Shown here in pieces: positions 1 to 64,000 of a DNA stretch of 64,000 bases; position 1 is the first letter of the stretch; each line of letters opens with the position of its first letter. The stretch is taken from positions 35,592 to 99,591 of IMG/VR virus record IMGVR_UViG_3300023242_000003. One strand, given 5' to 3'. The notes beneath the pieces are model-generated. The model had not been told where the DNA came from. It made no database searches and worked only from the letters and a program-made list of their open reading frames with translations. A program made the position numbers and the translations under genes. This DNA comes from a virus.

Positions 1-186
1 AATGTGGTTGAATTTACTGAAAATGAAGTTGTTAGACATAGGTTAACAAAATATTTTATAAACATTTTTGAACATAAAGACTACAAAAAAATTACGGTAC
101 CAAAACCATCATCAAGTAGAATAATTAAAAAATCTGGTTTTTTTAGTTTTTTAAACTTTTTAAAAAAAAAAATAGATAATTTATAA
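1..186 (+). CDS. C-terminal end of a hypothetical protein (5' truncated by window)
   Basis: The reading frame is open from base 1 to a TAA at 184-186, so this is the last ~60 residues of a gene that starts upstream of the window. The tail is basic and Lys/Phe-rich. No family was recognised. It lies 42 nt before the next gene on the same strand, so the two may be co-transcribed. Confidence 0.5.
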   Translation, partial: NVVEFTENEVVRHRLTKYFINIFEHKDYKKITVPKPSSSRIIKKSGFFSFLNFLKKKIDNL

Positions 187-228
187 AATTTACTTTACTT
201 ATTGATGACTATCCCGTAAATTGGTATC

Positions 229-837
229 ATGAAAATAGGTATAAGTATAAATGAGGTTTTAAGAGATTTTATCGGCCAATTGGTTTACACATATGATAAG
301 TATATTGGCGAAACTAATTTAACAGAAGAAGACGTTACTAATTTTAATTTAATAGAACATTTTAAATTCGATAACGTTAACAAACTTAATTCGTTTCTAT
401 ATTTAGAAGCACCTCTAGAAATTTTTGGTCATGCTGACCAAATGTCTGATGGTTTAATTAACCATTTTAATAATTTTATTATGGATATTGTCGATGATGA
501 TGAACACCAAGTTGAATTGGTGAGTCGTGAAATCGATAAAAGTATCCCGTCTACCTATTTCTTCTTATCTAAAACCAGCTGTAGAATCGGAAACATTAGA
601 TTCGTTAAACAAAACTCTGATGAATGGGGTGATTGTGACGTATTAATCACCGCCAACCCAGTAGCTTTAGAAAATAAACCTTCTGGTAAAATAAGCGTGA
701 AGGTCAACGCATCTTACAATAAAAAAGTTGCTTCTGATTATCAGATTGACTCAATTTTGGATTTTATTAACGATGAAGAACTTAGAAATAGGATTTTAAC
801 AACGACAACAATAACAACAACTTACGAAGAAATTTAA
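229..837 (+). CDS. Hypothetical protein, 202 aa
   Basis: Complete frame with ATG at 229, ending 4 nt before the next ATG, so it is probably translationally linked to its neighbour. The N-terminus (MKIGISINEVLRDF) and a later segment DVLITANPVAL look like a compact alpha/beta fold. The second segment is vaguely reminiscent of the C-terminal motif of phage HAD-type nucleotidases, but the expected DxD motif is not visible at the N-terminus. No function is assigned. The C-terminus is Thr-rich (eight Thr in about ten residues). Confidence 0.65.
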   Translation: MKIGISINEVLRDFIGQLVYTYDKYIGETNLTEEDVTNFNLIEHFKFDNVNKLNSFLYLEAPLEIFGHADQMSDGLINHFNNFIMDIVDDDEHQVELVSREIDKSIPSTYFFLSKTSCRIGNIRFVKQNSDEWGDCDVLITANPVALENKPSGKISVKVNASYNKKVASDYQIDSILDFINDEELRNRILTTTTITTTYEEI

Positions 838-841
838 AAAT

Positions 842-1195
842 ATGATTGAATTTGGAGGAATAATCTATCAACTAGATTTAGATGCTTTAAACGAAGCGAT
901 TAAAATAAAAGGTCAAAACTCTAAAGACATTGTTGAAAGAGTTGAAAAAACTTATACTAACGAAAAAGGTGAAGTTACTGGTGGTGAAATATTAGAAACG
1001 TTTAGAGGTCGTTTTCCTCTTTTAGATTCTAATAAATACGAAATAATAAGAATGTTAATTGATATTCTTATGGATGACGTAGATGAAGAACCAGACGATT
1101 CATTAGGTATTGAAAGAGCTTTAAGTAAAAAACCAGTATCGTATAGAATAGCATTCAACACGCTAAAAAATTATAAAATATTAAAAGAAATATAA
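842..1195 (+). CDS. Hypothetical protein, 117 aa
   Basis: Acidic, probably helical protein starting four bases after the preceding stop codon. The middle has a DVDEEPDDSLG acidic stretch and the C-terminus is basic. It is followed by the two glycosyltransferases in the same orientation with short gaps, which suggests a single transcript. No domain was recognised. Confidence 0.65.
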   Translation: MIEFGGIIYQLDLDALNEAIKIKGQNSKDIVERVEKTYTNEKGEVTGGEILETFRGRFPLLDSNKYEIIRMLIDILMDDVDEEPDDSLGIERALSKKPVSYRIAFNTLKNYKILKEI

Positions 1196-1214
1196 CAACC
1201 CAAAAACAAAAAAA

Positions 1215-2363
1215 ATGGAAGGACAAACAAAACAAATTGAAGAACAAATCGATAACGTTACCAAAGTAATCAAAAATTTAAAAAATAAAGATTTTAATGT
1301 TTATTTCTTTACTCTAGACACTAAAGGTAACCCTACAGCTGGTATCGCAAATATCTATGAGCATGTTAAAATGCTTAATGAATTAGGTTATAATGCCGCT
1401 ATTCTACACGAAAAAAACGATTATAAATTAAAAGCCGATGAAAATGGTCAAGGAATTAGTGAATGGTTAGGTGAAGAATATGCTTCATTACCACACATTT
1501 CAATTGAAGGGCAGAATTTAAATATTAGTCCAGCTGATATTATTGTCATACCAGAAATATTTTCAAATGTTATGGACCAAGTAAAAGGGTTCCCATGTAA
1601 AAAAGTTGTTTTCTCGCAAAGTTATGATTACTTATTGGAGTTATTACCTATCGGTAAAAGATGGAACACTGATTATGGTTTTAATGATGTAATAACGACT
1701 TCAGAAAAACAAGCTGATTATTTAAAATCACTATTCCCATCAATCAACACACAAGTTGTACCAGTATCAATACCCTCTTATTTTAAAGATAGTGATAAAC
1801 CTAAAATCCCAGTTGTGTCAATCCTTACCAGAAACCAAGGTGATGCGGCTAAAATTGCAAAATCATTTTATTTACAATACCCAATTTATAAATGGGTTAC
1901 TTTTAAAGAATTAAGGGGTTTGCCTAGACAACAATTCGCCACTGAATTAGCTAAATCTTGTTTAGCTGTATGGGTTGATGATACTTCTGGTTTTGGAACA
2001 TTCCCTTTAGAAGCTATTGAGTGTAACACAACGGTTATCGGTAAAATGCCTAATCTTATCCCAGAATGGATGGAAACTAAAGATGAAGAAGGTAATTTAG
2101 TTATCAATAATAATGGTGTTTGGACAAACACAACTATGAATATTCCAGAATTAATTGCAACCTATTTAAAAGTTTGGTTAGAAGACTCCGTACCAACTGA
2201 TTTGATTGAGGGAATTAAAGGCTCACAAGGTTTATACACAGAAGAAAAACAAAAAGATGCGTTATCTAAAGCGTATGATACTTTAACGAATAACAGAATC
2301 CTAGAAGTTCAAAATTCTTTAGCTAAATTAGAAGAAGCTAAAACACAAACAACTAACGTTTAA
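1215..2363 (+). CDS. GT-B fold glycosyltransferase, 382 aa
   Basis: Predicted glycosyl transfer from a nucleotide sugar. The two-lobed pattern of GT-B enzymes is visible: an N-terminal lobe with an EHVKMLNELGYNAAILHE segment, then a C-terminal lobe containing FGTFPLEAIECN, which matches the E-x7-E/acceptor signature region of GT4-like enzymes, followed by a Pro-rich LIPEWM segment. The length fits the family. It is followed directly by a GT-A type enzyme. Likely roles are decoration of virion proteins, modified DNA or a host surface; the sequence does not say which. The C-terminus is a predicted helix. Confidence 0.75.
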   Translation: MEGQTKQIEEQIDNVTKVIKNLKNKDFNVYFFTLDTKGNPTAGIANIYEHVKMLNELGYNAAILHEKNDYKLKADENGQGISEWLGEEYASLPHISIEGQNLNISPADIIVIPEIFSNVMDQVKGFPCKKVVFSQSYDYLLELLPIGKRWNTDYGFNDVITTSEKQADYLKSLFPSINTQVVPVSIPSYFKDSDKPKIPVVSILTRNQGDAAKIAKSFYLQYPIYKWVTFKELRGLPRQQFATELAKSCLAVWVDDTSGFGTFPLEAIECNTTVIGKMPNLIPEWMETKDEEGNLVINNNGVWTNTTMNIPELIATYLKVWLEDSVPTDLIEGIKGSQGLYTEEKQKDALSKAYDTLTNNRILEVQNSLAKLEEAKTQTTNV

Positions 2364-2388
2364 TTAAATATAAAATAAAAAAAGAAAA

Positions 2389-3186
2389 ATGGAAAAACAA
2401 ACACAAATAAGCGTTATCCTTCCAGTTCATGATTTGAACGAAGTAACAAAACCTATGTTTCAAAACGCAATCCAAAGCGTTACAAACCAAACAGTGCAAC
2501 CAGACAAATTAATTATTGTTGTACCTAAAGGAAGTGAAACAGCAAAATACATCAAATCTTTTGATTTTGGTGAAAATAAAAAATTAGTAGTTATCGCTGA
2601 AAATGATGGTGCTACTGATTTTGCCTCGCAAGTTAATTACGGTGTTTCCGTTACCAAAACAGAATGGTTCTCTATCTTAGAATTCGATGATGAATATGCT
2701 AAGATTTGGTTCAAAAATGTTGTTGAATACATAGATGCACATAGCAACGTTGATTTATTTTTACCAATTGTAATTGATGTAGATTCAGTAGGAAACTTTA
2801 TTGGTTTTACCAACGAAGCAGTTTGGGCCAACAGTTTTTCAGATGAGTTAGGTATTTTAGATAACAATGCATTATTAACCTATCAAAACTTTAATATTGA
2901 TGGAATGGTTATTAAAAAATCTACTTATGAAGAATTTGGTGGGTTTAAACCTAGTATTAAATTAACGTTTATCTATGAGTTTTTATTACGTATGACATTC
3001 AAGGATGTTAGGGTAATGGTTGTACCTAGATTTGGTTACAAACACGTAAACCAAAGACCAGGTTCTTTATTCTCATACTACAAAGAAACTCTAGACCCAA
3101 TTGAAGCTAAGTGGTGGTTATCAACAGCAAAAAAAGAATACTATTTTCCAAAAGATAGACAGATAACATACGATTCACAAAGTTAA
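2389..3186 (+). CDS. GT-A (GT2-like) glycosyltransferase, 265 aa
   Basis: The N-terminus ISVILPVHDLNE is the classic GT2 nucleotide-binding strand, followed by SVTNQTVQPDKLIIV and ENDGATDFASQVNYG. The metal-binding DxD position appears as EFDDEY near residue 100. Later segments GMVIKKSTYEEFGGF and FIYEFLLRMTFKD match the acceptor half of GT2 enzymes. The paired GT-B gene lies 25 nt upstream, so the two probably act in sequence on one acceptor. The substrate cannot be read from sequence. Confidence 0.75.
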   Translation: MEKQTQISVILPVHDLNEVTKPMFQNAIQSVTNQTVQPDKLIIVVPKGSETAKYIKSFDFGENKKLVVIAENDGATDFASQVNYGVSVTKTEWFSILEFDDEYAKIWFKNVVEYIDAHSNVDLFLPIVIDVDSVGNFIGFTNEAVWANSFSDELGILDNNALLTYQNFNIDGMVIKKSTYEEFGGFKPSIKLTFIYEFLLRMTFKDVRVMVVPRFGYKHVNQRPGSLFSYYKETLDPIEAKWWLSTAKKEYYFPKDRQITYDSQS

Positions 3187-3189
3187 TAA

Positions 3190-3918
3190 ATGATTATAAA
3201 AAGAGGGCGTAAAAGAAAAAATGATATGTACTTTGGTCCAGAGGAAGAAGAAGCGGTCGTTAAATTTTTAGAGTCAGATAGTGAAACAGAAAGAAATGTT
3301 ATTTTTAATGAATGGTTAAAAGCGCCATTAGATAAGATGATTGAATCAATTATCAGAAGGTATAAATTATATAGAAAGGGTGAAACTTTTGAAGAACTTC
3401 ATGGTGACACCGTTTCTTTTCTGATAACTAAAGTGCATAAATTTGAAACTGGAAGAGGGAAAAAAGCTTATTCGTATTTTGGAACAATAGCCAAGAATTA
3501 TATTCTTGGGTTATTAATAAAAGATGAAAAATACATGAAACAGACATCATCTTATGAAGATATGTCGTCAAGTATAGAGGAAAGGTCAGATATGACTTAT
3601 GTTATTGATGGTGATGAGCTTATGATGGATAATTTTTTAAAAAAATTATCTAGTGGTATCCAAGAAGAAATGAACGATGAAAACCAACCACAAAAAAAGA
3701 AATTAAATGATAATGAAAGAAAAGTGGGGTTAGCTCTTATCGAAATTCTAGAAAACTGGGAAACAGCGTTTGAATCTATGGACGGTGGTTCTAAATATAA
3801 TAAAAATTCTGTTTTAGAAACCATGAGAAATTACACCAACTTATCGACAAAAGATATTAGATTGGCTATGAAAAGATATAAAGAGCTTTATGAGTTATTA
3901 AAACACCATGGTTTATAG
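3190..3918 (+). CDS. Late-transcription sigma factor, gp55-like, 242 aa
   Basis: A small sigma-like protein. Residues ~50-115 resemble sigma region 2: IIRRYKLYRKGETFEELHGD, then KFETGRGKKAYSYFGTIAKN and a following helix, the pattern seen in T4 gp55 and related phage late sigma factors. The C-terminal part (STKDIRLAMKRYKEL) could be a small region-4-like or clamp-binding segment. The assignment agrees with the TATTTATA-type element before many virion genes in this window. It starts 3 nt after the glycosyltransferase stop. An alternative is another small HTH protein, but the region-2 match is persuasive. Confidence 0.6.
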   Translation: MIIKRGRKRKNDMYFGPEEEEAVVKFLESDSETERNVIFNEWLKAPLDKMIESIIRRYKLYRKGETFEELHGDTVSFLITKVHKFETGRGKKAYSYFGTIAKNYILGLLIKDEKYMKQTSSYEDMSSSIEERSDMTYVIDGDELMMDNFLKKLSSGIQEEMNDENQPQKKKLNDNERKVGLALIEILENWETAFESMDGGSKYNKNSVLETMRNYTNLSTKDIRLAMKRYKELYELLKHHGL

Positions 3919-3947
3919 AATTATTACGATAAAACCAAACTAACAGG

Positions 3948-3955
3948 TATTTATA
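3948..3955 (+). promoter_or_regulatory. Late-type promoter element TATTTATA
   Basis: TATTTATA lies 14 nt upstream of the ATG at 3970, the same position relative to the start codon as at many other virion genes here. Inferred to be the -10 element used with the gp55-like sigma factor. Confidence 0.55.
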
Positions 3956-3969
3956 GTAAAACAAAAATC

Positions 3970-4356
3970 ATGGGAAGAAAGAAAAAACAAGAAGTTAAAG
4001 TAAATAACAATGAATCGCTAGAGGGTTTAATGCAAGAAACCTATAACGATGCGTGTCTACAAATAAATGACGCTCAAAAAACAATCAATGAATTGTCAGC
4101 TAGCGCTACCCCAGTAGATATTGATGATTTAACTAAAGTAGCTAAAGAAAAAGGTGGTTTATTAAAAATAAAAGATTCAGCTATTAGGATAAAATTAGAA
4201 TTGGCTAAACTACAAAGCGATATCATCAAAAATAGAGGTGATGCTGAGGGTGCTATTTCTGAAAGAAGTAACGGTTCCGCATCTCTTAGTGATTTTAAAA
4301 CTATTCGTGAAATGTTGAAAAACAAAGGAATTGAAGAAGAAGAAGAAAACAAATAA
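3970..4356 (+). CDS. Hypothetical protein, 128 aa (possible small terminase-like)
   Basis: Starts MGRKKKQEVKVNN and has a helical middle with KEKGGLLKIKDSAIRIKLELAKLQ, ending in a poly-Glu tail. The basic N-terminus, helical core and acidic tail recall small DNA-binding packaging proteins, but no diagnostic motif is present, so the small-terminase idea is only a guess. It is the first gene after a late-type promoter and is followed by tail/baseplate genes. Confidence 0.6.
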   Translation: MGRKKKQEVKVNNNESLEGLMQETYNDACLQINDAQKTINELSASATPVDIDDLTKVAKEKGGLLKIKDSAIRIKLELAKLQSDIIKNRGDAEGAISERSNGSASLSDFKTIREMLKNKGIEEEEENK

Positions 4357-4405
4357 TAAATTAAACCCACTAACGTTTAGAAATTAGTTTTAATAAAAAA
4401 ACATT

Positions 4406-5827
4406 ATGAGTGTCTTAAATAAAAAAAGAAAAATCTTTGGAAATATTGCTGCCGCTAAGACTTTGACAGAATCGATGCCAAATTTAAAACTAAGCTCATC
4501 GTTTCCTTCGGTTAATAACAATGGGGATAGCATAACTTTCCTAACTGACCTAATCCAATCTTTGATTGGGTATGCTGCGTTAATAAAAGCATTGGTTGAC
4601 ACTCTAACCCACTCAATCGAAGAAATAGAAGTGGAGGTTAAAAAAGCACTTAAAACAGAATTAAAAAGTATTGTTAGTTGCGGTATAGACCCTAGTTTAC
4701 CAGCCTTTATTAAATCAAACACCACTACTGGTATAGTGATTGAAGTTAAAAAGATTGATTTTTTAGACCTAATGAAAGTTGACCCAACTAGTGTGTCTGG
4801 TAAATTAATGTATGACGACCCAACAGCTGGTCTGGCTTCAACAGACTTCAATACTTTTTTATATGCGGTTATACAAGATGATGGAAACACCCATACGTGG
4901 CAAAACATTATTGATTTTAAATTTGTTTCATTAGACCCTAATGGTGTCAACCCTAATAACTCGCTTATTATAAAAGCAAACCCAAGTTTTGATACAAAAA
5001 CGCTTAATGATTTAAACAATAATTTTGTTGATAGTCTTAACTTATTTAATTCTCAAGGGTTAATCAATAAAATAATCGATATTGTTTTTGGTTCTATATC
5101 ATTTAGTTTAGGTAAAAGTAGTAAACAATTAGAAGCCGAGGCGAAGATTAATAATGTAGTCGATAAAATAGTCAATACAGATGAAGGTCAAACTATTGGT
5201 GATAATTATTTTACTTTTGACAACCAAGAAATTTCTAAAATACAAAATGACGTTGATAATAGAAAAAAAGGTATTGTAAAAATTAAATCAGCAACAACAT
5301 TCGATGCCTCAATACCCGAAACTAATTTAACTAATTTTAATAATGATATGGGCACTGCGGTTACGGTTCAACAAAAAAAAGAAGTTTTAAATAGTCACTT
5401 GGATAAAATGGCTGACAAAACAACAATTAATTCGCCAAACCCACAAGATAAACAAACGATTAAATTAAATTTTATTCAAGGAATTATTAGTACTTTGATT
5501 AAAGGGATTGTAAGCGTTATTTTATCACCAAAGGTTGTTCTTATTTTTTTAGTTAATTTTAAAATAGTATACGGCCCAACAGTAACTTATACTGATGGTG
5601 TTGATTTTATTAAAAAAAACAAAGCTTTAGTTAAAAATATAATAAAAAGAATAACAACTATGATTATTGAAATGTTATTGGCAATTGCGTTGAAAAGAAT
5701 AGCGGAATTAATTGGTGAGGCACAAATAAAAAAACAAATTGATGTGTTAAAAAATAAAACCACTCAACTGCTAAGTTTAGTGGGCGTTTCGCAAGAAGCG
5801 ATTAGAAGAATAAAAGGTTTAGGATAA
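4406..5827 (+). CDS. Structural protein, probable baseplate or tail component, 473 aa
   Basis: Long protein with an N-terminal hydrophobic helix (SLIGYAALIKALVDTL) and a strongly hydrophobic C-terminal third that includes IVSVILSPKVVLIFLVNF and MIIEMLLAIALKRIAELI. These could be membrane-interacting or packed helices. No named family was recognised. Its TAA overlaps the ATG of the next gene (TAATG), showing translational coupling. Its place before the OB-fold hub protein suggests a tail or baseplate role. Confidence 0.6.
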   Translation: MSVLNKKRKIFGNIAAAKTLTESMPNLKLSSSFPSVNNNGDSITFLTDLIQSLIGYAALIKALVDTLTHSIEEIEVEVKKALKTELKSIVSCGIDPSLPAFIKSNTTTGIVIEVKKIDFLDLMKVDPTSVSGKLMYDDPTAGLASTDFNTFLYAVIQDDGNTHTWQNIIDFKFVSLDPNGVNPNNSLIIKANPSFDTKTLNDLNNNFVDSLNLFNSQGLINKIIDIVFGSISFSLGKSSKQLEAEAKINNVVDKIVNTDEGQTIGDNYFTFDNQEISKIQNDVDNRKKGIVKIKSATTFDASIPETNLTNFNNDMGTAVTVQQKKEVLNSHLDKMADKTTINSPNPQDKQTIKLNFIQGIISTLIKGIVSVILSPKVVLIFLVNFKIVYGPTVTYTDGVDFIKKNKALVKNIIKRITTMIIEMLLAIALKRIAELIGEAQIKKQIDVLKNKTTQLLSLVGVSQEAIRRIKGLG

Positions 5828-6279
5828 TGGCGTTTAATATAGATAAAAAAGAAGAAATAAAATCGATTAATTCTAGTTTCAATCTAGGTAGTATAAGTGG
5901 TGTTTTGAACCTTATTTTATCTGCTTTTTCAATACCAGATGAACCTGTTGTTCCATTACCACCACCACTTATATTGATTGGCGCTAAACTAAGACCTGGT
6001 GTTTCGGCAAGTGCAGTTGCTTCTAGAATAATTTCTAGGCAATCAGAAGCTGGAAGACAAGTCGGTGATGTGTTTGCTGATGGTCCTAATAACGAAGAAG
6101 CCATGGAACTTATTCGAATCGAAGAAATAATCAATGCCGTTTTAACCGAAGCTAAAATAGAGGTTGTAATCCCACCAGGCGTATCCGTTACCACTATTGG
6201 TGTTGGTAACTTAGGCGCACCAGTTATTTCAAAAGGTGCAACAACTACAATGGGTATAGGTGACGGTGTAATTAGATAA
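5827..6279 (+). CDS. Hypothetical structural protein, 150 aa
   Basis: The start codon overlaps the upstream stop (TAATG). The protein is rich in Pro, Gly, Ile and Val (for example VPLPPPLILIGAKLRPGVSA), suggesting a beta-rich virion component. No motif was recognised. Co-translation with the upstream gene and the downstream baseplate gene supports a tail role. Confidence 0.6.
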   Translation: MAFNIDKKEEIKSINSSFNLGSISGVLNLILSAFSIPDEPVVPLPPPLILIGAKLRPGVSASAVASRIISRQSEAGRQVGDVFADGPNNEEAMELIRIEEIINAVLTEAKIEVVIPPGVSVTTIGVGNLGAPVISKGATTTMGIGDGVIR

Positions 6280-6290
6280 AACATAAAAAT

Positions 6291-6470
6291 ATGTATGAAG
6301 ATTTAAAAGAAAAATCAAACAATGAAATTTTGTTTGAGATAAAACAAATGGAGGCAGACCACGAAGCTATCAAATTAAAAATGTTGCAAGACTATGATAA
6401 ATTGGTTGAAATAGAAAAAAAATTTGATGTTGCAAATAAACTAATACTAAAGAGATTAAAAGGGGAATAA
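6291..6470 (+). CDS. Small coiled-coil protein, 59 aa
   Basis: ATG at 6291, stop at 6468-6470, and one base separates it from the next ATG. The product is almost entirely charged helix (KQMEADHEAIKLKMLQDYDK) with heptad-like hydrophobic spacing. It lies between two structural genes and is tightly packed, which supports it being real. It may be a small chaperone or assembly cofactor for the adjacent baseplate proteins (inference). Confidence 0.6.
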   Translation: MYEDLKEKSNNEILFEIKQMEADHEAIKLKMLQDYDKLVEIEKKFDVANKLILKRLKGE

Positions 6471-6471
6471 T

Positions 6472-7449
6472 ATGTATTTTTTTGAAGGTACTAATAAATT
6501 AAATAGAGGCGAAAAAAGCGGATACGAAAACGTAAGTAGTTTTAAGTATTTAAAATATGGTGAAGTTATTTCTATCACAGATGAATTTGGTTTAGGTAGA
6601 ATAAAAGTTAGGGTAAAAGGTTCCCAATCAGTTGGGGGTGATGATGGTATATTAAATGCTGATTTACCTTACGCTACACCTATGTTACCTAAATTTTTAT
6701 CAACATACCCAAAAATAGGTGAAGCGGTTTGGGTTTTTGTTTTAGACAAAACCAAACAACAAGTTGATAGATTATATATTGGTCCAATAATCTCACAATT
6801 AGATAAATTAAATAGAGATAGCGGGTTAACAACAGCATTGGCTGGTTTCAGTTTTGGACCAATAGCTCCAAAAGTAAATATTGATACAATACCACAACTT
6901 AAAGGTGTATTTCCAGATTTAGAAGATATATCTATTCAAGGTAGGTTTAACACAGATATAACTCAGAAAAAAAATGAGATAGTTCTTAGGGCTGGTAAAT
7001 TTGAAAACACACCAGTATCGGCAAAAAACCCGTTTCCGTTTCAATTTAACACTAAAACTCAAGCGTTTATCCAAATTAAAAACGATGTTACGATAAATAA
7101 AGAAACACGTGAAAAGGGTACAATCACAAATATTGTCGCTAATAAAATTAATTTAATAACACATAAAGATGGTAGTCCTAGATTTAACGTAACTGACCAA
7201 AATAATTTGGTTAGTGAAGCCGAAATGATTAAAATTTTAGAAGAAGCACACCAGTTACCTTTTGGTGATGTTTTGATTGAATACCTTAAATTATTAAAAG
7301 AAGCTTTATTTTCTCACGTCCATAACGGTAATGGAAACCCAGCAACCGATTTAACAGCGTCTGGTAATAAACAAGCATTAGCTACTTTTAAATCTAAAGC
7401 CGAAGACTTAGAAAAATCAATGTTATCTAAAAACATTCGCATTAATTAA
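6472..7449 (+). CDS. Baseplate hub / gp5-like OB-fold protein, 325 aa
   Basis: Residues ~20-105 read as the gp5/VgrG N-terminal OB fold: KYGEVISITDEFGLGRIKVRV, then LPYATPMLPKFLSTYPKIGE and VWVFVLDKTKQQVDRLYIGP. The C-terminal region contains SHVHNGNGNPA, a motif often found near the end of phage hub/spike proteins. No lysozyme domain is present, unlike T4 gp5, so this is probably a lysozyme-less hub. It is flanked by other structural genes on the same strand. Confidence 0.75.
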   Translation: MYFFEGTNKLNRGEKSGYENVSSFKYLKYGEVISITDEFGLGRIKVRVKGSQSVGGDDGILNADLPYATPMLPKFLSTYPKIGEAVWVFVLDKTKQQVDRLYIGPIISQLDKLNRDSGLTTALAGFSFGPIAPKVNIDTIPQLKGVFPDLEDISIQGRFNTDITQKKNEIVLRAGKFENTPVSAKNPFPFQFNTKTQAFIQIKNDVTINKETREKGTITNIVANKINLITHKDGSPRFNVTDQNNLVSEAEMIKILEEAHQLPFGDVLIEYLKLLKEALFSHVHNGNGNPATDLTASGNKQALATFKSKAEDLEKSMLSKNIRIN

Positions 7450-7459
7450 TCTTCTTAGA

Positions 7460-7468
7460 TATTTATTA
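7460..7468 (+). promoter_or_regulatory. Late-type promoter element TATTTATTA
   Basis: TATTTATTA ends 12 nt before the ATG at 7481, in the short gap between two structural genes. It matches the element found before the core-protein and terminase operons. Confidence 0.5.
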
Positions 7469-7480
7469 ATAAAAGATAAA

Positions 7481-8887
7481 ATGGTAATACGAACATACTT
7501 CGATAAGAGCAACACTATCGTCAGCAATACTAACGTTAACACTGGGTTAAACCCAGTAACTGAACTATTCTATGGTGGCACTGACAGTCAACAACGATAT
7601 AGTAGATTTTTATTATACTTCGATGAAACTCGAATTAAAGAATTGTATACTGGCGATACATTTACGGATTTAACAAAATTAAAACATACTCTTAGAATGA
7701 CCAATACTGGTTCATTTGATAAAGAATTATTAAACAAAAATATGGGTTCAAAAGATAGAACAGCATCTTTTGATTTAATTGCTTTCAAGATTAATCAACC
7801 ATGGGATAACGGTGTTGGTTATGATTATGAGATACCCATATTAACTAACGGTGACGCATCATTTAATAATGGTGTTTCAAACTGGGTGAATGCAAGAACA
7901 GGTGTTGAATGGGCTAATGGGACTGGGGTTTATTCTGGTTCACCTTCTGGCATTACTGTTTCTACACAACATTTTGATAAAGGAAACGAAAATATTGAAA
8001 TGGATATAAGTGATTTCGTTAACGGAGTATTAACTGGTGATACTAATCATGGTTTAGGTATAGCATATTCTAGAGCTTACGAAGCAATAAACACTACCGA
8101 ATTACAATATGTTGGTTTCTTCACAAATAATACTCAAACATTCTACGAACCATTTATCGAAACAACTTATTCTAATCACATTAAAGATGATAGGAATGAT
8201 TTTTATTTGGATAAGAACAACAAATTATTTTTATATGTAAATTTAGCTGGTAACCCACATAACTTAGATTTTAAACCAACAGTAGATATATACGATAATA
8301 ACGATGTTTTATTTTCTGGTTTTTCGGATACTGAAGTAAATCATGTAACCAAAGGAGTTTACTCAATAGATTTATTGGTGCCAACCACTACTGAAAATAT
8401 AGAAACCATGTATACTGATACTTGGTCTAATATATATATTGATGGTGTTGCTAGACCAGATATTTCATTGGATTTTGTCGTTAAAGACTCTTTAGGGTAT
8501 TATAACATCGGTAACACTGATTATCTACCCAAAAAAGTTGGGTTGACTGTTTCTGGTGTTAAACATAATGAAAAAATTAAACGTGGTGATATAAGAAAAA
8601 TTTTAGTTTCTGCTAGAATACCTTATACTGTTGAACAAAATCAAAAAATAAGTGATTTAGAATATAGGTTATATGTTAAAGAAGGTTCAGCTGAATTAAC
8701 CGTTATAGATTTTCAACCAGTTGAAGCCACCCCAAACAATTATTATTTTTTAATAGATACTAGTAGTCTTATACCAAATATTTATTATTTAGATATAAAA
8801 GTTACATCTAACCTAGATGTGACTACGATTAAAGAAAATATTAAATTTGAGATTGTCAATCAAGTTGACCTTAGAAATTCTCAATAA
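7481..8887 (+). CDS. Tail/fibre-type structural protein, 468 aa
   Basis: Starts with a DNRLRE-like segment (TYFDKSNTIVSNTNVNTGLN, then RFLLYFDETRIKELY), which is typical of beta-sandwich modules in phage and surface proteins. The second half contains repeated beta-rich segments that look like Ig-like or carbohydrate-binding modules. It is probably an adhesin or baseplate-associated protein. No transmembrane segment or signal peptide is visible. It ends just before a distinct promoter region. Confidence 0.6.
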   Translation: MVIRTYFDKSNTIVSNTNVNTGLNPVTELFYGGTDSQQRYSRFLLYFDETRIKELYTGDTFTDLTKLKHTLRMTNTGSFDKELLNKNMGSKDRTASFDLIAFKINQPWDNGVGYDYEIPILTNGDASFNNGVSNWVNARTGVEWANGTGVYSGSPSGITVSTQHFDKGNENIEMDISDFVNGVLTGDTNHGLGIAYSRAYEAINTTELQYVGFFTNNTQTFYEPFIETTYSNHIKDDRNDFYLDKNNKLFLYVNLAGNPHNLDFKPTVDIYDNNDVLFSGFSDTEVNHVTKGVYSIDLLVPTTTENIETMYTDTWSNIYIDGVARPDISLDFVVKDSLGYYNIGNTDYLPKKVGLTVSGVKHNEKIKRGDIRKILVSARIPYTVEQNQKISDLEYRLYVKEGSAELTVIDFQPVEATPNNYYFLIDTSSLIPNIYYLDIKVTSNLDVTTIKENIKFEIVNQVDLRNSQ

Positions 8888-8915
8888 AAGCTTGACAAAA
8901 AATAATTTTGTCGTA

Positions 8916-8924
8916 TATTTATTA
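8916..8924 (+). promoter_or_regulatory. Strong late-type promoter with long leader
   Basis: TATTTATTA lies within the longer string TTTGTCGTATATTTATTA (8907-8924). The same 18-nt string occurs once more, on the minus strand at about 61445-61462. It is followed by a ~100-nt leader with two short hairpins (AGTCA/TGACT and GTTG/CAAC) before the ATG at 9029. A TTGACA at 8892 could also act as an upstream box. Confidence 0.55.
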
Positions 8925-9961
8925 TTACGTTAACTCACGTATTAGTTTCGAGTCATTATTTGACTTTAGAGTTGTTAAAGCAACAAAGAAATTAGTACAA
9001 TAATAACAACTATTAAAAGTTAAATAAAATGAAAAAACAAATGATTAGTGGTCCGTCTAAAACGGTACCAACAGCAAACATTGCTGTAAACAAAAGTAGA
9101 ATAAAAGTCTACAACAAAGAAGGCGAAATGCCATCCTATTATCTTCAAAGCGGACAAGAGTTCCAAATTGAAATCTTTAACCCAACAACAGAAGTTGTGT
9201 TGGCAAAAATCACACTAAATAATAAATCCTTATCTCAAGGTGGGTTGGTATTAAATCCTGGCCAGAGAATATTCTTAGACCGTTACTTAGACGTTGCTAA
9301 AAAATTCTTGTTCGATACTTACGAAGTGTCAAACACTAGCGAAGTAAAAAAAGCCATAGAAAACAATGGTGACGTTAAGGTAGAATTTTTTAAAGAAAAA
9401 GTACAACAATACTATGGTGGCATACTAAAAAGACAAGGAAGCCGCACAATATTCGGTGGTCCAACGTTTACCACAAACACTGGTGGTTATGTTCACTATA
9501 GTACAACTAATGATATTGATGGTATGGGTTCTTTTACTTCACTAAATAGTAATTTTATCGGGTTAACGGCTCTTAATAGTTCAAGTATTGCCACGACAGA
9601 TTCGATAGATTTGTTAGCTCTAGGTGATGTAACTTACACACAAAGAACTGTACCCATCAAAGATAGTAAATTAAAACCGCTATCTAGTATTACTCGTTCA
9701 GCAAAAATAATTGAAACTGGTAGAGTTGAACAAGGTTCTAGTTCTGACCAAAAATTTAAAACGGTAAACAAAGAATTTGATTACTTTGCTTTCCATGTGG
9801 TAGAATATAAACTTCTTCCAGTATCACAAAAAATAAACACAGTCGAAGATTTAAACGTTAAAGTTTACTGTACAAACTGTGGTGCAAAATTAGGTAAAGG
9901 ACATAATTTCTGTTCTAGCTGTGGTACAAAAGCTTAAATAAAATATAAGAGTTAACGTAAT
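8924..9961. repeat. 13-bp perfect inverted repeat flanking one gene
   Basis: ATTACGTTAACTC at 8924-8936 and its exact complement GAGTTAACGTAAT at 9949-9961 bracket the gene at 9029-9937. The left arm lies at the expected transcript start and the right arm just before the terminator, so the two transcript ends could partly pair. Confidence 0.6.
9029..9937 (+). CDS. Conserved virion-type protein with C-terminal zinc ribbon, 302 aa
   Basis: The N-terminal ~100 residues are beta-rich (SGQEFQIEIFNPTTEVVLAK). The C-terminus is a two-Cys-pair zinc ribbon with CTNCGAKLGKGHNFCSSCG. The gene has its own strong late-type promoter, a long structured leader and a dedicated terminator, an arrangement that suggests high expression as for an abundant structural protein. 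No named family was recognised. The zinc ribbon at the extreme C-terminus is unusual for a structural protein. Confidence 0.65.
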   Translation: MKKQMISGPSKTVPTANIAVNKSRIKVYNKEGEMPSYYLQSGQEFQIEIFNPTTEVVLAKITLNNKSLSQGGLVLNPGQRIFLDRYLDVAKKFLFDTYEVSNTSEVKKAIENNGDVKVEFFKEKVQQYYGGILKRQGSRTIFGGPTFTTNTGGYVHYSTTNDIDGMGSFTSLNSNFIGLTALNSSSIATTDSIDLLALGDVTYTQRTVPIKDSKLKPLSSITRSAKIIETGRVEQGSSSDQKFKTVNKEFDYFAFHVVEYKLLPVSQKINTVEDLNVKVYCTNCGAKLGKGHNFCSSCGTKA

Positions 9962-9963
9962 AA

Positions 9964-9993
9964 AAAAAGCCTAGGTAATTCTAGGCTTTTTTT
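9964..9993. terminator. Bidirectional intrinsic terminator
   Basis: GCCTAG and CTAGGC form a hairpin with an A-run on the left and a T-run on the right. It separates the converging genes at 9029-9937 (+) and 9996-10643 (-). Confidence 0.85.
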
Positions 9994-9995
9994 AT

Positions 9996-10643
9996 TTAAT
10001 CTAGTTTAATTATCGTTTTGTTTAGTTTGAATACGTCATTTAATTCTTTTACTGTAGTTTTGGTTATTAACCCATTTATATTAGAACCAATCCAACAGAA
10101 TACTTTTTCATCAATATAAACGACTTTGAAGAACGACATAGGGATTGGTATTTTTGATTTACCCATGTATGTGGTCTTTTTACCGTCATAGATGACTCCT
10201 GTGACAATAATAGCGTCTTTCTTGTACTTGGCTATAGAATCTTCAACAGAACGTTCTATTTGGGCCCATTTACCTCTATTAAAAGCTGCTAGTTGTGGCG
10301 CTGCATTAAATAAACTAAAAGACCTATGGTTTAATTCATTATTATAAGAAGTAATATGTGATGGTGTTAAGTGTCCAATATCATAACCAGTTCTTAAATA
10401 ATAATCTTTTGTATATTTTCCTTTGTAGGTGTCTTGAAACCATCTATTGTCTCTTTCTTTATCTAATTTTAAAAAGTCAGAATAAGTTATCACATGTTTA
10501 GAGGCTAAAGCGCATGTGTCTTTTGTTAGATATAAAGTAATATCTCCATGTGAGATGGTTAATTTATTATCTATCGTAATTGTTTGACCAATCGAAACTA
10601 TGGATACCAGACCTAACCCCAATATTAATAATTTTTTAACCAT
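9996..10643 (-). CDS. DNA/RNA non-specific endonuclease (NUC1/EndA-like), 215 aa
   Basis: Predicted beta-beta-alpha-metal nuclease cutting DNA and/or RNA. The catalytic region reads RTGYDIGHLTPSH, a variant of the family DRGH motif with the catalytic His kept. It is followed by LFNAAPQLAAFNRGKWAQIE, carrying the metal-binding Asn. The N-terminus MVKKLLILGLGLVSIVSIGQ looks like a signal peptide, so the product may act in the periplasm or outside the cell. In a phage it could degrade host or competitor DNA. It is the last gene of the minus-strand block and converges on the preceding terminator. Confidence 0.75.
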   Translation of the reverse strand: MVKKLLILGLGLVSIVSIGQTITIDNKLTISHGDITLYLTKDTCALASKHVITYSDFLKLDKERDNRWFQDTYKGKYTKDYYLRTGYDIGHLTPSHITSYNNELNHRSFSLFNAAPQLAAFNRGKWAQIERSVEDSIAKYKKDAIIVTGVIYDGKKTTYMGKSKIPIPMSFFKVVYIDEKVFCWIGSNINGLITKTTVKELNDVFKLNKTIIKLD

Positions 10644-10717
10644 AACTTTTTTATTATAATGAGTAACTATAAATAATAAAGTAAAAACTACATTAACTAT
10701 TGGTTTTTTAAGTTATT

Positions 10718-11266
10718 TTAAAGTTCTATTCTATTAAATTTATTATCAAAAAACGGTATGTCACCAATACTTGCTTTAAATTCATTAAAAATATCGGGTT
10801 CATGCGTTTTAAGGTATTCAATCATATTACTACCTATTTTTGAGTTATCGGTAGAATCTCTAATACCTAAAATATACTTGCTTAACCCGTTAAGTGGTCC
10901 AATTAAGAATTCTTCGGATTCAACATAATTATTTCTTGTTACCGATGATTTACTTGGGGCTTTTCCACCATAATAATCGTAAGGGATTAATTTATTACCA
11001 TAATCTCGTTTAATTAAATCACCATCTAAAATTAATTGAGCATCACCAAATACAACATCTTTATTCCTAGTAAAAGACACCCCAGTATATTTTCTATCCT
11101 CTTTATTAAATTTTGTTTTTATTGTTTGAGTAGTTCTAGCTTCAATCTTATTAATTGATAACATATTCATAACTGCATCGATGTGGGATGAATGGTATAT
11201 TAAATTTCTACCCCTAAATGGTGAATTAAAATTCTCTCTTAATAATTTTTTAATTAATGTTTTCAT
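10718..11266 (-). CDS. Probable virion-packaged protein with N-terminal targeting tag, 182 aa
   Basis: The first 11 residues MKTLIKKLLRE resemble the capsid-targeting tags of T4 internal proteins, with an L-x-E type cleavage point for the prohead protease. The rest has NLIYHSSHIDAVMNML near the start and GVSFTRNKDVVFGD mid-protein, a spacing that recalls ADP-ribosyltransferase-like or DarT-like folds. That assignment is tentative. A TATTTATA element abuts the start codon, so the transcript may be leaderless. It lies directly downstream of the capsid gene cluster. Confidence 0.6.
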   Translation of the reverse strand: MKTLIKKLLRENFNSPFRGRNLIYHSSHIDAVMNMLSINKIEARTTQTIKTKFNKEDRKYTGVSFTRNKDVVFGDAQLILDGDLIKRDYGNKLIPYDYYGGKAPSKSSVTRNNYVESEEFLIGPLNGLSKYILGIRDSTDNSKIGSNMIEYLKTHEPDIFNEFKASIGDIPFFDNKFNRIEL

Positions 11267-11313
11267 ATAAATATAAATATATGATATTCAGTAATAGTTA
11301 AATATATAAAATA

Positions 11314-11344
11314 AAAAAGGCTACCGTTATGGTAGCCTTTTTTA
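11314..11344. terminator. Terminator after the capsid gene
   Basis: GGCTACC / GGTAGCC hairpin flanked by an A-run and a T-run, 20 nt beyond the capsid stop codon (minus strand). Confidence 0.85.
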
Positions 11345-11363
11345 TTTTATAGCGTTAATTAGA

Positions 11364-13190
11364 TTATCTTAATTCTCTTACGTCAAATGTAGGTACACCG
11401 TCTACTCTTACGTGACCGTAAAAACGGTTGTTCACAACTTTCTTAGCGTAACGTGTCATGATACCTTTAACTGGCGCAAAGTTGAACGGGTTGTACATCG
11501 TTGGCGTTAATTGTAATGGTACGTATGGAGCGTAGATATAACCAGTATCAAGTAAAGATTTACCTTTGTGACCAATGATTACTGAGTAAGATGGCGCATA
11601 AGGGTCTCTGTATACTTGGAAACGTCCAGATAATGAACCGATTCTTTCGATACCCATGTTATATTGGTCTTGCTCTGGGTTAGCATCACTTACGTGGAAG
11701 TATTCTAAATCATCAAAGATAGCAGAGATTTCAGAAGAAACTACGATAAAGTTAGCACCACCTCTAAGAGTAGATTTGTGGATTTGAGCAGAAACTTGGG
11801 TTAATCTAGTGATTAAAGTTTGGTTCCAGTCTTTTTGTGTGTATGGGCTAGCAGCTGAAGAAGCACTTCTCCATCCGTTATAGTCCCAACGTAATTGCCA
11901 TGCAGCAGCTTTACGGATATCTCTAAGGATTTCACGGTCAATCTCAGCAGCAACTTGTTCTGATAACATAGCTGTTAATTCAGCTTCAGCATCAATGTTG
12001 TGGAATGCACTAACGTCTTGAGCAAGCTCTGGAGACCAAGTAGCACGTAATTTTCTTTCTTCAACAACAACAACAACTTCGTCTAATCTGAAAGATACTT
12101 CTCCCATTTCAGTTTCAAGTTCTAATGTTGCATATCTTGCCCATGCAGATGTAAAAGTAAATGCAGATACAGTAGAAGCAGAAGCACCAACGTAACCATC
12201 ATAAGTTGTAGTTCCAGCAGCAGCAGCAGTTCCAGCAGCAGTTGTTCCTACAGGGTGACGTAAGTCTAATTCTAAGAAACATACACCAGTTCCATCAGTT
12301 AATGCGTTAGAACCAGATACGATACCTTTACCATATTGTTGGGTAACAAGACGGAAAGGAATTTCTTTACCAGCAGCAATAATTGTGTTTGCGTCTCTAT
12401 CTAAGATAGCGTTAGTAGACAATACGTGTAATGAAGCTAAGAAAGATTCAGTATCCATTTGGTTACCATCAGCACCTGTCATTACTTCTCTACCGTTAGT
12501 TGTTAAACCAGCTGAGAAACCAGAAATACCAACAATGATACCTCTTAATGAACCATCAGTTGCAGTTGGTAAAGTAGCACTAGGAGCAGCAATAGCGAAA
12601 GCACCGTCAACACCCATAGTGTAAACTTGATTAGCACCAGCAACAATTGTTAAAGTACCTTTTGAGTTATCAAATAAACCATCGTTATAGAATGCATCGT
12701 ATAAGTTTTTTCCGATGAATTGAGTAACTGCACAGTTAGTTTGGTCGATACAAGATGGAACACCACCGTTCATTGCTGTATGAGCAGAGAAAGTAGTACC
12801 ATAAGCACCACCAGTAGCATAATTATCACCAGCTACACCAGCAGCATCTACACGAGATGAAGTTTGTGGTACGAAGTAAAATAATTTACCGATTGGCATG
12901 TTCATAGCTTGTACAGACACGATGTCGTTAGCTAATAATTTAGAGAATACTCTACGTACAATTGGGAATACAACTGTTTCGAAAGAACCAGAAGATTGTG
13001 TAGTAGTACCTTCACTTAATAATGTAGATGCTTGGTTTTCATATAACTGAGCAATGTTTTCTTTAACGTGTCCTTTTAGACCGTCTAGGAATCCTAATGA
13101 ATCCCATTTAGATTGTGTTTCTTTACGGATAGCCTTCATGTGGTTTAATCCGATGTTACCAACCTGTCCAGATGCTAATAAATGTGACAT
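11364..13190 (-). CDS. Major capsid protein, gp23-like, 608 aa
   Basis: Forms the hexameric shell. The N-terminal ~60 residues include YENQASTLLSEG, matching the delta region of gp23-type proteins, with a predicted prohead-protease cut after Glu60. The body carries gp23-like segments such as FPIVRRVFSKLLANDIVSVQ and the late FNFAPVKGIMTRY. A central Ala/Gly/Thr-rich insertion resembles the extra domain of gp23/gp24. Codon use is visibly more GC-rich and regular than in the neighbours, consistent with very high expression. It lies downstream of the core-protein gene and before a strong terminator. Confidence 0.9.
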   Translation of the reverse strand: MSHLLASGQVGNIGLNHMKAIRKETQSKWDSLGFLDGLKGHVKENIAQLYENQASTLLSEGTTTQSSGSFETVVFPIVRRVFSKLLANDIVSVQAMNMPIGKLFYFVPQTSSRVDAAGVAGDNYATGGAYGTTFSAHTAMNGGVPSCIDQTNCAVTQFIGKNLYDAFYNDGLFDNSKGTLTIVAGANQVYTMGVDGAFAIAAPSATLPTATDGSLRGIIVGISGFSAGLTTNGREVMTGADGNQMDTESFLASLHVLSTNAILDRDANTIIAAGKEIPFRLVTQQYGKGIVSGSNALTDGTGVCFLELDLRHPVGTTAAGTAAAAGTTTYDGYVGASASTVSAFTFTSAWARYATLELETEMGEVSFRLDEVVVVVEERKLRATWSPELAQDVSAFHNIDAEAELTAMLSEQVAAEIDREILRDIRKAAAWQLRWDYNGWRSASSAASPYTQKDWNQTLITRLTQVSAQIHKSTLRGGANFIVVSSEISAIFDDLEYFHVSDANPEQDQYNMGIERIGSLSGRFQVYRDPYAPSYSVIIGHKGKSLLDTGYIYAPYVPLQLTPTMYNPFNFAPVKGIMTRYAKKVVNNRFYGHVRVDGVPTFDVRELR

Positions 13191-13226
13191 AATTTGTTTT
13201 TGTTTTATTTTTTATTGTTAGGGTTA

Positions 13227-14393
13227 TTATCTTTTTTCAACTCTGTTAATCAAATCCATGATTCTCTTCGTTGAAGGGTCAACATAAGCAGTGCTTTCAT
13301 TTAATTGTTTTGAAGTACTAGTAGTTGCCTCTTTAATAATTTTACGCTCAATCGATTCGTTGATTGGTTTTCTTGTATCCAATTCGTTAGCGATTGTTTT
13401 GTAAAGTTTTTTTGATTCTTTAAGGTTAGAAACCTCTTCATCAAATCTTTTTATAATATTTTGTTTTTCACCTTTTGTAGTTGAATGTTCCATTAACAAT
13501 TTAGTTACATATGTAAGGTTAGAATTAAACACCACAGTTTCTACTAACTTAGTTCTAAATTCTTTAAGAGCAGCTCTGAATTCTTCGTTCTCCCCTTTAA
13601 GTTTTCTAGCTTCAATCAATAAACTATTATATTTTTTTGTTGTTTCAAAAACTAATTGTTTCGCTTTTGTAGATTCGTTTACCGATTTAGGGTTTTCTGG
13701 AGCTCCGATAGAACCAGGTCCTCTTTTGTTACGGTGAGTACCTTGACTCATTCCCGTACCAACGCCAATTTTTTCTTCGATTGCCTCAATCTCTTCTTCT
13801 TCTTCTTCTTCTTCATCAGCTGGTACTAAGTCATCTGGCGTTTCTGATTCATCATTATCATCATCCATCTCAATTTCGTATTCAACATCGTCAGTTCCTT
13901 CTAAATCTTCACCACCCATTTCAGCTGGTTCTAATTCTAATTCTTCTTCCTCTGCTCCTACACCATCAAGTTTAACTACGTATTCACCTGGTTCAGCGAT
14001 ATTCATGTGGATTTCATCACCCACGATTTCGATTTCGTCTTCGCCACTTAATTTTTTATAAATTGCGATTACTTCATCATCCGATGCTTCGGTCATATCC
14101 ATTTCTTCTCCACCTAACACGTCTGTGTCCATTCCTAATTCAGAGCCCATTTCTGGTCCCTCTTTTGGGGTTTCAATGTCGCCTAAGCTATCGTCTTCTT
14201 CACCACCCATTTCAGCTGGTTCCAATTCCAATTCTTCTTCTTCATAAACCTCGTATAGAGATTCTTTCACCACACCATTAATTTCTTCTTTAGCAACGCT
14301 ACGAAGTATTTCTTTAGTGTTGGCATTAAGAGCGTTTTGAATATTTTTGATATCCAATAATGCTTCTTCAATTATAGATTTTTTATCTGCCAT
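13227..14393 (-). CDS. Prohead core/scaffold protein, gp22-like, 388 aa
   Basis: Very acidic, helical protein between the protease and capsid genes, the position of the T4 core protein gp22. It contains two copies of the unit EELELEPAEMGGE with surrounding acid stretches, visible as two near-identical DNA segments near 13906-13951 and 14196-14246. Several L-N-E/I-x-E sites could be cut by the prohead protease. The start chosen is MADKKSIIEEALLDI at 14393; an upstream ATG at 14450 lies almost on the late promoter and would not fit in the transcript. Confidence 0.75.
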   Translation of the reverse strand: MADKKSIIEEALLDIKNIQNALNANTKEILRSVAKEEINGVVKESLYEVYEEEELELEPAEMGGEEDDSLGDIETPKEGPEMGSELGMDTDVLGGEEMDMTEASDDEVIAIYKKLSGEDEIEIVGDEIHMNIAEPGEYVVKLDGVGAEEEELELEPAEMGGEDLEGTDDVEYEIEMDDDNDESETPDDLVPADEEEEEEEEIEAIEEKIGVGTGMSQGTHRNKRGPGSIGAPENPKSVNESTKAKQLVFETTKKYNSLLIEARKLKGENEEFRAALKEFRTKLVETVVFNSNLTYVTKLLMEHSTTKGEKQNIIKRFDEEVSNLKESKKLYKTIANELDTRKPINESIERKIIKEATTSTSKQLNESTAYVDPSTKRIMDLINRVEKR

Positions 14394-14454
14394 TTTTTTT
14401 TTTATCTTTTTTAGTTTTATTTTATAGATAAAGAATGAGATAGAACTCATTTGT

Positions 14455-14463
14455 TAATAAATA
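14455..14463 (-). promoter_or_regulatory. Late-type promoter for core and capsid genes
   Basis: On the minus strand the sequence CGTATATTTATTA contains the TATTTATTA element and shares 13 nt with the strong promoter at 8912-8924. The ~60-nt leader runs to the start at 14393. No separate promoter was seen before the capsid gene. Confidence 0.55.
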
Positions 14464-14515
14464 TACGTTATTTCATTAAAAATCATTTTTTCAATAAAAA
14501 TGATTAAAAAAAATC

Positions 14516-16393
14516 TTATTCAGATAAAAATTTATCTAAATCGTTTAATAGGTTTTCTTTTATTAATGGTTTCTTGGTTTCTTTGTTCTCAACATAAGGT
14601 TTCATTTCTTCTCTACTTCTACCAATCCATGCGTCTGGGGTAGAAGGGGCTGTAACTACATCCCAACAAATAATTTCAAAATCTTCTTGAACTATTTGTT
14701 CACCATTTTCCCCTTCAACTAACGAACCAACACCTCTAGAGGAAACACCAATCTTAATTCTATTTCTTAATAAGTTAGCCACTTCATCTCCTTTTGTTGA
14801 CACTATACCGTAGTTAATAAAACCAGGTGTCATCAAAATTTCCATTTTACCCATAAGTGTGTGACCTTCCCACCATGTCTCAACAATATTATGTGAAATT
14901 CTATCACCAGCAATAATAGATGAATTTCCATTCCAACAAGTTTTACCATTATCTCTAACATAGAACACGTGATTAGGTACATCAACACAATAAACATTAT
15001 CGTTATACTCAACTAATTCCGTTTTTAACGTTCTTTTATCTAAATAAATACCTTTTGTTTTTGAAATATGTAATCTATTCATTGGGTTTGAATGACCTTT
15101 TTTAATTACTCTATTTTCAAACATTCTATCATAATTTCGTTCCTCAATTCTTAAATTAGATGAGTACCCAATTTTTAATATAATTTCTTGTAAATCATTT
15201 ATTAATTTTTTAGAAGTACTAAAAACTTCTCGATATTTACCATCTCTAACTCGTCCATCCCCCAAAACAAACCAATCTAAAAAATCAGATAATAAGTTAT
15301 CACTCAATCCTTTTAATTCAGTTGGTATAAATTTATCTTGTGATTTACCAAATTGTTTTAAATAATTATGTAATCTAGCATCATTTATTTTAAAATCTAC
15401 TTTACCATCTGAATAGATTATTTCTTTAAAACTTAACGGTAATAATTGTAATAATTCCCTTATCAGTATTTTACCATTTTCTTTTTTCTGTGTTATTTTA
15501 CAAACATAACCACTATCAGATGATTCAAAACCATATTCTGTTTCACCATTTTCAGTTATTCTAGATATTCTTTTTTTTGTTTTGTTAACCACAACACAAC
15601 CATCGGCTAAATAAACACCCATAAATTTGACCCATAAATCCATTGGTATCTCAATATCACTCATCAATTCTAATTTTTTACTGTATGAGGTATTAAAAGC
15701 TATTTCATTTTCATCTAGACCTTTAATAGTAAAAAATTTTTTATCGTCACCAACCCACTTACCAAGTTTAGGTATATACATTTTATCAATACCTTTAATC
15801 TTGTGTTCGTGTATGTCTGTGGCGGTAATAAAACTCCCATTACCGTTTCTATCTATAACCCAAAATTTATGGTTAGGTGTGACCATTAAGTCAATTGACC
15901 TACCTTTTATTGAAATCATATTACCGTTGTAGTGCTTAACTATTTTTTTTGTTATAGTTTTTAGCTCTATTTGGTTTGAAATTGGGTTTAAAGTATATAC
16001 TTCTTCAGTTGAAGAAATATCTTTAATATATTTCCACCCATCTTTAGTTAAAATTTCAGCACTTTGTCGGTGACATTCTGGGTGGTCTAATTCACCAACT
16101 GCTCTTCTTTCTCTAATTGCTTCTTGATATAGTCTGTCTTGGCTTTTAAGTATCGCTTCTCGATAGATTCTACCGTTACGATTAAGAATACCAAATTTTT
16201 GTAAAACCACATAAACGATAAGTGGTTCCATTATAGCTAGTTTGCCACCTGTATCTAATTTTTTTATCTCATTGATAAAAAGTTGGTTTCTCGGTTCTTC
16301 TGGGGAGATATATCCAGCATCGTGCTCGATTAGCCCACCCCAACCGCTCTCACCACGTTTAAGTATTCTAAAGTCTTTATAATTTATGTCCAT
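14516..16393 (-). CDS. Prohead protease, gp21-like, interrupted by an intein, 625 aa precursor
   Basis: Serine protease that matures the prohead. The N-extein (residues 1-106) ends ...GELDHPE with the catalytic His. The C-extein (491-625) begins SSIIAGDRISHN and holds the GVSSRG active-site Ser region, followed by a C-terminal segment with several Leu-x-Glu-like sites. Joining the exteins gives a ~241-aa protease of normal size. The 384-residue intein sits three residues after the catalytic His, so the unspliced precursor should be inactive. It heads the core/capsid cluster and has a TATTTATA element 16 nt upstream. Confidence 0.88.
   Translation of the reverse strand: MDINYKDFRILKRGESGWGGLIEHDAGYISPEEPRNQLFINEIKKLDTGGKLAIMEPLIVYVVLQKFGILNRNGRIYREAILKSQDRLYQEAIRERRAVGELDHPECHRQSAEILTKDGWKYIKDISSTEEVYTLNPISNQIELKTITKKIVKHYNGNMISIKGRSIDLMVTPNHKFWVIDRNGNGSFITATDIHEHKIKGIDKMYIPKLGKWVGDDKKFFTIKGLDENEIAFNTSYSKKLELMSDIEIPMDLWVKFMGVYLADGCVVVNKTKKRISRITENGETEYGFESSDSGYVCKITQKKENGKILIRELLQLLPLSFKEIIYSDGKVDFKINDARLHNYLKQFGKSQDKFIPTELKGLSDNLLSDFLDWFVLGDGRVRDGKYREVFSTSKKLINDLQEIILKIGYSSNLRIEERNYDRMFENRVIKKGHSNPMNRLHISKTKGIYLDKRTLKTELVEYNDNVYCVDVPNHVFYVRDNGKTCWNGNSSIIAGDRISHNIVETWWEGHTLMGKMEILMTPGFINYGIVSTKGDEVANLLRNRIKIGVSSRGVGSLVEGENGEQIVQEDFEIICWDVVTAPSTPDAWIGRSREEMKPYVENKETKKPLIKENLLNDLDKFLSE
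14924..16075 (-). mobile_element. LAGLIDADG intein in prohead protease
   Basis: 384 residues from Cys1 (CHRQSAEILTKDG) to the terminal GN before Ser+1. Block B is VTPNHKF (TxxH). The two endonuclease helices read LADGCVVV and LGDGRVRDG, so the homing endonuclease still looks intact. The C-terminal end is CWNGN: the usual penultimate His is replaced by Gly, a known but less common variant. Confidence 0.88.
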
Positions 16394-16409
16394 ATTTATG
16401 TGTTATGTA

Positions 16410-16417
16410 TATAAATA
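16410..16417 (-). promoter_or_regulatory. Late-type promoter TATTTATA before protease gene
   Basis: TATTTATA on the minus strand, 16 nt upstream of the protease ATG. Confidence 0.5.
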
Positions 16418-16429
16418 TGTCAGTAAAAT

Positions 16430-16461
16430 AAAAAAACCCTTAGTAGAGCTACTAAGGGTTT
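16430..16461 (-). terminator. Intrinsic terminator
   Basis: CCCTTAGTAG / CTACTAAGGG hairpin followed on the minus strand by a T-run, immediately after the stop of the gene at 16466-16909. Confidence 0.85.
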
Positions 16462-16465
16462 AAGT

Positions 16466-16909
16466 TTATATTTTTTTTCTGTGAAAATTAAACGTTTTGT
16501 TGTCATCGAAAACGTGTTTAATTATAATTGGTGTAATCTCATCTAGGTTTTTTTTCATTTGTTTTGAATTAGCTGGAACCTTTTCTTGTAGATATAGAGT
16601 TATTTCACAACTCATAAAACTACGTTTACCATATCTAATACCAGACTCCCTAATATCTAAATCGACAATTGTATTTTGTTTTACAAAATTATTGTTTGGG
16701 TGGTTCTGGAAATAATTATAAATAACTTGTTTTGTTTTTTTATGTATATCTCTTATTACTCTAGAGTAATTTTTTTCTTCATCACTAAGTGGCTCTACCC
16801 ATGCCGAAATGTTGATGTAAATCGCTTTTGGTGTTTTATTGTTTACACTTCCAAAAACTACGTTGTAGTTTTTAAAGTCGTTCATTTTAATTTCTTTTCC
16901 CGTTTTCAT
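16466..16909 (-). CDS. Hypothetical protein, 147 aa
   Basis: Mixed alpha/beta protein with a conserved-looking core (KAIYINISAWVEPLSDEEKN) and a basic end. No family was recognised. An internal ATG (MNDFKNYNVVFG) nine codons in is an equally plausible start. It lies between portal/tail-adjacent genes and the protease and has its own terminator. Confidence 0.6.
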   Translation of the reverse strand: MKTGKEIKMNDFKNYNVVFGSVNNKTPKAIYINISAWVEPLSDEEKNYSRVIRDIHKKTKQVIYNYFQNHPNNNFVKQNTIVDLDIRESGIRYGKRSFMSCEITLYLQEKVPANSKQMKKNLDEITPIIIKHVFDDNKTFNFHRKKI

Positions 16910-16968
16910 GTGTTGTTTTTTTTATTTACAAATATAAACATTTTTTACCAGGAAGTCAAACTTTAAAA

Positions 16969-17307
16969 TTAACGTAATTTACCCCAAATTACTATAACAA
17001 TACCAATAGCTATTTGAACAAAAGAAATAATTGCTATAGCCGATGTAATTAACCCTTTTTGTTTATAGATTTCATCTTTACCTTCTTTCATCTGTGAAGG
17101 TGACCAAACGTCATTTACTTTTTCAATCCATCTTGAAGTAGTCTCAAGATTTTTTTCAAGGTTTTTAACGTTACTAAGCTTTAGATTCATCTCATTAAGT
17201 TTTGTATCAAAATCAGAACGCATTTTTTCGTGGTTGTCATTTAAACGTTCTAATTCTTTTAGAACTAGTTTACTATAATCACCCCAATTATTTTTTTCTT
17301 CTATCAT
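16969..17307 (-). CDS. Small coiled-coil protein with C-terminal membrane segment, 112 aa
   Basis: Residues ~10-65 form a long coiled coil (KELERLNDNHEKMRSDFD). A hydrophobic helix IAIISFVQIAIGIVIVIWG lies at the C-terminus, followed by KLR. This layout matches haemolysin XhlA-type lysis accessory proteins and some tail-anchored phage proteins. A lysis role is possible but not shown. The start follows the short gene at 17322-17552 by 14 nt. Confidence 0.6.
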   Translation of the reverse strand: MIEEKNNWGDYSKLVLKELERLNDNHEKMRSDFDTKLNEMNLKLSNVKNLEKNLETTSRWIEKVNDVWSPSQMKEGKDEIYKQKGLITSAIAIISFVQIAIGIVIVIWGKLR

Positions 17308-17321
17308 TATTTTAGTTTATT

Positions 17322-17552
17322 TTAATTTATTTTAATATTGTCTAAAATGTTAGTGATGTTTATGCACATATTTTCATAACATTTCATCTTAGCTTTGATT
17401 GTTTTTAAACTGATAATTTCTTTTTTACTACTATCTAAAACGTTTTTTAAATTTAAGAACATTCCTTTATATCCATCATTGTTTTGTTTGCTGCAAATTT
17501 CATGAGTTAATTTTCTCAATTTTAATATGTTTTCACTTGGAACTGTTGTCAT
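17322..17552 (-). CDS. Hypothetical protein, 76 aa
   Basis: Short helical protein with three Cys residues (ICSKQN, KCYENMCIN). No motif was recognised. It is tightly packed between same-strand genes (14 nt and 27 nt gaps), which supports expression. Confidence 0.55.
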   Translation of the reverse strand: MTTVPSENILKLRKLTHEICSKQNNDGYKGMFLNLKNVLDSSKKEIISLKTIKAKMKCYENMCINITNILDNIKIN

Positions 17553-17579
17553 TTATTTATATTTTAAAACTATATTATT

Positions 17580-18344
17580 TTATTTTAAACTAACTCTCAA
17601 CTCAAGTAACTTAGAAATATTTTTAATAAAATCCTCATTTACTTCTTGTTTATCGTTTAATAATTTGTCTTTTACACGTAATAATTTGTCTTTAGCTTCT
17701 AAACTTGATTCAACTAATTTTTCGTTGATTAAATCGATACATTCTCTAAGAGTTGTTAAATAAAGTTCTTTCTTTTTTTTATCATCTGATTCAAATAAAA
17801 CTTTAATAAATTGTTTTTCTGTCTCATCCAAGTCAACATATTTTTCGTTATACTTATCAACCATTATTGTAGTTAACATACTATTAGGTAAATCAATACT
17901 TTCCTTAATTTCTTTTTCTTTATTGTTTTTCATAAAATCAATAATGTTAGCTGTTGCTTCAACAATCTCATTAATGTTTTTAGAATTTTTTTCGGTGAAT
18001 ATAAGTGTTGTGATATTTTCGTGTAGTATCTGGTTAGGGTAACTAACTTCTTCAACATCTAATATCGGTTTAGCCAATAAAAAATTTGCTTCTAATAATT
18101 CTCTTTTTGAAAACTTATTTAAAAGAGCTATGTTTTCTTGTAAAAACAAATTAGCTTTAAATTCATTTGTTTCTACTTTGTTTTCTATATTGTTGTAAAC
18201 CATGAACTGAGTTTTTAAAGACTCATTTTCTTTGATTGTTTTAATGTATTTTTTGAATGTTTGTTTATTTTTTGTATCTATAGATAACAATCCTTCTACT
18301 AAAATTCCATTAAATGCGTTTGTGATTTTACCAAAATTTTGCAT
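17580..18344 (-). CDS. Hypothetical head-cluster protein, 254 aa
   Basis: Almost entirely helical, Lys/Glu-rich protein placed between the portal and protease genes, where T4 carries gp67/gp68 prohead core proteins. Its size is larger than those. It may be a core or portal-assembly factor (position-based inference). A TATTTATTA element lies 15 nt before the ATG. Confidence 0.6.
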   Translation of the reverse strand: MQNFGKITNAFNGILVEGLLSIDTKNKQTFKKYIKTIKENESLKTQFMVYNNIENKVETNEFKANLFLQENIALLNKFSKRELLEANFLLAKPILDVEEVSYPNQILHENITTLIFTEKNSKNINEIVEATANIIDFMKNNKEKEIKESIDLPNSMLTTIMVDKYNEKYVDLDETEKQFIKVLFESDDKKKKELYLTTLRECIDLINEKLVESSLEAKDKLLRVKDKLLNDKQEVNEDFIKNISKLLELRVSLK

Positions 18345-18359
18345 AAGTTTAGTTTTTAA

Positions 18360-18368
18360 TAATAAATA
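18360..18368 (-). promoter_or_regulatory. Late-type promoter TATTTATTA
   Basis: Minus-strand TATTTATTA located 15 nt upstream of the start codon at 18344, in the gap after the portal stop. Confidence 0.5.
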
Positions 18369-18390
18369 TTATAGTTTTAAGTAAAAAGTC

Positions 18391-21300
18391 TTATTCGTCC
18401 AACATTTTATCAATATCATTAATCATACTATTAACTGTTTGATTAACCTTTACTGTTTTGTCGTATATTTTAACTTTTTCAGTTGATTTATTTTTTTCGC
18501 TAGGTTTAACTGATTCAACTAAAGCATCAACCCATTTGTTTTGATATTTTTTAGTTCTTTCATTAAGTTTTTTAGATAAAATAATTTTTTCTTCTTTTAA
18601 TAATTTATCAACCCTTTTTAAAGATTCAGCAACGGTTTGTGGTTCGGTATCCGTAGTTTCTTCAGCTCCAGCTAAAGCTTCTGCTCCAGCTTCTAATTCA
18701 GCTCCAGCTTCTTCTTCTTCGCCACCAGCTTCTTCAGCTTCACCAAAATCTAAATCTTCACCACCAGCTCCACCACCACCGAATGAACCACCTAGACCAC
18801 CACTGCCACCACCTACGGCATCAGCGTCAGCTTCACCAGCACCACCACCACCAGCCATTGCCGCTTTAAAATCACCATAGATTCTATCAACTGTGTCAAA
18901 CATTCCCGTGTGTTTGATAACATTGGCCGTATTTTGTAGTTCAGCAGACGCTGCTTTTTCCATACGTTGTTCAAGTAAATCTGATTTTATTTCATCATCA
19001 GACCAACCCATAATATCTCTGTGTGCACGAGTCCATGACATAGTACCAAAACCATTACCAATATCAGATACAGCATCTTTAAGTAATGTAACTTTTTGTT
19101 GCATGTGTTCGATTTTAAGCATTTCGGCTTGAGTAGAAGGATTATTCAATGTAAGGGTAAAGTTGTCTAAATCTTCTTCAAACCCTAGAATATATAAGTG
19201 AATAATGGCAATCTTGTTAAGTTCTTGTAACATTGATTGTTGTATACGGTTAATTGTTCTAGAAAAACGAATATCTTGTATTGCTAAGTTTTTACCATCA
19301 CCAGTTGCTTCCTCAAACCCTAAAAAAGGTTTTGGAACACGTAATGCAGTAAATAAATTTCTTTGCAAGTACTCAATATCTGCAATTTGGTCCAAATTAG
19401 ATGCCCCAGGCAAAGTATCAATAGGGTTAGGTGCGTCTTCAGTTCTTACTGGAATAAAGAAATCTTGGTCGTTAGCTAATTGATTATAACGTAAATCTAT
19501 TTGCCCTGTTTGTGGGTCAGTAATAGGCATACGTTTAAATCTATCAGCAATTGTATTTACATACGCCTCAACATCAGCATCGTCAATATTACCAACATAA
19601 ATCTTATATACACGTCTTTCTGGCGCTCTTGTCACACGATAAACGAGCATTGAGTCTTCTGAAAGGATAAGTTGTTTCCATATACGTCTAGCCTTCTCTA
19701 ACACAGAATTATGTACAACGATACCATTTGCATAGAAATTATGATTATCATTTTCAACATATATATCGTATGTTTCGTGTTCACCACTTTCCTCAATTGA
19801 TTTAATCGGTTCTAAAATAAAATCGTTAGTTAACCTATTACCAATTAAATCATATTTATTTTTTTGTCTTACACTACTATCATAAAAATAAAAATAAAAA
19901 CTTTCTTGTTGTGTTTTAAATCTCCTATCACCAATACCAGAACCCTTACGAAGTCTACTACATATTTTACCAGATTTCAAACCCAAAGATTGAACTAAAA
20001 TTTTAATATCGTTAATAAGTTCTTCATTTGACAGTTCGATAGAATATCTTAGACAATCTGATTTATCTATAAATAACGAACCATCAGCGTCAATAATACC
20101 ATTCAAGAAAGCTTGTCTTACCTCCATAGAAGAAGTATAAACCCATTTAGGTATTCTTTTACTATAAACATCACCTATGAAACCCATATCTCTAAGAATT
20201 ATTGATAAAGTTTTAGAATTACAGATACCTTGTGCCATACCATTATCACCACCAGAAAATTTAATATCTCTACCAGTAATTTGATTCATATATTTAATAT
20301 ATTTTTTGTTTATTGATTTATGTTCTGATAAGGCTATAAAAACTGAATCATTGTGAACCCAACCATCACCTATTAAATAACCGAAAAATTCTGCAAATTT
20401 AGTGTCAACAAAATCGGGTATCAACCCAACATTATTCCAAAACCCATTTTTGTTTGATTCTGGTTTATTTTTAATTATTGGAACGTTAACATTATTTAGA
20501 TTAATTTTATCAACAACCAATAAATCACCTACTTTAAAATCTAGCGTATTTTTATAATCGAATTTATTTAATTCGGTATTATAATACATTATCTTATGTT
20601 CTTTAGATGCGTCTATAAAATTATGTTTGGTACTAAGTTTATAAGTTTTTTTATTACCAGAATTAACAGTATCCAATACTTTTGACAATACTTTAACTTG
20701 ATTTATCTCATCAAATGAATAAACCATATCACCAATAACAATATCTTTTATCTCCTTATACCCCTCACTTGTCTCAACTCTAGAATTATATTTTAAACAC
20801 GTACCATAAGGTAAACGTCTATCATCACCTAATAAACGGAAATGTGCAATTTGCCAAGAATTAAATTCAACATCATTACTTCTCCAGTAAAACTTAACTT
20901 TATCATTAGTTTCTTGACCATCAGTCATTTCTCTACCAGATATCATGTCAAATAACCCAGCTTCTCTACGTTCCATTTCATAATTAGGCATTTGTTTAGC
21001 ACCTAATATACCATGTGAATCGTTTATATTCAAGAATACGAAGTTATCACCGTATTTACACGTATTTCTAGTCCACATTGGAAGCGAAGTGTGTAAATCT
21101 AAACGATTAAAAAATAAGTCTTCAAGTATTCCTTTAACTCGTTTACTGTCAGAATAAATGTTAAGAACTCTACCGTGTTCATTAACCGTAGTTGATTCTT
21201 CCATCATCACATCTAAGGCAGCCGCAATTGTTGGGTAAAACTCCATAGCTTCAAAATCAGAATATGAACCAATACGTGTTGTTTCATAATTTATTGATTG

Positions 21301-21522
21301 TTGAAACAAACCACTTTCTACTTTTTTCCAAAGACCACCTAGGTATTTGTTTTGCTGGGCTTGTAATTTAGCTTTTTCAAATTCAGCTTTGTTATTCGTT
21401 TTAAGTAACTCTCCGTTACCCAAGTTATATCGTTGAGTTGGTTGTTTTTGTGTTAGCGTGTTAGAATCTGGACTAAGTACTTGACCTAATCTTTGAAATA
21501 ACGTTAAATTTTTATTTGCCAT
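18391..21522 (-). CDS. Portal protein, gp20-like, interrupted by an intein, 1043 aa precursor
   Basis: Forms the dodecameric DNA entry ring. The N-extein (1-241) contains gp20-type segments: FEAMEFYPTIAAALDVMMEE, MWTRNTCKYGDNFVFLN and WQIAHFRLLGDDRRLPYGT. The C-extein resumes SVLEKARRIWKQL and continues with the conserved MLVYRVTRAPERRVYKIYVG. The spliced product is 679 aa. The C-terminal ~180 residues are a low-complexity Gly/Ala/Glu segment followed by a helical tail ending DIDKMLDE. The terminase lies immediately upstream and head genes downstream. Confidence 0.9.
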   Translation of the reverse strand: MANKNLTLFQRLGQVLSPDSNTLTQKQPTQRYNLGNGELLKTNNKAEFEKAKLQAQQNKYLGGLWKKVESGLFQQSINYETTRIGSYSDFEAMEFYPTIAAALDVMMEESTTVNEHGRVLNIYSDSKRVKGILEDLFFNRLDLHTSLPMWTRNTCKYGDNFVFLNINDSHGILGAKQMPNYEMERREAGLFDMISGREMTDGQETNDKVKFYWRSNDVEFNSWQIAHFRLLGDDRRLPYGTCLKYNSRVETSEGYKEIKDIVIGDMVYSFDEINQVKVLSKVLDTVNSGNKKTYKLSTKHNFIDASKEHKIMYYNTELNKFDYKNTLDFKVGDLLVVDKINLNNVNVPIIKNKPESNKNGFWNNVGLIPDFVDTKFAEFFGYLIGDGWVHNDSVFIALSEHKSINKKYIKYMNQITGRDIKFSGGDNGMAQGICNSKTLSIILRDMGFIGDVYSKRIPKWVYTSSMEVRQAFLNGIIDADGSLFIDKSDCLRYSIELSNEELINDIKILVQSLGLKSGKICSRLRKGSGIGDRRFKTQQESFYFYFYDSSVRQKNKYDLIGNRLTNDFILEPIKSIEESGEHETYDIYVENDNHNFYANGIVVHNSVLEKARRIWKQLILSEDSMLVYRVTRAPERRVYKIYVGNIDDADVEAYVNTIADRFKRMPITDPQTGQIDLRYNQLANDQDFFIPVRTEDAPNPIDTLPGASNLDQIADIEYLQRNLFTALRVPKPFLGFEEATGDGKNLAIQDIRFSRTINRIQQSMLQELNKIAIIHLYILGFEEDLDNFTLTLNNPSTQAEMLKIEHMQQKVTLLKDAVSDIGNGFGTMSWTRAHRDIMGWSDDEIKSDLLEQRMEKAASAELQNTANVIKHTGMFDTVDRIYGDFKAAMAGGGGAGEADADAVGGGSGGLGGSFGGGGAGGEDLDFGEAEEAGGEEEEAGAELEAGAEALAGAEETTDTEPQTVAESLKRVDKLLKEEKIILSKKLNERTKKYQNKWVDALVESVKPSEKNKSTEKVKIYDKTVKVNQTVNSMINDIDKMLDE
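19708..20799 (-). mobile_element. LAGLIDADG intein in portal protein
   Basis: 364 residues, from Cys1 (CLKYNSRVETSEG) to VVHN before Ser+1. The endonuclease motifs FGYLIGDGWV and LNGIIDADGSLF are well preserved. Insertion lies between Thr and Ser in the conserved YGT-SVLEKARRIW segment. Confidence 0.9.
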
Positions 21523-21570
21523 AAGTTTTTTATAAAGTATAATTAATTTTTTTAAAAATTAAATAGTTTG

Positions 21571-24500
21571 TTAATGTTTTCTCACACCACCAAACAACCA
21601 AGAATATTGCCCTCTAGGGTCTTGTGTGTTTCTATAGGCTGTGTGTTGTTGGTTTATTTTAGTGACAGTTTTACCTGTTTCTTTATCTACTGTTGTTATT
21701 GTTGGTTTTGTTGGGTTGGAAGGCATATTAGCACCACTTATCCAACTATTTAAAATAGCTTTGTTTTGTTTTTCAAGTCTCTCCAAGTTTTTAAACGAGT
21801 GTTCAATAACCCATAAAGCCATACCCATAGACATAAGTAAATCATCATGGTAGCCTTCCATATGGTCTGGTCTACCATTTTTATAGACAAACGTTTTCAT
21901 TTCAGAAACCATTCTAGATGAACGAATTTTAACACCGTTGGTTCTAATTTTATATTCTAAATTTGAAATCATAGGTAAACGAACACCAGTGGCGTGGAAA
22001 CCTGGAATTTTATTCTGTTTATCGTATTGAGATAACTCTCTCTGTCTAGCTGAAAGAATTTTACCGTTGGTGTTGTCATAATGTAATAATTTGTAATCAA
22101 ATTCCATAAGTTTTAACACTGTTGATACACCCATACCGCCAGTCACATCGACAACTGTATACGCTTTATACCTTTCACCGTATTCTTCCACAATTTGAGC
22201 CAATAAATCTGGTTGTATTTTACCTTGATACTCCATGACTTGTTCCATTGTTGTAAAATCAAGAATAACTATTGTTGAACTGTCTTCTCCATCACCTCTT
22301 GATACATCGACACCCATCACATATTGATGACCTTCTTGTGGTTCTTCCCAAACCCATATTTCATTTTCTCCACCAAAAGTGATTGCTGGTTCTTTAACGT
22401 TATTTTTTTCTTGGAATTCGATATATTCTTCACTAATCACGTTACCACCAGAACCAATAAATGATACATCTAACTCTTGAGCAATCATCTTGGCATCGTT
22501 ATTCAGACCCATAGACATTTCCTCATACCATGATGAAGTTGGTTTCCAAGCGTCATCTAAACGTTTCTGGTACGACTCAAAAGTAAATTCAACCTCAACC
22601 TCAACCAAATCATCTTTTAACCATCTTAAATCTTTGTTGTAACGTAAATCCTCGTACCATTTCATTTCAATAATATTGAAGTTATTCTTTTTGGTTTTTG
22701 CTTGGTCGTATGTTTTATAGTATAATGAATCCATACCATTGGGTGTTTGATGACCTAATATACCATTATAAATAACGGAATGACACCAAAAATCATTAGT
22801 TTCAGGTAATGAAACATCATATGTTTTGTTTTTAAGTTTTTCTAATTTAGTTATTGGAACCCATTTTGAATCTTTAAAATTAATTTTATCAATTGAATAT
22901 CTGGATAAATCAAGATTTAAAACATTAATAAAATAATCTATAAATTCATTAAAAATATTTACTGATAAATTAGCTGTTTTGTTTTTATTAGAAATTCTAA
23001 TTTTATTAACTAGTAAACCAGTGTTAGATAATTTTTTAACTAATTTATGTTCGTTTATGATATTTCTAATTATATTCTTACCGTTTGGTATTATTCTATA
23101 TCTATTATTATATGATACTAATTTATTTTGGTCTCTTTTTATTTGTTTCCTATTAAATCTAAAACCAATGGTATCGTAATATTTATCCGCATCAATAGAT
23201 GTTGATGAAAGTCTATAATATTGACTACTAACTTTAACTTTTTTAGTTGGTGGTGTTATTCCTTCTGAATAATCAGTTAATATACCAAGATTTAAAAATA
23301 AAAACCTTATTTGTTGAATTAATTTTTTAGAGGACAAATTTATACCTATCCTACCTCTAATATTATCAGAATAACCATCACCATCCATAATACCTTGTAG
23401 CATAGCAATAATATTTTCACGCCCCATTTCAAGTAAACGTTTAGGTATTAATTTATTTGGGGCTTTTAAGGTTAAATCAAACCCCAAATACTCTAATAAA
23501 CCACCTAAATATTTAGATGAAATTTTATAGTGTAAATTATCGTGTGATGAATAATTAAACCCAGCATTAGATATGTATGTACTAACATCATCGCCACATG
23601 TTATCGTAATATCACAACCAACAATAATACCATCAATATTTTTTGGTTTATAACAAGACCCTTCTGATAAATATAAACCAATTAGGTAAGCTAAATCAGT
23701 ATTTATTTTATCATAAACTATTTTTGGTTTATGTTCTCTATTTGAAAACTCATAGGTAAAATCAATAGTATCGTTATTACCAAAAATATTAAACGAATGT
23801 TGTACATTAACATAATCACCAATTTCTAATTCACTAACCGTAAACCAATCATATTTATTTTTTTTATTTGAATAAGACCACAATTTATGTGTTTCAGTTG
23901 ACTCAAGTTCTGAATTAGTAGTTGTTAATTTTATAGTTTCTTGAAAACCATTATTAACAATTAAATTTGATTTCCTAGATATATTATTTCCTCTAATATT
24001 ATAATCTTTAACATAATAACCTAAATTAGGTATATCTGGTTCATTATAATTAATAATGTCTTTCATTTGTTGTAAACCAGTGTCAGTAAAAATAAAAGTA
24101 TCTTCAGTAACACAAGAAATTAAGGTCGCTCGACCCCCAGTATTATGACTTATAATACCGTTTGAAATAAATGAATTTGTTTCTGGTACATGTAAATCAT
24201 AAGTATAATCTTCTGACTCAGTTATAGAAATAATTTCATCAATATAAAATAATTCTTGTCTTTTTAATTGTTCAGTTAATGATAATAAAAAACTATTATT
24301 TGGTAATAAGTTTAATAAACGCTTTAATGATTCGACACTTAATCTATTTAAGTCTGATTCCCAAAATCTTTCTAAAAATCTAACTTTAGTTTTAACTATA
24401 TTATTTATTTGTAAAACTTCTAAAATTTCTTTATTACTTACATTAACAAATCTTGAGTTTTGTTTCTTATTTAATAAAAATTCTTTATTATTTTGTTTTC

Positions 24501-26031
24501 TATCTAATCTGAAACCAATTTCGTCATAAAATTTAATTGCATAATTTGAATATATTTTTAAGTTGTAAATTTTACAAATACGTTTTTTATTTTTTAATAT
24601 TGATGATTTAGATGTTTTTTGTTCTTCATATTTAACATGTGATATAATACCAAAATTAAATAATAAAGTTTGTAGAGTTTGAATTAGTTTTTTAGATGTA
24701 CTTGAATATTTAATATCTTTTATAGTACTCATACCATCACCATCGAACATACCTTGTAAAAATGCTTTAATGACATATTTAGGCATCTTTAATAAAGCTA
24801 AAGGTATTTCTTTATCCCTAGCGTTATGTTTATCCAATCCAAACATTTTAAACCATTCAATTAATTCAGTTGAGTGAAATTGATAATGTCGGTCATCAAC
24901 TTTTTTAAATGCGTTACCTAAACAAGCTTTATCTGTTAATAGAAAATTTGTTATATAATCGTCAATATTTGTGATGGTAATACCTCTTGAATTAAAATTA
25001 CCCTTAGCTACGAATAAACCTAATAAATAAGAAAAATCTAAATTGTCACTAAGCTTTTTAGGTATTGTGATATTTTTATTATTTTTGGTTTTATTGAAAA
25101 CAAAATTTACTTCACTATTATCACTAAAACAATTTTGACCATATTGAATTATTGGTTTGTCACCAATTTTTAAATCGTTCATACGAACCCAATTTTCAGT
25201 TCCATTCCTATCAATTAAGATAGGATGCTTCCAACTCCCCTCTAATTCAACACCTAATTTAGTTTTTATTTTAAATGTTTGACCATATTCACTAACAAAA
25301 GTTTGAGTTGCATCAACAATATCACCATCTTTATTACAAACTTTATGTGGTAACTCCAAATCAGTAAAACCTATTTTATCTTTTTCAGAAACTAATTCAT
25401 TAAGTTGAATTAAACCATTTTCAGTTAAAATTAACGAATCTTTTGTTAAGCATCCTAATGCAGTAAGTGCGGCACCAAATACTTGAGCCCCGTTATCAAT
25501 ATATGCCGCCTCATCCATGATAAGGAATGTCGGTGTAAATCCACGCAATGCATCTTTAGATGTAGCTACGGCCTTTACACGACTACCATTAGGTAATCTA
25601 ATTTCTTTCTTGGAATCGGTTAAAAAAATAGTTTTACCCTCATTTTTTTTGTTCCCGTAATACTCAGTACCCCAAATCCATCTAGGTAATTGATTTAAAA
25701 AGTCTTTAATTTTTTCCAAGAACTCAAAAGCTAAGTCTTGTTTATTGGCAATGATAAGTATATTCTCTGGGTTGTCGGCATCAGCCCAACCCACTTTGAT
25801 AGACATATATGCCGCTGTAGTAGTTGATACACCAGCTTGTCTAGGTTTTGTTACGATATTAAATCTATGTTTTTCATATGCGAGTATGATTTCCTTTTGC
25901 CTAGGAAACAACTTAAAAGGAACGAAACCCTCTTGTGTTTTATCAAATGTTTCCAAATACGTCTCAATAGCGTATGATGTATCCATTAAACCCTTGGTGT
26001 ATTCCTTAAGCATCTCAGTTGTGGTTAACAT
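21571..26031 (-). CDS. Large terminase subunit, gp17-like, with two inteins, 1486 aa precursor
   Basis: ATP-driven DNA packaging motor and nuclease. Walker A is TKPRQAGVST (~61-70), Walker B FLIMDEAAY (~169-177), and the coupling motif is reconstituted only after splicing as GGRATLISTPNG. The nuclease domain shows GVDVSRGDGEDSST and VVDVTGGMG. Removing 437 and 456 residues of intein leaves a 593-aa terminase, a normal size. The inteins flank a nine-residue extein (631-639, TGGRATLIS), so both must splice to build motif III. A late-type promoter lies 11 nt before the start. Confidence 0.92.
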   Translation of the reverse strand: MLTTTEMLKEYTKGLMDTSYAIETYLETFDKTQEGFVPFKLFPRQKEIILAYEKHRFNIVTKPRQAGVSTTTAAYMSIKVGWADADNPENILIIANKQDLAFEFLEKIKDFLNQLPRWIWGTEYYGNKKNEGKTIFLTDSKKEIRLPNGSRVKAVATSKDALRGFTPTFLIMDEAAYIDNGAQVFGAALTALGCLTKDSLILTENGLIQLNELVSEKDKIGFTDLELPHKVCNKDGDIVDATQTFVSEYGQTFKIKTKLGVELEGSWKHPILIDRNGTENWVRMNDLKIGDKPIIQYGQNCFSDNSEVNFVFNKTKNNKNITIPKKLSDNLDFSYLLGLFVAKGNFNSRGITITNIDDYITNFLLTDKACLGNAFKKVDDRHYQFHSTELIEWFKMFGLDKHNARDKEIPLALLKMPKYVIKAFLQGMFDGDGMSTIKDIKYSSTSKKLIQTLQTLLFNFGIISHVKYEEQKTSKSSILKNKKRICKIYNLKIYSNYAIKFYDEIGFRLDRKQNNKEFLLNKKQNSRFVNVSNKEILEVLQINNIVKTKVRFLERFWESDLNRLSVESLKRLLNLLPNNSFLLSLTEQLKRQELFYIDEIISITESEDYTYDLHVPETNSFISNGIISHNTGGRATLISCVTEDTFIFTDTGLQQMKDIINYNEPDIPNLGYYVKDYNIRGNNISRKSNLIVNNGFQETIKLTTTNSELESTETHKLWSYSNKKNKYDWFTVSELEIGDYVNVQHSFNIFGNNDTIDFTYEFSNREHKPKIVYDKINTDLAYLIGLYLSEGSCYKPKNIDGIIVGCDITITCGDDVSTYISNAGFNYSSHDNLHYKISSKYLGGLLEYLGFDLTLKAPNKLIPKRLLEMGRENIIAMLQGIMDGDGYSDNIRGRIGINLSSKKLIQQIRFLFLNLGILTDYSEGITPPTKKVKVSSQYYRLSSTSIDADKYYDTIGFRFNRKQIKRDQNKLVSYNNRYRIIPNGKNIIRNIINEHKLVKKLSNTGLLVNKIRISNKNKTANLSVNIFNEFIDYFINVLNLDLSRYSIDKINFKDSKWVPITKLEKLKNKTYDVSLPETNDFWCHSVIYNGILGHQTPNGMDSLYYKTYDQAKTKKNNFNIIEMKWYEDLRYNKDLRWLKDDLVEVEVEFTFESYQKRLDDAWKPTSSWYEEMSMGLNNDAKMIAQELDVSFIGSGGNVISEEYIEFQEKNNVKEPAITFGGENEIWVWEEPQEGHQYVMGVDVSRGDGEDSSTIVILDFTTMEQVMEYQGKIQPDLLAQIVEEYGERYKAYTVVDVTGGMGVSTVLKLMEFDYKLLHYDNTNGKILSARQRELSQYDKQNKIPGFHATGVRLPMISNLEYKIRTNGVKIRSSRMVSEMKTFVYKNGRPDHMEGYHDDLLMSMGMALWVIEHSFKNLERLEKQNKAILNSWISGANMPSNPTKPTITTVDKETGKTVTKINQQHTAYRNTQDPRGQYSWLFGGVRKH
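22747..24114 (-). mobile_element. Terminase intein 2 (C-terminal Gln)
   Basis: 456 residues from Cys1 (CVTEDTFIFTDTG) to GILGHQ before Thr+1. The endonuclease motifs are LIGLYLSEG and LQGIMDGDG. The final residue is Gln instead of Asn, a rare variant that changes the cyclisation chemistry. Confidence 0.88.
24142..25452 (-). mobile_element. Terminase intein 1
   Basis: 437 residues from Cys1 (CLTKDSLILTENG) to GIISHN before Thr+1. The first endonuclease helix is degenerate (LGLFVAKGN) while the second, LQGMFDGDG, is intact. Shares layout with intein 2 but differs strongly in sequence, so it is not a recent tandem copy. Confidence 0.88.
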
Positions 26032-26042
26032 ATTGTTTTTAC

Positions 26043-26051
26043 TAATAAATA
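26043..26051 (-). promoter_or_regulatory. Late-type promoter for terminase
   Basis: Minus-strand TATTTATTA, 11 nt before the terminase ATG. Confidence 0.5.
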
Positions 26052-26088
26052 TGGTGAAATAAAGTAAAATGTCTTATGTTAAAAGACA

Positions 26089-26110
26089 AAGGCCCCAAAC
26101 GGAGCCCTTA
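26089..26110 (-). terminator. Intrinsic terminator
   Basis: Minus-strand GGCTCC / GGGGCC hairpin (with a G-U pair) followed by a TTTG/TTTT stretch, downstream of the gene ending at 26135. Confidence 0.6.
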
Positions 26111-26134
26111 ATCAAATATTATTTGTTCAAAATC

Positions 26135-27454
26135 TTAAAATAATTCCCCAAAATCAAAACCTTCTTCATTATCTTCTTCATTATTTGCATCGTCACTACC
26201 TTTAAGACCCATAAGTTCTTCAAAATCAAAACCTTCAACCTCTTCTTCCGAATCACGGTAGTTTTCTTCACCATAATTACTTATTTCATTCATTGTTTCA
26301 TTAAACTCATCTTCTTGTAAATCAGCTTTAACTTCTTTAACTATCCCTTTTATTATGGCTTTACCCTCTTTAGTCCCACCCATAACTTCTCTCATTTTTA
26401 TGTTGAACTCATCAACTGGTAAACTAGCCATTTCAGAATAAATATGGTGTTTTAAGTCAAAATCTTCGGAATCAATTGCGTCAGTAAACTTACCCCATAA
26501 CGCTGGACCTATTCTCATATCCCATGGTTCGGCCGATAAAAAATCGGCTTTATTTATTACAAATTCACCAGTTTTTTTATCTTTAGGTAAACCGTGTGCT
26601 GAAAGTAATTCCATAACACCTTTTACCAATTCATGTATAAGTACTGGAAAAACCATTGCTTGTACATGTATAATAGCTTTTGGGTTAGATTGTGTTGGGA
26701 ATTGAACCCTAACAACACCTCCAGTAGTACCATTTTCCATTTCAGGTATAACATAATACATATAATCAGCAGCCGCCATCATCTTAGCATATTTGCTAGC
26801 TAATCTAGGCTCCATCGCAGTTAATTCTTCGTCAACCATGTGGAACATATGGTTACATTTTTTAGCGGCACCTTGGGTCATTGCGTTAAGGAAACGTCTT
26901 TTATAAACTTCTTTATTTGCTTTAACCATATCTTCATGGTTATTAAACTCCATTTCAGTAGTCATTGGTTTAGGGTTTTTCTTAGTACCAACTAGACTAA
27001 TTCTAGGTGTTAATTCAGCGTGTATTTCAACAATGTCTTCACCCATATCGTATTCTTCTCTAATCATTCTAACAGCTAAATCTTCTAACTTTTTTTTGTG
27101 TTTAGATTCTAACGACATAGATTCATTTACTAGCGGCATCATTTCACCAACTAATTTACTATTGTCAATACTGTCACAGTCAAATGCTCTTTTATATCTA
27201 GTGGCTACCTCGTTAAAACGTTCACCCATTATTTTTTGGTCAAAAGAAGCTTCATCACCTTCTGGAAACACAGGGTGTTTTCCTAAAGAATGTTTACGTT
27301 CAGCTAGTTCACTTTCCAATTGAGGGTGCATTCTTTCGTTAAGCCCATCTGGATATACAACACTTTCATTAAGTTTTGGTTTCTCAGGCTTTGCTGCTTT
27401 AGCTAACTTAGCTTTTCTTAAAGCTTCTTCTGCTATTTTTTTATAATCTGCCAT
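26135..27454 (-). CDS. Probable virion protein, 439 aa
   Basis: Helical protein with a basic Lys/Ala-rich N-terminus and a very acidic C-terminus containing two GFDF-E-L repeats (GFDFEELMG, GFDFGELF). It contains LNESVVY and LNERMHP, fitting (L/I)-x-x-E-like prohead-protease sites, and an IHELVKG segment that resembles half of a zincin motif but lacks the second His. The start overlaps the upstream stop (TAATG), so it is coupled to the next gene. Function unknown. Confidence 0.65.
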   Translation of the reverse strand: MADYKKIAEEALRKAKLAKAAKPEKPKLNESVVYPDGLNERMHPQLESELAERKHSLGKHPVFPEGDEASFDQKIMGERFNEVATRYKRAFDCDSIDNSKLVGEMMPLVNESMSLESKHKKKLEDLAVRMIREEYDMGEDIVEIHAELTPRISLVGTKKNPKPMTTEMEFNNHEDMVKANKEVYKRRFLNAMTQGAAKKCNHMFHMVDEELTAMEPRLASKYAKMMAAADYMYYVIPEMENGTTGGVVRVQFPTQSNPKAIIHVQAMVFPVLIHELVKGVMELLSAHGLPKDKKTGEFVINKADFLSAEPWDMRIGPALWGKFTDAIDSEDFDLKHHIYSEMASLPVDEFNIKMREVMGGTKEGKAIIKGIVKEVKADLQEDEFNETMNEISNYGEENYRDSEEEVEGFDFEELMGLKGSDDANNEEDNEEGFDFGELF

Positions 27455-28728
27455 TATTTAATATCTTTTGCTTTGATTGTTTTTATTACTTTCTTTTTCC
27501 TCAACGATTCTAATAATTGATTTTTGGTAATTCTTTTCGTTTCAGCTAGTGCTGCTGGTTCTTCTGCACCATCTTTAGCTATATCTTTAAACGAAGCCAT
27601 CAACGTACTTAATTTATTCAAAGGAACCCCAATTTCGTTGGCCATTGCTTGTAAGAATTGAACTTGTTCTATCGGTTTATCTAGTTTTGACAAAGCTATA
27701 CTAAACTTATCTTTTATTAATTTAGATAATTTTTTAACGTCAGCTTGCAGTTTAGAAGTATCGGTACCATTACCCATATCTTCGGTTTCAACTATATCTT
27801 TTTTAAAATAATCACCTAATCTAAATTTTTTAAGTGTCCTAGCATCCATATAATCTTCACCATCACCTAATTTTTGACCAGAAGTCATCATTTCTTTAGT
27901 GGTTTTAAATCTAGCTGTTACTTTACCATTATCTATGTTAACAAAGAAATGCTTATGCCCCTCTAAATCTCTGAGATTAAGGTAGTCAATAAAACCTTCC
28001 TTATCGTGGTATTCTCTTTCATCGTCAGCAAAGCCGTAACCTTCTTCTTCAATTGGCATACTTTTACATTCTTTTTCTAACATTGGCTTTGCCACTCTAG
28101 ATTCAAATTCTTCAATTGAATGAATCATATTTTCACCAGCATCGTTCATGTCGTCATGACAGAAAACTGCCATTACAATTTGTTTAGATTTGTCAATACC
28201 TCTAATCATTTGATATCTTTTATCTGCAATAGTAAATGATTGTGAAACTTTACCTGTTTTTGAATCCTTAACGTTAGAAAGATATTTGATAGTTGCTTGG
28301 TCTTTTGGTTCTATCACTGCGTTGTCTTCTTTCAAAGAAGAATTGAATAAATGGGCAAATTCAGCGCTTGGACGAAAAGTTGCATCTTGACCTTTTAAAT
28401 CTTTAAGGGTTAAATCATAGTTGGCTAATATTTTTTTAACCATATCCAACGGTATTTTATCACCATACACCATCAAACTAAATAATTCTTCTTTTATATC
28501 TTCACCAAAATTTCCAGCTTGTTGCGCTAATCTACTTAATTGTCTGTCTGTAATGGTTTTTTTAGGTATAATGTCCTCATCTACAATGTTAACGCTGACA
28601 TCATTACCCAATTTTTTTATATTGCTAGTAATATTAGCATCAGTTAAGTCATCTTTTTTGATATTAACCGTGGTTTTGTCAGTCGCCCCACCCAACATAT
28701 TTTCTTTGATTTTATTTTTGTTTATCAT
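27454..28728 (-). CDS. Probable virion protein, 424 aa
   Basis: Translationally coupled to the gene downstream by a 1-nt overlap. Hydrophilic, with a C-terminal KNQLLESLRKKKVIK tail similar in style to the LxE tags seen elsewhere in the window. No enzymatic motif was recognised. Part of the 26.1-31.7 kb run of acidic proteins next to the terminase. Confidence 0.6.
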   Translation of the reverse strand: MINKNKIKENMLGGATDKTTVNIKKDDLTDANITSNIKKLGNDVSVNIVDEDIIPKKTITDRQLSRLAQQAGNFGEDIKEELFSLMVYGDKIPLDMVKKILANYDLTLKDLKGQDATFRPSAEFAHLFNSSLKEDNAVIEPKDQATIKYLSNVKDSKTGKVSQSFTIADKRYQMIRGIDKSKQIVMAVFCHDDMNDAGENMIHSIEEFESRVAKPMLEKECKSMPIEEEGYGFADDEREYHDKEGFIDYLNLRDLEGHKHFFVNIDNGKVTARFKTTKEMMTSGQKLGDGEDYMDARTLKKFRLGDYFKKDIVETEDMGNGTDTSKLQADVKKLSKLIKDKFSIALSKLDKPIEQVQFLQAMANEIGVPLNKLSTLMASFKDIAKDGAEEPAALAETKRITKNQLLESLRKKKVIKTIKAKDIK

Positions 28729-29125
28729 AATTCTTTATATTGTATTTTAATATTAGGTCTTTTTCATATAACTTAGCATCAACATCTTCAAGTGTTTCAC
28801 CAAATTTAAAACAAAGTCTTTTTTCTGGATAAGCATCGTAAGCGTTGATGTTTTCCCAAGCCAAGGCAATAACACCATCAATGGCATCCCACACGGCAAA
28901 CGTATCGCTATTTTGAATAACATCTAATTTTAGTTCTGACTCAAGTCTCCCAACATTTTTTATAAAATTATCGTGCGGTGGCTCTGGTCGACCAGATGCT
29001 GGGAATGTGTCCCATTCTTCACCATCAATATTACTAATTGTGTTAGAAAAAATAAATTCATAAATCAGATTGCCTTTATAATCTTTACCAACCATATTTA
29101 CGTATATCAAAAATAAATTATTCAT
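28712..29125 (-). CDS. Hypothetical protein, 137 aa
   Basis: Overlaps both neighbours (17 nt with 27454-28728 and 1 nt with 29125-30963), indicating tight operon packing. Sequence features are DYKGNLIYEFIFSNT and WDTFPASGRPEPPHD, plus a WDAIDGVIALAWEN helix. No family was recognised. Confidence 0.6.
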   Translation of the reverse strand: MNNLFLIYVNMVGKDYKGNLIYEFIFSNTISNIDGEEWDTFPASGRPEPPHDNFIKNVGRLESELKLDVIQNSDTFAVWDAIDGVIALAWENINAYDAYPEKRLCFKFGETLEDVDAKLYEKDLILKYNIKNYDKQK

Positions 29126-30963
29126 TAATTAACGTAATAGTTTAATTCGTAAGTGTTTCCTTTATCCAAACCTCGGTTATAAACTTGGATAGCTAAAGCT
29201 TTTCTTTGTTCTTTTCCGTCTTTAAATAAACCAATAATGTGACTTCTAGTTTCACCAGATTTTGGTTTACCTCGACCAAATGTTATTTGAGTTTCCCAAG
29301 AATTTTGGTCAATCTCATAACCTTTTGCTTCAACATTCTTACGTGCCGCTTGTACTGCACCAGAATAAGTATCAAAATAAGTATTTTCTTTGTTTTCATT
29401 CATTGCTTTTGGGTCTGGTTGGACCTCTGGCATTGGTAAAAAAGGCTTATTCTTTCTACTTGGTTTAGTTTCACTTGGTTTAACTTCTGGTGTTTTTACT
29501 GGTGCTGTTTTTGGTTCTGTATTTTTCATATCTTCTTGATTAAAAGTCTCGTGTAATTTATTTACAAAATAGTCTTTATCAAAGGTACTACTTTTTTTTG
29601 TATTAATCAAATTTTCACCAACCATTTTTGATACAGGTGTTTTAGACCACATTTTACATGACCAATATTTAGGTGTTGTTCTATCTTTAGCTTGAGCACA
29701 TTTATGTCTAGCTCTAAATGATTTTCTTCTTTCTGGGTCGTCTCTCTTGATTTCCATGTTAGGGTCACCAAAATTAACTTTTATCACGTTTCCTTTTTTG
29801 TTTTTAACATAAACTTTAAATTTTTTTACATCACCTTTAATTGGTTTACCCAATGGTTTTCCATCATATTTACCTTCATAAAGTTCACTAATCTCTACGT
29901 TACCGTATTCGTCTTCGTAACCACCTTCAGTTTCACCATCGTAGTCCATAGAATCATCTTCTATGTTAGACTCAAAGAAATGATATACTTCTTCAATATC
30001 ATCAGCTGAACTAGCAACGTGGTCTACTGCCCATGCGTGACCATTGGCGCACATTTCATCTACTTGTTCTTTATTCATTTCTAATAATTCACAAGTAGCA
30101 TGGTGTATTGTTTTAAGGTTTTGCCAAAACATATAATTCATGGACTCACGACCTTCATAGTTTCCACCTTCGTTTGTTAGTTTATCCCATTGTTTTTTGT
30201 CTGGATAATCTTCACTTCCTGGTTTTGCTGGTGATTCACCTCTTTCTCTTTTGGCTTGTATGTTAGCCCACAAACCGTCACCTTCATTAACTGGGACGCA
30301 ATTAGGTACTTCTTTACCACCTTTTTCTTTCATACCAATTTGTTTATAACCCTTCCAACATGGATTCGCTTCATCTAAAATATCATTAGACCCATCTTGA
30401 AACATATTGTTTTTTTTAGGTGTTTTTAAGAATAAGTCTTTGTTTTCGAATATTTGTAGTTCTTCCAAATTTTCTTCGTCTTGTCCACTGTTAGATTGAC
30501 CATCAGTAGTATCCCCGCTTCCAAACCCATCATCACTATCGTCTGCATTATCGGTATCATCATTAGCGTTATCAATATCAGAACCTTCTGAACCATTATT
30601 CCCAGCCGTATTAATTTTTTTAATTATATCTTTTTTGTCTTCTTCATCCATTTGAGATGTGTTTGTGGCAGATATTAATGAATTGATAGCAAATTTTTCT
30701 AAATCAAAATCTGGTTGTCCTTGTTCTTCTGTATATTTTCTAAGTGCTTGACCTAATTTACCAGTCAATTGTTCGATGAATTTTTTAGGGTCCACCGTTT
30801 CATCAGCTTCTACTCCCGCATCAAATGGTTCGTCATCAAATGGTTTATCATCTGCTGGCGCTGTTTCTGGTTCGGTATTAGCTAAACCATCAAAACCAGC
30901 ATCATCTGCTGGTTCTGTAATAGGTGCAGCTGGAGCTGGAGACGCTGGTGCGTCTAGCTTCAA
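29125..30963 (-). CDS. Multi-motif virion protein, 612 aa
   Basis: The acidic N-terminal third is rich in Asp/Glu/Ala. A central Cys motif reads CWKGYKQIGMKEKGG then PNCVP, a short module found in many T4-like phage virion proteins. A second recurrent module follows: VNFGDPNMEIKRDDPERR then RARHKCAQAKD and YWSCKMW. The N-terminal region and the LHETF/MNENKENT segments suggest processing by the prohead protease. It is most likely an internal or core-associated protein (inference from motif company and location). Confidence 0.65.
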   Translation of the reverse strand: MKLDAPASPAPAAPITEPADDAGFDGLANTEPETAPADDKPFDDEPFDAGVEADETVDPKKFIEQLTGKLGQALRKYTEEQGQPDFDLEKFAINSLISATNTSQMDEEDKKDIIKKINTAGNNGSEGSDIDNANDDTDNADDSDDGFGSGDTTDGQSNSGQDEENLEELQIFENKDLFLKTPKKNNMFQDGSNDILDEANPCWKGYKQIGMKEKGGKEVPNCVPVNEGDGLWANIQAKRERGESPAKPGSEDYPDKKQWDKLTNEGGNYEGRESMNYMFWQNLKTIHHATCELLEMNKEQVDEMCANGHAWAVDHVASSADDIEEVYHFFESNIEDDSMDYDGETEGGYEDEYGNVEISELYEGKYDGKPLGKPIKGDVKKFKVYVKNKKGNVIKVNFGDPNMEIKRDDPERRKSFRARHKCAQAKDRTTPKYWSCKMWSKTPVSKMVGENLINTKKSSTFDKDYFVNKLHETFNQEDMKNTEPKTAPVKTPEVKPSETKPSRKNKPFLPMPEVQPDPKAMNENKENTYFDTYSGAVQAARKNVEAKGYEIDQNSWETQITFGRGKPKSGETRSHIIGLFKDGKEQRKALAIQVYNRGLDKGNTYELNYYVN

Positions 30964-30989
30964 CTTATATTTTGTTTCGTTTAAGTTAT

Positions 30990-31706
30990 TTACTGTACTT
31001 TTTTTTTTAAAGCATCGATGATGTCGTCCATTGAATCAATTGCTAATTCAATAGATAACCTAGATTCATTAATGTTTTCACTAGCTTTTTTACCAGCTCT
31101 TAAACCAGCTAAATCTCCAGAGTCAATTTTACCGTTTTTGTTAAGGTCTATTTTATCTTGGTCTCCAACTAAATCTTCTTCCTCAAGCATTGCATCAATA
31201 GCTTTTTCAGCTTCGGTTAATTCATCATCTTCAATTTTTTCCTCAAACATTGGTTCGTTTTCTTCCATATTACCTTCGTTAGTAAATCCGTTACCACCAT
31301 ATTGTGAAAAACCAGCAATACCGTTTTCAGTCAACAAGTTGTCGTTTTCAAACACATTGATATCGCCACCTTTACCATAAGCTTCAGCTAATGATTTAAA
31401 GTTTAAGTTTAAATGTTTAATAGCCTTTGCGTAAGACGAATAAGCTTCTGATTTTTTATTTTGTAAACCACCAATGTAGTTAAAATCTTCAGCTAACAAA
31501 TTAGATTTTTTATTAGATACTTTAATAAAGTATTCTTGATTTTCTCTTACAATAGCGTAAGACTTACCATCTGGACCAATCTTCGTTAATTCAATAGCTG
31601 ATTTTGATGTGTTTTCATTGATAGACGAAATTCCCATCAATTCTCGCATACGTTCGTTGATTTGGTTTCCTTTAAGACCCATTGGGTTTATGTTTAAGTT
31701 TTTCAT
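30990..31706 (-). CDS. Probable virion protein, 238 aa
   Basis: N-terminal segment INERMRELMGISSINENTSK resembles a prohead targeting/cleavage tag. The middle contains an EF-hand-like loop, DLNKNGKIDSGDLAGL, which fits a calcium-binding dockerin-type motif. A TATTTATA element lies 18 nt upstream of the ATG. It heads the acidic virion-protein operon. Confidence 0.6.
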   Translation of the reverse strand: MKNLNINPMGLKGNQINERMRELMGISSINENTSKSAIELTKIGPDGKSYAIVRENQEYFIKVSNKKSNLLAEDFNYIGGLQNKKSEAYSSYAKAIKHLNLNFKSLAEAYGKGGDINVFENDNLLTENGIAGFSQYGGNGFTNEGNMEENEPMFEEKIEDDELTEAEKAIDAMLEEEDLVGDQDKIDLNKNGKIDSGDLAGLRAGKKASENINESRLSIELAIDSMDDIIDALKKKVQ

Positions 31707-31724
31707 ATCTTATTTGTTTTTATT

Positions 31725-31732
31725 TATAAATA
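31725..31732 (-). promoter_or_regulatory. Late-type promoter TATTTATA
   Basis: Minus-strand TATTTATA, 18 nt before the ATG at 31706. Confidence 0.5.
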
Positions 31733-31751
31733 TAATAGTTTTTATTAAAGA

Positions 31752-31997
31752 TTATCTAACATCAAGACTACCTAGTGTAACGTCTTTATTATCACCCATT
31801 AACCAACAACCTGTACCACCACTAACGGTTCTTACCCAAATAGGTATACTTGAAGAAGAACCTACGTTAACAACAATGCCGTTGATTCCGATAATACAAC
31901 CAGAAGCACCACCATAAACTTCGGTGTAAGTATGTGCGGTCATATTTGGTGTTTGCGCTGGAACTATAATGCTATGTATATCATTAATTTTTGCCAT
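31752..31997 (-). CDS. Small beta-rich virion protein, 81 aa
   Basis: Gly/Ser/Val-rich (GASGCIIGINGIVVNVGSSS) with two Cys residues, suggesting a compact beta-fold such as a decoration or tip protein. It has a private TATTTATA element (32014-32021) and terminates before the next operon. No family was recognised. Confidence 0.6.
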   Translation of the reverse strand: MAKINDIHSIIVPAQTPNMTAHTYTEVYGGASGCIIGINGIVVNVGSSSSIPIWVRTVSGGTGCWLMGDNKDVTLGSLDVR

Positions 31998-32013
31998 AAT
32001 TCTTTTGTTTCTA

Positions 32014-32021
32014 TATAAATA
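32014..32021 (-). promoter_or_regulatory. Late-type promoter TATTTATA
   Basis: Minus-strand TATTTATA, 16 nt before the start codon at 31997. Confidence 0.5.
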
Positions 32022-32033
32022 TTCAACAAATTA

Positions 32034-32060
32034 AAAAAAGCACCATAACGGTGCTTTATT
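32034..32060 (-). terminator. Intrinsic terminator
   Basis: GCACC / GGTGC hairpin with an A-run on the plus strand (T-run on the minus strand), ending the transcript of the gene at 32083-32382. Confidence 0.75.
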
Positions 32061-32082
32061 TAATTTTATTATCGGTATTATG

Positions 32083-32382
32083 TTAAAATAACAACGCAAA
32101 ATAATATGCAAGTTTATAACCAAGAAAAGCGCCTAATGCCGTTGGTACTGGGAATATAATAAATTTAGCCAAACTTGTTACATATTTAGGTCTATTAATA
32201 ACCTTACCTACATAAAAGTAATAGATTAAGTAACCTATTAGGACCATTATATCTATTTTTTCTGCAATGAAAACTACTAGTATTGAACCTAAAAACCCAT
32301 AAACCGTATTTTCTAAAATAGCTTGTCTAATTTCTTTAGAGCTAGTCTCTCTATATTCTTTTTTTATTTTTTTTAAACTCAT
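32083..32382 (-). CDS. Small membrane protein with about three helices, 99 aa
   Basis: A charged N-terminus (MSLKKIKKEYRET) is followed by hydrophobic stretches near residues 28-42, 45-60 and 70-98, including VYGFLGSILVVFIAEKI and FIIFPVPTALGAFLGYKL. The size and topology would fit a holin, but no family signature is present. Located downstream of the serine hydroxymethyltransferase gene. Confidence 0.6.
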   Translation of the reverse strand: MSLKKIKKEYRETSSKEIRQAILENTVYGFLGSILVVFIAEKIDIMVLIGYLIYYFYVGKVINRPKYVTSLAKFIIFPVPTALGAFLGYKLAYYFALLF

Positions 32383-32448
32383 AAGTTTTATTAATTACTT
32401 AAAGTTGCTTTAATTGCTGGGTCCACCTCACTAAACTCTTTCATTAAT

Positions 32449-33720
32449 TTATACTTGTGAGAATATTGGTCTATTCGACATCATATTATTGACACCAACT
32501 TTAATATTTTTAATAACTTCATCATCTTTATGATTCTGTAATAAAACATCAATGAATGAAACTATTGTTTCCATATCTTCTTCCACTAATCCTCTTGTGG
32601 TGACAGCTGGCGTCCCAATCCTAATACCCGATGTGATAAAAGGTGATTTATCATCAAAAGGTATCATATTTTTATTTACCGTAATATCAGCTTTACCCAA
32701 CAGTTCTTCCGCTTCTTTACCTGTAATCCCTTTGTTTCTAAGGTCTATTAGTATCATATGGTTATCAGTTCCATTGGATATTAAGTTATATCCTCTTTTG
32801 ATAAATGATGAGGCAATAGCTTTAGCGTTCTTTTGAACTTGTACTTGATAATCGTAAAATTCATCAGTTAAACACTCTGCAAAAGCTACTGCTTTAGCTG
32901 CGATTATGTGCATCAAAGGTCCACCTTGATTACCAGGAAAAACTGCAAGGTCTAATAAATTAGACATCATTTTTAAATTACCCTTATTATCAGTTACACC
33001 AAAAGGATTCTCAAAATCTGTACCCATCAATATTAAACCACCTCTTGGCCCACGAAGGGTTTTGTGTGTTGTAGTTGTTACAATGTGACAATATGGGATT
33101 GGATTGTTCATCAATCCTTTAGCGATTAAACCAGATGGGTGAGATATGTCCCCCAATAATAAAGCCCCAACGCTATCAGCGATTTTTCTAAAACGTTTAA
33201 AATCCATATCACGACAATAAGCAGAAGCACCACAAATAATTAATTTTGGTTGTTCACGAATTGCAATTTCTTGTATTTTATCATAATCAAATTCTCCATT
33301 TTTTTCTACACCATAAAAACTTGGTGTGTATATTTTTCCAGAAAAATTAACTAGTGAACCATGTGTTAAATGCCCACCATGAGATAAATCAAACCCTAAA
33401 ATTTTATCTTTAGGTTGCAAACAAGCGGAAAATACAGCTGTATTTGCTTGAGAACCAGAATGCGGTTGAACATTTGCATACGCTGCACCAAATAATTGTT
33501 TAGCTCTTTCAATTGCCAATAGTTCTATTTCATCAACAACTTCACAACCACCGTAATATCTTTTACTTGGGTACCCTTCTGCGTATTTATTGGTTAAACA
33601 AGAACCAGCAGCTTTCATAACAGCCTCACTAGTATAATTTTCAGAAGCTATAAGTTCTATACCTCTAGTTTGTCTTTCATTTTCTTTTGATATTATATCA
33701 AAAATGTCTTTATGTTTCAT
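32449..33720 (-). CDS. glyA: Serine hydroxymethyltransferase, 423 aa
   Basis: PLP enzyme interconverting serine and glycine with transfer of a one-carbon unit to tetrahydrofolate. Family motifs are clear: [46 protein letters not shown], and the PLP-lysine site [14 protein letters not shown] with Lys220. The length is normal. In a phage it would feed the folate pool for dTMP synthesis or nucleotide modification; no thymidylate synthase is in this window. The segment [10 protein letters not shown] replaces the usual D-x-A-H-x-A-G. The start overlaps the stop of the small upstream gene by 11 nt. Confidence 0.92.
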
Positions 33721-33880
33721 TTGTTAATCTACGTTTTATGATTTCTTCAATTTTATTTTCTATTTCTTTCGTAATGTTATCATCAAGACCATACCACCAG
33801 ATATCAAATCCTTTTCTTTCACATAACCAATCAAATATTTCTAAGACACATTTTTTTATTTCTTTGTTTACAAGTCCCAT
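33710..33880 (-). CDS. Small hypothetical protein, 56 aa
   Basis: ATG at 33880, stop at 33710-33712 inside the serine hydroxymethyltransferase start region (11-nt overlap). The product is helical with [19 protein letters not shown]. The overlap suggests translational coupling to the enzyme gene. No family was recognised. Confidence 0.55.
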
Positions 33881-33910
33881 ATACTTTTCTTTTTACATTT
33901 AAACCTATCT

Positions 33911-34063
33911 TTAATTAGTGATATCACCAGCCCCATCACTAATATCAACTTCTTCATAATCTTCGTTTTCTTTTTTATATTGGTACCATGCTGGGTTAGG
34001 TAGACCACTATAGTGGTCCCATAACTCAGCTTCTATCATATCTATTTTTTCTGGCTTACTCAT
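33911..34063 (-). CDS. Small acidic protein, 50 aa
   Basis: ATG at 34063, TAA at 33911. Contains LWDHYSGLPNPAWYQYKK and an acidic tail. It overlaps the upstream gene's end by 8 nt, indicating co-translation. Function unknown. Confidence 0.55.
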   Translation of the reverse strand: MSKPEKIDMIEAELWDHYSGLPNPAWYQYKKENEDYEEVDISDGAGDITN

Positions 34064-34274
34064 TTAAATTAAAATATTTATCAATTATATCTAACCTATC
34101 TTCTGCGTCTGCTAATAATTGAAGTGATTCAGTAGCGTCTTTTAAAAAATCGTTAGCTGTGTGGTCACCAATACCTACCGCTTGGTTTTCTAATAAATCT
34201 AAAGCCATGAATGCCTTTTCTTTATCTGCTAATGCTTGCGCTTTTAATGCGTGTATAACTCTTGTTTTTCTCAT
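34056..34274 (-). CDS. Hypothetical protein, 72 aa
   Basis: Helical, Ala/Leu-rich protein (HALKAQALADKEKAFMALDL). Overlaps the next gene downstream. Possibly a small DNA- or protein-binding helix bundle; no family recognised. Confidence 0.55.
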   Translation of the reverse strand: MRKTRVIHALKAQALADKEKAFMALDLLENQAVGIGDHTANDFLKDATESLQLLADAEDRLDIIDKYFNLNE

Positions 34275-34304
34275 TTTTAATTTTTAGATTTTTATATTTT
34301 GCTG

Positions 34305-34769
34305 TTAATTAGTTAGTACTAATTGTTTTTTTATCACTTCTTCATATTGATTAATTGAAAGTTTCAATAACCCTAGTGAAGCAGATGTGGTGCTACCATC
34401 TTTGATATAGTTAGCGATGATTGTGTTCATACTACCAAGCATTTGTTTTTTTGCCATTTCTGGTGTGACTTCTGGTTCAATAGAAACTGACAAATCTTGT
34501 ATCTCTTTAAGAATTTCACTCGTTTCAACCTTATCCAACTTAGTTGTTGGGTATTTTTTAATGTAAGTATTCATCACTGAACCTTGACTATCAGCCATTT
34601 CAAAACGCATGTAGTCTGTTTTAGACACGCCAGTATATTGATATTGACCCCCATTATTAAAAATAAGTGTTAAATCACCCGTAGCCGTGTCATACACTGA
34701 AGCGCAAATATTCGATGAAGAATACATTGCTTTTACTTTTCCATTTTTTTCTTGTTTTTTTAAAATCAT
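34305..34769 (-). CDS. KTSC-domain protein, 154 aa
   Basis: Contains the KTSC domain pattern: SSSNICASVYD near the N-terminus, LTLIFNNGGQYQYTGVSKTDY and then the SQGSVMNTYIK segment. KTSC domains occur fused to or near nucleic-acid enzymes in phages, but their activity is not established. The C-terminal half is helical. The start chosen is MILKKQEKNG at 34769; an upstream ATG at 34817 lies within the preceding gene. Confidence 0.7.
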   Translation of the reverse strand: MILKKQEKNGKVKAMYSSSNICASVYDTATGDLTLIFNNGGQYQYTGVSKTDYMRFEMADSQGSVMNTYIKKYPTTKLDKVETSEILKEIQDLSVSIEPEVTPEMAKKQMLGSMNTIIANYIKDGSTTSASLGLLKLSINQYEEVIKKQLVLTN

Positions 34770-34788
34770 TTTTGTATATTTGTTTTTA

Positions 34789-35031
34789 TTATTGTGCGTG
34801 CGTTTTGTAAGCTTCAATTTCGTTCAAAGGAAAAATTTTACCAGTGCTAGTTAAAGTATTATTGATTTCATCTCGCTCATCTAATATTACAATAATGTGG
34901 TCACCAGTAATCATTAAACCACAATCTAAAAATTCTATTTTTGTGGTTCCCCTTAAGTGTTTTTCTTGATAATCTTTATTCTTTATTAATAATTCTACTT
35001 TTCCAAATTTTGGGGCTGTGTTTGTTGTCAT
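34789..35031 (-). CDS. Hypothetical protein, 80 aa
   Basis: Small beta-rich protein (IEFLDCGLMITGDHIIVILD). It is the first gene of a minus-strand transcript starting from the host-type promoter at 35047-35078, divergent from the Clp locus. No family was recognised. Confidence 0.55.
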   Translation of the reverse strand: MTTNTAPKFGKVELLIKNKDYQEKHLRGTTKIEFLDCGLMITGDHIIVILDERDEINNTLTSTGKIFPLNEIEAYKTHAQ

Positions 35032-35046
35032 TATTTACTTTTTGTA

Positions 35047-35110
35047 CAAAGATACGAATATTTATCTTTAAAAGCAAGGTTGTATATATAAAATATTTTT
35101 AGTACCTTTG
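35047..35110. promoter_or_regulatory. Divergent host-type promoter pair
   Basis: Minus strand: TATCTTTG (35047-35054) with a CTTG box 20 nt upstream. Plus strand: TACCTTTG (35103-35110) with a GTTG box at 35079-35082, also 20 nt spacing. The plus promoter fires into the Clp locus with a ~25-nt leader. Class and spacing match the right-arm promoters, not the TATTTATA class. Confidence 0.65.
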
Positions 35111-35138
35111 TTAAAAATTATGAATAAAAACACATATT

Positions 35139-35957
35139 ATGAATAGAGAGATTTGCCCAAAAGTTAAAATTATTATGAATCATTCGGTTAAAGAAGCTAA
35201 ATCTTTTGAGGATAATAAAGTTAGGCCAGAACATATAATTTTATCTATCTTGGTAGATAATGATAACGAATGTATCAAAGTGTTAAAACTGCTAAATATT
35301 GACACTGTTGATTTATATGATAGAGTATCTGATTTCTTACGGCAAACAGATTTAACCCCTAGAGTTACTAACACAACTAGGAAAACATTACCTTTTTCTG
35401 ATGAAACAAAGGCAATAATCAAAACGTTAGATGAAGAATGTGAAAAATTAAATGACAATACTATTGACACAACACATGTTATGTTAGGGATATTGTTTGC
35501 AAATTTACCAGTAAATAATCTACTTGGTAAATTTGGTGTTACATATAACCGTTTTAAAAAATCAATTACAGATATGAACAAAACCCAACCAAAAAACAGC
35601 GCACTAGGCGGTGAGGAAAATGAAGACCAAGAGTTTTACAAAAGAAACAAAAAAGAAACCGATACCAAATCTAAAACTGTTGTTTTAGATAACTTCTGTA
35701 GAGATGTTTCAAAATCAGTTGAGAAAGGTGAGATTGACCCAGTTGTTGGTCGTGAAAAGGAAATTAAAAGAATTTCCCAAATTTTATCTAGGCGAAAAAA
35801 AAATAACCCAGTTCTTATTGGCGAACCTGGGGTAGGTAAGTGTATTTGTTCTGATACTGAGGTAGTTATGAGAAATGATTTGACTGGAGAAGTGTTTAAA
35901 ACAACAATAAGTAATTTATTAAATACGTTTACCAACATCCCTTTAGAAAAACAATAA
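35139..35957 (+). CDS. ClpC-type unfoldase, N-terminal piece plus N-half of split intein 1, 272 aa
   Basis: Residues 1-~150 form the double Clp-N repeat ([13 protein letters not shown] and [12 protein letters not shown]). D1 begins with [18 protein letters not shown] and stops in the middle of Walker A at GEPGVGK (residue 234). From residue 235 the sequence switches to an intein N-block, [18 protein letters not shown], and ends after 38 intein residues. The Thr that should follow the Walker A Lys is the first extein residue of the next gene after its intein half. So this gene makes only the N domain and a fragment of D1 and needs trans-splicing. The first 20 residues are ordinary ClpC start sequence. 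Confidence 0.88.
35841..35954 (+). mobile_element. Split intein 1, N-terminal fragment (38 residues)
   Basis: Cys1 immediately after the D1 Walker A Lys. Only block A is present (CICSDTEVV); block B is in the partner gene, so the split lies between blocks A and B. This short-N layout matches the atypically split inteins described for other phage genes. Confidence 0.85.
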
Positions 35958-36097
35958 CAGTACAAGAAATGTGGGCTAAAGATAAAAGAAAAACTGATTT
36001 AGCTATATCTAAAGGATTGGTAATATGGGATTCAGAATATAGATGGGGAAATAGAGAAGAAATAATAAATAAATGTATTAAATTTTTAAATAAATAA
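35933..36097 (+). pseudogene. Remnant of a Vsr-like homing endonuclease
   Basis: In a frame overlapping the end of the N-piece gene, the translation ...VQEMWAKDKRKTDLAI then KGLVIWDSEY and EEIINKCIKFLNK runs to a TAA at 36095. Its end closely resembles the end of the complete endonuclease at 39229-39570 (DIINKCLGFLKK), and the D-x-R-K...L...G..V..W-D/E pattern fits Vsr/EDxHD-type nucleases. The N-terminal catalytic half is missing. It occupies the gap between the two halves of split intein 1. Confidence 0.7.
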
Positions 36098-36099
36098 AA

Positions 36100-36471
36100 A
36101 TGGAAGAATTAAAAAAAATAACTAAATCATTTGATATGTCTGATTTTAGTATCTTAACCGATAGTGGTTTTGTGAAACTTGAGAAACTACACGAAACAAT
36201 ACCTTATCAAGTATATCAACTTAACTTAAATGACGGAAAAGAACTTAAATGTGCGGATAACCATATCGTATTCTATAAAGATGATATGGAAGAGGTCTTT
36301 ATTAAAAATTTATTGGTTGGTGATAAAATCTGTGTTAATGGTGATGATAGTTTATCTGAAGTTGAGGTTATAGGTATAACCAATTTAGGTTACGAAGAGA
36401 TTATGTATGATTTTCAATTAACTGAGGGTTCTAATAGAAGATATTATACTAACGGAATATTATCACATAAT
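36100..36471 (+). mobile_element. Split intein 1, C-terminal fragment (124 residues)
   Basis: Carries block B (CADNHIVF), block F-like [11 protein letters not shown] and the terminal GILSHN before Thr+1. Very similar to the C-fragment at 39602-40036. Confidence 0.85.
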
Positions 36472-37578
36472 ACATCTATCGTTGAAGGATTAGCTCAATT
36501 AATTTATGACGGTAATGCACCTAGAACACTCCAAGGTAAAAAAATATACAGCCTAGATTTGGCTAGTATTGTTGCGGGTACAAAATATCGAGGACAATTT
36601 GAAGAAAGAATGAAAGCAATCTTAGAAGAATGTCAAGCTAACCCAGATGTTGTGTTATTTATTGATGAATTACACACAATTGTTGGTGCTGGAAACGCAT
36701 CTGGTTCTTTGGATGCGTCAAATATTTTTAAACCAGCATTAGCTAGAGGTGAAATTCAAATTATAGGTGCCACTACTTTAGATGAGTATAGAGAAAATAT
36801 CGAAAAAGATGGTGCGTTAACTAGACGTTTTCAACAAGTTCTTGTTGAAGAACCTACATTAGAGGAAACAAAAATTATTTTGATGAACATCAAAGAAAAA
36901 TATGAAAAACACCACAAGGTAAAATACACTGAAGAGGCTATTAATGAATGTGTAAAATTGGCTGATAGATATATCATGGATAGAAGTATGCCAGACAAAG
37001 CAATTGACGTGTTGGATGAAGCTGGTGCAACAACTAACATTAGTGTTGATAAACCAGAAATCATCAAAGAACTCGAAGAACAAAAACGTGTTATTAACGA
37101 TAAAAAAATAGATGTTGTTAAAAAGCAAAAATATGAGGAAGCGGCCAAACTCAGAGATGAAGAAAGAAAAGTAATTGAAAGTTTAGAACAAGCTGTTAGT
37201 GAGTGGCAATCTAAACTAGATAATAACATAACCGAAGTTGGTGTTGAGTTAATTTCTGAAGTTGTTTCTATGATGACTGGTATTCCTTTGACTAAAATTT
37301 CTACACAAGAAACTAAAAAGCTTATGGAGATGGATAAAAATCTTATGGGTAAAGTTATAGGTCAAGATGCTGCCGTTGCTAAGGTTGTTAAAGCAATTAA
37401 ACGTAATCGTATAGGTATAAAAGATAAAAACAAACCTGTTGGTTCTTTTATTTTCTTAGGACCAACTGGTGTTGGTAAGTGTATTTGTGGTGATACTCAG
37501 ATAGTTATAAGAAATAAAACTACTGGTTTAGTTGAGGAAATTGATATTAATGAATTAAAAAATAGAATAAAACATTAA
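36100..37578 (+). CDS. ClpC-type unfoldase middle piece with intein halves at both ends, 492 aa
   Basis: Residues 1-124 are the C-half of split intein 1, with CADNHIVF as block B and ending GILSHN. Thr125 then completes the D1 Walker A (GEPGVGK + T). D1 continues with [15 protein letters not shown] (Walker B) and [13 protein letters not shown]. The middle domain has a UVR-like motif, [15 protein letters not shown], typical of ClpC rather than ClpA/ClpB. D2 starts [15 protein letters not shown] and stops at its own Walker A GPTGVGK (residue 460), followed by a 32-residue intein N-half ([13 protein letters not shown]). Extein content is 336 aa. Confidence 0.88.
37480..37575 (+). mobile_element. 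Split intein 2, N-terminal fragment (32 residues)
   Basis: CICGDTQIV immediately after the D2 Walker A Lys; the frame ends at 37578. Closely related to the N-fragment of split intein 1 (CIC-D-T-V-RN pattern). Confidence 0.85.
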
Positions 37579-37607
37579 CCAAAGCCAGTTAGCCCTAACT
37601 TTTAAAA

Positions 37608-37643
37608 CTTCATGATATTCATTATAAAATAGATATCATGAAG
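37608..37643 (+). promoter_or_regulatory. 11-bp hairpin covering a start codon
   Basis: CTTCATGATAT (37608-37618) and ATATCATGAAG (37633-37643) form a perfect 11-bp stem with a 14-nt loop. The right arm contains the ATG at 37638, so translation of the small gene could be repressed by the fold. It could also terminate the upstream transcript, though no T-run follows. Confidence 0.5.
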
Positions 37644-37790
37644 ATAAAAACAAGTAAAGGTGTAATTTGTGGTTGTTGCGGACAAAAAGCTAAACTATAT
37701 AAAAGAGAATTAACTCCTAATATGTGTATATCATTATTATATATGTTAAAGTTTTATAGACGTTCAAAATATAGATATATAGGTATATAA
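37638..37790 (+). CDS. Small Cys-rich protein, 50 aa
   Basis: ATG at 37638, TAA at 37788. Begins MKIKTSKGVICGCCGQKAKLY, with a tight Cys cluster (C-G-C-C) and a further Cys near residue 31, and is very basic. Its stop codon overlaps the start of the attC-like repeat. It may be a small metal-binding protein; expression is uncertain. Confidence 0.4.
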   Translation: MKIKTSKGVICGCCGQKAKLYKRELTPNMCISLLYMLKFYRRSKYRYIGI

Positions 37791-37876
37791 CGCTTAGTAT
37801 AAGATACGTTGCGACTTGCAACACTAAAATTTAGAATTATGAACAGAATTAAGCAATGGATTTTATACCGTGTTAT
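37787..37876 (+). repeat. attC-like imperfect inverted repeat, copy 1
   Basis: Ends are ATAACGCTTAGTATAA and TTATACCGTGTTAT, which pair except for a small asymmetric bulge, as in integron attC arms. An internal GTTGC/GCAAC hairpin lies between the arms. Copy 2 at 38267 has the same end sequences. Confidence 0.45.
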
Positions 37877-37912
37877 ATTCTTTTTTAATATTAATAAACT
37901 AAAATTACAAAA

Positions 37913-38260
37913 ATGAGTGAAACAGTACATTACAAAGGGGTTGCTATTAAAATTGAGCAACCGAATGACAAAACATTATTAGATGTTGCTAAAGGTATTT
38001 TAAAGGAAAGAAACTATGATATACCAGACTATGATAACGCTATTGAGTGTTTAACGAAAGAGTTTTATGAAGAGTTCTTTTACCACCCTAAAACACAAAA
38101 TCTATACAAGATAACAAAAGAAGGTCACGATTTAGATGAGGAAATAATTAAGGCTGATTTAATGGATGACGGAACTATTGTTTATGAGTTGAGATATTAC
38201 AACGGTGGTGCTGGATTTGAGGAATGTATGGAAGAGGCTTTTGATAAGCTCGATTCTTAA
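37913..38260 (+). CDS. Hypothetical protein, 115 aa
   Basis: Acidic alpha/beta protein with DYDNAIECLTKEFYEEFFYH and a repetitive Asp/Glu C-terminal half (GGAGFEECMEEAFDKLDS). It is bracketed by the two attC-like repeats, like a gene cassette. No family was recognised. Confidence 0.6.
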   Translation: MSETVHYKGVAIKIEQPNDKTLLDVAKGILKERNYDIPDYDNAIECLTKEFYEEFFYHPKTQNLYKITKEGHDLDEEIIKADLMDDGTIVYELRYYNGGAGFEECMEEAFDKLDS

Positions 38261-38266
38261 TTGCAT

Positions 38267-38315
38267 ATAACGAATAGTATAAAAAATCGTTTTAATGTTT
38301 TTTATACAGTGTTAT
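38267..38315 (+). repeat. attC-like imperfect inverted repeat, copy 2
   Basis: ATAACGAATAGTATAAAAAA pairs with TTTTTTATACAGTGTTAT apart from a two-base asymmetric bulge. Shares TATAACG-n3-AGTATAA and the TATAC-n-GTGTTAT end with copy 1. It may equally act as a terminator for the preceding gene. Confidence 0.45.
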
Positions 38316-38354
38316 GTACTGTATAGGCGAATTAAAACACAAAAATTATTAAAA

Positions 38355-39236
38355 ATGAGCGAGGGTAAAAAAGAAAAAATAAACGTATTATCATTGTTTG
38401 ATGGTATGTCTTGTGGACAAATAGCATTGAATAGAATAGGAATTGAATATGAGAATTACTTTGCATCTGAAATTGATAAGAAAGGAATTTTTATCACACA
38501 AAAAAACTTCCCGAATACAAAGCAATTAGGAAGTATAACCGAATTAAAAGGAAGTAGTTTACCTAAAATAGATTTACTATTTGGTGGAAGTCCTTGTCAA
38601 AGCTTTAGTTCTTTCGGAAATGGTAAAGGATTTGACGGTAAAAGTGGATTGTTTTGGGATTTCGTAAGAGTTTTAAAAGATGTAAAACCAACATACTTTT
38701 TATTAGAAAATGTTGTAATGAAAAAAGAATGGCAAGATATTATTACAGAAGCGTTAGGAGTTAAGCCAATACGAATAAATTCAAACCTTTTTTCTGCACA
38801 GAATAGACCGAGAACTTATTGGACTAACATCCATATACCTAAATTACCAAAAGAAAACAAGACAACAGTTTACGATATTTTAGAAACACCAAACTTTCAT
38901 AACAGTTACCCTAAATGGTTGCTTGGTAAATTTGGTAATAAAACAAGATTAGAACAGTTGTGGTACGCTGATGGAAAAGCAAGTTGTTTAACTTCAAATA
39001 TGCACAAAGGACAAAAATCAACTTTTACAAAAGACAGAAAAGAAAACATACATAGACTTACAGTATTTGAGTGTGAGAGACTCCAAACTGTTCCGTATGG
39101 TTATACAGAAGGTGTTTCAAATACTGATAGATATAAAATGCTCGGAAACGGATGGACAGTAGATGTAATTGCTCATATTTTTTCTTCTTTAAAAGGGGAG
39201 GAAATTTTTAATAATTTTTCTAACGAAAATGTTTAA
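38355..39236 (+). CDS. DNA (cytosine-5) methyltransferase, 293 aa
   Basis: SAM-dependent m5C methyltransferase. The motif order is complete: I NVLSLFDGMSCGQIALNRIG, IV GGSPCQSFSSFG with the catalytic Cys, VI LLENV, VIII NSNLFSAQNRPRTYW, then a target-recognition region and IX/X ERLQTVPYGYTEG with YKMLGNGWTVDVIAHI. The start chosen is MSEGKKEKINVL at 38355; an earlier in-frame ATG at 38295 lies inside the repeat hairpin. No cognate restriction enzyme is adjacent, so it is probably an orphan protective methyltransferase. It is cargo inside the split Clp locus. Confidence 0.9.
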   Translation: MSEGKKEKINVLSLFDGMSCGQIALNRIGIEYENYFASEIDKKGIFITQKNFPNTKQLGSITELKGSSLPKIDLLFGGSPCQSFSSFGNGKGFDGKSGLFWDFVRVLKDVKPTYFLLENVVMKKEWQDIITEALGVKPIRINSNLFSAQNRPRTYWTNIHIPKLPKENKTTVYDILETPNFHNSYPKWLLGKFGNKTRLEQLWYADGKASCLTSNMHKGQKSTFTKDRKENIHRLTVFECERLQTVPYGYTEGVSNTDRYKMLGNGWTVDVIAHIFSSLKGEEIFNNFSNENV

Positions 39237-39570
39237 TCGAAGCACGAATGTAGCACTTGCAGGTAACGAATTGTATTTTGCAACATATAAAAATGGGCTT
39301 AAAGATGAAACGGGTAAAAATAATGAATATCGTTTAGAACTAATTAATGGTGTTATATTACCCGATTTATTTTTAAAAAATAAGAAAAAAATAATTGAAT
39401 TTGATGGAACATATTACAATAGAAACACACCAGAAAATTCGTTAAGGGAAGATAGACGAGATAAAATGATATTAGAATCTGGATACGAAGTATTACATAT
39501 TAGTGAATCAGATTATAAAAAAAACAAACAAGATATAATAAACAAATGTCTTGGATTTTTAAAAAAATAA
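39229..39570 (+). CDS. Vsr-like free-standing homing endonuclease, 113 aa
   Basis: Compact nuclease with INGVILPDLFLKNKKKIIEF followed by DGTYYN, giving the PD-x(n)-E-F-D-G core, then REDRRDKMILESGYEVLHI and a terminal DIINKCLGFLKK. This matches the Vsr/EDxHD-related homing endonucleases reported between halves of split inteins (fractured-gene arrangement). It overlaps the methyltransferase stop by 8 nt and lies 31 nt before the C-piece of the Clp gene. It presumably cuts intein-free clp genes at the D2 Walker A site. Confidence 0.75.
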   Translation: MFNRSTNVALAGNELYFATYKNGLKDETGKNNEYRLELINGVILPDLFLKNKKKIIEFDGTYYNRNTPENSLREDRRDKMILESGYEVLHISESDYKKNKQDIINKCLGFLKK

Positions 39571-39601
39571 TAGTAACTTTGTAAATAAATTAATAAATAA
39601 T

Positions 39602-40036
39602 ATGGATAGAATAGAAGAAATTGAAAAAAGACTTGGTGATAATGTTTTATTATTTAATAAACATGAATTTGAATCACTTAAAAAAATAACAAAAACTACA
39701 AAAGTAAGTGATTATGAAGTATTAACCGATGATGGTTTTGTTGATATAGAAGCGTTACATGAAACAATTCCATATGAAGTATATAAACTTAAGTTAAGTG
39801 ATGGTAAAGAGATTAGATGTGCCGATAACCATATTGTATTTAATGAAGAAATGAAAGAAGTTTTCGTTAAAAATCTATCTATCGGTGATAAGGTAAAAGT
39901 TGACGTTAATTGTGTGTCATCCGAATCTGAAGTAGTTGAATTAACTAATTTAGGTTATGAAGAAATAATGTATGACCTTGAATTAAAAGAAGGTTCAAAT
40001 AGAAGATATTACACCAATGGTATTTTATCACATAAT
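39602..40036 (+). mobile_element. Split intein 2, C-terminal fragment (145 residues)
   Basis: Includes a ~20-residue N-terminal extension not found in the first C-fragment, then the same core: [27 protein letters not shown], and [14 protein letters not shown] before Thr+1. Confidence 0.85.
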
Positions 40037-40834
40037 ACACTTTTGGCTAAATTGTTGGCAGAACAAGTATTTGGTGATGCTGATGCTTTGGTAAGAATGG
40101 ATATGTCTGAATATATGGAAAAACATTCGGTTTCTAGACTTGTAGGTCCACCACCAGGATATGTAGGTTATGACCAAGGTGGTCAATTGACCGAAAAAGT
40201 TCGTAGAAAACCACATTGCGTTATTTTATTTGATGAGATTGAAAAAGCACACGAAGATGTGTTCAACATGTTGTTACAATTATTGGATGAAGGTATGCTT
40301 ACTGATGGTTTAGGTCGTAAAGTTAATTTCAAAAACGCACTTATCATCTTGACATCGAACATTGGTGTTAGAGAAGTTAATTCTTTTGGTAAAACAATGG
40401 GGTTTGAAACACCAGAAAATAGTGTAAACGAGGAAAACAAAGCACGTGCTATTATCGAAAAAGCTCTTAAGAAAAAATTCAAACCAGAATTTCTTAATCG
40501 TATTGATGAAGCGATTATCTTTAATAGTTTATCCGAAAAAGACATTCACGAAATTATATACTTAGAAATTGCTAATCTCGAAAAAAGAATTAGTGAGATG
40601 AATTACAAAATAGACATCAAAAAAGATGCTATTGAATTTATAGCTAAAAATGGTTATGATGAAGCTTACGGTGCTAGACCTTTGGCCAGAGCAATTCAAC
40701 ACTACGTTGAGGATGCTGTAGCTGATGAGATACTAAATGGTAATGTGAAAGAAGGTGAGACAATTGAAATTACACTTGACAAAGAAAAACAAGAACTGAT
40801 TTTAAAGGCTAAAAAAACCAAAAAAACTAAATAA
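39602..40834 (+). CDS. ClpC-type unfoldase C-terminal piece with C-half of split intein 2, 410 aa
   Basis: Residues 1-145 are the intein C-half (CADNHIVF block B, ending GILSHN). Thr146 completes the D2 Walker A (GPTGVGK + T). D2 follows with LVGPPPGYVGYDQGG, the Walker B CVILFDEIEKAHEDV, sensor 1 ALIILTSNIG and sensor 2 YGARPLARAIQ. An MGF tripeptide after sensor 1 corresponds to the ClpP-docking loop of ClpC (VGF in Bacillus), so docking to host ClpP is plausible. After both splices the protein would be 835 residues (234 + 336 + 265), a normal ClpC length. Confidence 0.88.
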   Translation: MDRIEEIEKRLGDNVLLFNKHEFESLKKITKTTKVSDYEVLTDDGFVDIEALHETIPYEVYKLKLSDGKEIRCADNHIVFNEEMKEVFVKNLSIGDKVKVDVNCVSSESEVVELTNLGYEEIMYDLELKEGSNRRYYTNGILSHNTLLAKLLAEQVFGDADALVRMDMSEYMEKHSVSRLVGPPPGYVGYDQGGQLTEKVRRKPHCVILFDEIEKAHEDVFNMLLQLLDEGMLTDGLGRKVNFKNALIILTSNIGVREVNSFGKTMGFETPENSVNEENKARAIIEKALKKKFKPEFLNRIDEAIIFNSLSEKDIHEIIYLEIANLEKRISEMNYKIDIKKDAIEFIAKNGYDEAYGARPLARAIQHYVEDAVADEILNGNVKEGETIEITLDKEKQELILKAKKTKKTK

Positions 40835-40838
40835 TAAA

Positions 40839-40868
40839 TAAACCCACAATTTTTTGTGGGTTTTTTTA
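40839..40868 (+). terminator. Intrinsic terminator after the Clp locus
   Basis: AACCCACAA / TTGTGGGTT hairpin followed by a T-run, just beyond the stop at 40834. Confidence 0.85.
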
Positions 40869-40879
40869 TATTTATCAAT

Positions 40880-41749
40880 ATGAATATAATTGAAAAAGCT
40901 TTAGAAGACAAATATGGTGAGTACCTTGTAGGTTTAGATATCTATGAGACAGCTACTAGTTTAATCCTATCTAGAATCGTTTTAAATAAAGAATCTAGGG
41001 AATCTGGTATTGGTACGAAAATAATGACCGACCTAATCAATTATGCTGATAAAAACAAACAAATAATTGTGTTGACTCCATCATCTGATTTTGGTGGTAA
41101 CAAAAATAGATTAATCCAATTTTATAAAAAATTCGGTTTTAAGAAAAATGCTGGCCAATATAAACATTTTGGTTTTAAAGATGATATGATTAGATACCCA
41201 AAAGGAATTAATGAAGGTAAATCATTAATTAAAACACTTCTTAGAGAAGCATTAGATAAAACTATCACATGTGTTTGTGGTTGGCATTGGAAAGAATCAG
41301 AATCAGACAAAAGTGATTTATATGTTTGCCATAAATGTGGTCATGATAATACACCTAAAAAAACTTTGAACGAATCAATTATGCGAAACCATAAAATTGA
41401 CGCTAGAAAAGTAGCAGATTTTGTTAATTTTGCAAAAGCTTATTTGAAAATTGATGATGATATTAAAGTTGCTTTAGCATTTGAAAGAACTCCAGACTTA
41501 ACAACAACAGCTTATTACAATTATAGTGGTGATGGTTTAATTAAAATATATGCCAAAGATAGAGCTATAATAGACATATGTCGTTCAATAGCACATGAAT
41601 TGGTACATCATTTACAATTTTTAGAAGAAAGGTTATTAAACGCATTAGAAGATGGCGCAGATGGTAGCCCAATTGAAAATGAAGCAAACGCTATTGCTGG
41701 GATTATAATAAGGAAATGGGGTAAACTCCATCCAGAATTTTATATTTAA
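40880..41749 (+). CDS. GNAT acetyltransferase - zinc ribbon - zincin protease fusion, 289 aa
   Basis: Three modules. Residues ~1-110 are a GNAT fold (SRESGIGTKIMTDLINYADK, then FYKKFGFKKN). A tag-like KSLIKTLLREALDK follows near residue 115-130. A Cys4 ribbon comes next (CVCGWHWKES, CHKCGHD). The C-terminal half is a metallopeptidase with IAHELVHHLQFLEE (HExxH) and a downstream ENEANA Glu. The LLRE segment between modules looks like a prohead-protease cleavage site, so the protein may be packaged and separated into two enzymes. The start at 40880 was chosen because the upstream ATG lies in the terminator. Confidence 0.75.
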   Translation: MNIIEKALEDKYGEYLVGLDIYETATSLILSRIVLNKESRESGIGTKIMTDLINYADKNKQIIVLTPSSDFGGNKNRLIQFYKKFGFKKNAGQYKHFGFKDDMIRYPKGINEGKSLIKTLLREALDKTITCVCGWHWKESESDKSDLYVCHKCGHDNTPKKTLNESIMRNHKIDARKVADFVNFAKAYLKIDDDIKVALAFERTPDLTTTAYYNYSGDGLIKIYAKDRAIIDICRSIAHELVHHLQFLEERLLNALEDGADGSPIENEANAIAGIIIRKWGKLHPEFYI

Positions 41750-41753
41750 GAAT

Positions 41754-42038
41754 ATGCCATATAAAGTAAAAGGGAAATGTGTCTACAAAAAAGAAGACAA
41801 CTCAAAAGTAGGTTGCACCAAAGGTGGTAAATCAGATAAACTATCAATCAAAGACATTGCCGATAAATTCAAAGTATCGGTAGATAAAATCGAATCACAA
41901 ATAAAAAAAGGAATTGGTGTTGAAGTTGAACACACGAACGATAAAATAAAAACAAAATATTGTGTTGATAATAAAATTAAATTAAAAATAATAAAGTATG
42001 ATGAAGATATTATTGATAAATTAAATAATTTATTTTAG
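41754..42038 (+). CDS. DUF5661-like virion-associated protein, 94 aa
   Basis: The N-terminus MPYKVKGKCVYKKEDNSK then VGCTKG is a short Cys motif recurring at the start of many phage virion proteins. The rest, IKDIADKFKVSVDKIESQIK then GVEVEHTNDK, matches the helix-rich module with the K-G-x-x-V-E-x-E-H-T signature. It follows the GNAT/zincin gene by 4 nt. Function unknown. Confidence 0.65.
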   Translation: MPYKVKGKCVYKKEDNSKVGCTKGGKSDKLSIKDIADKFKVSVDKIESQIKKGIGVEVEHTNDKIKTKYCVDNKIKLKIIKYDEDIIDKLNNLF

Positions 42039-42446
42039 GCCAATATATTCATGTGAAAAACAAAGTCTTTTATTATCATAAAAATGGTTTTTGTAATTAT
42101 CCCCATTTTTAATATCTGACCTAATTTTCATGTTTTTACTAGTTGGTTTCCATAAATTAGAGTTATTCCTATAAAATCCAAGTCTTGGGTGTGATGTTTT
42201 ACTGAAAAATCGATGTCCCTCATCAACATGAATTTGAGCTATAGCGTTTGAAAACGCAGAACCGATTCCCACGCCTTGTACATCTGGTAAAATTACCGTC
42301 CTGTGACCACGCCACGCATTTTTAATTGTCCCACTCGGCATCGTGATAGTGGCACCAAACGCTACAACGTTTCCATCCCATACGCCAACATAACACCTAG
42401 AAGCTTTATTTACATTCCCATCTAAATAGTGATGGTCTTTAAACAT
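42030..42446 (-). CDS. GNAT-type acetyltransferase module (second half of a frameshifted gene), 138 aa
   Basis: Contains FKDHHYLDGNVNKASRCYVG, WRGHRTVILPDVQGVGIGSA and TSHPRLGFYR, diagnostic of the GNAT half of a known ATPase-GNAT two-domain protein. In that family the order is ABC-type ATPase then GNAT in one chain; here the ATPase lies just upstream in a different frame. Reading across the 9-A tract at 42501-42509 with a -1 shift gives a continuous join (GFFARPEIKIDIYRTKYDSW). Either a programmed frameshift, a real mutation or a homopolymer error separates them. Confidence 0.75.
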   Translation of the reverse strand: MFKDHHYLDGNVNKASRCYVGVWDGNVVAFGATITMPSGTIKNAWRGHRTVILPDVQGVGIGSAFSNAIAQIHVDEGHRFFSKTSHPRLGFYRNNSNLWKPTSKNMKIRSDIKNGDNYKNHFYDNKRLCFSHEYIGLK

Positions 42447-43111
42447 TCCCCAACTATCATATTTTGTGCGATATATGTCAATTTTGATTTCTGGGCGGGC
42501 AAAAAAAAACCGTCCATCAGCTCACCTGTGTCCGTATCTAAAACCCAATCTGGTTCTAGCCACTCTAAAATGTCTCTATGACAAGTTGAGAGCACTATGT
42601 TTTCTAAGTTATTATTCTTTACGAATCTAGCTAGTGACATACTAGCAGCTTTAGCAACGTTTCTATCAACAACACTAGTAAACTCATCGATTACAGCACC
42701 GTTTTTTAATTTCCTAGCTAAATCGGCTCTGAATTTTTCACCGTTGGATAATACATGATATGGTTTATACCATGAAGGTACTGAATTAAGACCAACACTA
42801 CCTAATTTATTGATTGCGTCATCTGGGGTTTCAAAATGCGATACAATAGATTTAACGGGTTCCCACGTAGGTGATTCCTCAACACCAAAGTTTTTTAATA
42901 ACGTTGACTTTCCAGAACCACTGGAGCCAACAATTACACCTATTTTAAATTTAGTAGGGAGTTTACTTGGAATTTTCCAAGGGTGGAATTTAGATATTCC
43001 ATCAAAAGCACAATCAAATGCTTTTTCGCTGGCTGCGATGAAATCATCTCGGTCAACACTAGATACCAATGGCTCAATATCTTTTTTTAGTTTTTCAATA
43101 ACTTTTTCCAT
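42422..43111 (-). CDS. ABC-type ATPase module (first half of a frameshifted gene), 229 aa
   Basis: Walker A is GVIVGSSGSGKST. The signature-like helix is VLSNGEKFRADLARKL, Walker B VIDEFTSVVDR and an H-loop like STCHRDILEWL. No transmembrane partner is present, consistent with the soluble ATPase-GNAT family of mobile elements and phages. In this frame the last ~35 residues after DGFF look unrelated to the family, marking the shift point. Minus strand, start at 43111. Confidence 0.75.
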   Translation of the reverse strand: MEKVIEKLKKDIEPLVSSVDRDDFIAASEKAFDCAFDGISKFHPWKIPSKLPTKFKIGVIVGSSGSGKSTLLKNFGVEESPTWEPVKSIVSHFETPDDAINKLGSVGLNSVPSWYKPYHVLSNGEKFRADLARKLKNGAVIDEFTSVVDRNVAKAASMSLARFVKNNNLENIVLSTCHRDILEWLEPDWVLDTDTGELMDGFFLPAQKSKLTYIAQNMIVGECLKTITI

Positions 43112-43214
43112 AAAACTTTTTTTAATAAATATTAAAAAAAATGGTAAAATTATAAAAATAAAAAGTTAGGGCACTAAAAAAATGTCCTAACTTTTAATAT
43201 TTTGTTTGGTAAAA

Positions 43215-43433
43215 TTATTTTTTACCTTCGGTAAGTCTATTAACTTTATCGGTTAAAGCAGCAATCTTGTTTTCTAAAATAGCAGACTTTTGTGCTTGTC
43301 TTGTAGATTGTTCGTTAATCCACTCTTGTTTTTTAACAGCAACTGCCTCATTTACAATGTTATCGATTAAATCAACAAGGTGATTTTCTTTAATTTTTAC
43401 TGTTTTTTTTGCAACTGAATTTTCTTTTGACAT
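43215..43433 (-). CDS. Small coiled-coil protein, 72 aa
   Basis: Basic helix followed by a leucine-heptad tail (AILENKIAALTDKVNRLTEG). The VKIKENHLVDLIDNIVNEAV segment resembles the short recognition helices found at the ends of several phage virion proteins. Function unknown. Confidence 0.6.
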   Translation of the reverse strand: MSKENSVAKKTVKIKENHLVDLIDNIVNEAVAVKKQEWINEQSTRQAQKSAILENKIAALTDKVNRLTEGKK

Positions 43434-43501
43434 ATGTTCTAAGGTTTAATTAAATCTTATTTAGTAATAAATATGCTAATTTTAATAAAAGTCATAAAAA
43501 A

Positions 43502-43657
43502 CTACCTAACAAATTCCTCTACCTTAAAAATTAATAGTAAATCTGTGGTTGTGATATTTTTTAAGGTAGCAAAAAATTTTGCTGCATTTAATGTATCGTA
43601 AGCCGATGTTGTGTTTATAACTTCACCATATTTTGTTAATAACGCAAATTTTTTCAT
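43502..43657 (-). CDS. Small hypothetical protein, 51 aa
   Basis: ATG at 43657, TAG at 43502. MKKFALLTKYGEVINTTSAYDT is followed by a hydrophobic strand (LLLIFKVEEF). A minus-strand TATTTATA lies ~15 nt upstream, supporting expression as a late gene. No family was recognised. Confidence 0.5.
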   Translation of the reverse strand: MKKFALLTKYGEVINTTSAYDTLNAAKFFATLKNITTTDLLLIFKVEEFVR

Positions 43658-43712
43658 AGTATTATATTTTTATATAAATATAATGAAAAAAATATAAAAG
43701 TAAATTAACTAT

Positions 43713-44225
43713 TTAACAAAGCTTGTCAGCACATGATGAACTGGCCCATGCGTCTGGTTTTACTTTAAATTCATAACCCATCCCTAAAATATAACCAACA
43801 GCTTGTTGAAGAGCTTTGTTAGATTCGTGTTTAGGGTCTGGGTTTATATCAGCATGAATTTCCATTTTTATGTCATATAAATCTAATAAAGGGGCTATTT
43901 CATAAGCTACTTCAACCGATTTACTAACTTCATAAACCATTCTCTCGTTAACCAACTCTTTACTGTTAGCTTGTTTAAATTCATGGTAATAAGTTGCAGC
44001 GATAATCATACCACCACGACCAACAACCACCCCACCACCTAAATCTTCGGTTGTGGTAACAAGTATCACCGTAGCAAATTTATATGTAAATTTACCAGCT
44101 TTTTGAGAATCAGTACCAACCGATACTTTAAGCATACGACCTTTTTCTAACTCTGCTTCAAACAATCCCTCTAAGTAATCTAAGATTGGTTCACCAATCA
44201 ACTTTTCATTTCTTTTCCATATCAT
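43713..44225 (-). CDS. YkuK/DUF458-like RNase H-fold protein, 170 aa
   Basis: The central VSVGTDSQKAGKFTYKFATV is the DUF458 (YkuK) signature, with an RNase H-like first strand and its Asp. Later MEIHADINPDPKHES and GYILGMGYEFKVKPDAWAS give the remaining acidic positions. The family is predicted to be a nuclease acting on nucleic acids; activity is unproven. Length fits the family. Confidence 0.75.
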   Translation of the reverse strand: MIWKRNEKLIGEPILDYLEGLFEAELEKGRMLKVSVGTDSQKAGKFTYKFATVILVTTTEDLGGGVVVGRGGMIIAATYYHEFKQANSKELVNERMVYEVSKSVEVAYEIAPLLDLYDIKMEIHADINPDPKHESNKALQQAVGYILGMGYEFKVKPDAWASSSCADKLC

Positions 44226-44253
44226 AACACTAATTTTTGTTTTTACTTTATAA

Positions 44254-44284
44254 CAAAAAAGACCCCTTAAAAAGGAGCCTTTGA
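44254..44284 (-). terminator. Intrinsic terminator
   Basis: Minus-strand GGCTCC / GGGGTC hairpin with G-U pairs followed by six T residues, just after the stop of the LRR gene. Confidence 0.65.
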
Positions 44285-44289
44285 TTTTC

Positions 44290-45705
44290 TTAGTTGATAA
44301 ACGTTGTTGGTAACAACTCTTTCAACCTAGAATAATTCTCTTCTCCTATATCTTCTATTTTTACACCAATTCTATGTAACGACCCACCATTCGACTTATC
44401 TAAATAGGCTATCTCAGACGGAATGTCTTTAATAGGGTTACCGTTTAGATTTAAAAATTGTAGATTTTTTAACATGCCGATTTCTTTCGGTAACACTTTA
44501 ATATTATTTTCCGTTAGAACAAGCATTTCTAAATTCGTTAATTTACCAATAGAAGGGTGTAACTCCACCATCTTTGCGTTTGTGATGATAAGTTGGTCAA
44601 GTAATTTAAACTTGCTAATATCTGGTAATCTAGGTATTTCTCTAGTCATAAATCTTATTGATGGTGTGTTTTCATCCAATAACTCAAACAGACTCTCAGC
44701 GAATCCAAATTGAATCAAGTAATCCAAGTACCTGTTATTTTCTAATCCTTTGCTATGGTGTTTAGCCATAGACATTAATTCTGTGTAAAAAAAGTTACTA
44801 ACACCTTCACTTTTACTTATTACGTCTTCAAATATACTAACATTTTGTCCGTTACGACTATCCTTTAACTGGTTAGTTTCAAAGTGAATTTGGTAAATCT
44901 CTTTCGATTTTCCTTCAAAGAACTCGTTATTAATTATAATATAAATATCAGAGTTTTTACCGTTAGGTTTTTTATGGTTATTTGTATAACTTTTAAACAT
45001 ACCATTACCTTTTCTAGCTGTACACCAGTTAGCAAAATCTTCAAAGATTACACTAGCTTCAGTACTTCTAGGTATAAAAAGAGTAAATTTTCTATCTTTT
45101 ACTGGTATAATCGCTTGACCTATATCTACAAATCGCTGCATTGTTCTCTCAATAGCACTTGGGTCTTTTTCAATAAACGGGTCAACGGCATCAAATAATT
45201 GAGATAAAGACTTATATTGGTTAATATCCGTAGGGTCACTAACACCCACAAGACTGTAACTACCTTTACATAATTCTTTAAATTTTTTCTTACGTTTATT
45301 TTCTTCAAACAATGTAAGATATTTGTTAGCTTGTGGTAAATCCTCATAAACTAATCTAATCGCTGACTCAATTGTTTTTGGTTCTTTTAACAAACGAGAA
45401 AATAAATTCAACATCCATTGTAGATTTATCTTATTTTCAGTTGGGTCAGCTATAATCATTGAACTAAATACTTCAGAACAAATACTTACTTTTTTTAGTG
45501 TTCTATCTTTACCGTTTTGTTTTTCAGAAATAATAGCGATTAGCTCACCATCAATATTTGCTATAGGTAATGACACATAACCAATCTTGGTTAAGTCAGA
45601 CAAGTTTGAATCCAATTGTTTATTTTCTGTTCCCTCGTTACATTCAAATATATCGAATAATTCAGCTAAAAAAGTTAACCTGTCTGTAATGTTTTTTTCT
45701 TTCAT
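44290..45705 (-). CDS. Leucine-rich-repeat protein with WCTA-type N-terminal domain, 471 aa
   Basis: The N-terminal ~300 residues contain FEDFANWCTARKGNGMF followed by SDIYIIINNEFFEG, a pattern shared by uncharacterised phage proteins built around a W-C-T-A motif. The C-terminal ~120 residues are leucine-rich repeats (PSIGKLTNLEMLVLTENNIK, then PKEIGMLKNLQFLNLNGN), unusual in phage genomes. LRRs suggest binding to a host protein. The start at 45705 was chosen because the earlier ATG at 45741 precedes the predicted transcription start. Confidence 0.65.
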   Translation of the reverse strand: MKEKNITDRLTFLAELFDIFECNEGTENKQLDSNLSDLTKIGYVSLPIANIDGELIAIISEKQNGKDRTLKKVSICSEVFSSMIIADPTENKINLQWMLNLFSRLLKEPKTIESAIRLVYEDLPQANKYLTLFEENKRKKKFKELCKGSYSLVGVSDPTDINQYKSLSQLFDAVDPFIEKDPSAIERTMQRFVDIGQAIIPVKDRKFTLFIPRSTEASVIFEDFANWCTARKGNGMFKSYTNNHKKPNGKNSDIYIIINNEFFEGKSKEIYQIHFETNQLKDSRNGQNVSIFEDVISKSEGVSNFFYTELMSMAKHHSKGLENNRYLDYLIQFGFAESLFELLDENTPSIRFMTREIPRLPDISKFKLLDQLIITNAKMVELHPSIGKLTNLEMLVLTENNIKVLPKEIGMLKNLQFLNLNGNPIKDIPSEIAYLDKSNGGSLHRIGVKIEDIGEENYSRLKELLPTTFIN

Positions 45706-45726
45706 CTTATAGAATTTCCTAATACG

Positions 45727-45758
45727 CAAAGGTACTAACAATTTTTGGCTAAAACAAG
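45727..45758 (-). promoter_or_regulatory. Host-type promoter for LRR gene
   Basis: Minus-strand TACCTTTG at 45727-45734 with a CTTG box 20 nt upstream (45755-45758). Confidence 0.6.
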
Positions 45759-45761
45759 GGG

Positions 45762-46103
45762 TTAAATTAAAAATCTTTTAAAATAATCTTCTTCCATGTA
45801 TTCTTCAACTCTTCTTTTTAAAAACCAGACCAAACTATCCATATTGTCTGCTTCTCTTTCTAGAATATCTAAAATTATGTCATTTGGGTTTTCACCATCT
45901 GTTAATCGATACTTCATTTCTTTAAAATAATTAACTTTATCTTCTTTGACTAATTGAGTTATAATTAAATTATAGGTTTCCCATCTAAACTCTAATTCAT
46001 CATCCAAGGTTTGTAGCACACAATTAATGTGTTTGTTGTACGCTTTATCTAATGTGGATTTTTTTCCGTTACCAGCTGTTAATAAAAAATTTTTAGCTTC
46101 CAT
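45762..46103 (-). CDS. Hypothetical protein, 113 aa (paralogue of 46228-46548)
   Basis: Helical protein whose middle, YRLTDGENPNDIILDILERE, aligns with YKLTEDVDPNEVCIEVIES of the gene 125 nt upstream. The two genes look like a tandem duplication with divergent ends. Function unknown. Confidence 0.6.
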   Translation of the reverse strand: MEAKNFLLTAGNGKKSTLDKAYNKHINCVLQTLDDELEFRWETYNLIITQLVKEDKVNYFKEMKYRLTDGENPNDIILDILEREADNMDSLVWFLKRRVEEYMEEDYFKRFLI

Positions 46104-46227
46104 CAGTGTAAAATTAATAAAATGTTATTTAGTAATAAATATCTCAGAAGTCTAGATAATACTGACAATAATAAATTGGGAAAGTTAATTGAACTGATTT
46201 TCAATTAACTAATTATTAATTTTTTTT

Positions 46228-46548
46228 TTAGAAATTTTTTATTTTATTATAAAGTCTTTCTAATTCCTCGGTTTGGCTTTTTATCGATTCAATCACTTCA
46301 ATACAAACTTCGTTAGGGTCTACGTCCTCTGTTAATTTGTACTGTAATTCTTTAACTTTTAGATTATCTTTTAAGGTGTTTTTTAATTCTAAGATAACTT
46401 GGTTGTATGTGGCCCAAGCTTGTTTTTTTTCATTATCACCTAGAATAAGATTTTGGGTGATTTTAATTTCGTACTCGTGTTCCAAATAAGAATCAAAATC
46501 ACCGTAGTGTTCTCTTAAGACCGTTTTTATTTTTTCTTTTATGTCCAT
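46228..46548 (-). CDS. Hypothetical protein with N-terminal LRE tag, 106 aa
   Basis: Starts MDIKEKIKTVLREHYGDF, which fits the LxE targeting/cleavage tag idea (cut after LRE). The C-terminal two-thirds is the LTE-D-V-D-P-N module shared with 45762-46103. Only 6 nt separate it from the next gene upstream, so they are probably one operon. Confidence 0.6.
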   Translation of the reverse strand: MDIKEKIKTVLREHYGDFDSYLEHEYEIKITQNLILGDNEKKQAWATYNQVILELKNTLKDNLKVKELQYKLTEDVDPNEVCIEVIESIKSQTEELERLYNKIKNF

Positions 46549-46554
46549 TACATA

Positions 46555-46896
46555 TTATTTTAATGGAACATTTTTTGATAAAAGATAATCTTCTCCAATG
46601 TTACCAAACATCCAATCAGTAATAACTTGTTTTGTAAAATCATCTCCCATATTATACTTATTTTTCATATACTCGAATAAAGCTTTTGGTGATATTACCT
46701 CATCATCAACGTTAACCTTAACCATTTTCTGTGTGTGGTATTCACCACCTTCACGAACATAGTTTTCCGTTGGTGTATAGTTAGCCATCAAGTCTTCTGA
46801 CATTTCTTTAACCATGTTACTATAAACCTCTGATTCGACAATAAAAACCTTCAGTTTATCAAACTGTGATTCGGTTATGATTAATTTTGTTTTCAT
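46555..46896 (-). CDS. Hypothetical protein with TESQ tag, 113 aa
   Basis: The N-terminus MKTKLIITESQFDKLKVFIV then ESEV matches the M-K-x-x-L-I-x-T-E-S-Q opening seen in several proteins of this phage (compare 48120-48569), probably a prohead or virion sorting tag. The rest contains a YHTQKMVKVNVDDEV strand-helix segment. A TATTTATA motif at 46900-46907 lies three bases from the start codon, implying a leaderless or very short leader. Confidence 0.6.
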   Translation of the reverse strand: MKTKLIITESQFDKLKVFIVESEVYSNMVKEMSEDLMANYTPTENYVREGGEYHTQKMVKVNVDDEVISPKALFEYMKNKYNMGDDFTKQVITDWMFGNIGEDYLLSKNVPLK

Positions 46897-46914
46897 AATT
46901 ATAAATATCTAGGA

Positions 46915-46946
46915 AATAAAAAAAGGCCCTAAAACTAGGGCCTTTT
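46915..46946. terminator. Bidirectional terminator
   Basis: AAGGCCCT / AGGGCCTT hairpin flanked by A- and T-runs, 19 nt after the thioredoxin stop (minus strand). Confidence 0.8.
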
Positions 46947-46964
46947 ATGTATTAAAAAAAAAAT

Positions 46965-47291
46965 TTATAATAAAGCATCAATTAATTCTTGATACTTTTC
47001 TTTGTCTTTCAAACCAACTATTCTCCCGTTTTCAACGATTACACCATCTTTAAATGTAATAACACATGGAATACCTCTAACATTGTATTTGTCGGCTATA
47101 TCACCATTTTCAACTACGTTAATTTTACCTATTTTTATTGCTTTGTCTTTGTTGTCATCACTCAATGATTCAATCACTGGGCTTAACATTTTGCATGGTC
47201 CACACCATGGGGCCCAGAAATCCACCATCACTGGTATTGTTGATTTTAAAACCATTTCTTCGAAATTCTCTTTTGTGAGTTCTAATGTCAT
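46965..47291 (-). CDS. Thioredoxin, 108 aa
   Basis: Thiol-disulphide oxidoreductase. Active site is VDFWAPWCGPCKMLSPVIES with the canonical WCGPC, and the cis-Pro loop is YNVRGIPCVITFKDG. Normal length. In phages thioredoxin can be a polymerase processivity factor or an electron donor to ribonucleotide reductase; neither partner is in this window. It has its own terminator. Confidence 0.9.
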   Translation of the reverse strand: MTLELTKENFEEMVLKSTIPVMVDFWAPWCGPCKMLSPVIESLSDDNKDKAIKIGKINVVENGDIADKYNVRGIPCVITFKDGVIVENGRIVGLKDKEKYQELIDALL

Positions 47292-47424
47292 TTACTTTGT
47301 TTTTTTTATTTTGTTATAATTATAAATATAATACCCTAAATCTAAAAATCAATGAATGATTCCGAAATTTTATGTAAATTTATTTCACTTGAATTTCCAG
47401 ATGACCACATGGTTATCTATTTTA

Positions 47425-47739
47425 TTAGTCACAAGACATAGGGTAAAACTCATTTGTTTCCATTACACATCGATGAAAATTTGAAAGTAATTCAGTTTCA
47501 AGGTTAAAAAAACCAACAATATAATTTGCCGTTAACATATCGTCCATAGAATAAATTATATCTAACATATTAGTTATATTAATTATTGTAGTTTTTTCTC
47601 TAAAATACAATGAATCATGGGTTAACGAATAAGACATGCCGTTACAAAAACTAATAAAAGAAGAATAATTGGTTTTTTTCATTTCTTTCATTGAAACTTC
47701 GCAAATAGTCAAATATATGTAATTGTTTAGTTTATTCAT
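47425..47739 (-). CDS. Hypothetical protein, 104 aa
   Basis: Met- and Ser-rich helical protein (FISFCNGMSYSLTHDSLYFR). A host-type -7 box (minus-strand TACCTTTG, 47748-47755) lies just upstream, but the -33 box is weak. No family was recognised. Confidence 0.5.
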   Translation of the reverse strand: MNKLNNYIYLTICEVSMKEMKKTNYSSFISFCNGMSYSLTHDSLYFREKTTIINITNMLDIIYSMDDMLTANYIVGFFNLETELLSNFHRCVMETNEFYPMSCD

Positions 47740-47797
47740 TTATTTTACAAAGGTACGAATTATTATTGATATTTAAAATATTTATCATAAAAAAGCT

Positions 47798-48040
47798 ATG
47801 ATAAATAAAATAGATGAGGAAATGATTGTTAAATTTCTACAGAGAAACTACCCAGTGTCTAGAATCAAACAAAACAATAGATTTAAACGTGCTATTGTTT
47901 TAGATGACGTTGCTTATATGCTTAGCGACATTAATTCAAGTAAACCACTTAAAACAAAATTAATAGCAACACTTAAAATTATTTTTGATTGTGATGCAAC
48001 TAACGCTTATCGTTTAATTAGCCAAGCTTTAAGTATCTAA
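47798..48040 (+). CDS. Hypothetical protein, 80 aa
   Basis: Small basic protein with helix-strand pattern (VKFLQRNYPVSRIKQNNRFK). A TATTTATC-like element precedes the start by ~15 nt. Possibly DNA-binding; no family was recognised. Confidence 0.55.
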   Translation: MINKIDEEMIVKFLQRNYPVSRIKQNNRFKRAIVLDDVAYMLSDINSSKPLKTKLIATLKIIFDCDATNAYRLISQALSI

Positions 48041-48119
48041 TTACCATTTTTCTATTTTATTTAGAGGACAAAGGTATACATAAAAAAATGTAACTACAAA
48101 ATTTTTTGTGTGTTTTTTA

Positions 48120-48569
48120 TTAAATCGAATAAACAGCCATTTCCATCCTATCAATAACTAAGTTTCCTTCTTCGTTTTGTATCAAATATATCTCTACTTC
48201 CTCACCTACAGTAATAATTCCCTTACCAGAATCTTTTTCAGTGGTTAGTTTTGACCAATCCAAAGGAATTGTCACATAAGCATCGTCAGTGTTGTCGTTA
48301 TCTATAAAGTAATTTACCTCCACTTCAATTTCAGAAGGTCCAGTAATACCACCTAAGTTGATATCTCTAATCCCCCAAGATTTCATTTCAATGTCAATAC
48401 TAAAAGACACACGTATTTTTATGGGTGCAATATCGTTGATGTCATAACCCATGTATGTTTTGTAATTAAATCTAGCTTCAACCTCTCTAACGTATTTTTC
48501 ATCTAAAGGTTCCTCATTTAAATTAGTTCTTAAACGTTCTAATTGTGATTCTGTAAGTCTTATTTTCAT
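48120..48569 (-). CDS. Hypothetical virion-type protein with TESQ tag, 149 aa
   Basis: Begins MKIRLTESQLERLRTNLNEE, the same tag style as 46555-46896, with an LNEE that fits prohead-protease cleavage. The body is beta-rich (IKIRVSFSIDIEMKSWGIRD). A TATTTATA element lies ~15 nt upstream on the minus strand. No function is assigned. Confidence 0.6.
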   Translation of the reverse strand: MKIRLTESQLERLRTNLNEEPLDEKYVREVEARFNYKTYMGYDINDIAPIKIRVSFSIDIEMKSWGIRDINLGGITGPSEIEVEVNYFIDNDNTDDAYVTIPLDWSKLTTEKDSGKGIITVGEEVEIYLIQNEEGNLVIDRMEMAVYSI

Positions 48570-48627
48570 TGTTAATTTTTATTATAAATATCATTGATTT
48601 ATAATAAAAATTTACTTACTATTGTAA

Positions 48628-49080
48628 ATGGCAAACTTAGAATTTAAAAGTGATTTAAAATTAGGCAATGATGGTGAAGATGCCGTCATCAAATTCCTAG
48701 AATCAAAGGGGCACAAATATATCGATTCAAACCACGATAACAAATATGATGTCAAAATGTTAACCAAAGGTAAAGAAACAACCTATGAGGTAAAAACAGA
48801 CGTTAAATGTGCCCCACTATTTGATACTGGTAATATTTTTATAGAATTTGAATCAAGAGGGAAAGCTTCTGGTATTGTCGTCACTCAAGCCAAATGGTTT
48901 GTTACCTATTTCAAATACTTAAATGAAGTATGGTTTATAAAGTCAAATGAACTAAAAAACCTAATAGAAAATAATGAATTTACAATTTTTAGAGATGCTG
49001 GTGATGTAGGAAGCGCAACACACGGATATTTAATTAAAAGAAAAGACTTTAAAAAATATTTTTATGTGTGCAAAATCTAA
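48628..49080 (+). CDS. PD-(D/E)xK-type endonuclease, 150 aa
   Basis: The core NKYDVKM then KETTYEVKTDVKC gives the D-x(n)-E-V-K active site of the PD-(D/E)xK superfamily; an upstream Glu in GNDGEDAVIKFLESKGH completes the metal site. Probably a phage DNA endonuclease (recombination, nucleotide salvage or exclusion). It overlaps the downstream gene by 17 nt, so they are co-expressed. Confidence 0.7.
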   Translation: MANLEFKSDLKLGNDGEDAVIKFLESKGHKYIDSNHDNKYDVKMLTKGKETTYEVKTDVKCAPLFDTGNIFIEFESRGKASGIVVTQAKWFVTYFKYLNEVWFIKSNELKNLIENNEFTIFRDAGDVGSATHGYLIKRKDFKKYFYVCKI

Positions 49081-49708
49081 AATACCTAAACTATTCGTAG
49101 AACTAGTTCCATCAACATGTCACTTCTCCAACGTAAGAACAACAGTAAAACCATCAGAATGGGATATTATTCGTTTTATATCTTATGAAGCAGCTGGGAA
49201 TAAATGTGAAATTTGTGGCGGGACAGGAAAAGAACAAGGCTATAAACATAACGTGGAATGTCACGAAATATGGGAATATGATGATGAAAACTATAAGCAA
49301 AAATTAGTAGGGCTTATTTCCTTATGCCCTACGTGTCATCAAGTAAAACATATTGGTAGAGCAATTGCGATAGGTAAGCAAAATGAATGCTTTACTCAAC
49401 TCGCAAAAGTTAATAAATGGACCCAGAAAGAAATTGATGACCATATTATATCTTCATTTCAGTTACACAAGGAACGTTCTAAAAACAAATGGGATTTAGA
49501 TATATCTTTATTGGAAAAAACCCCTTACAATATAAAATTAAAACCAATGAAAGAACGGGTTTTTGAGGTTAAAAAATATAAGAAAAAACCTAAAAAGAAA
49601 GCAGTCGCTGGTGTGCCAAAAAATAAAAAAATTCACCCAAAAGCAAAGATTGCTGCTGTGTTAAAACCCATGTCTTCATTAAATAATAAACGACCACCAA
49701 AAAAATAA
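49064..49708 (+). CDS. HNH-like zinc-binding protein, 214 aa
   Basis: CEICGGTGKEQGYKHNVECH then EIWEYDDEN and ISLCPTCHQVKHIG form a CxxC...ECHEIW...CxxCH...H pattern typical of HNH nucleases with a structural zinc. The C-terminal 60 residues are a very basic Lys/Pro tail likely to bind DNA. Co-translated with the nuclease upstream, which suggests a shared DNA-processing role. Confidence 0.7.
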   Translation: MCAKSKIPKLFVELVPSTCHFSNVRTTVKPSEWDIIRFISYEAAGNKCEICGGTGKEQGYKHNVECHEIWEYDDENYKQKLVGLISLCPTCHQVKHIGRAIAIGKQNECFTQLAKVNKWTQKEIDDHIISSFQLHKERSKNKWDLDISLLEKTPYNIKLKPMKERVFEVKKYKKKPKKKAVAGVPKNKKIHPKAKIAAVLKPMSSLNNKRPPKK

Positions 49709-49762
49709 TTTTAAGGTATTATACTTTATCTGATGATGCTGTATTTATATGAAAAAATTATT

Positions 49763-50080
49763 ATGAATATAGTACACTTAAAACCTAACAATCAAGAAGT
49801 AGAATCTTGGGTTGCAATGATTGAAAACGAAATTGTTGGCCATATCTTTATGAAACACGAGATTGAAAATAAAATAAAATTTTTAGATGCATGGGTTCAT
49901 GACGACCATAGACGAAAAGGTATCTACAGAAAACTATGGGAAACTAGATGGGAGTATGTGCAAAAAAACTATCAGGGGTTTATAATATACGCTTGGTGTA
50001 AAAATACTAGTTTACCATTGCTACTAGAAAAGGGGTTTAATGCTGGTGAAATCTGTACCTATGTAGAAATTAAAGTTTAG
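49763..50080 (+). CDS. GNAT-family acetyltransferase, 105 aa
   Basis: Single GNAT domain: VGHIFMKHEIENKIKFLDAW, then VHDDHRRKGIYRKLWETRWE (acetyl-CoA loop R-R-K-G-I/Y) and LPLLLEKGFNAGE. Start at 49763 is 14 nt downstream of a TATTTATA element (49742-49749); an earlier in-frame ATG precedes that element. Its end overlaps the converging gene. Confidence 0.7.
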   Translation: MNIVHLKPNNQEVESWVAMIENEIVGHIFMKHEIENKIKFLDAWVHDDHRRKGIYRKLWETRWEYVQKNYQGFIIYAWCKNTSLPLLLEKGFNAGEICTYVEIKV

Positions 50081-50474
50081 TTTTTAAATTTTTAATAAAA
50101 TCATCCATGGCCGACTTCTCAGTCAATAAAGACTTAAACATTTCATTTCGTTCACCATTCTCTGAACCCCAAGCAATTTGACACTTAGTGCACTGATAAA
50201 AACCGTCTAAACCATTAAAACCATCTTCCCCATCAGAAACTTCAATAAAAGCCAATTTACTAATTCTTTTTTTATTTTCTGGTGTCCAACCATATGATTT
50301 TCTAGCCATATTTTCAGCTACAACCTTATCACTAGTGGCACCCAAGAATAATTCTTTGTTCATCAAGTAATCAATAACTTCTCCATTATCCCAACTTGTA
50401 TTACATTCTGGACACGTTCCACAATGATTTGTCTCGTTAATTTTGTAATTTTCTACCATAAATTGCGTTTTCAT
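50070..50474 (-). CDS. Zinc-ribbon protein, 134 aa
   Basis: Two CxxC pairs, NHCGTCPECNTSW near the start and FYQCTKCQIAW near residue 93, form a split zinc ribbon around a helical insert. No further family assignment. Converges with the GNAT gene (11-nt overlap at the 3' ends). Confidence 0.55.
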   Translation of the reverse strand: MKTQFMVENYKINETNHCGTCPECNTSWDNGEVIDYLMNKELFLGATSDKVVAENMARKSYGWTPENKKRISKLAFIEVSDGEDGFNGLDGFYQCTKCQIAWGSENGERNEMFKSLLTEKSAMDDFIKNLKTKL

Positions 50475-50511
50475 TCAATATACTAAATATTTATATAAAA
50501 ATCTATAGTTA

Positions 50512-52662
50512 ATGAAATTATTTTTAAATAGAAACGTAATAGTAGAAAACTATGTAGCGCCATCTGCAAGTCAAACAATTGACGAAATAGATGATATTGC
50601 TAATAGTATTTCCGACAACATATCCAAAGAGGTTTCAATACCTAACGATGTATTGAACAGTTTTAAAATCAAAGATACGCTAGAACCACAAATCTGGCAA
50701 AATGAAAAACTCAACGCAACTGTTAAATCTAAGCTAATGAAAATTGCGTCAGACTTTTATAACAGTTTAAAACTTCCTTCTGAAGTAAAAATGAAAGATG
50801 TTATTTTTACAGGTTCACTTGCAAATTTTAATTGGTCCAAATTTTCTGATGTAGATTTACATGTTGTATTGGACTTTAGTCAACTAGAAGGTGGTGAACA
50901 ATTTAAAGAAGACTTCTTCTGGTCTCAAAAAGCTCTTTGGAATCAAGAACACGACATTATAATCTTTGACTACCCAGTAGAAATATACACACAAGATATA
51001 AAAGCAAAGCTTGTGGCTACCGCAGTATATAGTATTAAGTTTGATAAATGGATTCTTAAACCAGAATATGAAAATTTTAAAATTAATAAAAAGATAATCA
51101 AAAACAAAGCTGAAATTTTTATTGACCGACTTAAAGATATTCGTGATGATTATAAAAATAAAGATTTTAGTAGCGTTGTTAGTAAGGTAGAAAAACTTAA
51201 AAATAAAATCAAAAAATATAGAACCGCTGGTTTAGATAATGGTGGTGAATTTTCATTGGAAAACTTAGTATTCAAGGTTCTGAGAAGAACTACATTTATG
51301 GATATCTTAGGTAGTTATAAAGCCAAAGCTTATGATACCCTTATGTCAGTAGAAGAAGTTGAAACTATTAATGAAACTGTAATCGAAGAAGGTGAGTTAG
51401 TCGATAACACCAAATTTAAACTAGTTAGAGATAATGGTAGTGAATATTCTTATGAAGCAATTTTTGAAGACGAAGTTATTGGTAAGGTACTTATGGACGA
51501 AATCTATAATATAGATGAATATTTTAATGACGATTTTTCCGAAGAACAAATAGCAGAACTATTTCATAATGATAATATTTTTATAATAGAATGGCTTGAA
51601 GTCCCAGATGACTACTATAAAGGTGGTGGGATTGGTCGTGCACTTATGAATAAAGCAATAACATTTGCAAAGAAAAAAGGATACTCCCAAATATATTTAA
51701 ACGCAAGCCCAATCGGTGGTCAAGGTTTAAATACAAAAAATTTAACCAAATGGTACGGAACATTCGGTTTCAAACCAATACTTGACCAAGGAAACAACGT
51801 TCAAATGTTATTAAACATGGGTGTCAACGAAAATAAAACCATAATTAAAAATATGCTATGCTTGTTATCCGAAGCAAATAATAGATACGCAACCAAAAGA
51901 GATTATTTTACCACATTATTCAAAATCACCAAAGCTAAACAACTTTATGGTGGTGATGAGTATTGGGAAAACGTACAAGAAGGTCAATGGGTTGGTGCCG
52001 CAATTGTTAATATTTATGGTATCATGTCTAAAATTTCAACATACAACGCACCAGCTGGACAAGTTAGAACAAACGATTTAGGTATGAGAGGTGAAAACCC
52101 AAATTACCTAGAATTTAAAATTATGGCGGGTAGAGGTATAGAACATAAAGGAACTCAAACACCAAATTTGCAACCAGCAAGAACAAGAGGTGGTTTAGGT
52201 TCAGAAGAAAATGAAGGAACCTTTACAATGGAATTACCACAAGGTATTACTCTAGAAAACGGTGCCACGTCAATTACGTTTGGTTTACCAAAACCAGGCT
52301 CGCCAGCATCCGATGCCGCAATAAAAACATACCTAATATATGGTGATGTAATCTTAGACTTCGTAAAAAACAACATGAAAGACAAAGTAGGATATGTAGA
52401 TGGAAAAGGTGCTGAAGTATCAGCCCAAGCAATGGCCAACAACCCAACACTTCAAAAAAAGAAAATCAAGAAAGACTTGGAAATGGAATTAGGTCGTAGA
52501 GTAACCGATTCTGAATTGGAAGACTTCATGGCAACTGGACAAAAACCACAACCAAAACAAAGAACAATATCTATGGACCCAGACAAAGCAGCAGAATTTG
52601 AAAAAAGACAAGCTGACGCTCTGGCTAGAAGAGAAAAAATGATGCAAAGAAGACAAAAATAA
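50512..52662 (+). CDS. Multidomain virion-type enzyme: nucleotidyltransferase + GNAT + C-terminal domain, 716 aa
   Basis: Residues ~95-125 carry a nucleotidyltransferase core, VIFTGSLANFNWSKFSD then VDLHVVLDF (GS...DxD). Residues ~320-440 are a GNAT domain (WLEVPDDYYKGGGIGRALMN, GYSQIYLNASPIG, WYGTFGFKPI). A tag-like ENKTIIKNMLCLLSEANNR follows, then an unknown 270-residue C-terminal domain. The internal LLSE segment resembles a prohead-protease site, suggesting a packaged polyprotein like 40880-41749. A TATTTATA element lies ~20 nt upstream. Followed by a GGGGC/GCCCC terminator. Confidence 0.75.
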   Translation: MKLFLNRNVIVENYVAPSASQTIDEIDDIANSISDNISKEVSIPNDVLNSFKIKDTLEPQIWQNEKLNATVKSKLMKIASDFYNSLKLPSEVKMKDVIFTGSLANFNWSKFSDVDLHVVLDFSQLEGGEQFKEDFFWSQKALWNQEHDIIIFDYPVEIYTQDIKAKLVATAVYSIKFDKWILKPEYENFKINKKIIKNKAEIFIDRLKDIRDDYKNKDFSSVVSKVEKLKNKIKKYRTAGLDNGGEFSLENLVFKVLRRTTFMDILGSYKAKAYDTLMSVEEVETINETVIEEGELVDNTKFKLVRDNGSEYSYEAIFEDEVIGKVLMDEIYNIDEYFNDDFSEEQIAELFHNDNIFIIEWLEVPDDYYKGGGIGRALMNKAITFAKKKGYSQIYLNASPIGGQGLNTKNLTKWYGTFGFKPILDQGNNVQMLLNMGVNENKTIIKNMLCLLSEANNRYATKRDYFTTLFKITKAKQLYGGDEYWENVQEGQWVGAAIVNIYGIMSKISTYNAPAGQVRTNDLGMRGENPNYLEFKIMAGRGIEHKGTQTPNLQPARTRGGLGSEENEGTFTMELPQGITLENGATSITFGLPKPGSPASDAAIKTYLIYGDVILDFVKNNMKDKVGYVDGKGAEVSAQAMANNPTLQKKKIKKDLEMELGRRVTDSELEDFMATGQKPQPKQRTISMDPDKAAEFEKRQADALARREKMMQRRQK

Positions 52663-52687
52663 AAAAAGGGGCGTAAGCCCCTTTGTT
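52661..52687 (+). terminator. Intrinsic terminator
   Basis: GGGGC / GCCCC hairpin after an A-run, followed by a short T-rich tract. It lies between the converging genes at 50512-52662 (+) and 52690-53922 (-). Confidence 0.75.
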
Positions 52688-52689
52688 GT

Positions 52690-53922
52690 TTAAAACGGTA
52701 ACTCATCAAAAAAACTAACATCAAAGGCTGCATCATTTTTATGTTCTGGATATTGATAATCACACTTAAACTCATTAAAAGCATCAACCATCATTCTAAC
52801 ACCATCATCCAAATCTTTTGGTGGGTTGACATTGCTCACACCTTTTAACTGATTATAAACCAACAATTTGATTTTGGTATAATTGTTATCAACCCATGTG
52901 TTTCGATATCCAACCTCTAACGTATGACCTTCAACCCTCATGATACCAGAATCACCAGCGTTCACATTGCCTATATAAGAACCAACACAATGACACATAA
53001 GCCTTCCTTCATTAATCAATTCGTGATTGGTCAACAACAATTTATAACCACTAAACTCGGAAAAGTCCCTATAAACCTGTGCAATATTCAAATTGATAAC
53101 TGGCTCATACTTCATAACAATCGCATCATATTCTTTGGACCATTTATCATGCTCTTCCTTCAAACGTCTTAGGCTCCAAGAACAATTTATCTTATAACCC
53201 AACTGCCCACCAATCTTACACGCATCAATAAAATAATTGCTTCCTAATATCTCTTCCTTCAAGTTTTCAATGTTAATTAAATGTCTTCTTATCTGTTTCC
53301 ATATCTTTAGATAATCCCATGGGTTATAACCAGATTTGTTCTTGGATAAAATATCAGCAACTGGATAAGGAACACCATAGATATGTGCCAACGCTTTCTT
53401 GCCGTTGAACAACTTCTTGGTCATGATAACATTGAAACTTAACGCATGCAACTTTTGGTCCTCACCAATATTCCTTAACCAACCAAACTTGGAAGCCAAA
53501 TATTGATACACAGGATATTCATCTGGAATCTTATTGTTTTGTGTCGGCATAACCCTTAACAATGTACTATATGTGCATTGAGTGATTTTACCCTTATTAC
53601 CAACACCACCAATAAAATACAACTTCTTGGTAGACTTCTTATACGAAATGGCCCAATCAGTACTTTCCCTATGATAGATGATATTGGTAATCGACATACC
53701 AAACTGTCTAACCATCCTAGCAATCTTGAAATCCCCATTGGGGAACTCAAACAAAACATCCCTAGTAGACGAATAAGAATACTTGCTCTTATTTGACTCA
53801 AAGATAACCTTCGCATGCATTCTGTCTTGTTTATAAATCTCAAGCAACCTATCCAAATTAGGACACTTGCTCTCACTAAATAAACCCCAAGTAACCCCAT
53901 TCTCCGATACCTGTTTTTCCAT
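52690..53922 (-). CDS. PcfJ-like protein, 410 aa
   Basis: PcfJ-domain signature ELINEGRLMCHCVGSYIGNV near residue 310, preceded by the helical N-terminal half typical of PcfJ proteins from plasmids and phages. PcfJ proteins are associated with conjugative elements and DNA processing, but their activity is unknown. Codon use is slightly more GC-rich than neighbours. Paired with the short gene upstream (3-nt gap). Confidence 0.7.
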   Translation of the reverse strand: MEKQVSENGVTWGLFSESKCPNLDRLLEIYKQDRMHAKVIFESNKSKYSYSSTRDVLFEFPNGDFKIARMVRQFGMSITNIIYHRESTDWAISYKKSTKKLYFIGGVGNKGKITQCTYSTLLRVMPTQNNKIPDEYPVYQYLASKFGWLRNIGEDQKLHALSFNVIMTKKLFNGKKALAHIYGVPYPVADILSKNKSGYNPWDYLKIWKQIRRHLINIENLKEEILGSNYFIDACKIGGQLGYKINCSWSLRRLKEEHDKWSKEYDAIVMKYEPVINLNIAQVYRDFSEFSGYKLLLTNHELINEGRLMCHCVGSYIGNVNAGDSGIMRVEGHTLEVGYRNTWVDNNYTKIKLLVYNQLKGVSNVNPPKDLDDGVRMMVDAFNEFKCDYQYPEHKNDAAFDVSFFDELPF

Positions 53923-53925
53923 ACC

Positions 53926-54246
53926 TTATTTTTTAAATAGCTTATCTAAATTAGAATACAAATCCATAACAACCATCCCATCATATAATACAGGAACCCC
54001 ATTGTTAACAACAAGAAATACTTCTCCATCAGTAGATTCCATTCCCTCAACAAAAAGGTCAAATCGCAAATCTTCCAAATAACCAACAACACCCTTATAC
54101 ATCCATGGACGATTATGGTCATGTGGTGGACCCTCGTTAAATACCAAACCAATTTGAGAAGCAGCAACAACTACCAATCCATTCTCGTCAACTATCAAAG
54201 GTTTCTCATCTACAAAAATAACCTTGAACTCTTTAATTTCTATCAT
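53926..54246 (-). CDS. Hypothetical protein, 106 aa
   Basis: Beta-rich with a NEGPPHDHNRPWMYKG turn and acid patches. Located directly upstream of the PcfJ-like gene in the same transcript. No family was recognised. Confidence 0.55.
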   Translation of the reverse strand: MIEIKEFKVIFVDEKPLIVDENGLVVVAASQIGLVFNEGPPHDHNRPWMYKGVVGYLEDLRFDLFVEGMESTDGEVFLVVNNGVPVLYDGMVVMDLYSNLDKLFKK

Positions 54247-54504
54247 ATAGTAAATTTTAAATTATGTATAGGTAAAATACAAATATTGCTTTCATTTTAC
54301 AAAGGTATGTAAAAGATTCCATACAGACAAATTTTAAATGAAAAAAAATCCTAAAAAAAATTTTTGGAAAATGGGGTACCCATATTTTTATTCCTAAAAT
54401 TTCTGAAAAAAAAATGTGAATATAAGGGTCTTATAATATGAATCAAAAAAATTTCCCAAAAAAAATTCGTGAATAACATCATAGCCCCTATCTGGACGGC
54501 ATAC

Positions 54505-54555
54505 GGGGGGGTGCAACGAGGGGGGTAACGGGGGGAGGGGGTACGTAGGGAGGGG
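54505..54555 (+). other. G-rich tract with quadruplex potential
   Basis: Seven G-runs of three or more within 51 nt (lengths about 7, 6, 6, 5, 3 and 4, with short loops). The rest of the window is AT-rich, so this is a sharp anomaly. No coding frame is convincing. The gap from 54247 to 54712 holds only this tract, AT-rich flanks and the terminator at 54684-54711. Confidence 0.7.
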
Positions 54556-54683
54556 TGGCATGCACTATCTTTTAATAAATGTATTACGTATCCACTTAAA
54601 ACTATCGTTCTTTAAAACGCTTTATTTGCAGTCATGTAAAATAAATGATATATGCAAGTTTTTTAGTTAAAAGTTTTAAACAA

Positions 54684-54711
54684 AAAAAAGTGCCTTTCGG
54701 CACTCTTAATT
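54684..54711 (-). terminator. Intrinsic terminator
   Basis: GTGCC / GGCAC hairpin with a T-run on the minus strand, right after the stop of the next gene. Confidence 0.85.
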
Positions 54712-54712
54712 T

Positions 54713-55300
54713 TTAGATTGTTACACCTTGCAAATTTACTTCGGCTTTGTCAAAGATAAAGTTTCTATATTTGTCTTGTTTAAATTCGCACAATTTTTTG
54801 ATTTTGTTTTGTACGATTGTTAAATCTCTGCTTTTGGTTTCTTTGTACTCAATAGCTTGTAAGATTGTTTTTTTAACTACCAATCCGAAAACGTGGATTT
54901 GATTTGTTTCTTTGTTTACCTTAACACCTTTTGTAATGTGAGTATAAGCATCTTTTTGAGCATCTGACAAAGCGATTGTTTTATCATTTTGTTGTCTTAA
55001 TGCTTCTTTTACTTCTTCGCTTGACAAACGTTTTTCTAATGATGTATAAACGTTTTTGTATGCGGTTTCGATTAATTCGTTTGAATAATCTTTTTGCAAT
55101 TTTTCAAAAACTTCTTTTTGATTTTCTTGCAATACTTTGAAATCGTTTACTAAACAATTTTCGTAAGTAATACCCGCAACGATTGTTTGGTTTGATTTTT
55201 CGCCTTGTTTGTTTTCGTAGTTTTTAATACCTACAAACGATGTACCTTTGATTGTTTTCGCTACTAAAACTAAGCCTAAATTTTCTACTAATGTTTTCAT
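54713..55300 (-). CDS. Hypothetical early-region protein, 195 aa
   Basis: Mixed alpha/beta, Lys/Glu-rich protein with RDLTIVQNKIKKLCEF near the end. It is transcribed from a host-type promoter (TATATTTG at 55340-55347, TTTG box at 55367-55370) and has its own terminator. The leader carries the AACCAATTAAA box. No family was recognised. Confidence 0.6.
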   Translation of the reverse strand: MKTLVENLGLVLVAKTIKGTSFVGIKNYENKQGEKSNQTIVAGITYENCLVNDFKVLQENQKEVFEKLQKDYSNELIETAYKNVYTSLEKRLSSEEVKEALRQQNDKTIALSDAQKDAYTHITKGVKVNKETNQIHVFGLVVKKTILQAIEYKETKSRDLTIVQNKIKKLCEFKQDKYRNFIFDKAEVNLQGVTI

Positions 55301-55339
55301 AATATTTGTGTTTTTAATTGGTTACTTAAATTTGTTATG

Positions 55340-55370
55340 CAAATATACAACTTTTTTTTAAACTACCAAA
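55340..55370 (-). promoter_or_regulatory. Host-type promoter
   Basis: Minus-strand TATATTTG (55340-55347) with TTTG at 55367-55370, spacing 19. A second similar element at 55425-55456 lies further upstream. Confidence 0.65.
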
Positions 55371-55507
55371 CTTTTTAATAAGTTTTTTTTTTATTTGTTT
55401 TTTCGTTGTTTTAATTTGTTGGTACAAATATAAGAAACTTATTTCGTTCCCACAAGTTTTTTAGTTAATTTATATTCATTCTAAATAAGAAAAAAGTTTG
55501 TATTTTA

Positions 55508-55539
55508 TTTGGTGGATTGAAATATTATTACTATCTTTG
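55508..55539 (+). promoter_or_regulatory. Host-type promoter of RNA element copy a
   Basis: TTTG (55508-55511) and TATCTTTG (55532-55539), 20-nt spacer, directly before the first copy of the repeated RNA. Confidence 0.7.
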
Positions 55540-55540
55540 A

Positions 55541-55612
55541 CTTGTCAATATGAAAGACAGGTCGCCACGAGAGTGTTGAGAGAGTAGACTCCGACACGTC
55601 TTTTATTTTTTT
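55541..55612 (+). ncRNA. Repeated structured small RNA, copy a
   Basis: Stem 1 CTTGTC / GACAGG, stem 2 TCGCCAC-GAGA-GTGTTGA (one mismatch), then the invariant core GAGAGTAGACTCC and a GTCTTTTATTTTTT end that looks like a terminator. No reading frame and no AACCAATTAAA leader. It has its own promoter and is followed by a separate promoter for the next gene. Confidence 0.7.
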
Positions 55613-55652
55613 ATGGGACTGAAAAAGTTTTTTGAAAAAAGTTGTGTTTTTA

Positions 55653-55684
55653 TTTGGTTGATTAAAATATTATTCTTATCTTTG
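55653..55684 (+). promoter_or_regulatory. Host-type promoter of gene 55709
   Basis: TTTG (55653-55656), 20-nt spacer, TATCTTTG (55677-55684); the leader contains AACCAATTAAA before the ATG. Confidence 0.7.
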
Positions 55685-55708
55685 TATCGAACCAATTAAA
55701 TAAAGGAT

Positions 55709-55975
55709 ATGACACAATTTGAACAAGCACAAAAAGACGTTAAGGAAAAAAAACTAAAAACGCCAGATGTATCAGTAGGTGGTAAACAAGTTGATTACTT
55801 CGGTTATCAGTTATCTGTTCACAAATTTAACTTATCTATTATGGCAACTGGTATGAGTTGTCGAGGAATTAAGTTTACAGATATTAAAAAGTATTATGGT
55901 TTGAAAGGACGAACCGCAAAAGATTGTTTACAGCAATTCCTTAAGATTATTGAAGATTATAAGAAAGCCCTTTAA
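55709..55975 (+). CDS. Hypothetical early protein, 88 aa
   Basis: Basic alpha-helical protein with GGKQVDYFGYQLSVHKFNLS and a C-terminal helix after GLKGRTAKDCLQQFLK. It might bind nucleic acid (helix-turn-helix-like end), but no family was recognised. It has its own promoter and a strong terminator. Confidence 0.6.
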   Translation: MTQFEQAQKDVKEKKLKTPDVSVGGKQVDYFGYQLSVHKFNLSIMATGMSCRGIKFTDIKKYYGLKGRTAKDCLQQFLKIIEDYKKAL

Positions 55976-55987
55976 GGGTTTTTTTTC
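55965..55987. terminator. Intrinsic terminator
   Basis: AGCCCTTTAAGGGT hairpin followed by eight T residues on the plus strand, overlapping the end of the coding region. Probably also ends RNA copy b on the minus strand. Confidence 0.8.
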
Positions 55988-55995
55988 CTATGTCC

Positions 55996-56068
55996 ACAAT
56001 TGTGTACAAGCCGTGTTGGAGTCTACTCTCTCGCTTGTCGCAACCCGTACCTTTCTCTTTTGTACACT
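55996..56068 (-). ncRNA. Repeated structured small RNA, copy b (minus strand)
   Basis: Reads GTAC...GTAC (stem 1), GGG, TTGC-GACAA-GCGA (stem 2), then GAGAGTAGACTCC followed by AACACGGC. Stem 2 differs from copy d (TCAC/GTGA) by paired changes on both arms. The only copy in the minus orientation. A near-palindrome CACAATTGTG follows. Confidence 0.65.
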
Positions 56069-56069
56069 A

Positions 56070-56101
56070 CAAAGATAAGATAAATAATCCACACTACCAA
56101 A
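56070..56101 (-). promoter_or_regulatory. Host-type promoter of RNA element copy b
   Basis: Minus-strand TATCTTTG (56070-56077) and TTTG (56098-56101), 20-nt spacer. Confidence 0.7.
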
Positions 56102-56154
56102 TATAATGTGGATTATTTTTAAAGTTTTAATTGCGTTTAAAAAGCCAAGAAACA

Positions 56155-56469
56155 TTAGCAGTAACTTAACCCAAAATCACGTGCAAGAATTTTCAAGACA
56201 TTTTTTCTATTTAATGCTGGAATATAAATGCAATCTTGTTTTTTAGAAATGCTTTTATTTTCTTTTTTTTGTTGCATTTCATCAGAAAAAGTTATAGTTA
56301 AGTTTCTATCAAATTTTGCTTTTTCAATAGTCTTTTCGATTAAATTGACTTCAAATATTGTATGATTTTTATGTGGCTGTATTCTGCCAACTAAAATTCT
56401 TTGAATATCTTTTTTAGCTTCTTTAGTGATTTCCATTTTATCACTTTGATTTAATTCGGTTTCTTTCAT
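56155..56469 (-). CDS. Hypothetical early protein, 104 aa
   Basis: Charged, helix-rich protein with a basic middle (RNLTITFSDEMQQKKENKSI) and a C-terminal RKNVLKILARDFGLSYC. It is the third gene of a short minus-strand run; a GGGGC-type hairpin (about 56485-56505) lies before its start and may be an internal attenuator. No family was recognised. Confidence 0.55.
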   Translation of the reverse strand: MKETELNQSDKMEITKEAKKDIQRILVGRIQPHKNHTIFEVNLIEKTIEKAKFDRNLTITFSDEMQQKKENKSISKKQDCIYIPALNRKNVLKILARDFGLSYC

Positions 56470-56519
56470 TTTTTATTTTTTAAGGGGTTTTTACGCCCCT
56501 ATTGTTTAATTTTTTAGTA

Positions 56520-56726
56520 TTATTTAATTTCAGTTTCAAAAACTCTTTCGCCAGTTTCAATATTTACAATAGAAACAGTTCCTCCTTTGTAATTTTTAAA
56601 ATAACTTTCGCTAGTTCCGTTATTTGAATTGATATAATATTGACATTCTTCTAATGAATATTTAAAACCTTTATTATTTGAGTTGTCATTATCATCAAAA
56701 AAGACGAATAAAAAAAACTTCTTCAT
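56520..56726 (-). CDS. Hypothetical early protein, 68 aa
   Basis: Opens MKKFFLFVFFDDNDNSNNKG and carries the VSIVNIETGERVFETEI strand pair. Overlaps the upstream gene by 32 nt in another frame, which argues for coupled expression. Function unknown. Confidence 0.5.
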   Translation of the reverse strand: MKKFFLFVFFDDNDNSNNKGFKYSLEECQYYINSNNGTSESYFKNYKGGTVSIVNIETGERVFETEIK

Positions 56727-56928
56727 CTTCTAAGAATTTCTGACCCTCTTCTGAAAAATTATAAATAGTAGATATTAATTCATCCTTTGTCATTTTCATA
56801 AACTTTTTAAACGACTCATCAGTACTCATTGCAACTCTTCTATCTTTTGAAAAGTAAGTATCTTTTCCGCAATCATTATTTTCATTTACTAACCATTGAG
56901 TTAAAGCTTGTTTCTTAAAAGTTTTCAT
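56695..56928 (-). CDS. Hypothetical early protein, 77 aa
   Basis: Lys/Asp-rich helical protein (KKFMKMTKDELISTIYNFSE). First gene after the host-type promoter at 56980-57011. No family was recognised. Confidence 0.55.
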   Translation of the reverse strand: MKTFKKQALTQWLVNENNDCGKDTYFSKDRRVAMSTDESFKKFMKMTKDELISTIYNFSEEGQKFLEDEEVFFIRLF

Positions 56929-56979
56929 AATTTCTATTTGTTTGAGTTTGCTGTGTAAATCACTTTCTTAATTCTTTTA

Positions 56980-57011
56980 CAAATATAGGAATAAAAAATG
57001 ACACTACCAAA
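56980..57011 (-). promoter_or_regulatory. Host-type promoter
   Basis: Minus-strand TATATTTG (56980-56987) and TTTG (57008-57011), 20-nt spacer; serves the three genes at 56155-56928. Confidence 0.65.
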
Positions 57012-57048
57012 TGATAGCGCCACTTTTTTGTATTTGTTTTATAACCAA

Positions 57049-57198
57049 TTAAACAAATATATTTATTAATGCTATTAACCAAATAAATATTATTATAGCG
57101 ACCGAATAAGGTCTAAATTCTGTTGTTAATCTAATTCCAGCAATTGAGTTGATTACCCATATAAGGAAAGCAACAAGTGTAAATTTGTGTAATTTCAT
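57049..57198 (-). CDS. Small two-helix membrane protein, 49 aa
   Basis: ATG at 57198, TAA at 57049. Hydrophobic helices are about residues 7-22 (LVAFLIWVINSIAG) and 32-48 (SVAIIIFIWLIALINIF), a topology seen in small phage membrane proteins. Its transcript begins at the promoter 57294-57325 and has a 12-bp hairpin leader. Function unknown. Confidence 0.55.
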   Translation of the reverse strand: MKLHKFTLVAFLIWVINSIAGIRLTTEFRPYSVAIIIFIWLIALINIFV

Positions 57199-57221
57199 TT
57201 TGTGTGTTTTAATTGATTAAT

Positions 57222-57289
57222 GTAGTAATCAAGTGGGGATTGCCATTCAGAATAAATCCGTGCTTTCCAGAACTCTCCTTGATTACTAC
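57222..57289 (-). promoter_or_regulatory. Structured 5' leader with 12-bp perfect stem
   Basis: GTAGTAATCAAG and CTTGATTACTAC (57222-57233 and 57278-57289) pair perfectly around a 44-nt loop that contains GGAGAG and GGCAATCCCC. It starts at the predicted transcription start and ends ~25 nt before the ATG. It could be an RNA-based regulator or protective structure. Confidence 0.55.
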
Positions 57290-57293
57290 ACTA

Positions 57294-57325
57294 CAAAGAT
57301 AAGGATAATATTTCTATTATCCAAA
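57294..57325 (-). promoter_or_regulatory. Host-type promoter with palindromic spacer
   Basis: TATCTTTG (57294-57301, minus strand), TTTG (57322-57325), spacer 20 nt. The spacer and flanking bases form GGATAATA / TATTATCC. Repeated almost exactly at 57458-57489 and 57840-57871. Confidence 0.7.
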
Positions 57326-57342
57326 TCTTTTTGCAATTATTT

Positions 57343-57420
57343 TTAGTATCTGCAAATATTTGTATAGTTACCAAATAAAAATGTTGATACTGAACTGTAA
57401 ACTTTGTTAATTGATTTCAT
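57343..57420 (-). CDS. Possible 25-aa peptide
   Basis: ATG at 57420, TAA at 57343, transcribed from the promoter 57458-57489. The product MKSINKVYSSVSTFLFGN is mildly hydrophobic. It could be a real small peptide or simply leader sequence. Confidence 0.3.
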   Translation of the reverse strand: MKSINKVYSSVSTFLFGNYTNICRY

Positions 57421-57457
57421 AAGGTTTAAACTTTAATGTTAGTGATTATTTCTTTAG

Positions 57458-57489
57458 CAAAGATAAGGATAATATTTCTATTATCCAAA
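57458..57489 (-). promoter_or_regulatory. Host-type promoter with palindromic spacer, second copy
   Basis: Same boxes, spacing and GGATAATA/TATTATCC palindrome as 57294-57325; about 40 bp are identical. Confidence 0.65.
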
Positions 57490-57541
57490 TCTTTTTGCAA
57501 TTATTTTTAATTATTTTTATTTAATTTTTTTTACTATTTTA

Positions 57542-57573
57542 TTTGGTAGATTAAAATATTATTCTTATATTTG
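57542..57573 (+). promoter_or_regulatory. Host-type promoter of RNA element copy c
   Basis: TTTG (57542-57545) and TATATTTG (57566-57573), 20-nt spacer. Confidence 0.65.
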
Positions 57574-57575
57574 TA

Positions 57576-57640
57576 GTGTTGAAAGAGCAACGGGTCGATA
57601 TGGAAATATTGAGAGAGTAGACTCCGACACGTCTATACGT
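57576..57640 (+). ncRNA. Repeated structured small RNA, copy c
   Basis: Stem 1 GTTG / CAAC, linker GGG, stem 2 TCGATAT-GGAA-ATATTGA (7 bp), invariant core GAGAGTAGACTCC then ACACGTCTA. Stem sequences differ from copies b, d and e while pairing is kept. Confidence 0.7.
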
Positions 57641-57655
57641 TACTAGCGACAAGGC

Positions 57656-57685
57656 AAAAAAATCGGAGGGCACAACCCCTCCGAC
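57656..57685 (-). terminator. Intrinsic terminator
   Basis: CGGAGGG / CCCTCCG hairpin followed on the minus strand by seven T residues, beyond the stop of the 39-aa gene. Confidence 0.8.
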
Positions 57686-57693
57686 ATTCCGAA

Positions 57694-57813
57694 CTAGATA
57701 CCGAAAATAAGCGATACCAACGTCCTACCAATTAAAAAACTTGCACAAAGGACTAGCAATGGCATAGACACTTTGTCCATAAACTTTTCAAATTTTTTAT
57801 CAATGTTATTCAT
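57694..57813 (-). CDS. Small membrane peptide, 39 aa
   Basis: ATG at 57813, TAG at 57694. Charged N-terminus (MNNIDKKFEKFMDKVS) then one membrane helix (MPLLVLCASFLIGRTLVSLI). It has its own promoter (57840-57871) and terminator, arguing for a real gene. Function unknown. Confidence 0.55.
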   Translation of the reverse strand: MNNIDKKFEKFMDKVSMPLLVLCASFLIGRTLVSLIFGI

Positions 57814-57839
57814 GGCTTTTGGTTTTAATTATTATAGTA

Positions 57840-57871
57840 CAAAGATAAGGATAATATTTCTATTATCCAAA
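57840..57871 (-). promoter_or_regulatory. Host-type promoter with palindromic spacer, third copy
   Basis: TATCTTTG (57840-57847, minus strand), TTTG (57868-57871), identical palindromic spacer to the two promoters at 57294 and 57458. Confidence 0.65.
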
Positions 57872-57893
57872 TCTTTTTGTGATTATTTTTTTA

Positions 57894-58103
57894 TTAACTT
57901 GTATAATTTTGTGTGTAGATTAACCCATCAATTTTACATTTTAAACGCTTTTTAACACGTCCATTTTTATCGGTACACGCTGATTCAGAAAATGTTTTAT
58001 AGTGTGTTGCACCGTGTCCAAATTTGATTTCTGATGCTGTTGGTTTTCTGTGGTACTCGATAGTTTTTTCTTGTACGCCAGTAATGTTAAGTGAATTTTT
58101 CAT
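57894..58103 (-). CDS. Hypothetical early protein, 69 aa
   Basis: The start was set at MKNSLNITGVQEKTIEY (58103) because the promoter at 58130-58161 places transcription start after the earlier in-frame ATG at 58160. The protein has Cys in CTDKNG and a basic KKRLKCKIDG. No family was recognised. Confidence 0.55.
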   Translation of the reverse strand: MKNSLNITGVQEKTIEYHRKPTASEIKFGHGATHYKTFSESACTDKNGRVKKRLKCKIDGLIYTQNYTS

Positions 58104-58129
58104 TTTGTGTTGTTTTAATTGGTTCGGTA

Positions 58130-58161
58130 CAAAGATAAGATAAAATAACCACACTACCAAA
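58130..58161 (-). promoter_or_regulatory. Host-type promoter
   Basis: Minus-strand TATCTTTG (58130-58137), TTTG (58158-58161), spacer 20. Leader GAACCAATTAAAACA precedes the start at 58103. Confidence 0.65.
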
Positions 58162-58189
58162 TAAATGATAGTCTTTTTTTAAATTATTT

Positions 58190-58522
58190 TTAGTATGCTG
58201 ATACTGACATATTTTGATTTTGTTCATAACTCAGTCCTTCAAGTTCACCATAGGGATTAGTTAGTGAATGATAATACTTTTTAAGTCGTTCCGCTATTCT
58301 GTCTAACTTTGCATTTTGTTTATTGGTGCAAGGTTTATCAAAGGCTCTAATTGTATCATTTGCACAAACTTTGCCTAACATTCCACCACCTAAATAGTTT
58401 TGATAAGCTGACATTTTTTCTTTTTTGAATCCAAAACGTGTTAAATCTATTTCGACCCCACCACCACGACTTGAAACTTCTAGTCTTAATGTTATTTCTG
58501 AAAATTGAATTGCTTTTGCCAT
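58190..58522 (-). CDS. Hypothetical early protein, 110 aa
   Basis: Compact protein with SSRGGGVEIDLTRFGFKKEK and a helical C-terminal half ending with ELEGLSYEQNQNM. Monocistronic, own promoter (TATCTTTG at 58550-58557; the -33 box is weak). Leader has the AACCAATTAAA box. No family was recognised. Confidence 0.55.
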   Translation of the reverse strand: MAKAIQFSEITLRLEVSSRGGGVEIDLTRFGFKKEKMSAYQNYLGGGMLGKVCANDTIRAFDKPCTNKQNAKLDRIAERLKKYYHSLTNPYGELEGLSYEQNQNMSVSAY

Positions 58523-58621
58523 TGTGTTTTGTTTTAATTGGTTCGGTACAAAGATAAGTAAACTATTTCAATCTACCTAATTTATTTGCAAGTATTTTTA
58601 TTTATTTTTTATGTCTTTTTA

Positions 58622-58653
58622 TTTGGATAAGTCATTTATTATCCTTATCTTTG
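58622..58653 (+). promoter_or_regulatory. Host-type promoter of RNA element copy d
   Basis: TTTG (58622-58625) and TATCTTTG (58646-58653), 20-nt spacer that contains the half-sites GGATAA / TTATCC. Confidence 0.65.
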
Positions 58654-58655
58654 TA

Positions 58656-58725
58656 GTGTACAAAAGAGAAAGGTACGGGTCACGACAAGTGAGAGAGTAG
58701 ACTCCGACACGTCTTATATTTTTTT
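58656..58725 (+). ncRNA. Repeated structured small RNA, copy d
   Basis: Stem 1 GTAC / GTAC, GGG, stem 2 TCAC-GACAA-GTGA, invariant GAGAGTAGACTCC, then GACACGTCTTAT and a T-run. The most typical copy of the family. Confidence 0.7.
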
Positions 58726-58741
58726 ATATATAACCATAAAA

Positions 58742-58765
58742 AAAATGGTGCAATATTGCACCACT
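58742..58765 (-). terminator. Palindromic terminator
   Basis: GGTGCAATATTGCACC perfect palindrome with a T-run on the minus strand, after the stop of the 50-aa gene. Confidence 0.75.
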
Positions 58766-58773
58766 TAAAATAT

Positions 58774-58926
58774 TTAGCAAATCGGGTGGTATAAAATTAA
58801 CCCATTTAATTTGCCTAGATTAAAATATTGTTCTATGTATTCTTGTCTAGTTATTTTGCTAGTTAAAAATTTAGCTCTTAATTTTTTAAATTTAGCAATT
58901 ACTGATTTTGATACTTTTGTTTCCAT
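58774..58926 (-). CDS. Small basic protein, 50 aa
   Basis: ATG at 58926, TAA at 58774. Lys-rich helix (METKVSKSVIAKFKKLRAKF) then TRQEYIEQYF, a mild resemblance to small DNA-binding proteins. Own promoter and terminator. No family was recognised. Confidence 0.55.
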   Translation of the reverse strand: METKVSKSVIAKFKKLRAKFLTSKITRQEYIEQYFNLGKLNGLILYHPIC

Positions 58927-58950
58927 TGTGTTTTATTTAATTGGTTGAAA

Positions 58951-58982
58951 CAAAGATAAGGATAAGTTTTCACTTATCCAAA
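58951..58982 (-). promoter_or_regulatory. Host-type promoter with palindromic spacer
   Basis: Minus-strand TATCTTTG (58951-58958), TTTG (58979-58982), spacer 20. The spacer palindrome is GGATAAGT / ACTTATCC, differing in sequence but not in symmetry from the 57.3-57.9 kb copies. Confidence 0.65.
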
Positions 58983-58999
58983 TCTTTTACTAATTATTT

Positions 59000-59299
59000 T
59001 TAGTTAATATCAATTAACTTTCCGTTCCATTCTGCACCATTCAAAAACCATTTACCTTTTATTTGTACTATATGTACATTAGGTAAAGCGTTTAATCTTT
59101 CTTTTGTGGTCTTTGATTTCCAACCAGCATTGGTAATTGATAACGTTCTTTCGGGGTCATTGTATTGATATGCAATAGGATTTCCAAACAATTTAAGGAT
59201 TGTAACATTATGCAATACTTCAACTTGTGTATTGCTTGTTTTAAACGTTTCAGCATTTAAAAATTTCTCGATTGCATTTGTTGTGATAGTTCTTGACAT
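59000..59299 (-). CDS. Hypothetical early protein, 99 aa
   Basis: Beta-rich protein with SITNAGWKSKTTKERLNALP and IKGKWFLNGAEWNG, similar in style to small phage proteins of unknown role. Promoter at 59334-59365; the 5' leader includes CCAATTAAAAATACAC. No family was recognised. Confidence 0.55.
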   Translation of the reverse strand: MSRTITTNAIEKFLNAETFKTSNTQVEVLHNVTILKLFGNPIAYQYNDPERTLSITNAGWKSKTTKERLNALPNVHIVQIKGKWFLNGAEWNGKLIDIN

Positions 59300-59333
59300 T
59301 TTGTGTATTTTTAATTGGTTAATTATTACAGTA

Positions 59334-59365
59334 CAAATATAAGTAATTTATTTTAAACTACCAAA
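59334..59365 (-). promoter_or_regulatory. Host-type promoter
   Basis: Minus-strand TATATTTG (59334-59341), TTTG (59362-59365), spacer 20. Confidence 0.65.
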
Positions 59366-59370
59366 CTTTT

Positions 59371-59550
59371 TCAGTTATTTTTTTTGACAAAAATAAGAAA
59401 ACTACCTACGCCAATTGTGCCCGATACATTAAACAATACTAATAAATTAAATAGTTGCTCATTTGTATCTACTAAAAACAACCCTGTTACCGATGATGCC
59501 ATTACAATAAGACAAGCAACTGCTAAAACTAATAATGTGCTATTTTTCAT
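59371..59550 (-). CDS. Small two-helix membrane protein, 59 aa
   Basis: ATG at 59550, TGA at 59371. Two hydrophobic helices (LLVLAVACLIVMASSVTGLF and LLVLFNVSGTIGVGSFLIFV) joined by a short polar loop, with a KK-N-N end. Topology would suit an early membrane effector or holin-like protein. Own promoter at 59585-59615; its 3' end abuts the next promoter. Confidence 0.6.
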   Translation of the reverse strand: MKNSTLLVLAVACLIVMASSVTGLFLVDTNEQLFNLLVLFNVSGTIGVGSFLIFVKKNN

Positions 59551-59584
59551 TTTGTGTATTTTTAATTGGTTAATTATTACAGTA

Positions 59585-59615
59585 CAAAGATAGTAAAAAA
59601 ATCCGAACTACCAAA
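59585..59615 (-). promoter_or_regulatory. Host-type promoter
   Basis: Minus-strand TATCTTTG (59585-59592) and TTTG (59612-59615), spacer 19. Confidence 0.6.
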
Positions 59616-59656
59616 CTTTTATGTAATTATTTTTATTTTATTTTTTTGCTATTTTA

Positions 59657-59688
59657 TTTGCATATATCAATTATTTGTTTTATCTTTG
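59657..59688 (+). promoter_or_regulatory. Host-type promoter of RNA element copy e
   Basis: TTTG (59657-59660) and TATCTTTG (59681-59688), 20-nt spacer. Confidence 0.65.
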
Positions 59689-59690
59689 TA

Positions 59691-59760
59691 GTGTACAAAT
59701 GAAGTACGGGTCATGACAAGTGAGAGAGTAGACTCCGACCTACCTTATATTTTTTTTATC
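59691..59760 (+). ncRNA. Repeated structured small RNA, copy e
   Basis: Stem 1 GTAC / GTAC with a shorter loop, GGG, stem 2 TCAT-GACAA-GTGA (one G-U pair), invariant GAGAGTAGACTCC, then GACCTACC instead of GACACGTC, and a T-run. Divergence is confined to the 3' flank. Confidence 0.7.
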
Positions 59761-59766
59761 TAGCCA

Positions 59767-59793
59767 TAAAAAAAACCCCTAATAAGGGGTTTG
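59767..59793 (-). terminator. Intrinsic terminator overlapping a stop codon
   Basis: Minus-strand CCCC / GGGG hairpin followed by eight T residues. The stop codon of the next gene lies inside the hairpin. Confidence 0.75.
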
Positions 59794-59976
59794 TGGTGTG
59801 TGTTTTTTGCCTGTGGTTACATCAACCCATTTTTGTTTTGTTTCACGTTCTACGAGCTTCTCAAGGCTTTTAATTTTCAATTCTCCAGCTTCAATCGCTT
59901 CGGCTTCAGTTCCACCGTTATCGATAATAAATTTATAAGTTTGTTTTCTTAAAATTTCTTGTACCTTTGCGTTCAT
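59779..59976 (-). CDS. Hypothetical early protein, 65 aa
   Basis: Helical protein with NGGTEAEAIEAGELKIKSLE and a short basic, Thr/Pro-rich end. Own promoter (60005-60035) and terminator. No family was recognised. Confidence 0.55.
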   Translation of the reverse strand: MNAKVQEILRKQTYKFIIDNGGTEAEAIEAGELKIKSLEKLVERETKQKWVDVTTGKKHTPQTPY

Positions 59977-60004
59977 AATTTTGTGTTGTTTTAATTGGAC
60001 ACTA

Positions 60005-60035
60005 CAAAGATAGACAAATATTTTAAACCACCAAA
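60005..60035 (-). promoter_or_regulatory. Host-type promoter
   Basis: Minus-strand TATCTTTG (60005-60012), TTTG (60032-60035), spacer 19; leader contains TCCAATTAAAAC. Confidence 0.6.
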
Positions 60036-60089
60036 CTTTTTTACGCTTTTTTTTATTTTTTTTTACCTAGTAAAATAATTGCATTTTTA

Positions 60090-60121
60090 TTTGGTTATAT
60101 CAATTATTTGTTTTATCTTTG
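60090..60121 (+). promoter_or_regulatory. Host-type promoter of RNA element copy f
   Basis: TTTG (60090-60093) and TATCTTTG (60114-60121), 20-nt spacer. Confidence 0.65.
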
Positions 60122-60123
60122 TA

Positions 60124-60195
60124 GTGTTGAAAGAGCAACGGGTCATGACAAGTGAGAGAGTAGACTCCGACACGTCTATACATTACTAGAACCCG
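60124..60195 (+). ncRNA. Repeated structured small RNA, copy f
   Basis: Stem 1 GTTG / CAAC (as in copy c), GGG, stem 2 TCAT-GACAA-GTGA (as in copy e), GAGAGTAGACTCC, then ACACGTCTATAC. It combines the stem-1 variant of c with the stem-2 variant of e, indicating recombination or independent drift of the stems. The terminator at 60209-60236 follows. Confidence 0.7.
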
Positions 60196-60208
60196 AAAAT
60201 AAAAAAAC

Positions 60209-60236
60209 CTAGAATTTATCTAGGTTTCTTTTTAAT
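60209..60236. terminator. Bidirectional terminator
   Basis: ACCTAGA / TCTAGGT hairpin, T-run on the plus strand, A-run before it. Shared by RNA copy f and the converging gene at 60236-60571. Confidence 0.8.
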
Positions 60237-60571
60237 TATTTTGTATATTCTGCTATTCGTTCCACTTTGGTATCAATCAATTCCGCCAAGTCATCGCAAT
60301 ATACATTTTCAAATACTGCTTTTTCGTTCCATTGACTAGATAAAAAACGAACTGTATATGTATCATCCCAAGCTAGGGTAATTAAAACAATTCCTTTGTG
60401 GTGGTGTCCCGATACTGTAAAGAATAACGCTTTGCCCTCAAACGTGGTAAAGTTTCTAGCACCCCAAGTCATAGACCACAAACGGTTTCTGTTAACCCAT
60501 TGAAGCGTTTCTTTTGCGTCAAAGTTTATTTGAACTGCTGACTGTAATACTGATAATTTTTTTGCTGACAT
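60236..60571 (-). CDS. Hypothetical early protein, 111 aa
   Basis: Alpha/beta protein with TLQWVNRNRLWSMTWGARNF and SGHHHKGIVLITLAWDD. The His cluster may bind metal. Own promoter at 60597-60627 with an AACCAATTAAA leader. No family was recognised. Confidence 0.6.
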   Translation of the reverse strand: MSAKKLSVLQSAVQINFDAKETLQWVNRNRLWSMTWGARNFTTFEGKALFFTVSGHHHKGIVLITLAWDDTYTVRFLSSQWNEKAVFENVYCDDLAELIDTKVERIAEYTK

Positions 60572-60596
60572 AATACTTTTATTTAATTGGTTGATG

Positions 60597-60627
60597 CAAA
60601 GATAGACAAATATTTTAAACCACCAAA
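60597..60627 (-). promoter_or_regulatory. Host-type promoter
   Basis: Minus-strand TATCTTTG (60597-60604), TTTG (60624-60627), spacer 19. Confidence 0.6.
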
Positions 60628-60670
60628 CTTTTTAGCAATTATTTTTATTTTATTTTTTTTACCTAAAAAG

Positions 60671-60701
60671 TTTGCATATTAAATAAAAAGTATTATTTTT
60701 G
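60671..60701 (+). promoter_or_regulatory. Host-type promoter of gene 60730
   Basis: TTTG (60671-60674) and TATTTTTG (60694-60701), spacer 19; leader AACCAATTAAAACA precedes the ATG. Confidence 0.6.
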
Positions 60702-60729
60702 TACCGTTAACCAATTAAAACAATATAAT

Positions 60730-60969
60730 ATGACAACTAGACCTATTTATGTTATTGCTCAGGAAATCAAACAGGACTGGAAATCTGTAAACTATGCGGC
60801 TAAACCTTACCTTGATGCAATGGGTTGCATTACGACAATCAATGACAGTTTCGGCATGGACAATGGTAAAAGCATGGTACTGTATTTTCTTTCAAACGCT
60901 GGACAATGGCGAGGCGAAAACGCAAAACGAATCAAAGCTGAATTAAAGAAAATGGTGGGGCTGAAATAA
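60730..60969 (+). CDS. Hypothetical early protein, 79 aa
   Basis: Starts MTTRPIYVIAQEIKQDWKSV and continues with YAAKPYLDAMGCITT; the C-terminal helix ENAKRIKAELKKM is basic. It resembles small conserved phage proteins of unknown role. Terminates at the hairpin just downstream. Confidence 0.6.
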   Translation: MTTRPIYVIAQEIKQDWKSVNYAAKPYLDAMGCITTINDSFGMDNGKSMVLYFLSNAGQWRGENAKRIKAELKKMVGLK

Positions 60970-60981
60970 GCCCCAGTTTTT
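60957..60981 (+). terminator. Intrinsic terminator
   Basis: GGGGCT / AGCCCC hairpin followed by AGTTTTTT, overlapping the stop of gene 60730. Confidence 0.8.
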
Positions 60982-61006
60982 TGTCTAATATAAAAAAAAA
61001 TTTATC

Positions 61007-61205
61007 ATGTATATATTTACCTGTGAAGAGTGTCTTCAAGAAAAAAATAGCTTTCATGAATCGCTAGAAAAAAAATAATGTTTGTGATGATTGCTTCAAC
61101 GAATTATCACAGGCTGATGAGGGTTACAATAGATGGTGTGATTCTTGTCAAATGTTTTCACATATAACCGATAGTAACCCATACGGTACTTGCCAATGTA
61201 GTTAA
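61007..61205 (+). CDS. Zinc-binding protein split by a frameshift at an 8-A tract
   Basis: The first frame gives MYIFTCEECLQEKNSFHESL and stops at 61076. From 61068 another frame continues NNVCDDCFNELSQADEGYNR then WCDSCQMF, ending CQCS at 61205. Removing one A from the tract (61068-61075) joins both into a ~65-residue protein with three CxxC pairs and a terminal CxC. It may be a sequencing error, a recent mutation or a programmed shift. Followed by a clear terminator. Confidence 0.5.
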
Positions 61206-61219
61206 TCCAACAAATGATT

Positions 61220-61248
61220 TAACCCTAGTATATTTTACTAGGGTTTTT
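61220..61248 (+). terminator. Intrinsic terminator
   Basis: ACCCTAGTA / TACTAGGGT hairpin followed by six T residues. Confidence 0.85.
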
Positions 61249-61289
61249 TGTTTCTAGTTTATATCTGACGTAAAATAAAGCGATTTAAG

Positions 61290-61461
61290 AGACTTTCTCC
61301 CTGTGGGTGGCACAACGCTGGGGCGTGTACACAAATGTGTATATATGGGGCTCTATATACAGAAAGAGACCGCCTCATAGAGACAGTCTCATCTTTGTGG
61401 GAACCACCCCACGTTTTGTGCAAGCCATTGTCGTATATCTTTTTTAATAAATATACGACAA
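61290..61461 (-). other. Locally GC-rich segment with inverted repeats, no confident gene
   Basis: About 61290-61420 is clearly more GC-rich than its surroundings. It contains GAGAC / GTCTC, and an 11-bp perfect inverted repeat TTGTCGTATAT / ATATACGACAA lies at 61428-61438 and 61451-61461. The right arm region carries the late-type TATTTATTA on the minus strand. A 69-codon frame exists on the minus strand but begins upstream of that element and has no recognisable motif. A structured RNA is possible. Confidence 0.35.
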
Positions 61462-61481
61462 AGTACAAAAAAGTCTAAAGT

Positions 61482-61610
61482 GGCGATGAGGGGATTCGAA
61501 CCAAAGAATATTTTAGAGCCCATCAACATTCCACTCCTTCGTTAGGTTGCTCATGACTGCAATCCTTAGGTTGCTCATGACTGCAATCCTTCTCTCCAAA
61601 GAGCATCGCC
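61482..61610 (-). tRNA. Degenerate or expanded tRNA-like gene with tandem 24-nt repeat
   Basis: On the minus strand the ends pair as GGCGATG / CATCGCC (7 bp acceptor), the D-arm reads CTTT-GGAGAG-AAGG, and a T-loop signature GGTTCGAATCC sits before the 3' acceptor strand. The middle is abnormal: a 24-nt unit containing GGATTGC-AGTCATGA-GCAACC (8-nt loop with CAT) occurs twice (61543-61590), and an extra GAATGTT / AATATTC hairpin follows. The T-stem has mismatches and no CCA is encoded. A perfect host-type promoter starts transcription about two bases before the acceptor stem. Confidence 0.45.
61543..61590. repeat. Tandem 24-bp direct repeat within the tRNA-like gene
   Basis: Two exact copies of a 24-bp unit beginning TAGGTTGCTCATG, at 61543-61566 and 61567-61590. 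Each copy can form the CAT-containing hairpin described for the tRNA-like gene. Confidence 0.85.
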
Positions 61611-61619
61611 TTGTTGGTA

Positions 61620-61651
61620 CAAAGGTAAGAATAATAATTGACACTACCAAA
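61620..61651 (-). promoter_or_regulatory. Host-type promoter of the tRNA-like gene
   Basis: Minus-strand TACCTTTG (61620-61627), TTTG (61648-61651), spacer 20. Confidence 0.65.
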
Positions 61652-61687
61652 CAATAGTCAAACTTTTTTTGTGACCTCGGAAAGAGT

Positions 61688-62014
61688 TTAAAAATTCTCT
61701 CCTCTAATTTTGTTCATTGTCTTATCAAGACCAATCTCATATTCTTCAAGCAAATTGTAAATTTCATCTACAATATCATCGCTTAAATCCTCATAGTCAA
61801 CATCATCTTCTGAAATTTCAGTTTCATTAACATAGTGAACAACTGTGACATTATCCTCTCCAAATGTTTCTACAAGAAAAGAAATATTTGTCTTATTTCC
61901 TGTACTCATTATACAAGGTGAACTACCCAATTCTAATTCCCCAGTTGTAACTGAACCCTCAAAGTGTTCAACAACAATTCTTTTAATCTCTGAAATCTGC
62001 TCTTCTTTTTTCAT
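61688..62014 (-). CDS. Hypothetical early protein, 108 aa
   Basis: Acidic protein with EISEDDVDYEDLSDDIVDEI near the C-terminus, a pattern typical of DNA-mimic or regulator-binding phage proteins, though unproven. Promoter at 62085-62115. Its ~70-nt leader contains a 12-codon reading frame (MSKENTIYSDSN) that could act as a leader peptide. Confidence 0.6.
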   Translation of the reverse strand: MKKEEQISEIKRIVVEHFEGSVTTGELELGSSPCIMSTGNKTNISFLVETFGEDNVTVVHYVNETEISEDDVDYEDLSDDIVDEIYNLLEEYEIGLDKTMNKIRGENF

Positions 62015-62084
62015 TTTTTTTGATTTTAGTTTATTTGTGTATCAATTGGAATCAGAATAAATTGTATTTTCTTTACTCATAGTA

Positions 62085-62115
62085 CAAAGATAGGTATTAT
62101 TTATTAATCTACAAA
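62085..62115 (-). promoter_or_regulatory. Host-type promoter
   Basis: Minus-strand TATCTTTG (62085-62092), TTTG (62112-62115), spacer 19. Confidence 0.6.
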
Positions 62116-62122
62116 ATATTTT

Positions 62123-62401
62123 CTACTTTATTTTTGCGGAATTTTCTATTTGGTCTTCTGTAAAGTTTTCGCTAGCCTCTACACTAGCTTTGTAAGGGTT
62201 CCCTGTTACTGGGTGCATACGGTGTCTGAACTCATGGATAACTTTATCTTTGTTCTTGAAGCTGCCCATATATTGCCACGCCTCGCCATTGTTTTCGGCT
62301 ACCTGTGGTTCGTCTAGTGATTCGTTGATTGGGTGTTTGGCTAACCAATCCCACATATAATCCCATTCGGTACTTCCTATTTTTATTGCTACTAATTCCA
62401 T
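62123..62401 (-). CDS. Hypothetical early protein, 92 aa
   Basis: Contains EWDYMWDWLAKHPINESLDE and FRHRMHPVTGNPYKASVEAS. The HPVTG-N-P segment recalls DPVTGRD of the neighbouring gene 62515-62742, so the two may share a fold. The start codon lies five bases beyond the promoter -7 box, implying a leaderless mRNA. No family was recognised. Confidence 0.6.
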   Translation of the reverse strand: MELVAIKIGSTEWDYMWDWLAKHPINESLDEPQVAENNGEAWQYMGSFKNKDKVIHEFRHRMHPVTGNPYKASVEASENFTEDQIENSAKIK

Positions 62402-62405
62402 GTAG

Positions 62406-62437
62406 CAAAGATACGAATAAAAAAAGAAATATCCAAA
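62406..62437 (-). promoter_or_regulatory. Host-type promoter for a leaderless mRNA
   Basis: Minus-strand TATCTTTG (62406-62413), TTTG (62434-62437), spacer 20. The ATG (62401-62399) coincides with the expected start. An ATATCCAA / TTGGATAT hairpin overlaps the -33 side and may terminate the upstream gene. Confidence 0.65.
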
Positions 62438-62514
62438 TTAATTGGATATTCTTTTCTCTGTTTGTAATTGTTCAGCTTCCCACATTTCAGCTAGGAACAA
62501 AATTTCTTCTCATT

Positions 62515-62742
62515 TTATCTAACTTTTATTGTTAAATCTTCTCGGTCTGTTCCCCACTTTGGAACAAGCGTACCATTTTTACGCCACGTGCGAACAACAA
62601 ATCCGTTATGGAAATTATCACGCCCTGTTACTGGGTCTTTCACACGCCCACGAAAAACGTTATCACGTTCTAACCAAACTAATTCTTTAATTTCGTACCC
62701 ACCAACTGTGTGGGTTATCTGTTGTAATATTGATTGTTCCAT
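62515..62742 (-). CDS. Hypothetical early protein, 75 aa
   Basis: Beta-rich protein: YEIKELVWLERDNVFRGRVK then DPVTGRDNFHNGFVVRTW. The ATG lies four bases past the -7 box, so the mRNA is probably leaderless. No family was recognised. Confidence 0.6.
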   Translation of the reverse strand: MEQSILQQITHTVGGYEIKELVWLERDNVFRGRVKDPVTGRDNFHNGFVVRTWRKNGTLVPKWGTDREDLTIKVR

Positions 62743-62746
62743 GATG

Positions 62747-62778
62747 CAAATATAAGAATAATATTTTAAACTACCAAA
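62747..62778 (-). promoter_or_regulatory. Host-type promoter for a leaderless mRNA
   Basis: Minus-strand TATATTTG (62747-62754), TTTG (62775-62778), spacer 20. Confidence 0.65.
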
Positions 62779-62790
62779 TTATTTAACAAA

Positions 62791-62818
62791 AAAAAGTTGG
62801 ATAATTTCTTACCCAACC
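62791..62818 (-). terminator. Intrinsic terminator
   Basis: Minus-strand GGTTGG / CCAAC hairpin followed by eight T residues, after the stop of 62838-63383. Confidence 0.7.
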
Positions 62819-62837
62819 TTTCCACCAATTAAAACAT

Positions 62838-63383
62838 CTAACTTTCAATCAAATCAAAAACTAATTCGTTGTACCCTTGTGGTTTTTCGGGTTCAATGCT
62901 TATTAAATCCCTCGCCCATTTTCCAATGATTGAAGTATTGCCTTGTGGTTTTTCGGGAACTACATAAAAGTCGCCACCACCCCTTAAATTACCCTCGCAA
63001 GTCAATAACGGTAAAGGCGCAATTCGCCAACCGTCAGTATCTTTTGGAACTTTGGTTTTATCTACATACTGTTTTTTGGTATGGTTTACGACAAAACGTG
63101 TTTCTTTGTCCGTTAGTTTCGTTTCGGGTTTAACCTCGTTATTATCATTGCAACGGTCATACGTGGTTGATTTTCGCCCTTTGCAATTTTCAGCGTAATC
63201 GCCACCCCATACAATATGCTGTGGGTTTTGATAGATAAGACTTTCAACTGCACGAACAAAAGGGTTTTTAGACCAAGAATGTTCCATTAGTTTAGAACCG
63301 CTTTCAAAAGTCCAACTTTCAACCCACTTCAAAACTGTTTTTTTGTTTTTTGCCAAAATTGCTGGTCGATAATACTGTCCCAT
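62838..63383 (-). CDS. Hypothetical early protein, 181 aa
   Basis: The largest early protein of the far right arm. Begins MGQYYRPAILAKNKKTVLKW and has the segment NPQHIVWGGDYAENCKGRKS; VPEKPQGNTS and EPEKPQGYNE are an internal short repeat near the end. It resembles small conserved proteins of Bacteroidota and their phages, with no known role. Promoter at 63419-63450. Confidence 0.65.
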   Translation of the reverse strand: MGQYYRPAILAKNKKTVLKWVESWTFESGSKLMEHSWSKNPFVRAVESLIYQNPQHIVWGGDYAENCKGRKSTTYDRCNDNNEVKPETKLTDKETRFVVNHTKKQYVDKTKVPKDTDGWRIAPLPLLTCEGNLRGGGDFYVVPEKPQGNTSIIGKWARDLISIEPEKPQGYNELVFDLIES

Positions 63384-63418
63384 AATTTCTAAATTTAATT
63401 GGTTAATTATTTCTTTAG

Positions 63419-63450
63419 CAAAGATAAGTAAAATAATCTACACTACCAAA
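63419..63450 (-). promoter_or_regulatory. Host-type promoter
   Basis: Minus-strand TATCTTTG (63419-63426), TTTG (63447-63450), spacer 20; the leader has AACCAATTAAA. Confidence 0.65.
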
Positions 63451-63477
63451 TATAATGTAGATTATTTTTAATTTATT

Positions 63478-63771
63478 TTACCATTCACTAGTAAATTTTG
63501 TTTTGGTTTTAATCCAATCCATAACTTCTCCAGCGTAGTAGCTTGTAGTTAAGTCAAAAAGAAACCAATCCAACTGTCTTTCAGCATCGTTACTGTTGGT
63601 AGAAACTTCTAATCTGTTCCATTCTTTAGCGTTGCTTTGGTTACTACCTTTGCTACTACCCTGTGAGAAATCCCACTCTTTAGCCTGTATCAATACTGTT
63701 TTTTTATTTACAGTAACAGTTATTACACCGCCTCGACATGATTCGCCAATCTTGAAAGTCTTTGTTGCCAT
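63478..63771 (-). CDS. Hypothetical early protein, 97 aa
   Basis: Begins with KIGESCRGGVITVTVNKKTV, a strand-rich start, and has a Ser/Asn-rich middle followed by WFLFDLTTSYYAGEVMDWIK. The -7 box TATCTTTG lies at 63800-63807 on the minus strand; the -33 box is weak. No family was recognised. Confidence 0.6.
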   Translation of the reverse strand: MATKTFKIGESCRGGVITVTVNKKTVLIQAKEWDFSQGSSKGSNQSNAKEWNRLEVSTNSNDAERQLDWFLFDLTTSYYAGEVMDWIKTKTKFTSEW

Positions 63772-63814
63772 AATTTGTATGTTTTAATTGATTAGAGTAC
63801 AAAGATAAAATAAA

Positions 63815-63832
63815 ATTAGGATATATCCTAAT
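63815..63832 (-). terminator. Perfect 18-bp palindrome, probable terminator
   Basis: ATTAGGATATATCCTAAT followed on the minus strand by TTATTTT; it contains the stop codon of the gene that runs off the window. Confidence 0.65.
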
Positions 63833-64000
63833 TTTCTCTTGTTAAATTATAAATTTCTTTCCATTTCAAAACTCTAAAGTCATTATTCGATACCCTTTGA
63901 ACCAAAGCATTTGCTTTTACTTGCCATTCGCCTTGATTGTTTTCAAGTTTTAAAGTGTCTAATTCTGTCAATAAAACAGAAATTTCTTTCTTGTTTTCTT
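63828..64000 (-). CDS. C-terminal part of a hypothetical protein (5' end outside window)
   Basis: An open minus-strand frame runs from the window edge to a TAG at 63828. The visible ~56 residues are charged and helical: LLTELDTLKLENNQGEWQVK, then FRVLKWKEIYNL. No family was recognised. It continues the same-strand early block. Confidence 0.5.
   Translation of the reverse strand, partial: ENKKEISVLLTELDTLKLENNQGEWQVKANALVQRVSNNDFRVLKWKEIYNLTREN

Follow-up and report, generated by a model that had tools for sequence, protein, structure and literature searches.

A ClpB-like phage gene has a short open frame in its D1 gap, best explained overall, with a probability that we put at roughly 93%, as what is left of the 3' end of a homing endonuclease (HEN) gene. 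On this explanation the HEN gene once stood as an open reading frame (ORF) of its own, separating the two halves of a split intein placed at the D1 Walker A motif, and it homed and decayed as set out below. The window is the whole 64,000-nucleotide stretch of viral DNA analysed. Within this explanation, we infer the order of events, the loss of selection and active splicing. The elements of the clp gene are as follows.

35139..35840, +, Clp/ClpB-like N-extein up to the D1 Walker A motif (GEPGVGK); Pfam Clp_N, E 1.3e-11; uninterrupted homologues in L001-L003 and others
35841..35957, +, N-intein 1 (...NTFTN) with six alien residues (IPLEKQ, from HEN DNA in another frame) and a stop
35929..35936, +, deletion junction ACCAACA^TCCC; left side as the N-intein end of L025/L035, right side as the HPFRK codons of A-type HENs
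35933..36097, +, HEN fossil, A-type, Vsr-like, C-terminal ~54-55 codons; matches intact HENs; stop at 36097
35969..36097, +, sub-ORF with ATG within the D1 HEN fossil
36100..36471, +, C-intein 1, 124 aa, ending SHN and followed by a +1 Thr; Pfam Intein_splicing, E 1.9e-8
36472..37479, +, Clp middle extein, from the remainder of D1 to the D2 Walker A motif (GPTGVGK); Pfam AAA, AAA_lid_9
37480..37578, +, N-intein 2; 82-87% identical to the D2 N-inteins of L015, L035, L036 and L057
37601..37661, +, 5' stub of the D2 HEN gene: leader, start (37638) and 8 codons, MKIKTSKG
37662..39261, +, foreign replacement or insert in the D2 HEN gene: phrog_2693-like truncated start, 115-aa ORF, C5-cytosine methyltransferase
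39229..39570, +, D2 HEN remnant, 113 aa, B-type nuclease part only; homology from ~39262
39602..40036, +, C-intein 2; 67% identical to C-intein 1; Pfam Intein_splicing
40037..40834, +, Clp C-extein (D2 and D2-small); Pfam AAA_2, E 5.9e-57, and ClpB_D2-small

The endonuclease stub in the D1 gap

The frame at 35933-36094 encodes 54 residues ending ...EEIINKCIKFLNK, with the stop at 36097; it is open from about 35915 and has no internal stops across its 54 codons. It shares 65-81% identity with intact HENs of about 400 aa from related phages (71-78% over ~55 aa, 90-95 bits), its 3' end is 92% identical to a pseudogene in L035, and it matches phrog_22677, a family of HEN rather than intein type. 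Judged by these alignments, the likeness to HENs is no chance resemblance. The earlier note had recognized a decayed Vsr-like endonuclease here from the match of its end to the D2 protein; that match is present, if modest to weak (35% over 46 aa, E 3e-6 for the pair), and its 28.9 bits exceed the maximum of 26.2 reached in 500 shuffles over all targets. Pfam and NCBIfam returned nothing useful for the 54-aa stub searched alone, and the phages collection yielded only weak matches to Campylobacter phage CP21.

The fossil corresponds to residues ~350-405 of the 406-aa HEN of L005 (P0010), downstream of the catalytic strands, so that only the last helices and one strand are kept and D319, E330 and H337 are all absent, in agreement with the earlier view that the catalytic half is gone. 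With the catalytic sheet and the DNA-recognition region both missing, the segment is a pseudogene and falls outside the EDxHD enzymes proper. Within the conserved strand it also bears a 9-bp in-frame deletion that removes three residues (GFDVLVIW to G---LVIW). It most likely has no function of its own.

We think it improbable that the segment has instead been retained as a small ORF (ATG at 35969, 42 aa) with a new function, as a peptide or as a translational-coupling leader for the C-intein ORF. Such a role would fit the 54 codons without a stop, the position of stop 36097 two bases before the C-intein ATG at 36100, and the retention of the HEN 3' end in L185 and, as a short tail, in L159. 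However, the C-intein ORFs of L075 (5-bp gap) and L007 (20 bp) do without any such segment, the 9-bp deletion strikes a conserved strand, and L035 retains a different set of HEN pieces.

Membership of a longer N- or C-intein has next to no probability and is already refuted by the sequence comparisons. The N-intein frame does extend 22 bases into the segment, but the fossil is read in a different frame, the N-intein of L025, L035 or L075 reaches the same final residue without it, the C-intein begins at a conserved ATG in relatives that lack it, and its matches are to HENs, which in relatives form a separate ORF. In those relatives N-intein 1 ends ...NTFTNT* (L025), ...NTFTNS* (L035) or ...NTITNN* (L075). 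In this phage its own stop has been lost, and the protein runs on through the tail IPLEKQ to a stop at 35957. At ACCAACA^TCCC the end of the N-intein gives way to the HEN codons for HPFRK, with about 2 nt of microhomology possible, which indicates that a single deletion (about 1.3 kb, judged by the L076 layout) took both the N-intein stop and most of the HEN. N-intein 1 therefore now ends in residues supplied by HEN DNA in another frame, and this stop borrowed from HEN debris is a concrete trace of how such deletions resolve.

The junction is known from a single metagenome-derived virus record, with no second copy, as would be expected if it were an assembly artefact and the real phage carried an intact HEN in the D1 gap. 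We regard this as very improbable: the stub bears a further 9-bp deletion of its own, no other matching HEN sequence is found in the record, and four other contigs (L185, L186, L187 and L196) have a like deletion from N-intein into HEN at D2, where N-intein 2 ends ...TDTQWRV* before a HEN 3' fragment. That D2 deletion is independent of the one at D1.

The D1 element is a split intein, with its N- and C-halves on separate ORFs and the splicing residues present: Cys1 (C at 35841), block B CADNH, block G SHN and a +1 Thr. Blocks B and G are invariant in 10 relatives. Since these residues are all in place, trans-splicing of Clp by the two halves is expected.

Intact HENs in relatives

Many relatives emerged when viral contigs were searched with three queries: the Clp N-piece, the C-intein and the HEN. 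Most clp genes of close relatives are intein-free. In others the same split inteins interrupt the gene at the Walker A lysine of D1 or D2; many of the intein-bearing relatives have an ORF of about 390-520 aa between the intein halves. Intact free-standing HENs, the arrangement of so-called fractured genes, occur at D2 in L005, L015, L046 and others and in the D1 gap in two phages (L072:8205-9650, 481 aa; L076:8173-9666, 497 aa), thus providing the intact D1 counterparts that the earlier note had suggested looking for. In L072 (L072:8031-13441) a single clp gene holds both D1 and D2 split inteins, each with an intact HEN (481 and 516 aa).

An AlphaFold model of the L005 HEN (P0010, 406 aa; 16-row alignment) places a restriction-like nuclease at ~275-406 behind a long helical region, with a mean pLDDT of 77 and about 90 in the nuclease. 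Foldseek matched this model, that of the relative rather than of the D1 stub, to Vsr (1cw0, 1vsr; probability 1.00) and I-Bth0305I (3r3p; probability 0.98), with E-values above 0.001; the top rows, mitoribosomal proteins of T. gondii, were set aside for their low TM-scores. By sequence, a profile of the B-type nuclease (see below) matched 3r3p at E 0.0055, and a profile of the full HEN had no match among PDB sequences. D319, E330 and H337 of P0010 are invariant across 16 HENs. On the strength of the model and the alignments, the ancestor of the fossil is an EDxHD/Vsr-like homing endonuclease, with cleavage of the intein-free target as its putative activity. In a search of genome contigs, no relative of the L005 HEN turned up, and the C-intein profile matched five distant loci (29-44%).

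Other occupants of these sites were also seen. At L005:11070-12143 the intact D2 HEN is followed, ahead of the C-intein, by additional small ORFs: the split-intein gap gathers cargo genes. In a third kind of D1 insertion, L037:3611-5562, the N-half is shifted (GEPG|CVLGDT), the HEN (392 aa) is differently composed and the C-intein is distant. At the D1 GVGK used by the split inteins, L008:8650-9795 and L038:3960-5110 carry a different, contiguous intein of ~365 aa that starts with Ala and resembles the LAGLIDADG type (motif LLGDGH).

The HEN nuclease domains fall into two clades, A and B (100/98), each present at both D1 and D2; this phage has an A-type remnant at D1 and a B-type one at D2. 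Over their N-terminal ~110 residues the D1 HENs (L035, L072, L076) cluster (98/97), apart from the D2 HENs. This suggests, from few D1 sequences on long branches, that nucleases may have been exchanged between HENs whose N-termini track the target site.

HEN decay at D1 and D2, with probable homing

The state of the D1 HEN differs among phages: it is intact in L072 and L076, decayed in this phage, L035 and L079, and undetected in the remaining D1 loci. L035 has a longer pseudogene, with two in-frame stops in codons 1-89 followed by a jump to the last 30 codons. Gaps of 5-58 bp without a HEN occur in L075 (5 bp), L007 (20 bp), L071, L041 and L166; a possible HEN tail of ~20 bp in L036 is low-complexity and suggestive only. 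Mapped on the C-intein tree, HEN state requires at least 10 changes. Among the loci of the C-intein profile scan, intact HENs were found at 2 of 10 distinct D1 places versus 15 of 20 D2 places (Fisher p 0.007), counts to be read in the light of non-independent sampling and of a scan seeded with D1 C-inteins.

Comparison with L035 bears on how the intein arrived. The two phages are ~97% identical in nucleotides over both intein halves (92/95 and 359/372) versus 64-85% over the Clp exteins (116/150 and 37/50 in the flanking exteins), and the jump from ~75% to ~97% falls exactly at the insertion site on both sides, a homing signature. Each phage retains HEN parts missing from the other, implying independent deletions, and as neither remnant can be derived from the other, the common ancestor had more of the HEN. 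Recent homing would thus have preceded separate decay of the HEN in the two phages. None of the relatives found has an intact D1 HEN that joins, exactly as the ancestor would have, an L035-type N-terminus to an A-type nuclease; the HEN of L072 has that N-terminus with a B-type nuclease, and that of L076 is distant.

The history we favour for this phage would begin with the homing of a cassette of N-intein, HEN and C-intein by cleavage of an intein-free clp gene. With the site filled, selection on the HEN would have ceased, and its start, its DNA-recognition region and its catalytic sheet could then have been lost in a ~1.3-kb deletion running from the stop codon of the N-intein to a point within the nuclease domain. 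The N-intein would have adopted an out-of-frame stop inside the fossil, gaining its six-residue tail. Both intein halves would stay intact because they must still trans-splice Clp.

The D2 gap holds a second broken HEN. The ORF at 39229-39570, which the earlier note had taken for a complete and active endonuclease, encodes 113 aa versus 391-491 aa in intact relatives (491 aa in the L015 homologue, P0011), and lacks the complete recognition region and intact active site of a working HEN. Its position 64 is Asn where intact HENs have an invariant active-site His, probably the equivalent of His69 of Vsr. In Vsr this residue forms an active-site pair with Asp51; FASTKD4, a Vsr-like protein with Asn at the position, is thought to lack nuclease activity (PMC11879112). 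Of the 5' end only MKIKTSKG is left; the leader and 5' stub are 83-89% identical in nucleotides over ~100 bp to L005/L046/L056/L057, the match ending after AGTAAAGG(T). The middle of the gene has been replaced by a truncated phrog_2693-like start, a 115-aa phrog_6035-like ORF (37913-38260) and a C5-cytosine methyltransferase (38295-39236), foreign ORFs that were found in none of the relatives' gaps. Relatives of the methyltransferase that are 86% identical lie outside clp in L207/L208. The 99.6-kb genome record has no other match to the D2 HEN, and a scan for relatives of the 113-aa ORF as a free unit found none. By these comparisons the ORF is a HEN remnant and not an active enzyme. D2 HENs are usually intact in relatives.

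With the D2 ORF also broken, the contrast of an active enzyme at D2 with a fossil at D1 fails for this genome. Nor are the two gaps different stages of the same thing: the nuclease tree puts the D1 and D2 remnants in separate clades, which rules out two stages of a single HEN. The notion of stepwise HEN loss holds across phages, which show intact, pseudogene, stub and absent states, but not between the two gaps here.

How far decay can proceed is indicated by L168 (L168:2129-5170), which has a single-ORF Clp and a contiguous D2 intein without a HEN that falls within the D2 split clade. It may be a split intein re-fused after HEN loss, although the tree could be polarized either way. We offer tentatively, and consider rather doubtful, a directional cycle in which an intact HEN undergoes 5'-biased deletions until the halves nearly abut and a contiguous mini-intein (L168, possibly L194) results, with in-gap HENs swapping nuclease modules between sites and keeping site-specific N-termini. 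In such a cycle the HEN 3' end would be spared because it abuts the C-intein start.

Relation to known systems

What we describe is the standard homing cycle in a split intein of the fractured-gene kind: the biology is expected and its novelty modest. Its interest lies in a comparative series in one phage gene, with the HEN intact, nonsense-ridden, reduced to a stub or a tail, absent, and possibly followed by re-fusion, the intein halves being predicted functional; it also corrects the tempting misreading of the short 'Vsr-like' ORF beside the methyltransferase at D2, which is a HEN remnant. Within the partial coverage of our literature search, no account of such an arrangement or decay in phage clp was found.

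AceL-TerL and VidaL are atypically split inteins with short N-halves. The inteins here share with them an N-intein that ends soon after block A, but they interrupt Clp and have a HEN at the split in relatives.

Fractured genes are split inteins with a free-standing EDxHD HEN between the halves (Dassa et al. 2009, as cited in PMC3229294 and PMC10448857). As in that arrangement, a split intein here divides a phage gene in two, and relatives have a Vsr-fold HEN ORF lying between the halves. The present case differs in that one ClpB-like gene bears two such inteins (D1 and D2 Walker A), both with dead HENs, and in its early split, with an N-half of about 38 aa and a C-half of 124 aa.

I-Bth0305I, an EDxHD homing endonuclease (PDB 3r3p, PMC3943268), is encoded in a group I intron. 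The HENs of the relatives are likewise extended multi-domain proteins with a Vsr-like nuclease domain at one end, but they lie between split-intein halves, and the D1 stub keeps only the last helices and one strand.

In the homing cycle of Goddard and Burt (reviewed in PMC1654191, PMC7765530 and PMC3229294), invasion is followed by degeneration of the HEN. The clp inteins appear to follow this course, the HEN decaying after invasion while splicing is predicted to be kept; they depart from it in being split inteins in one phage gene, in presenting several stages of decay, and in a possible end state as a contiguous mini-intein (L168).
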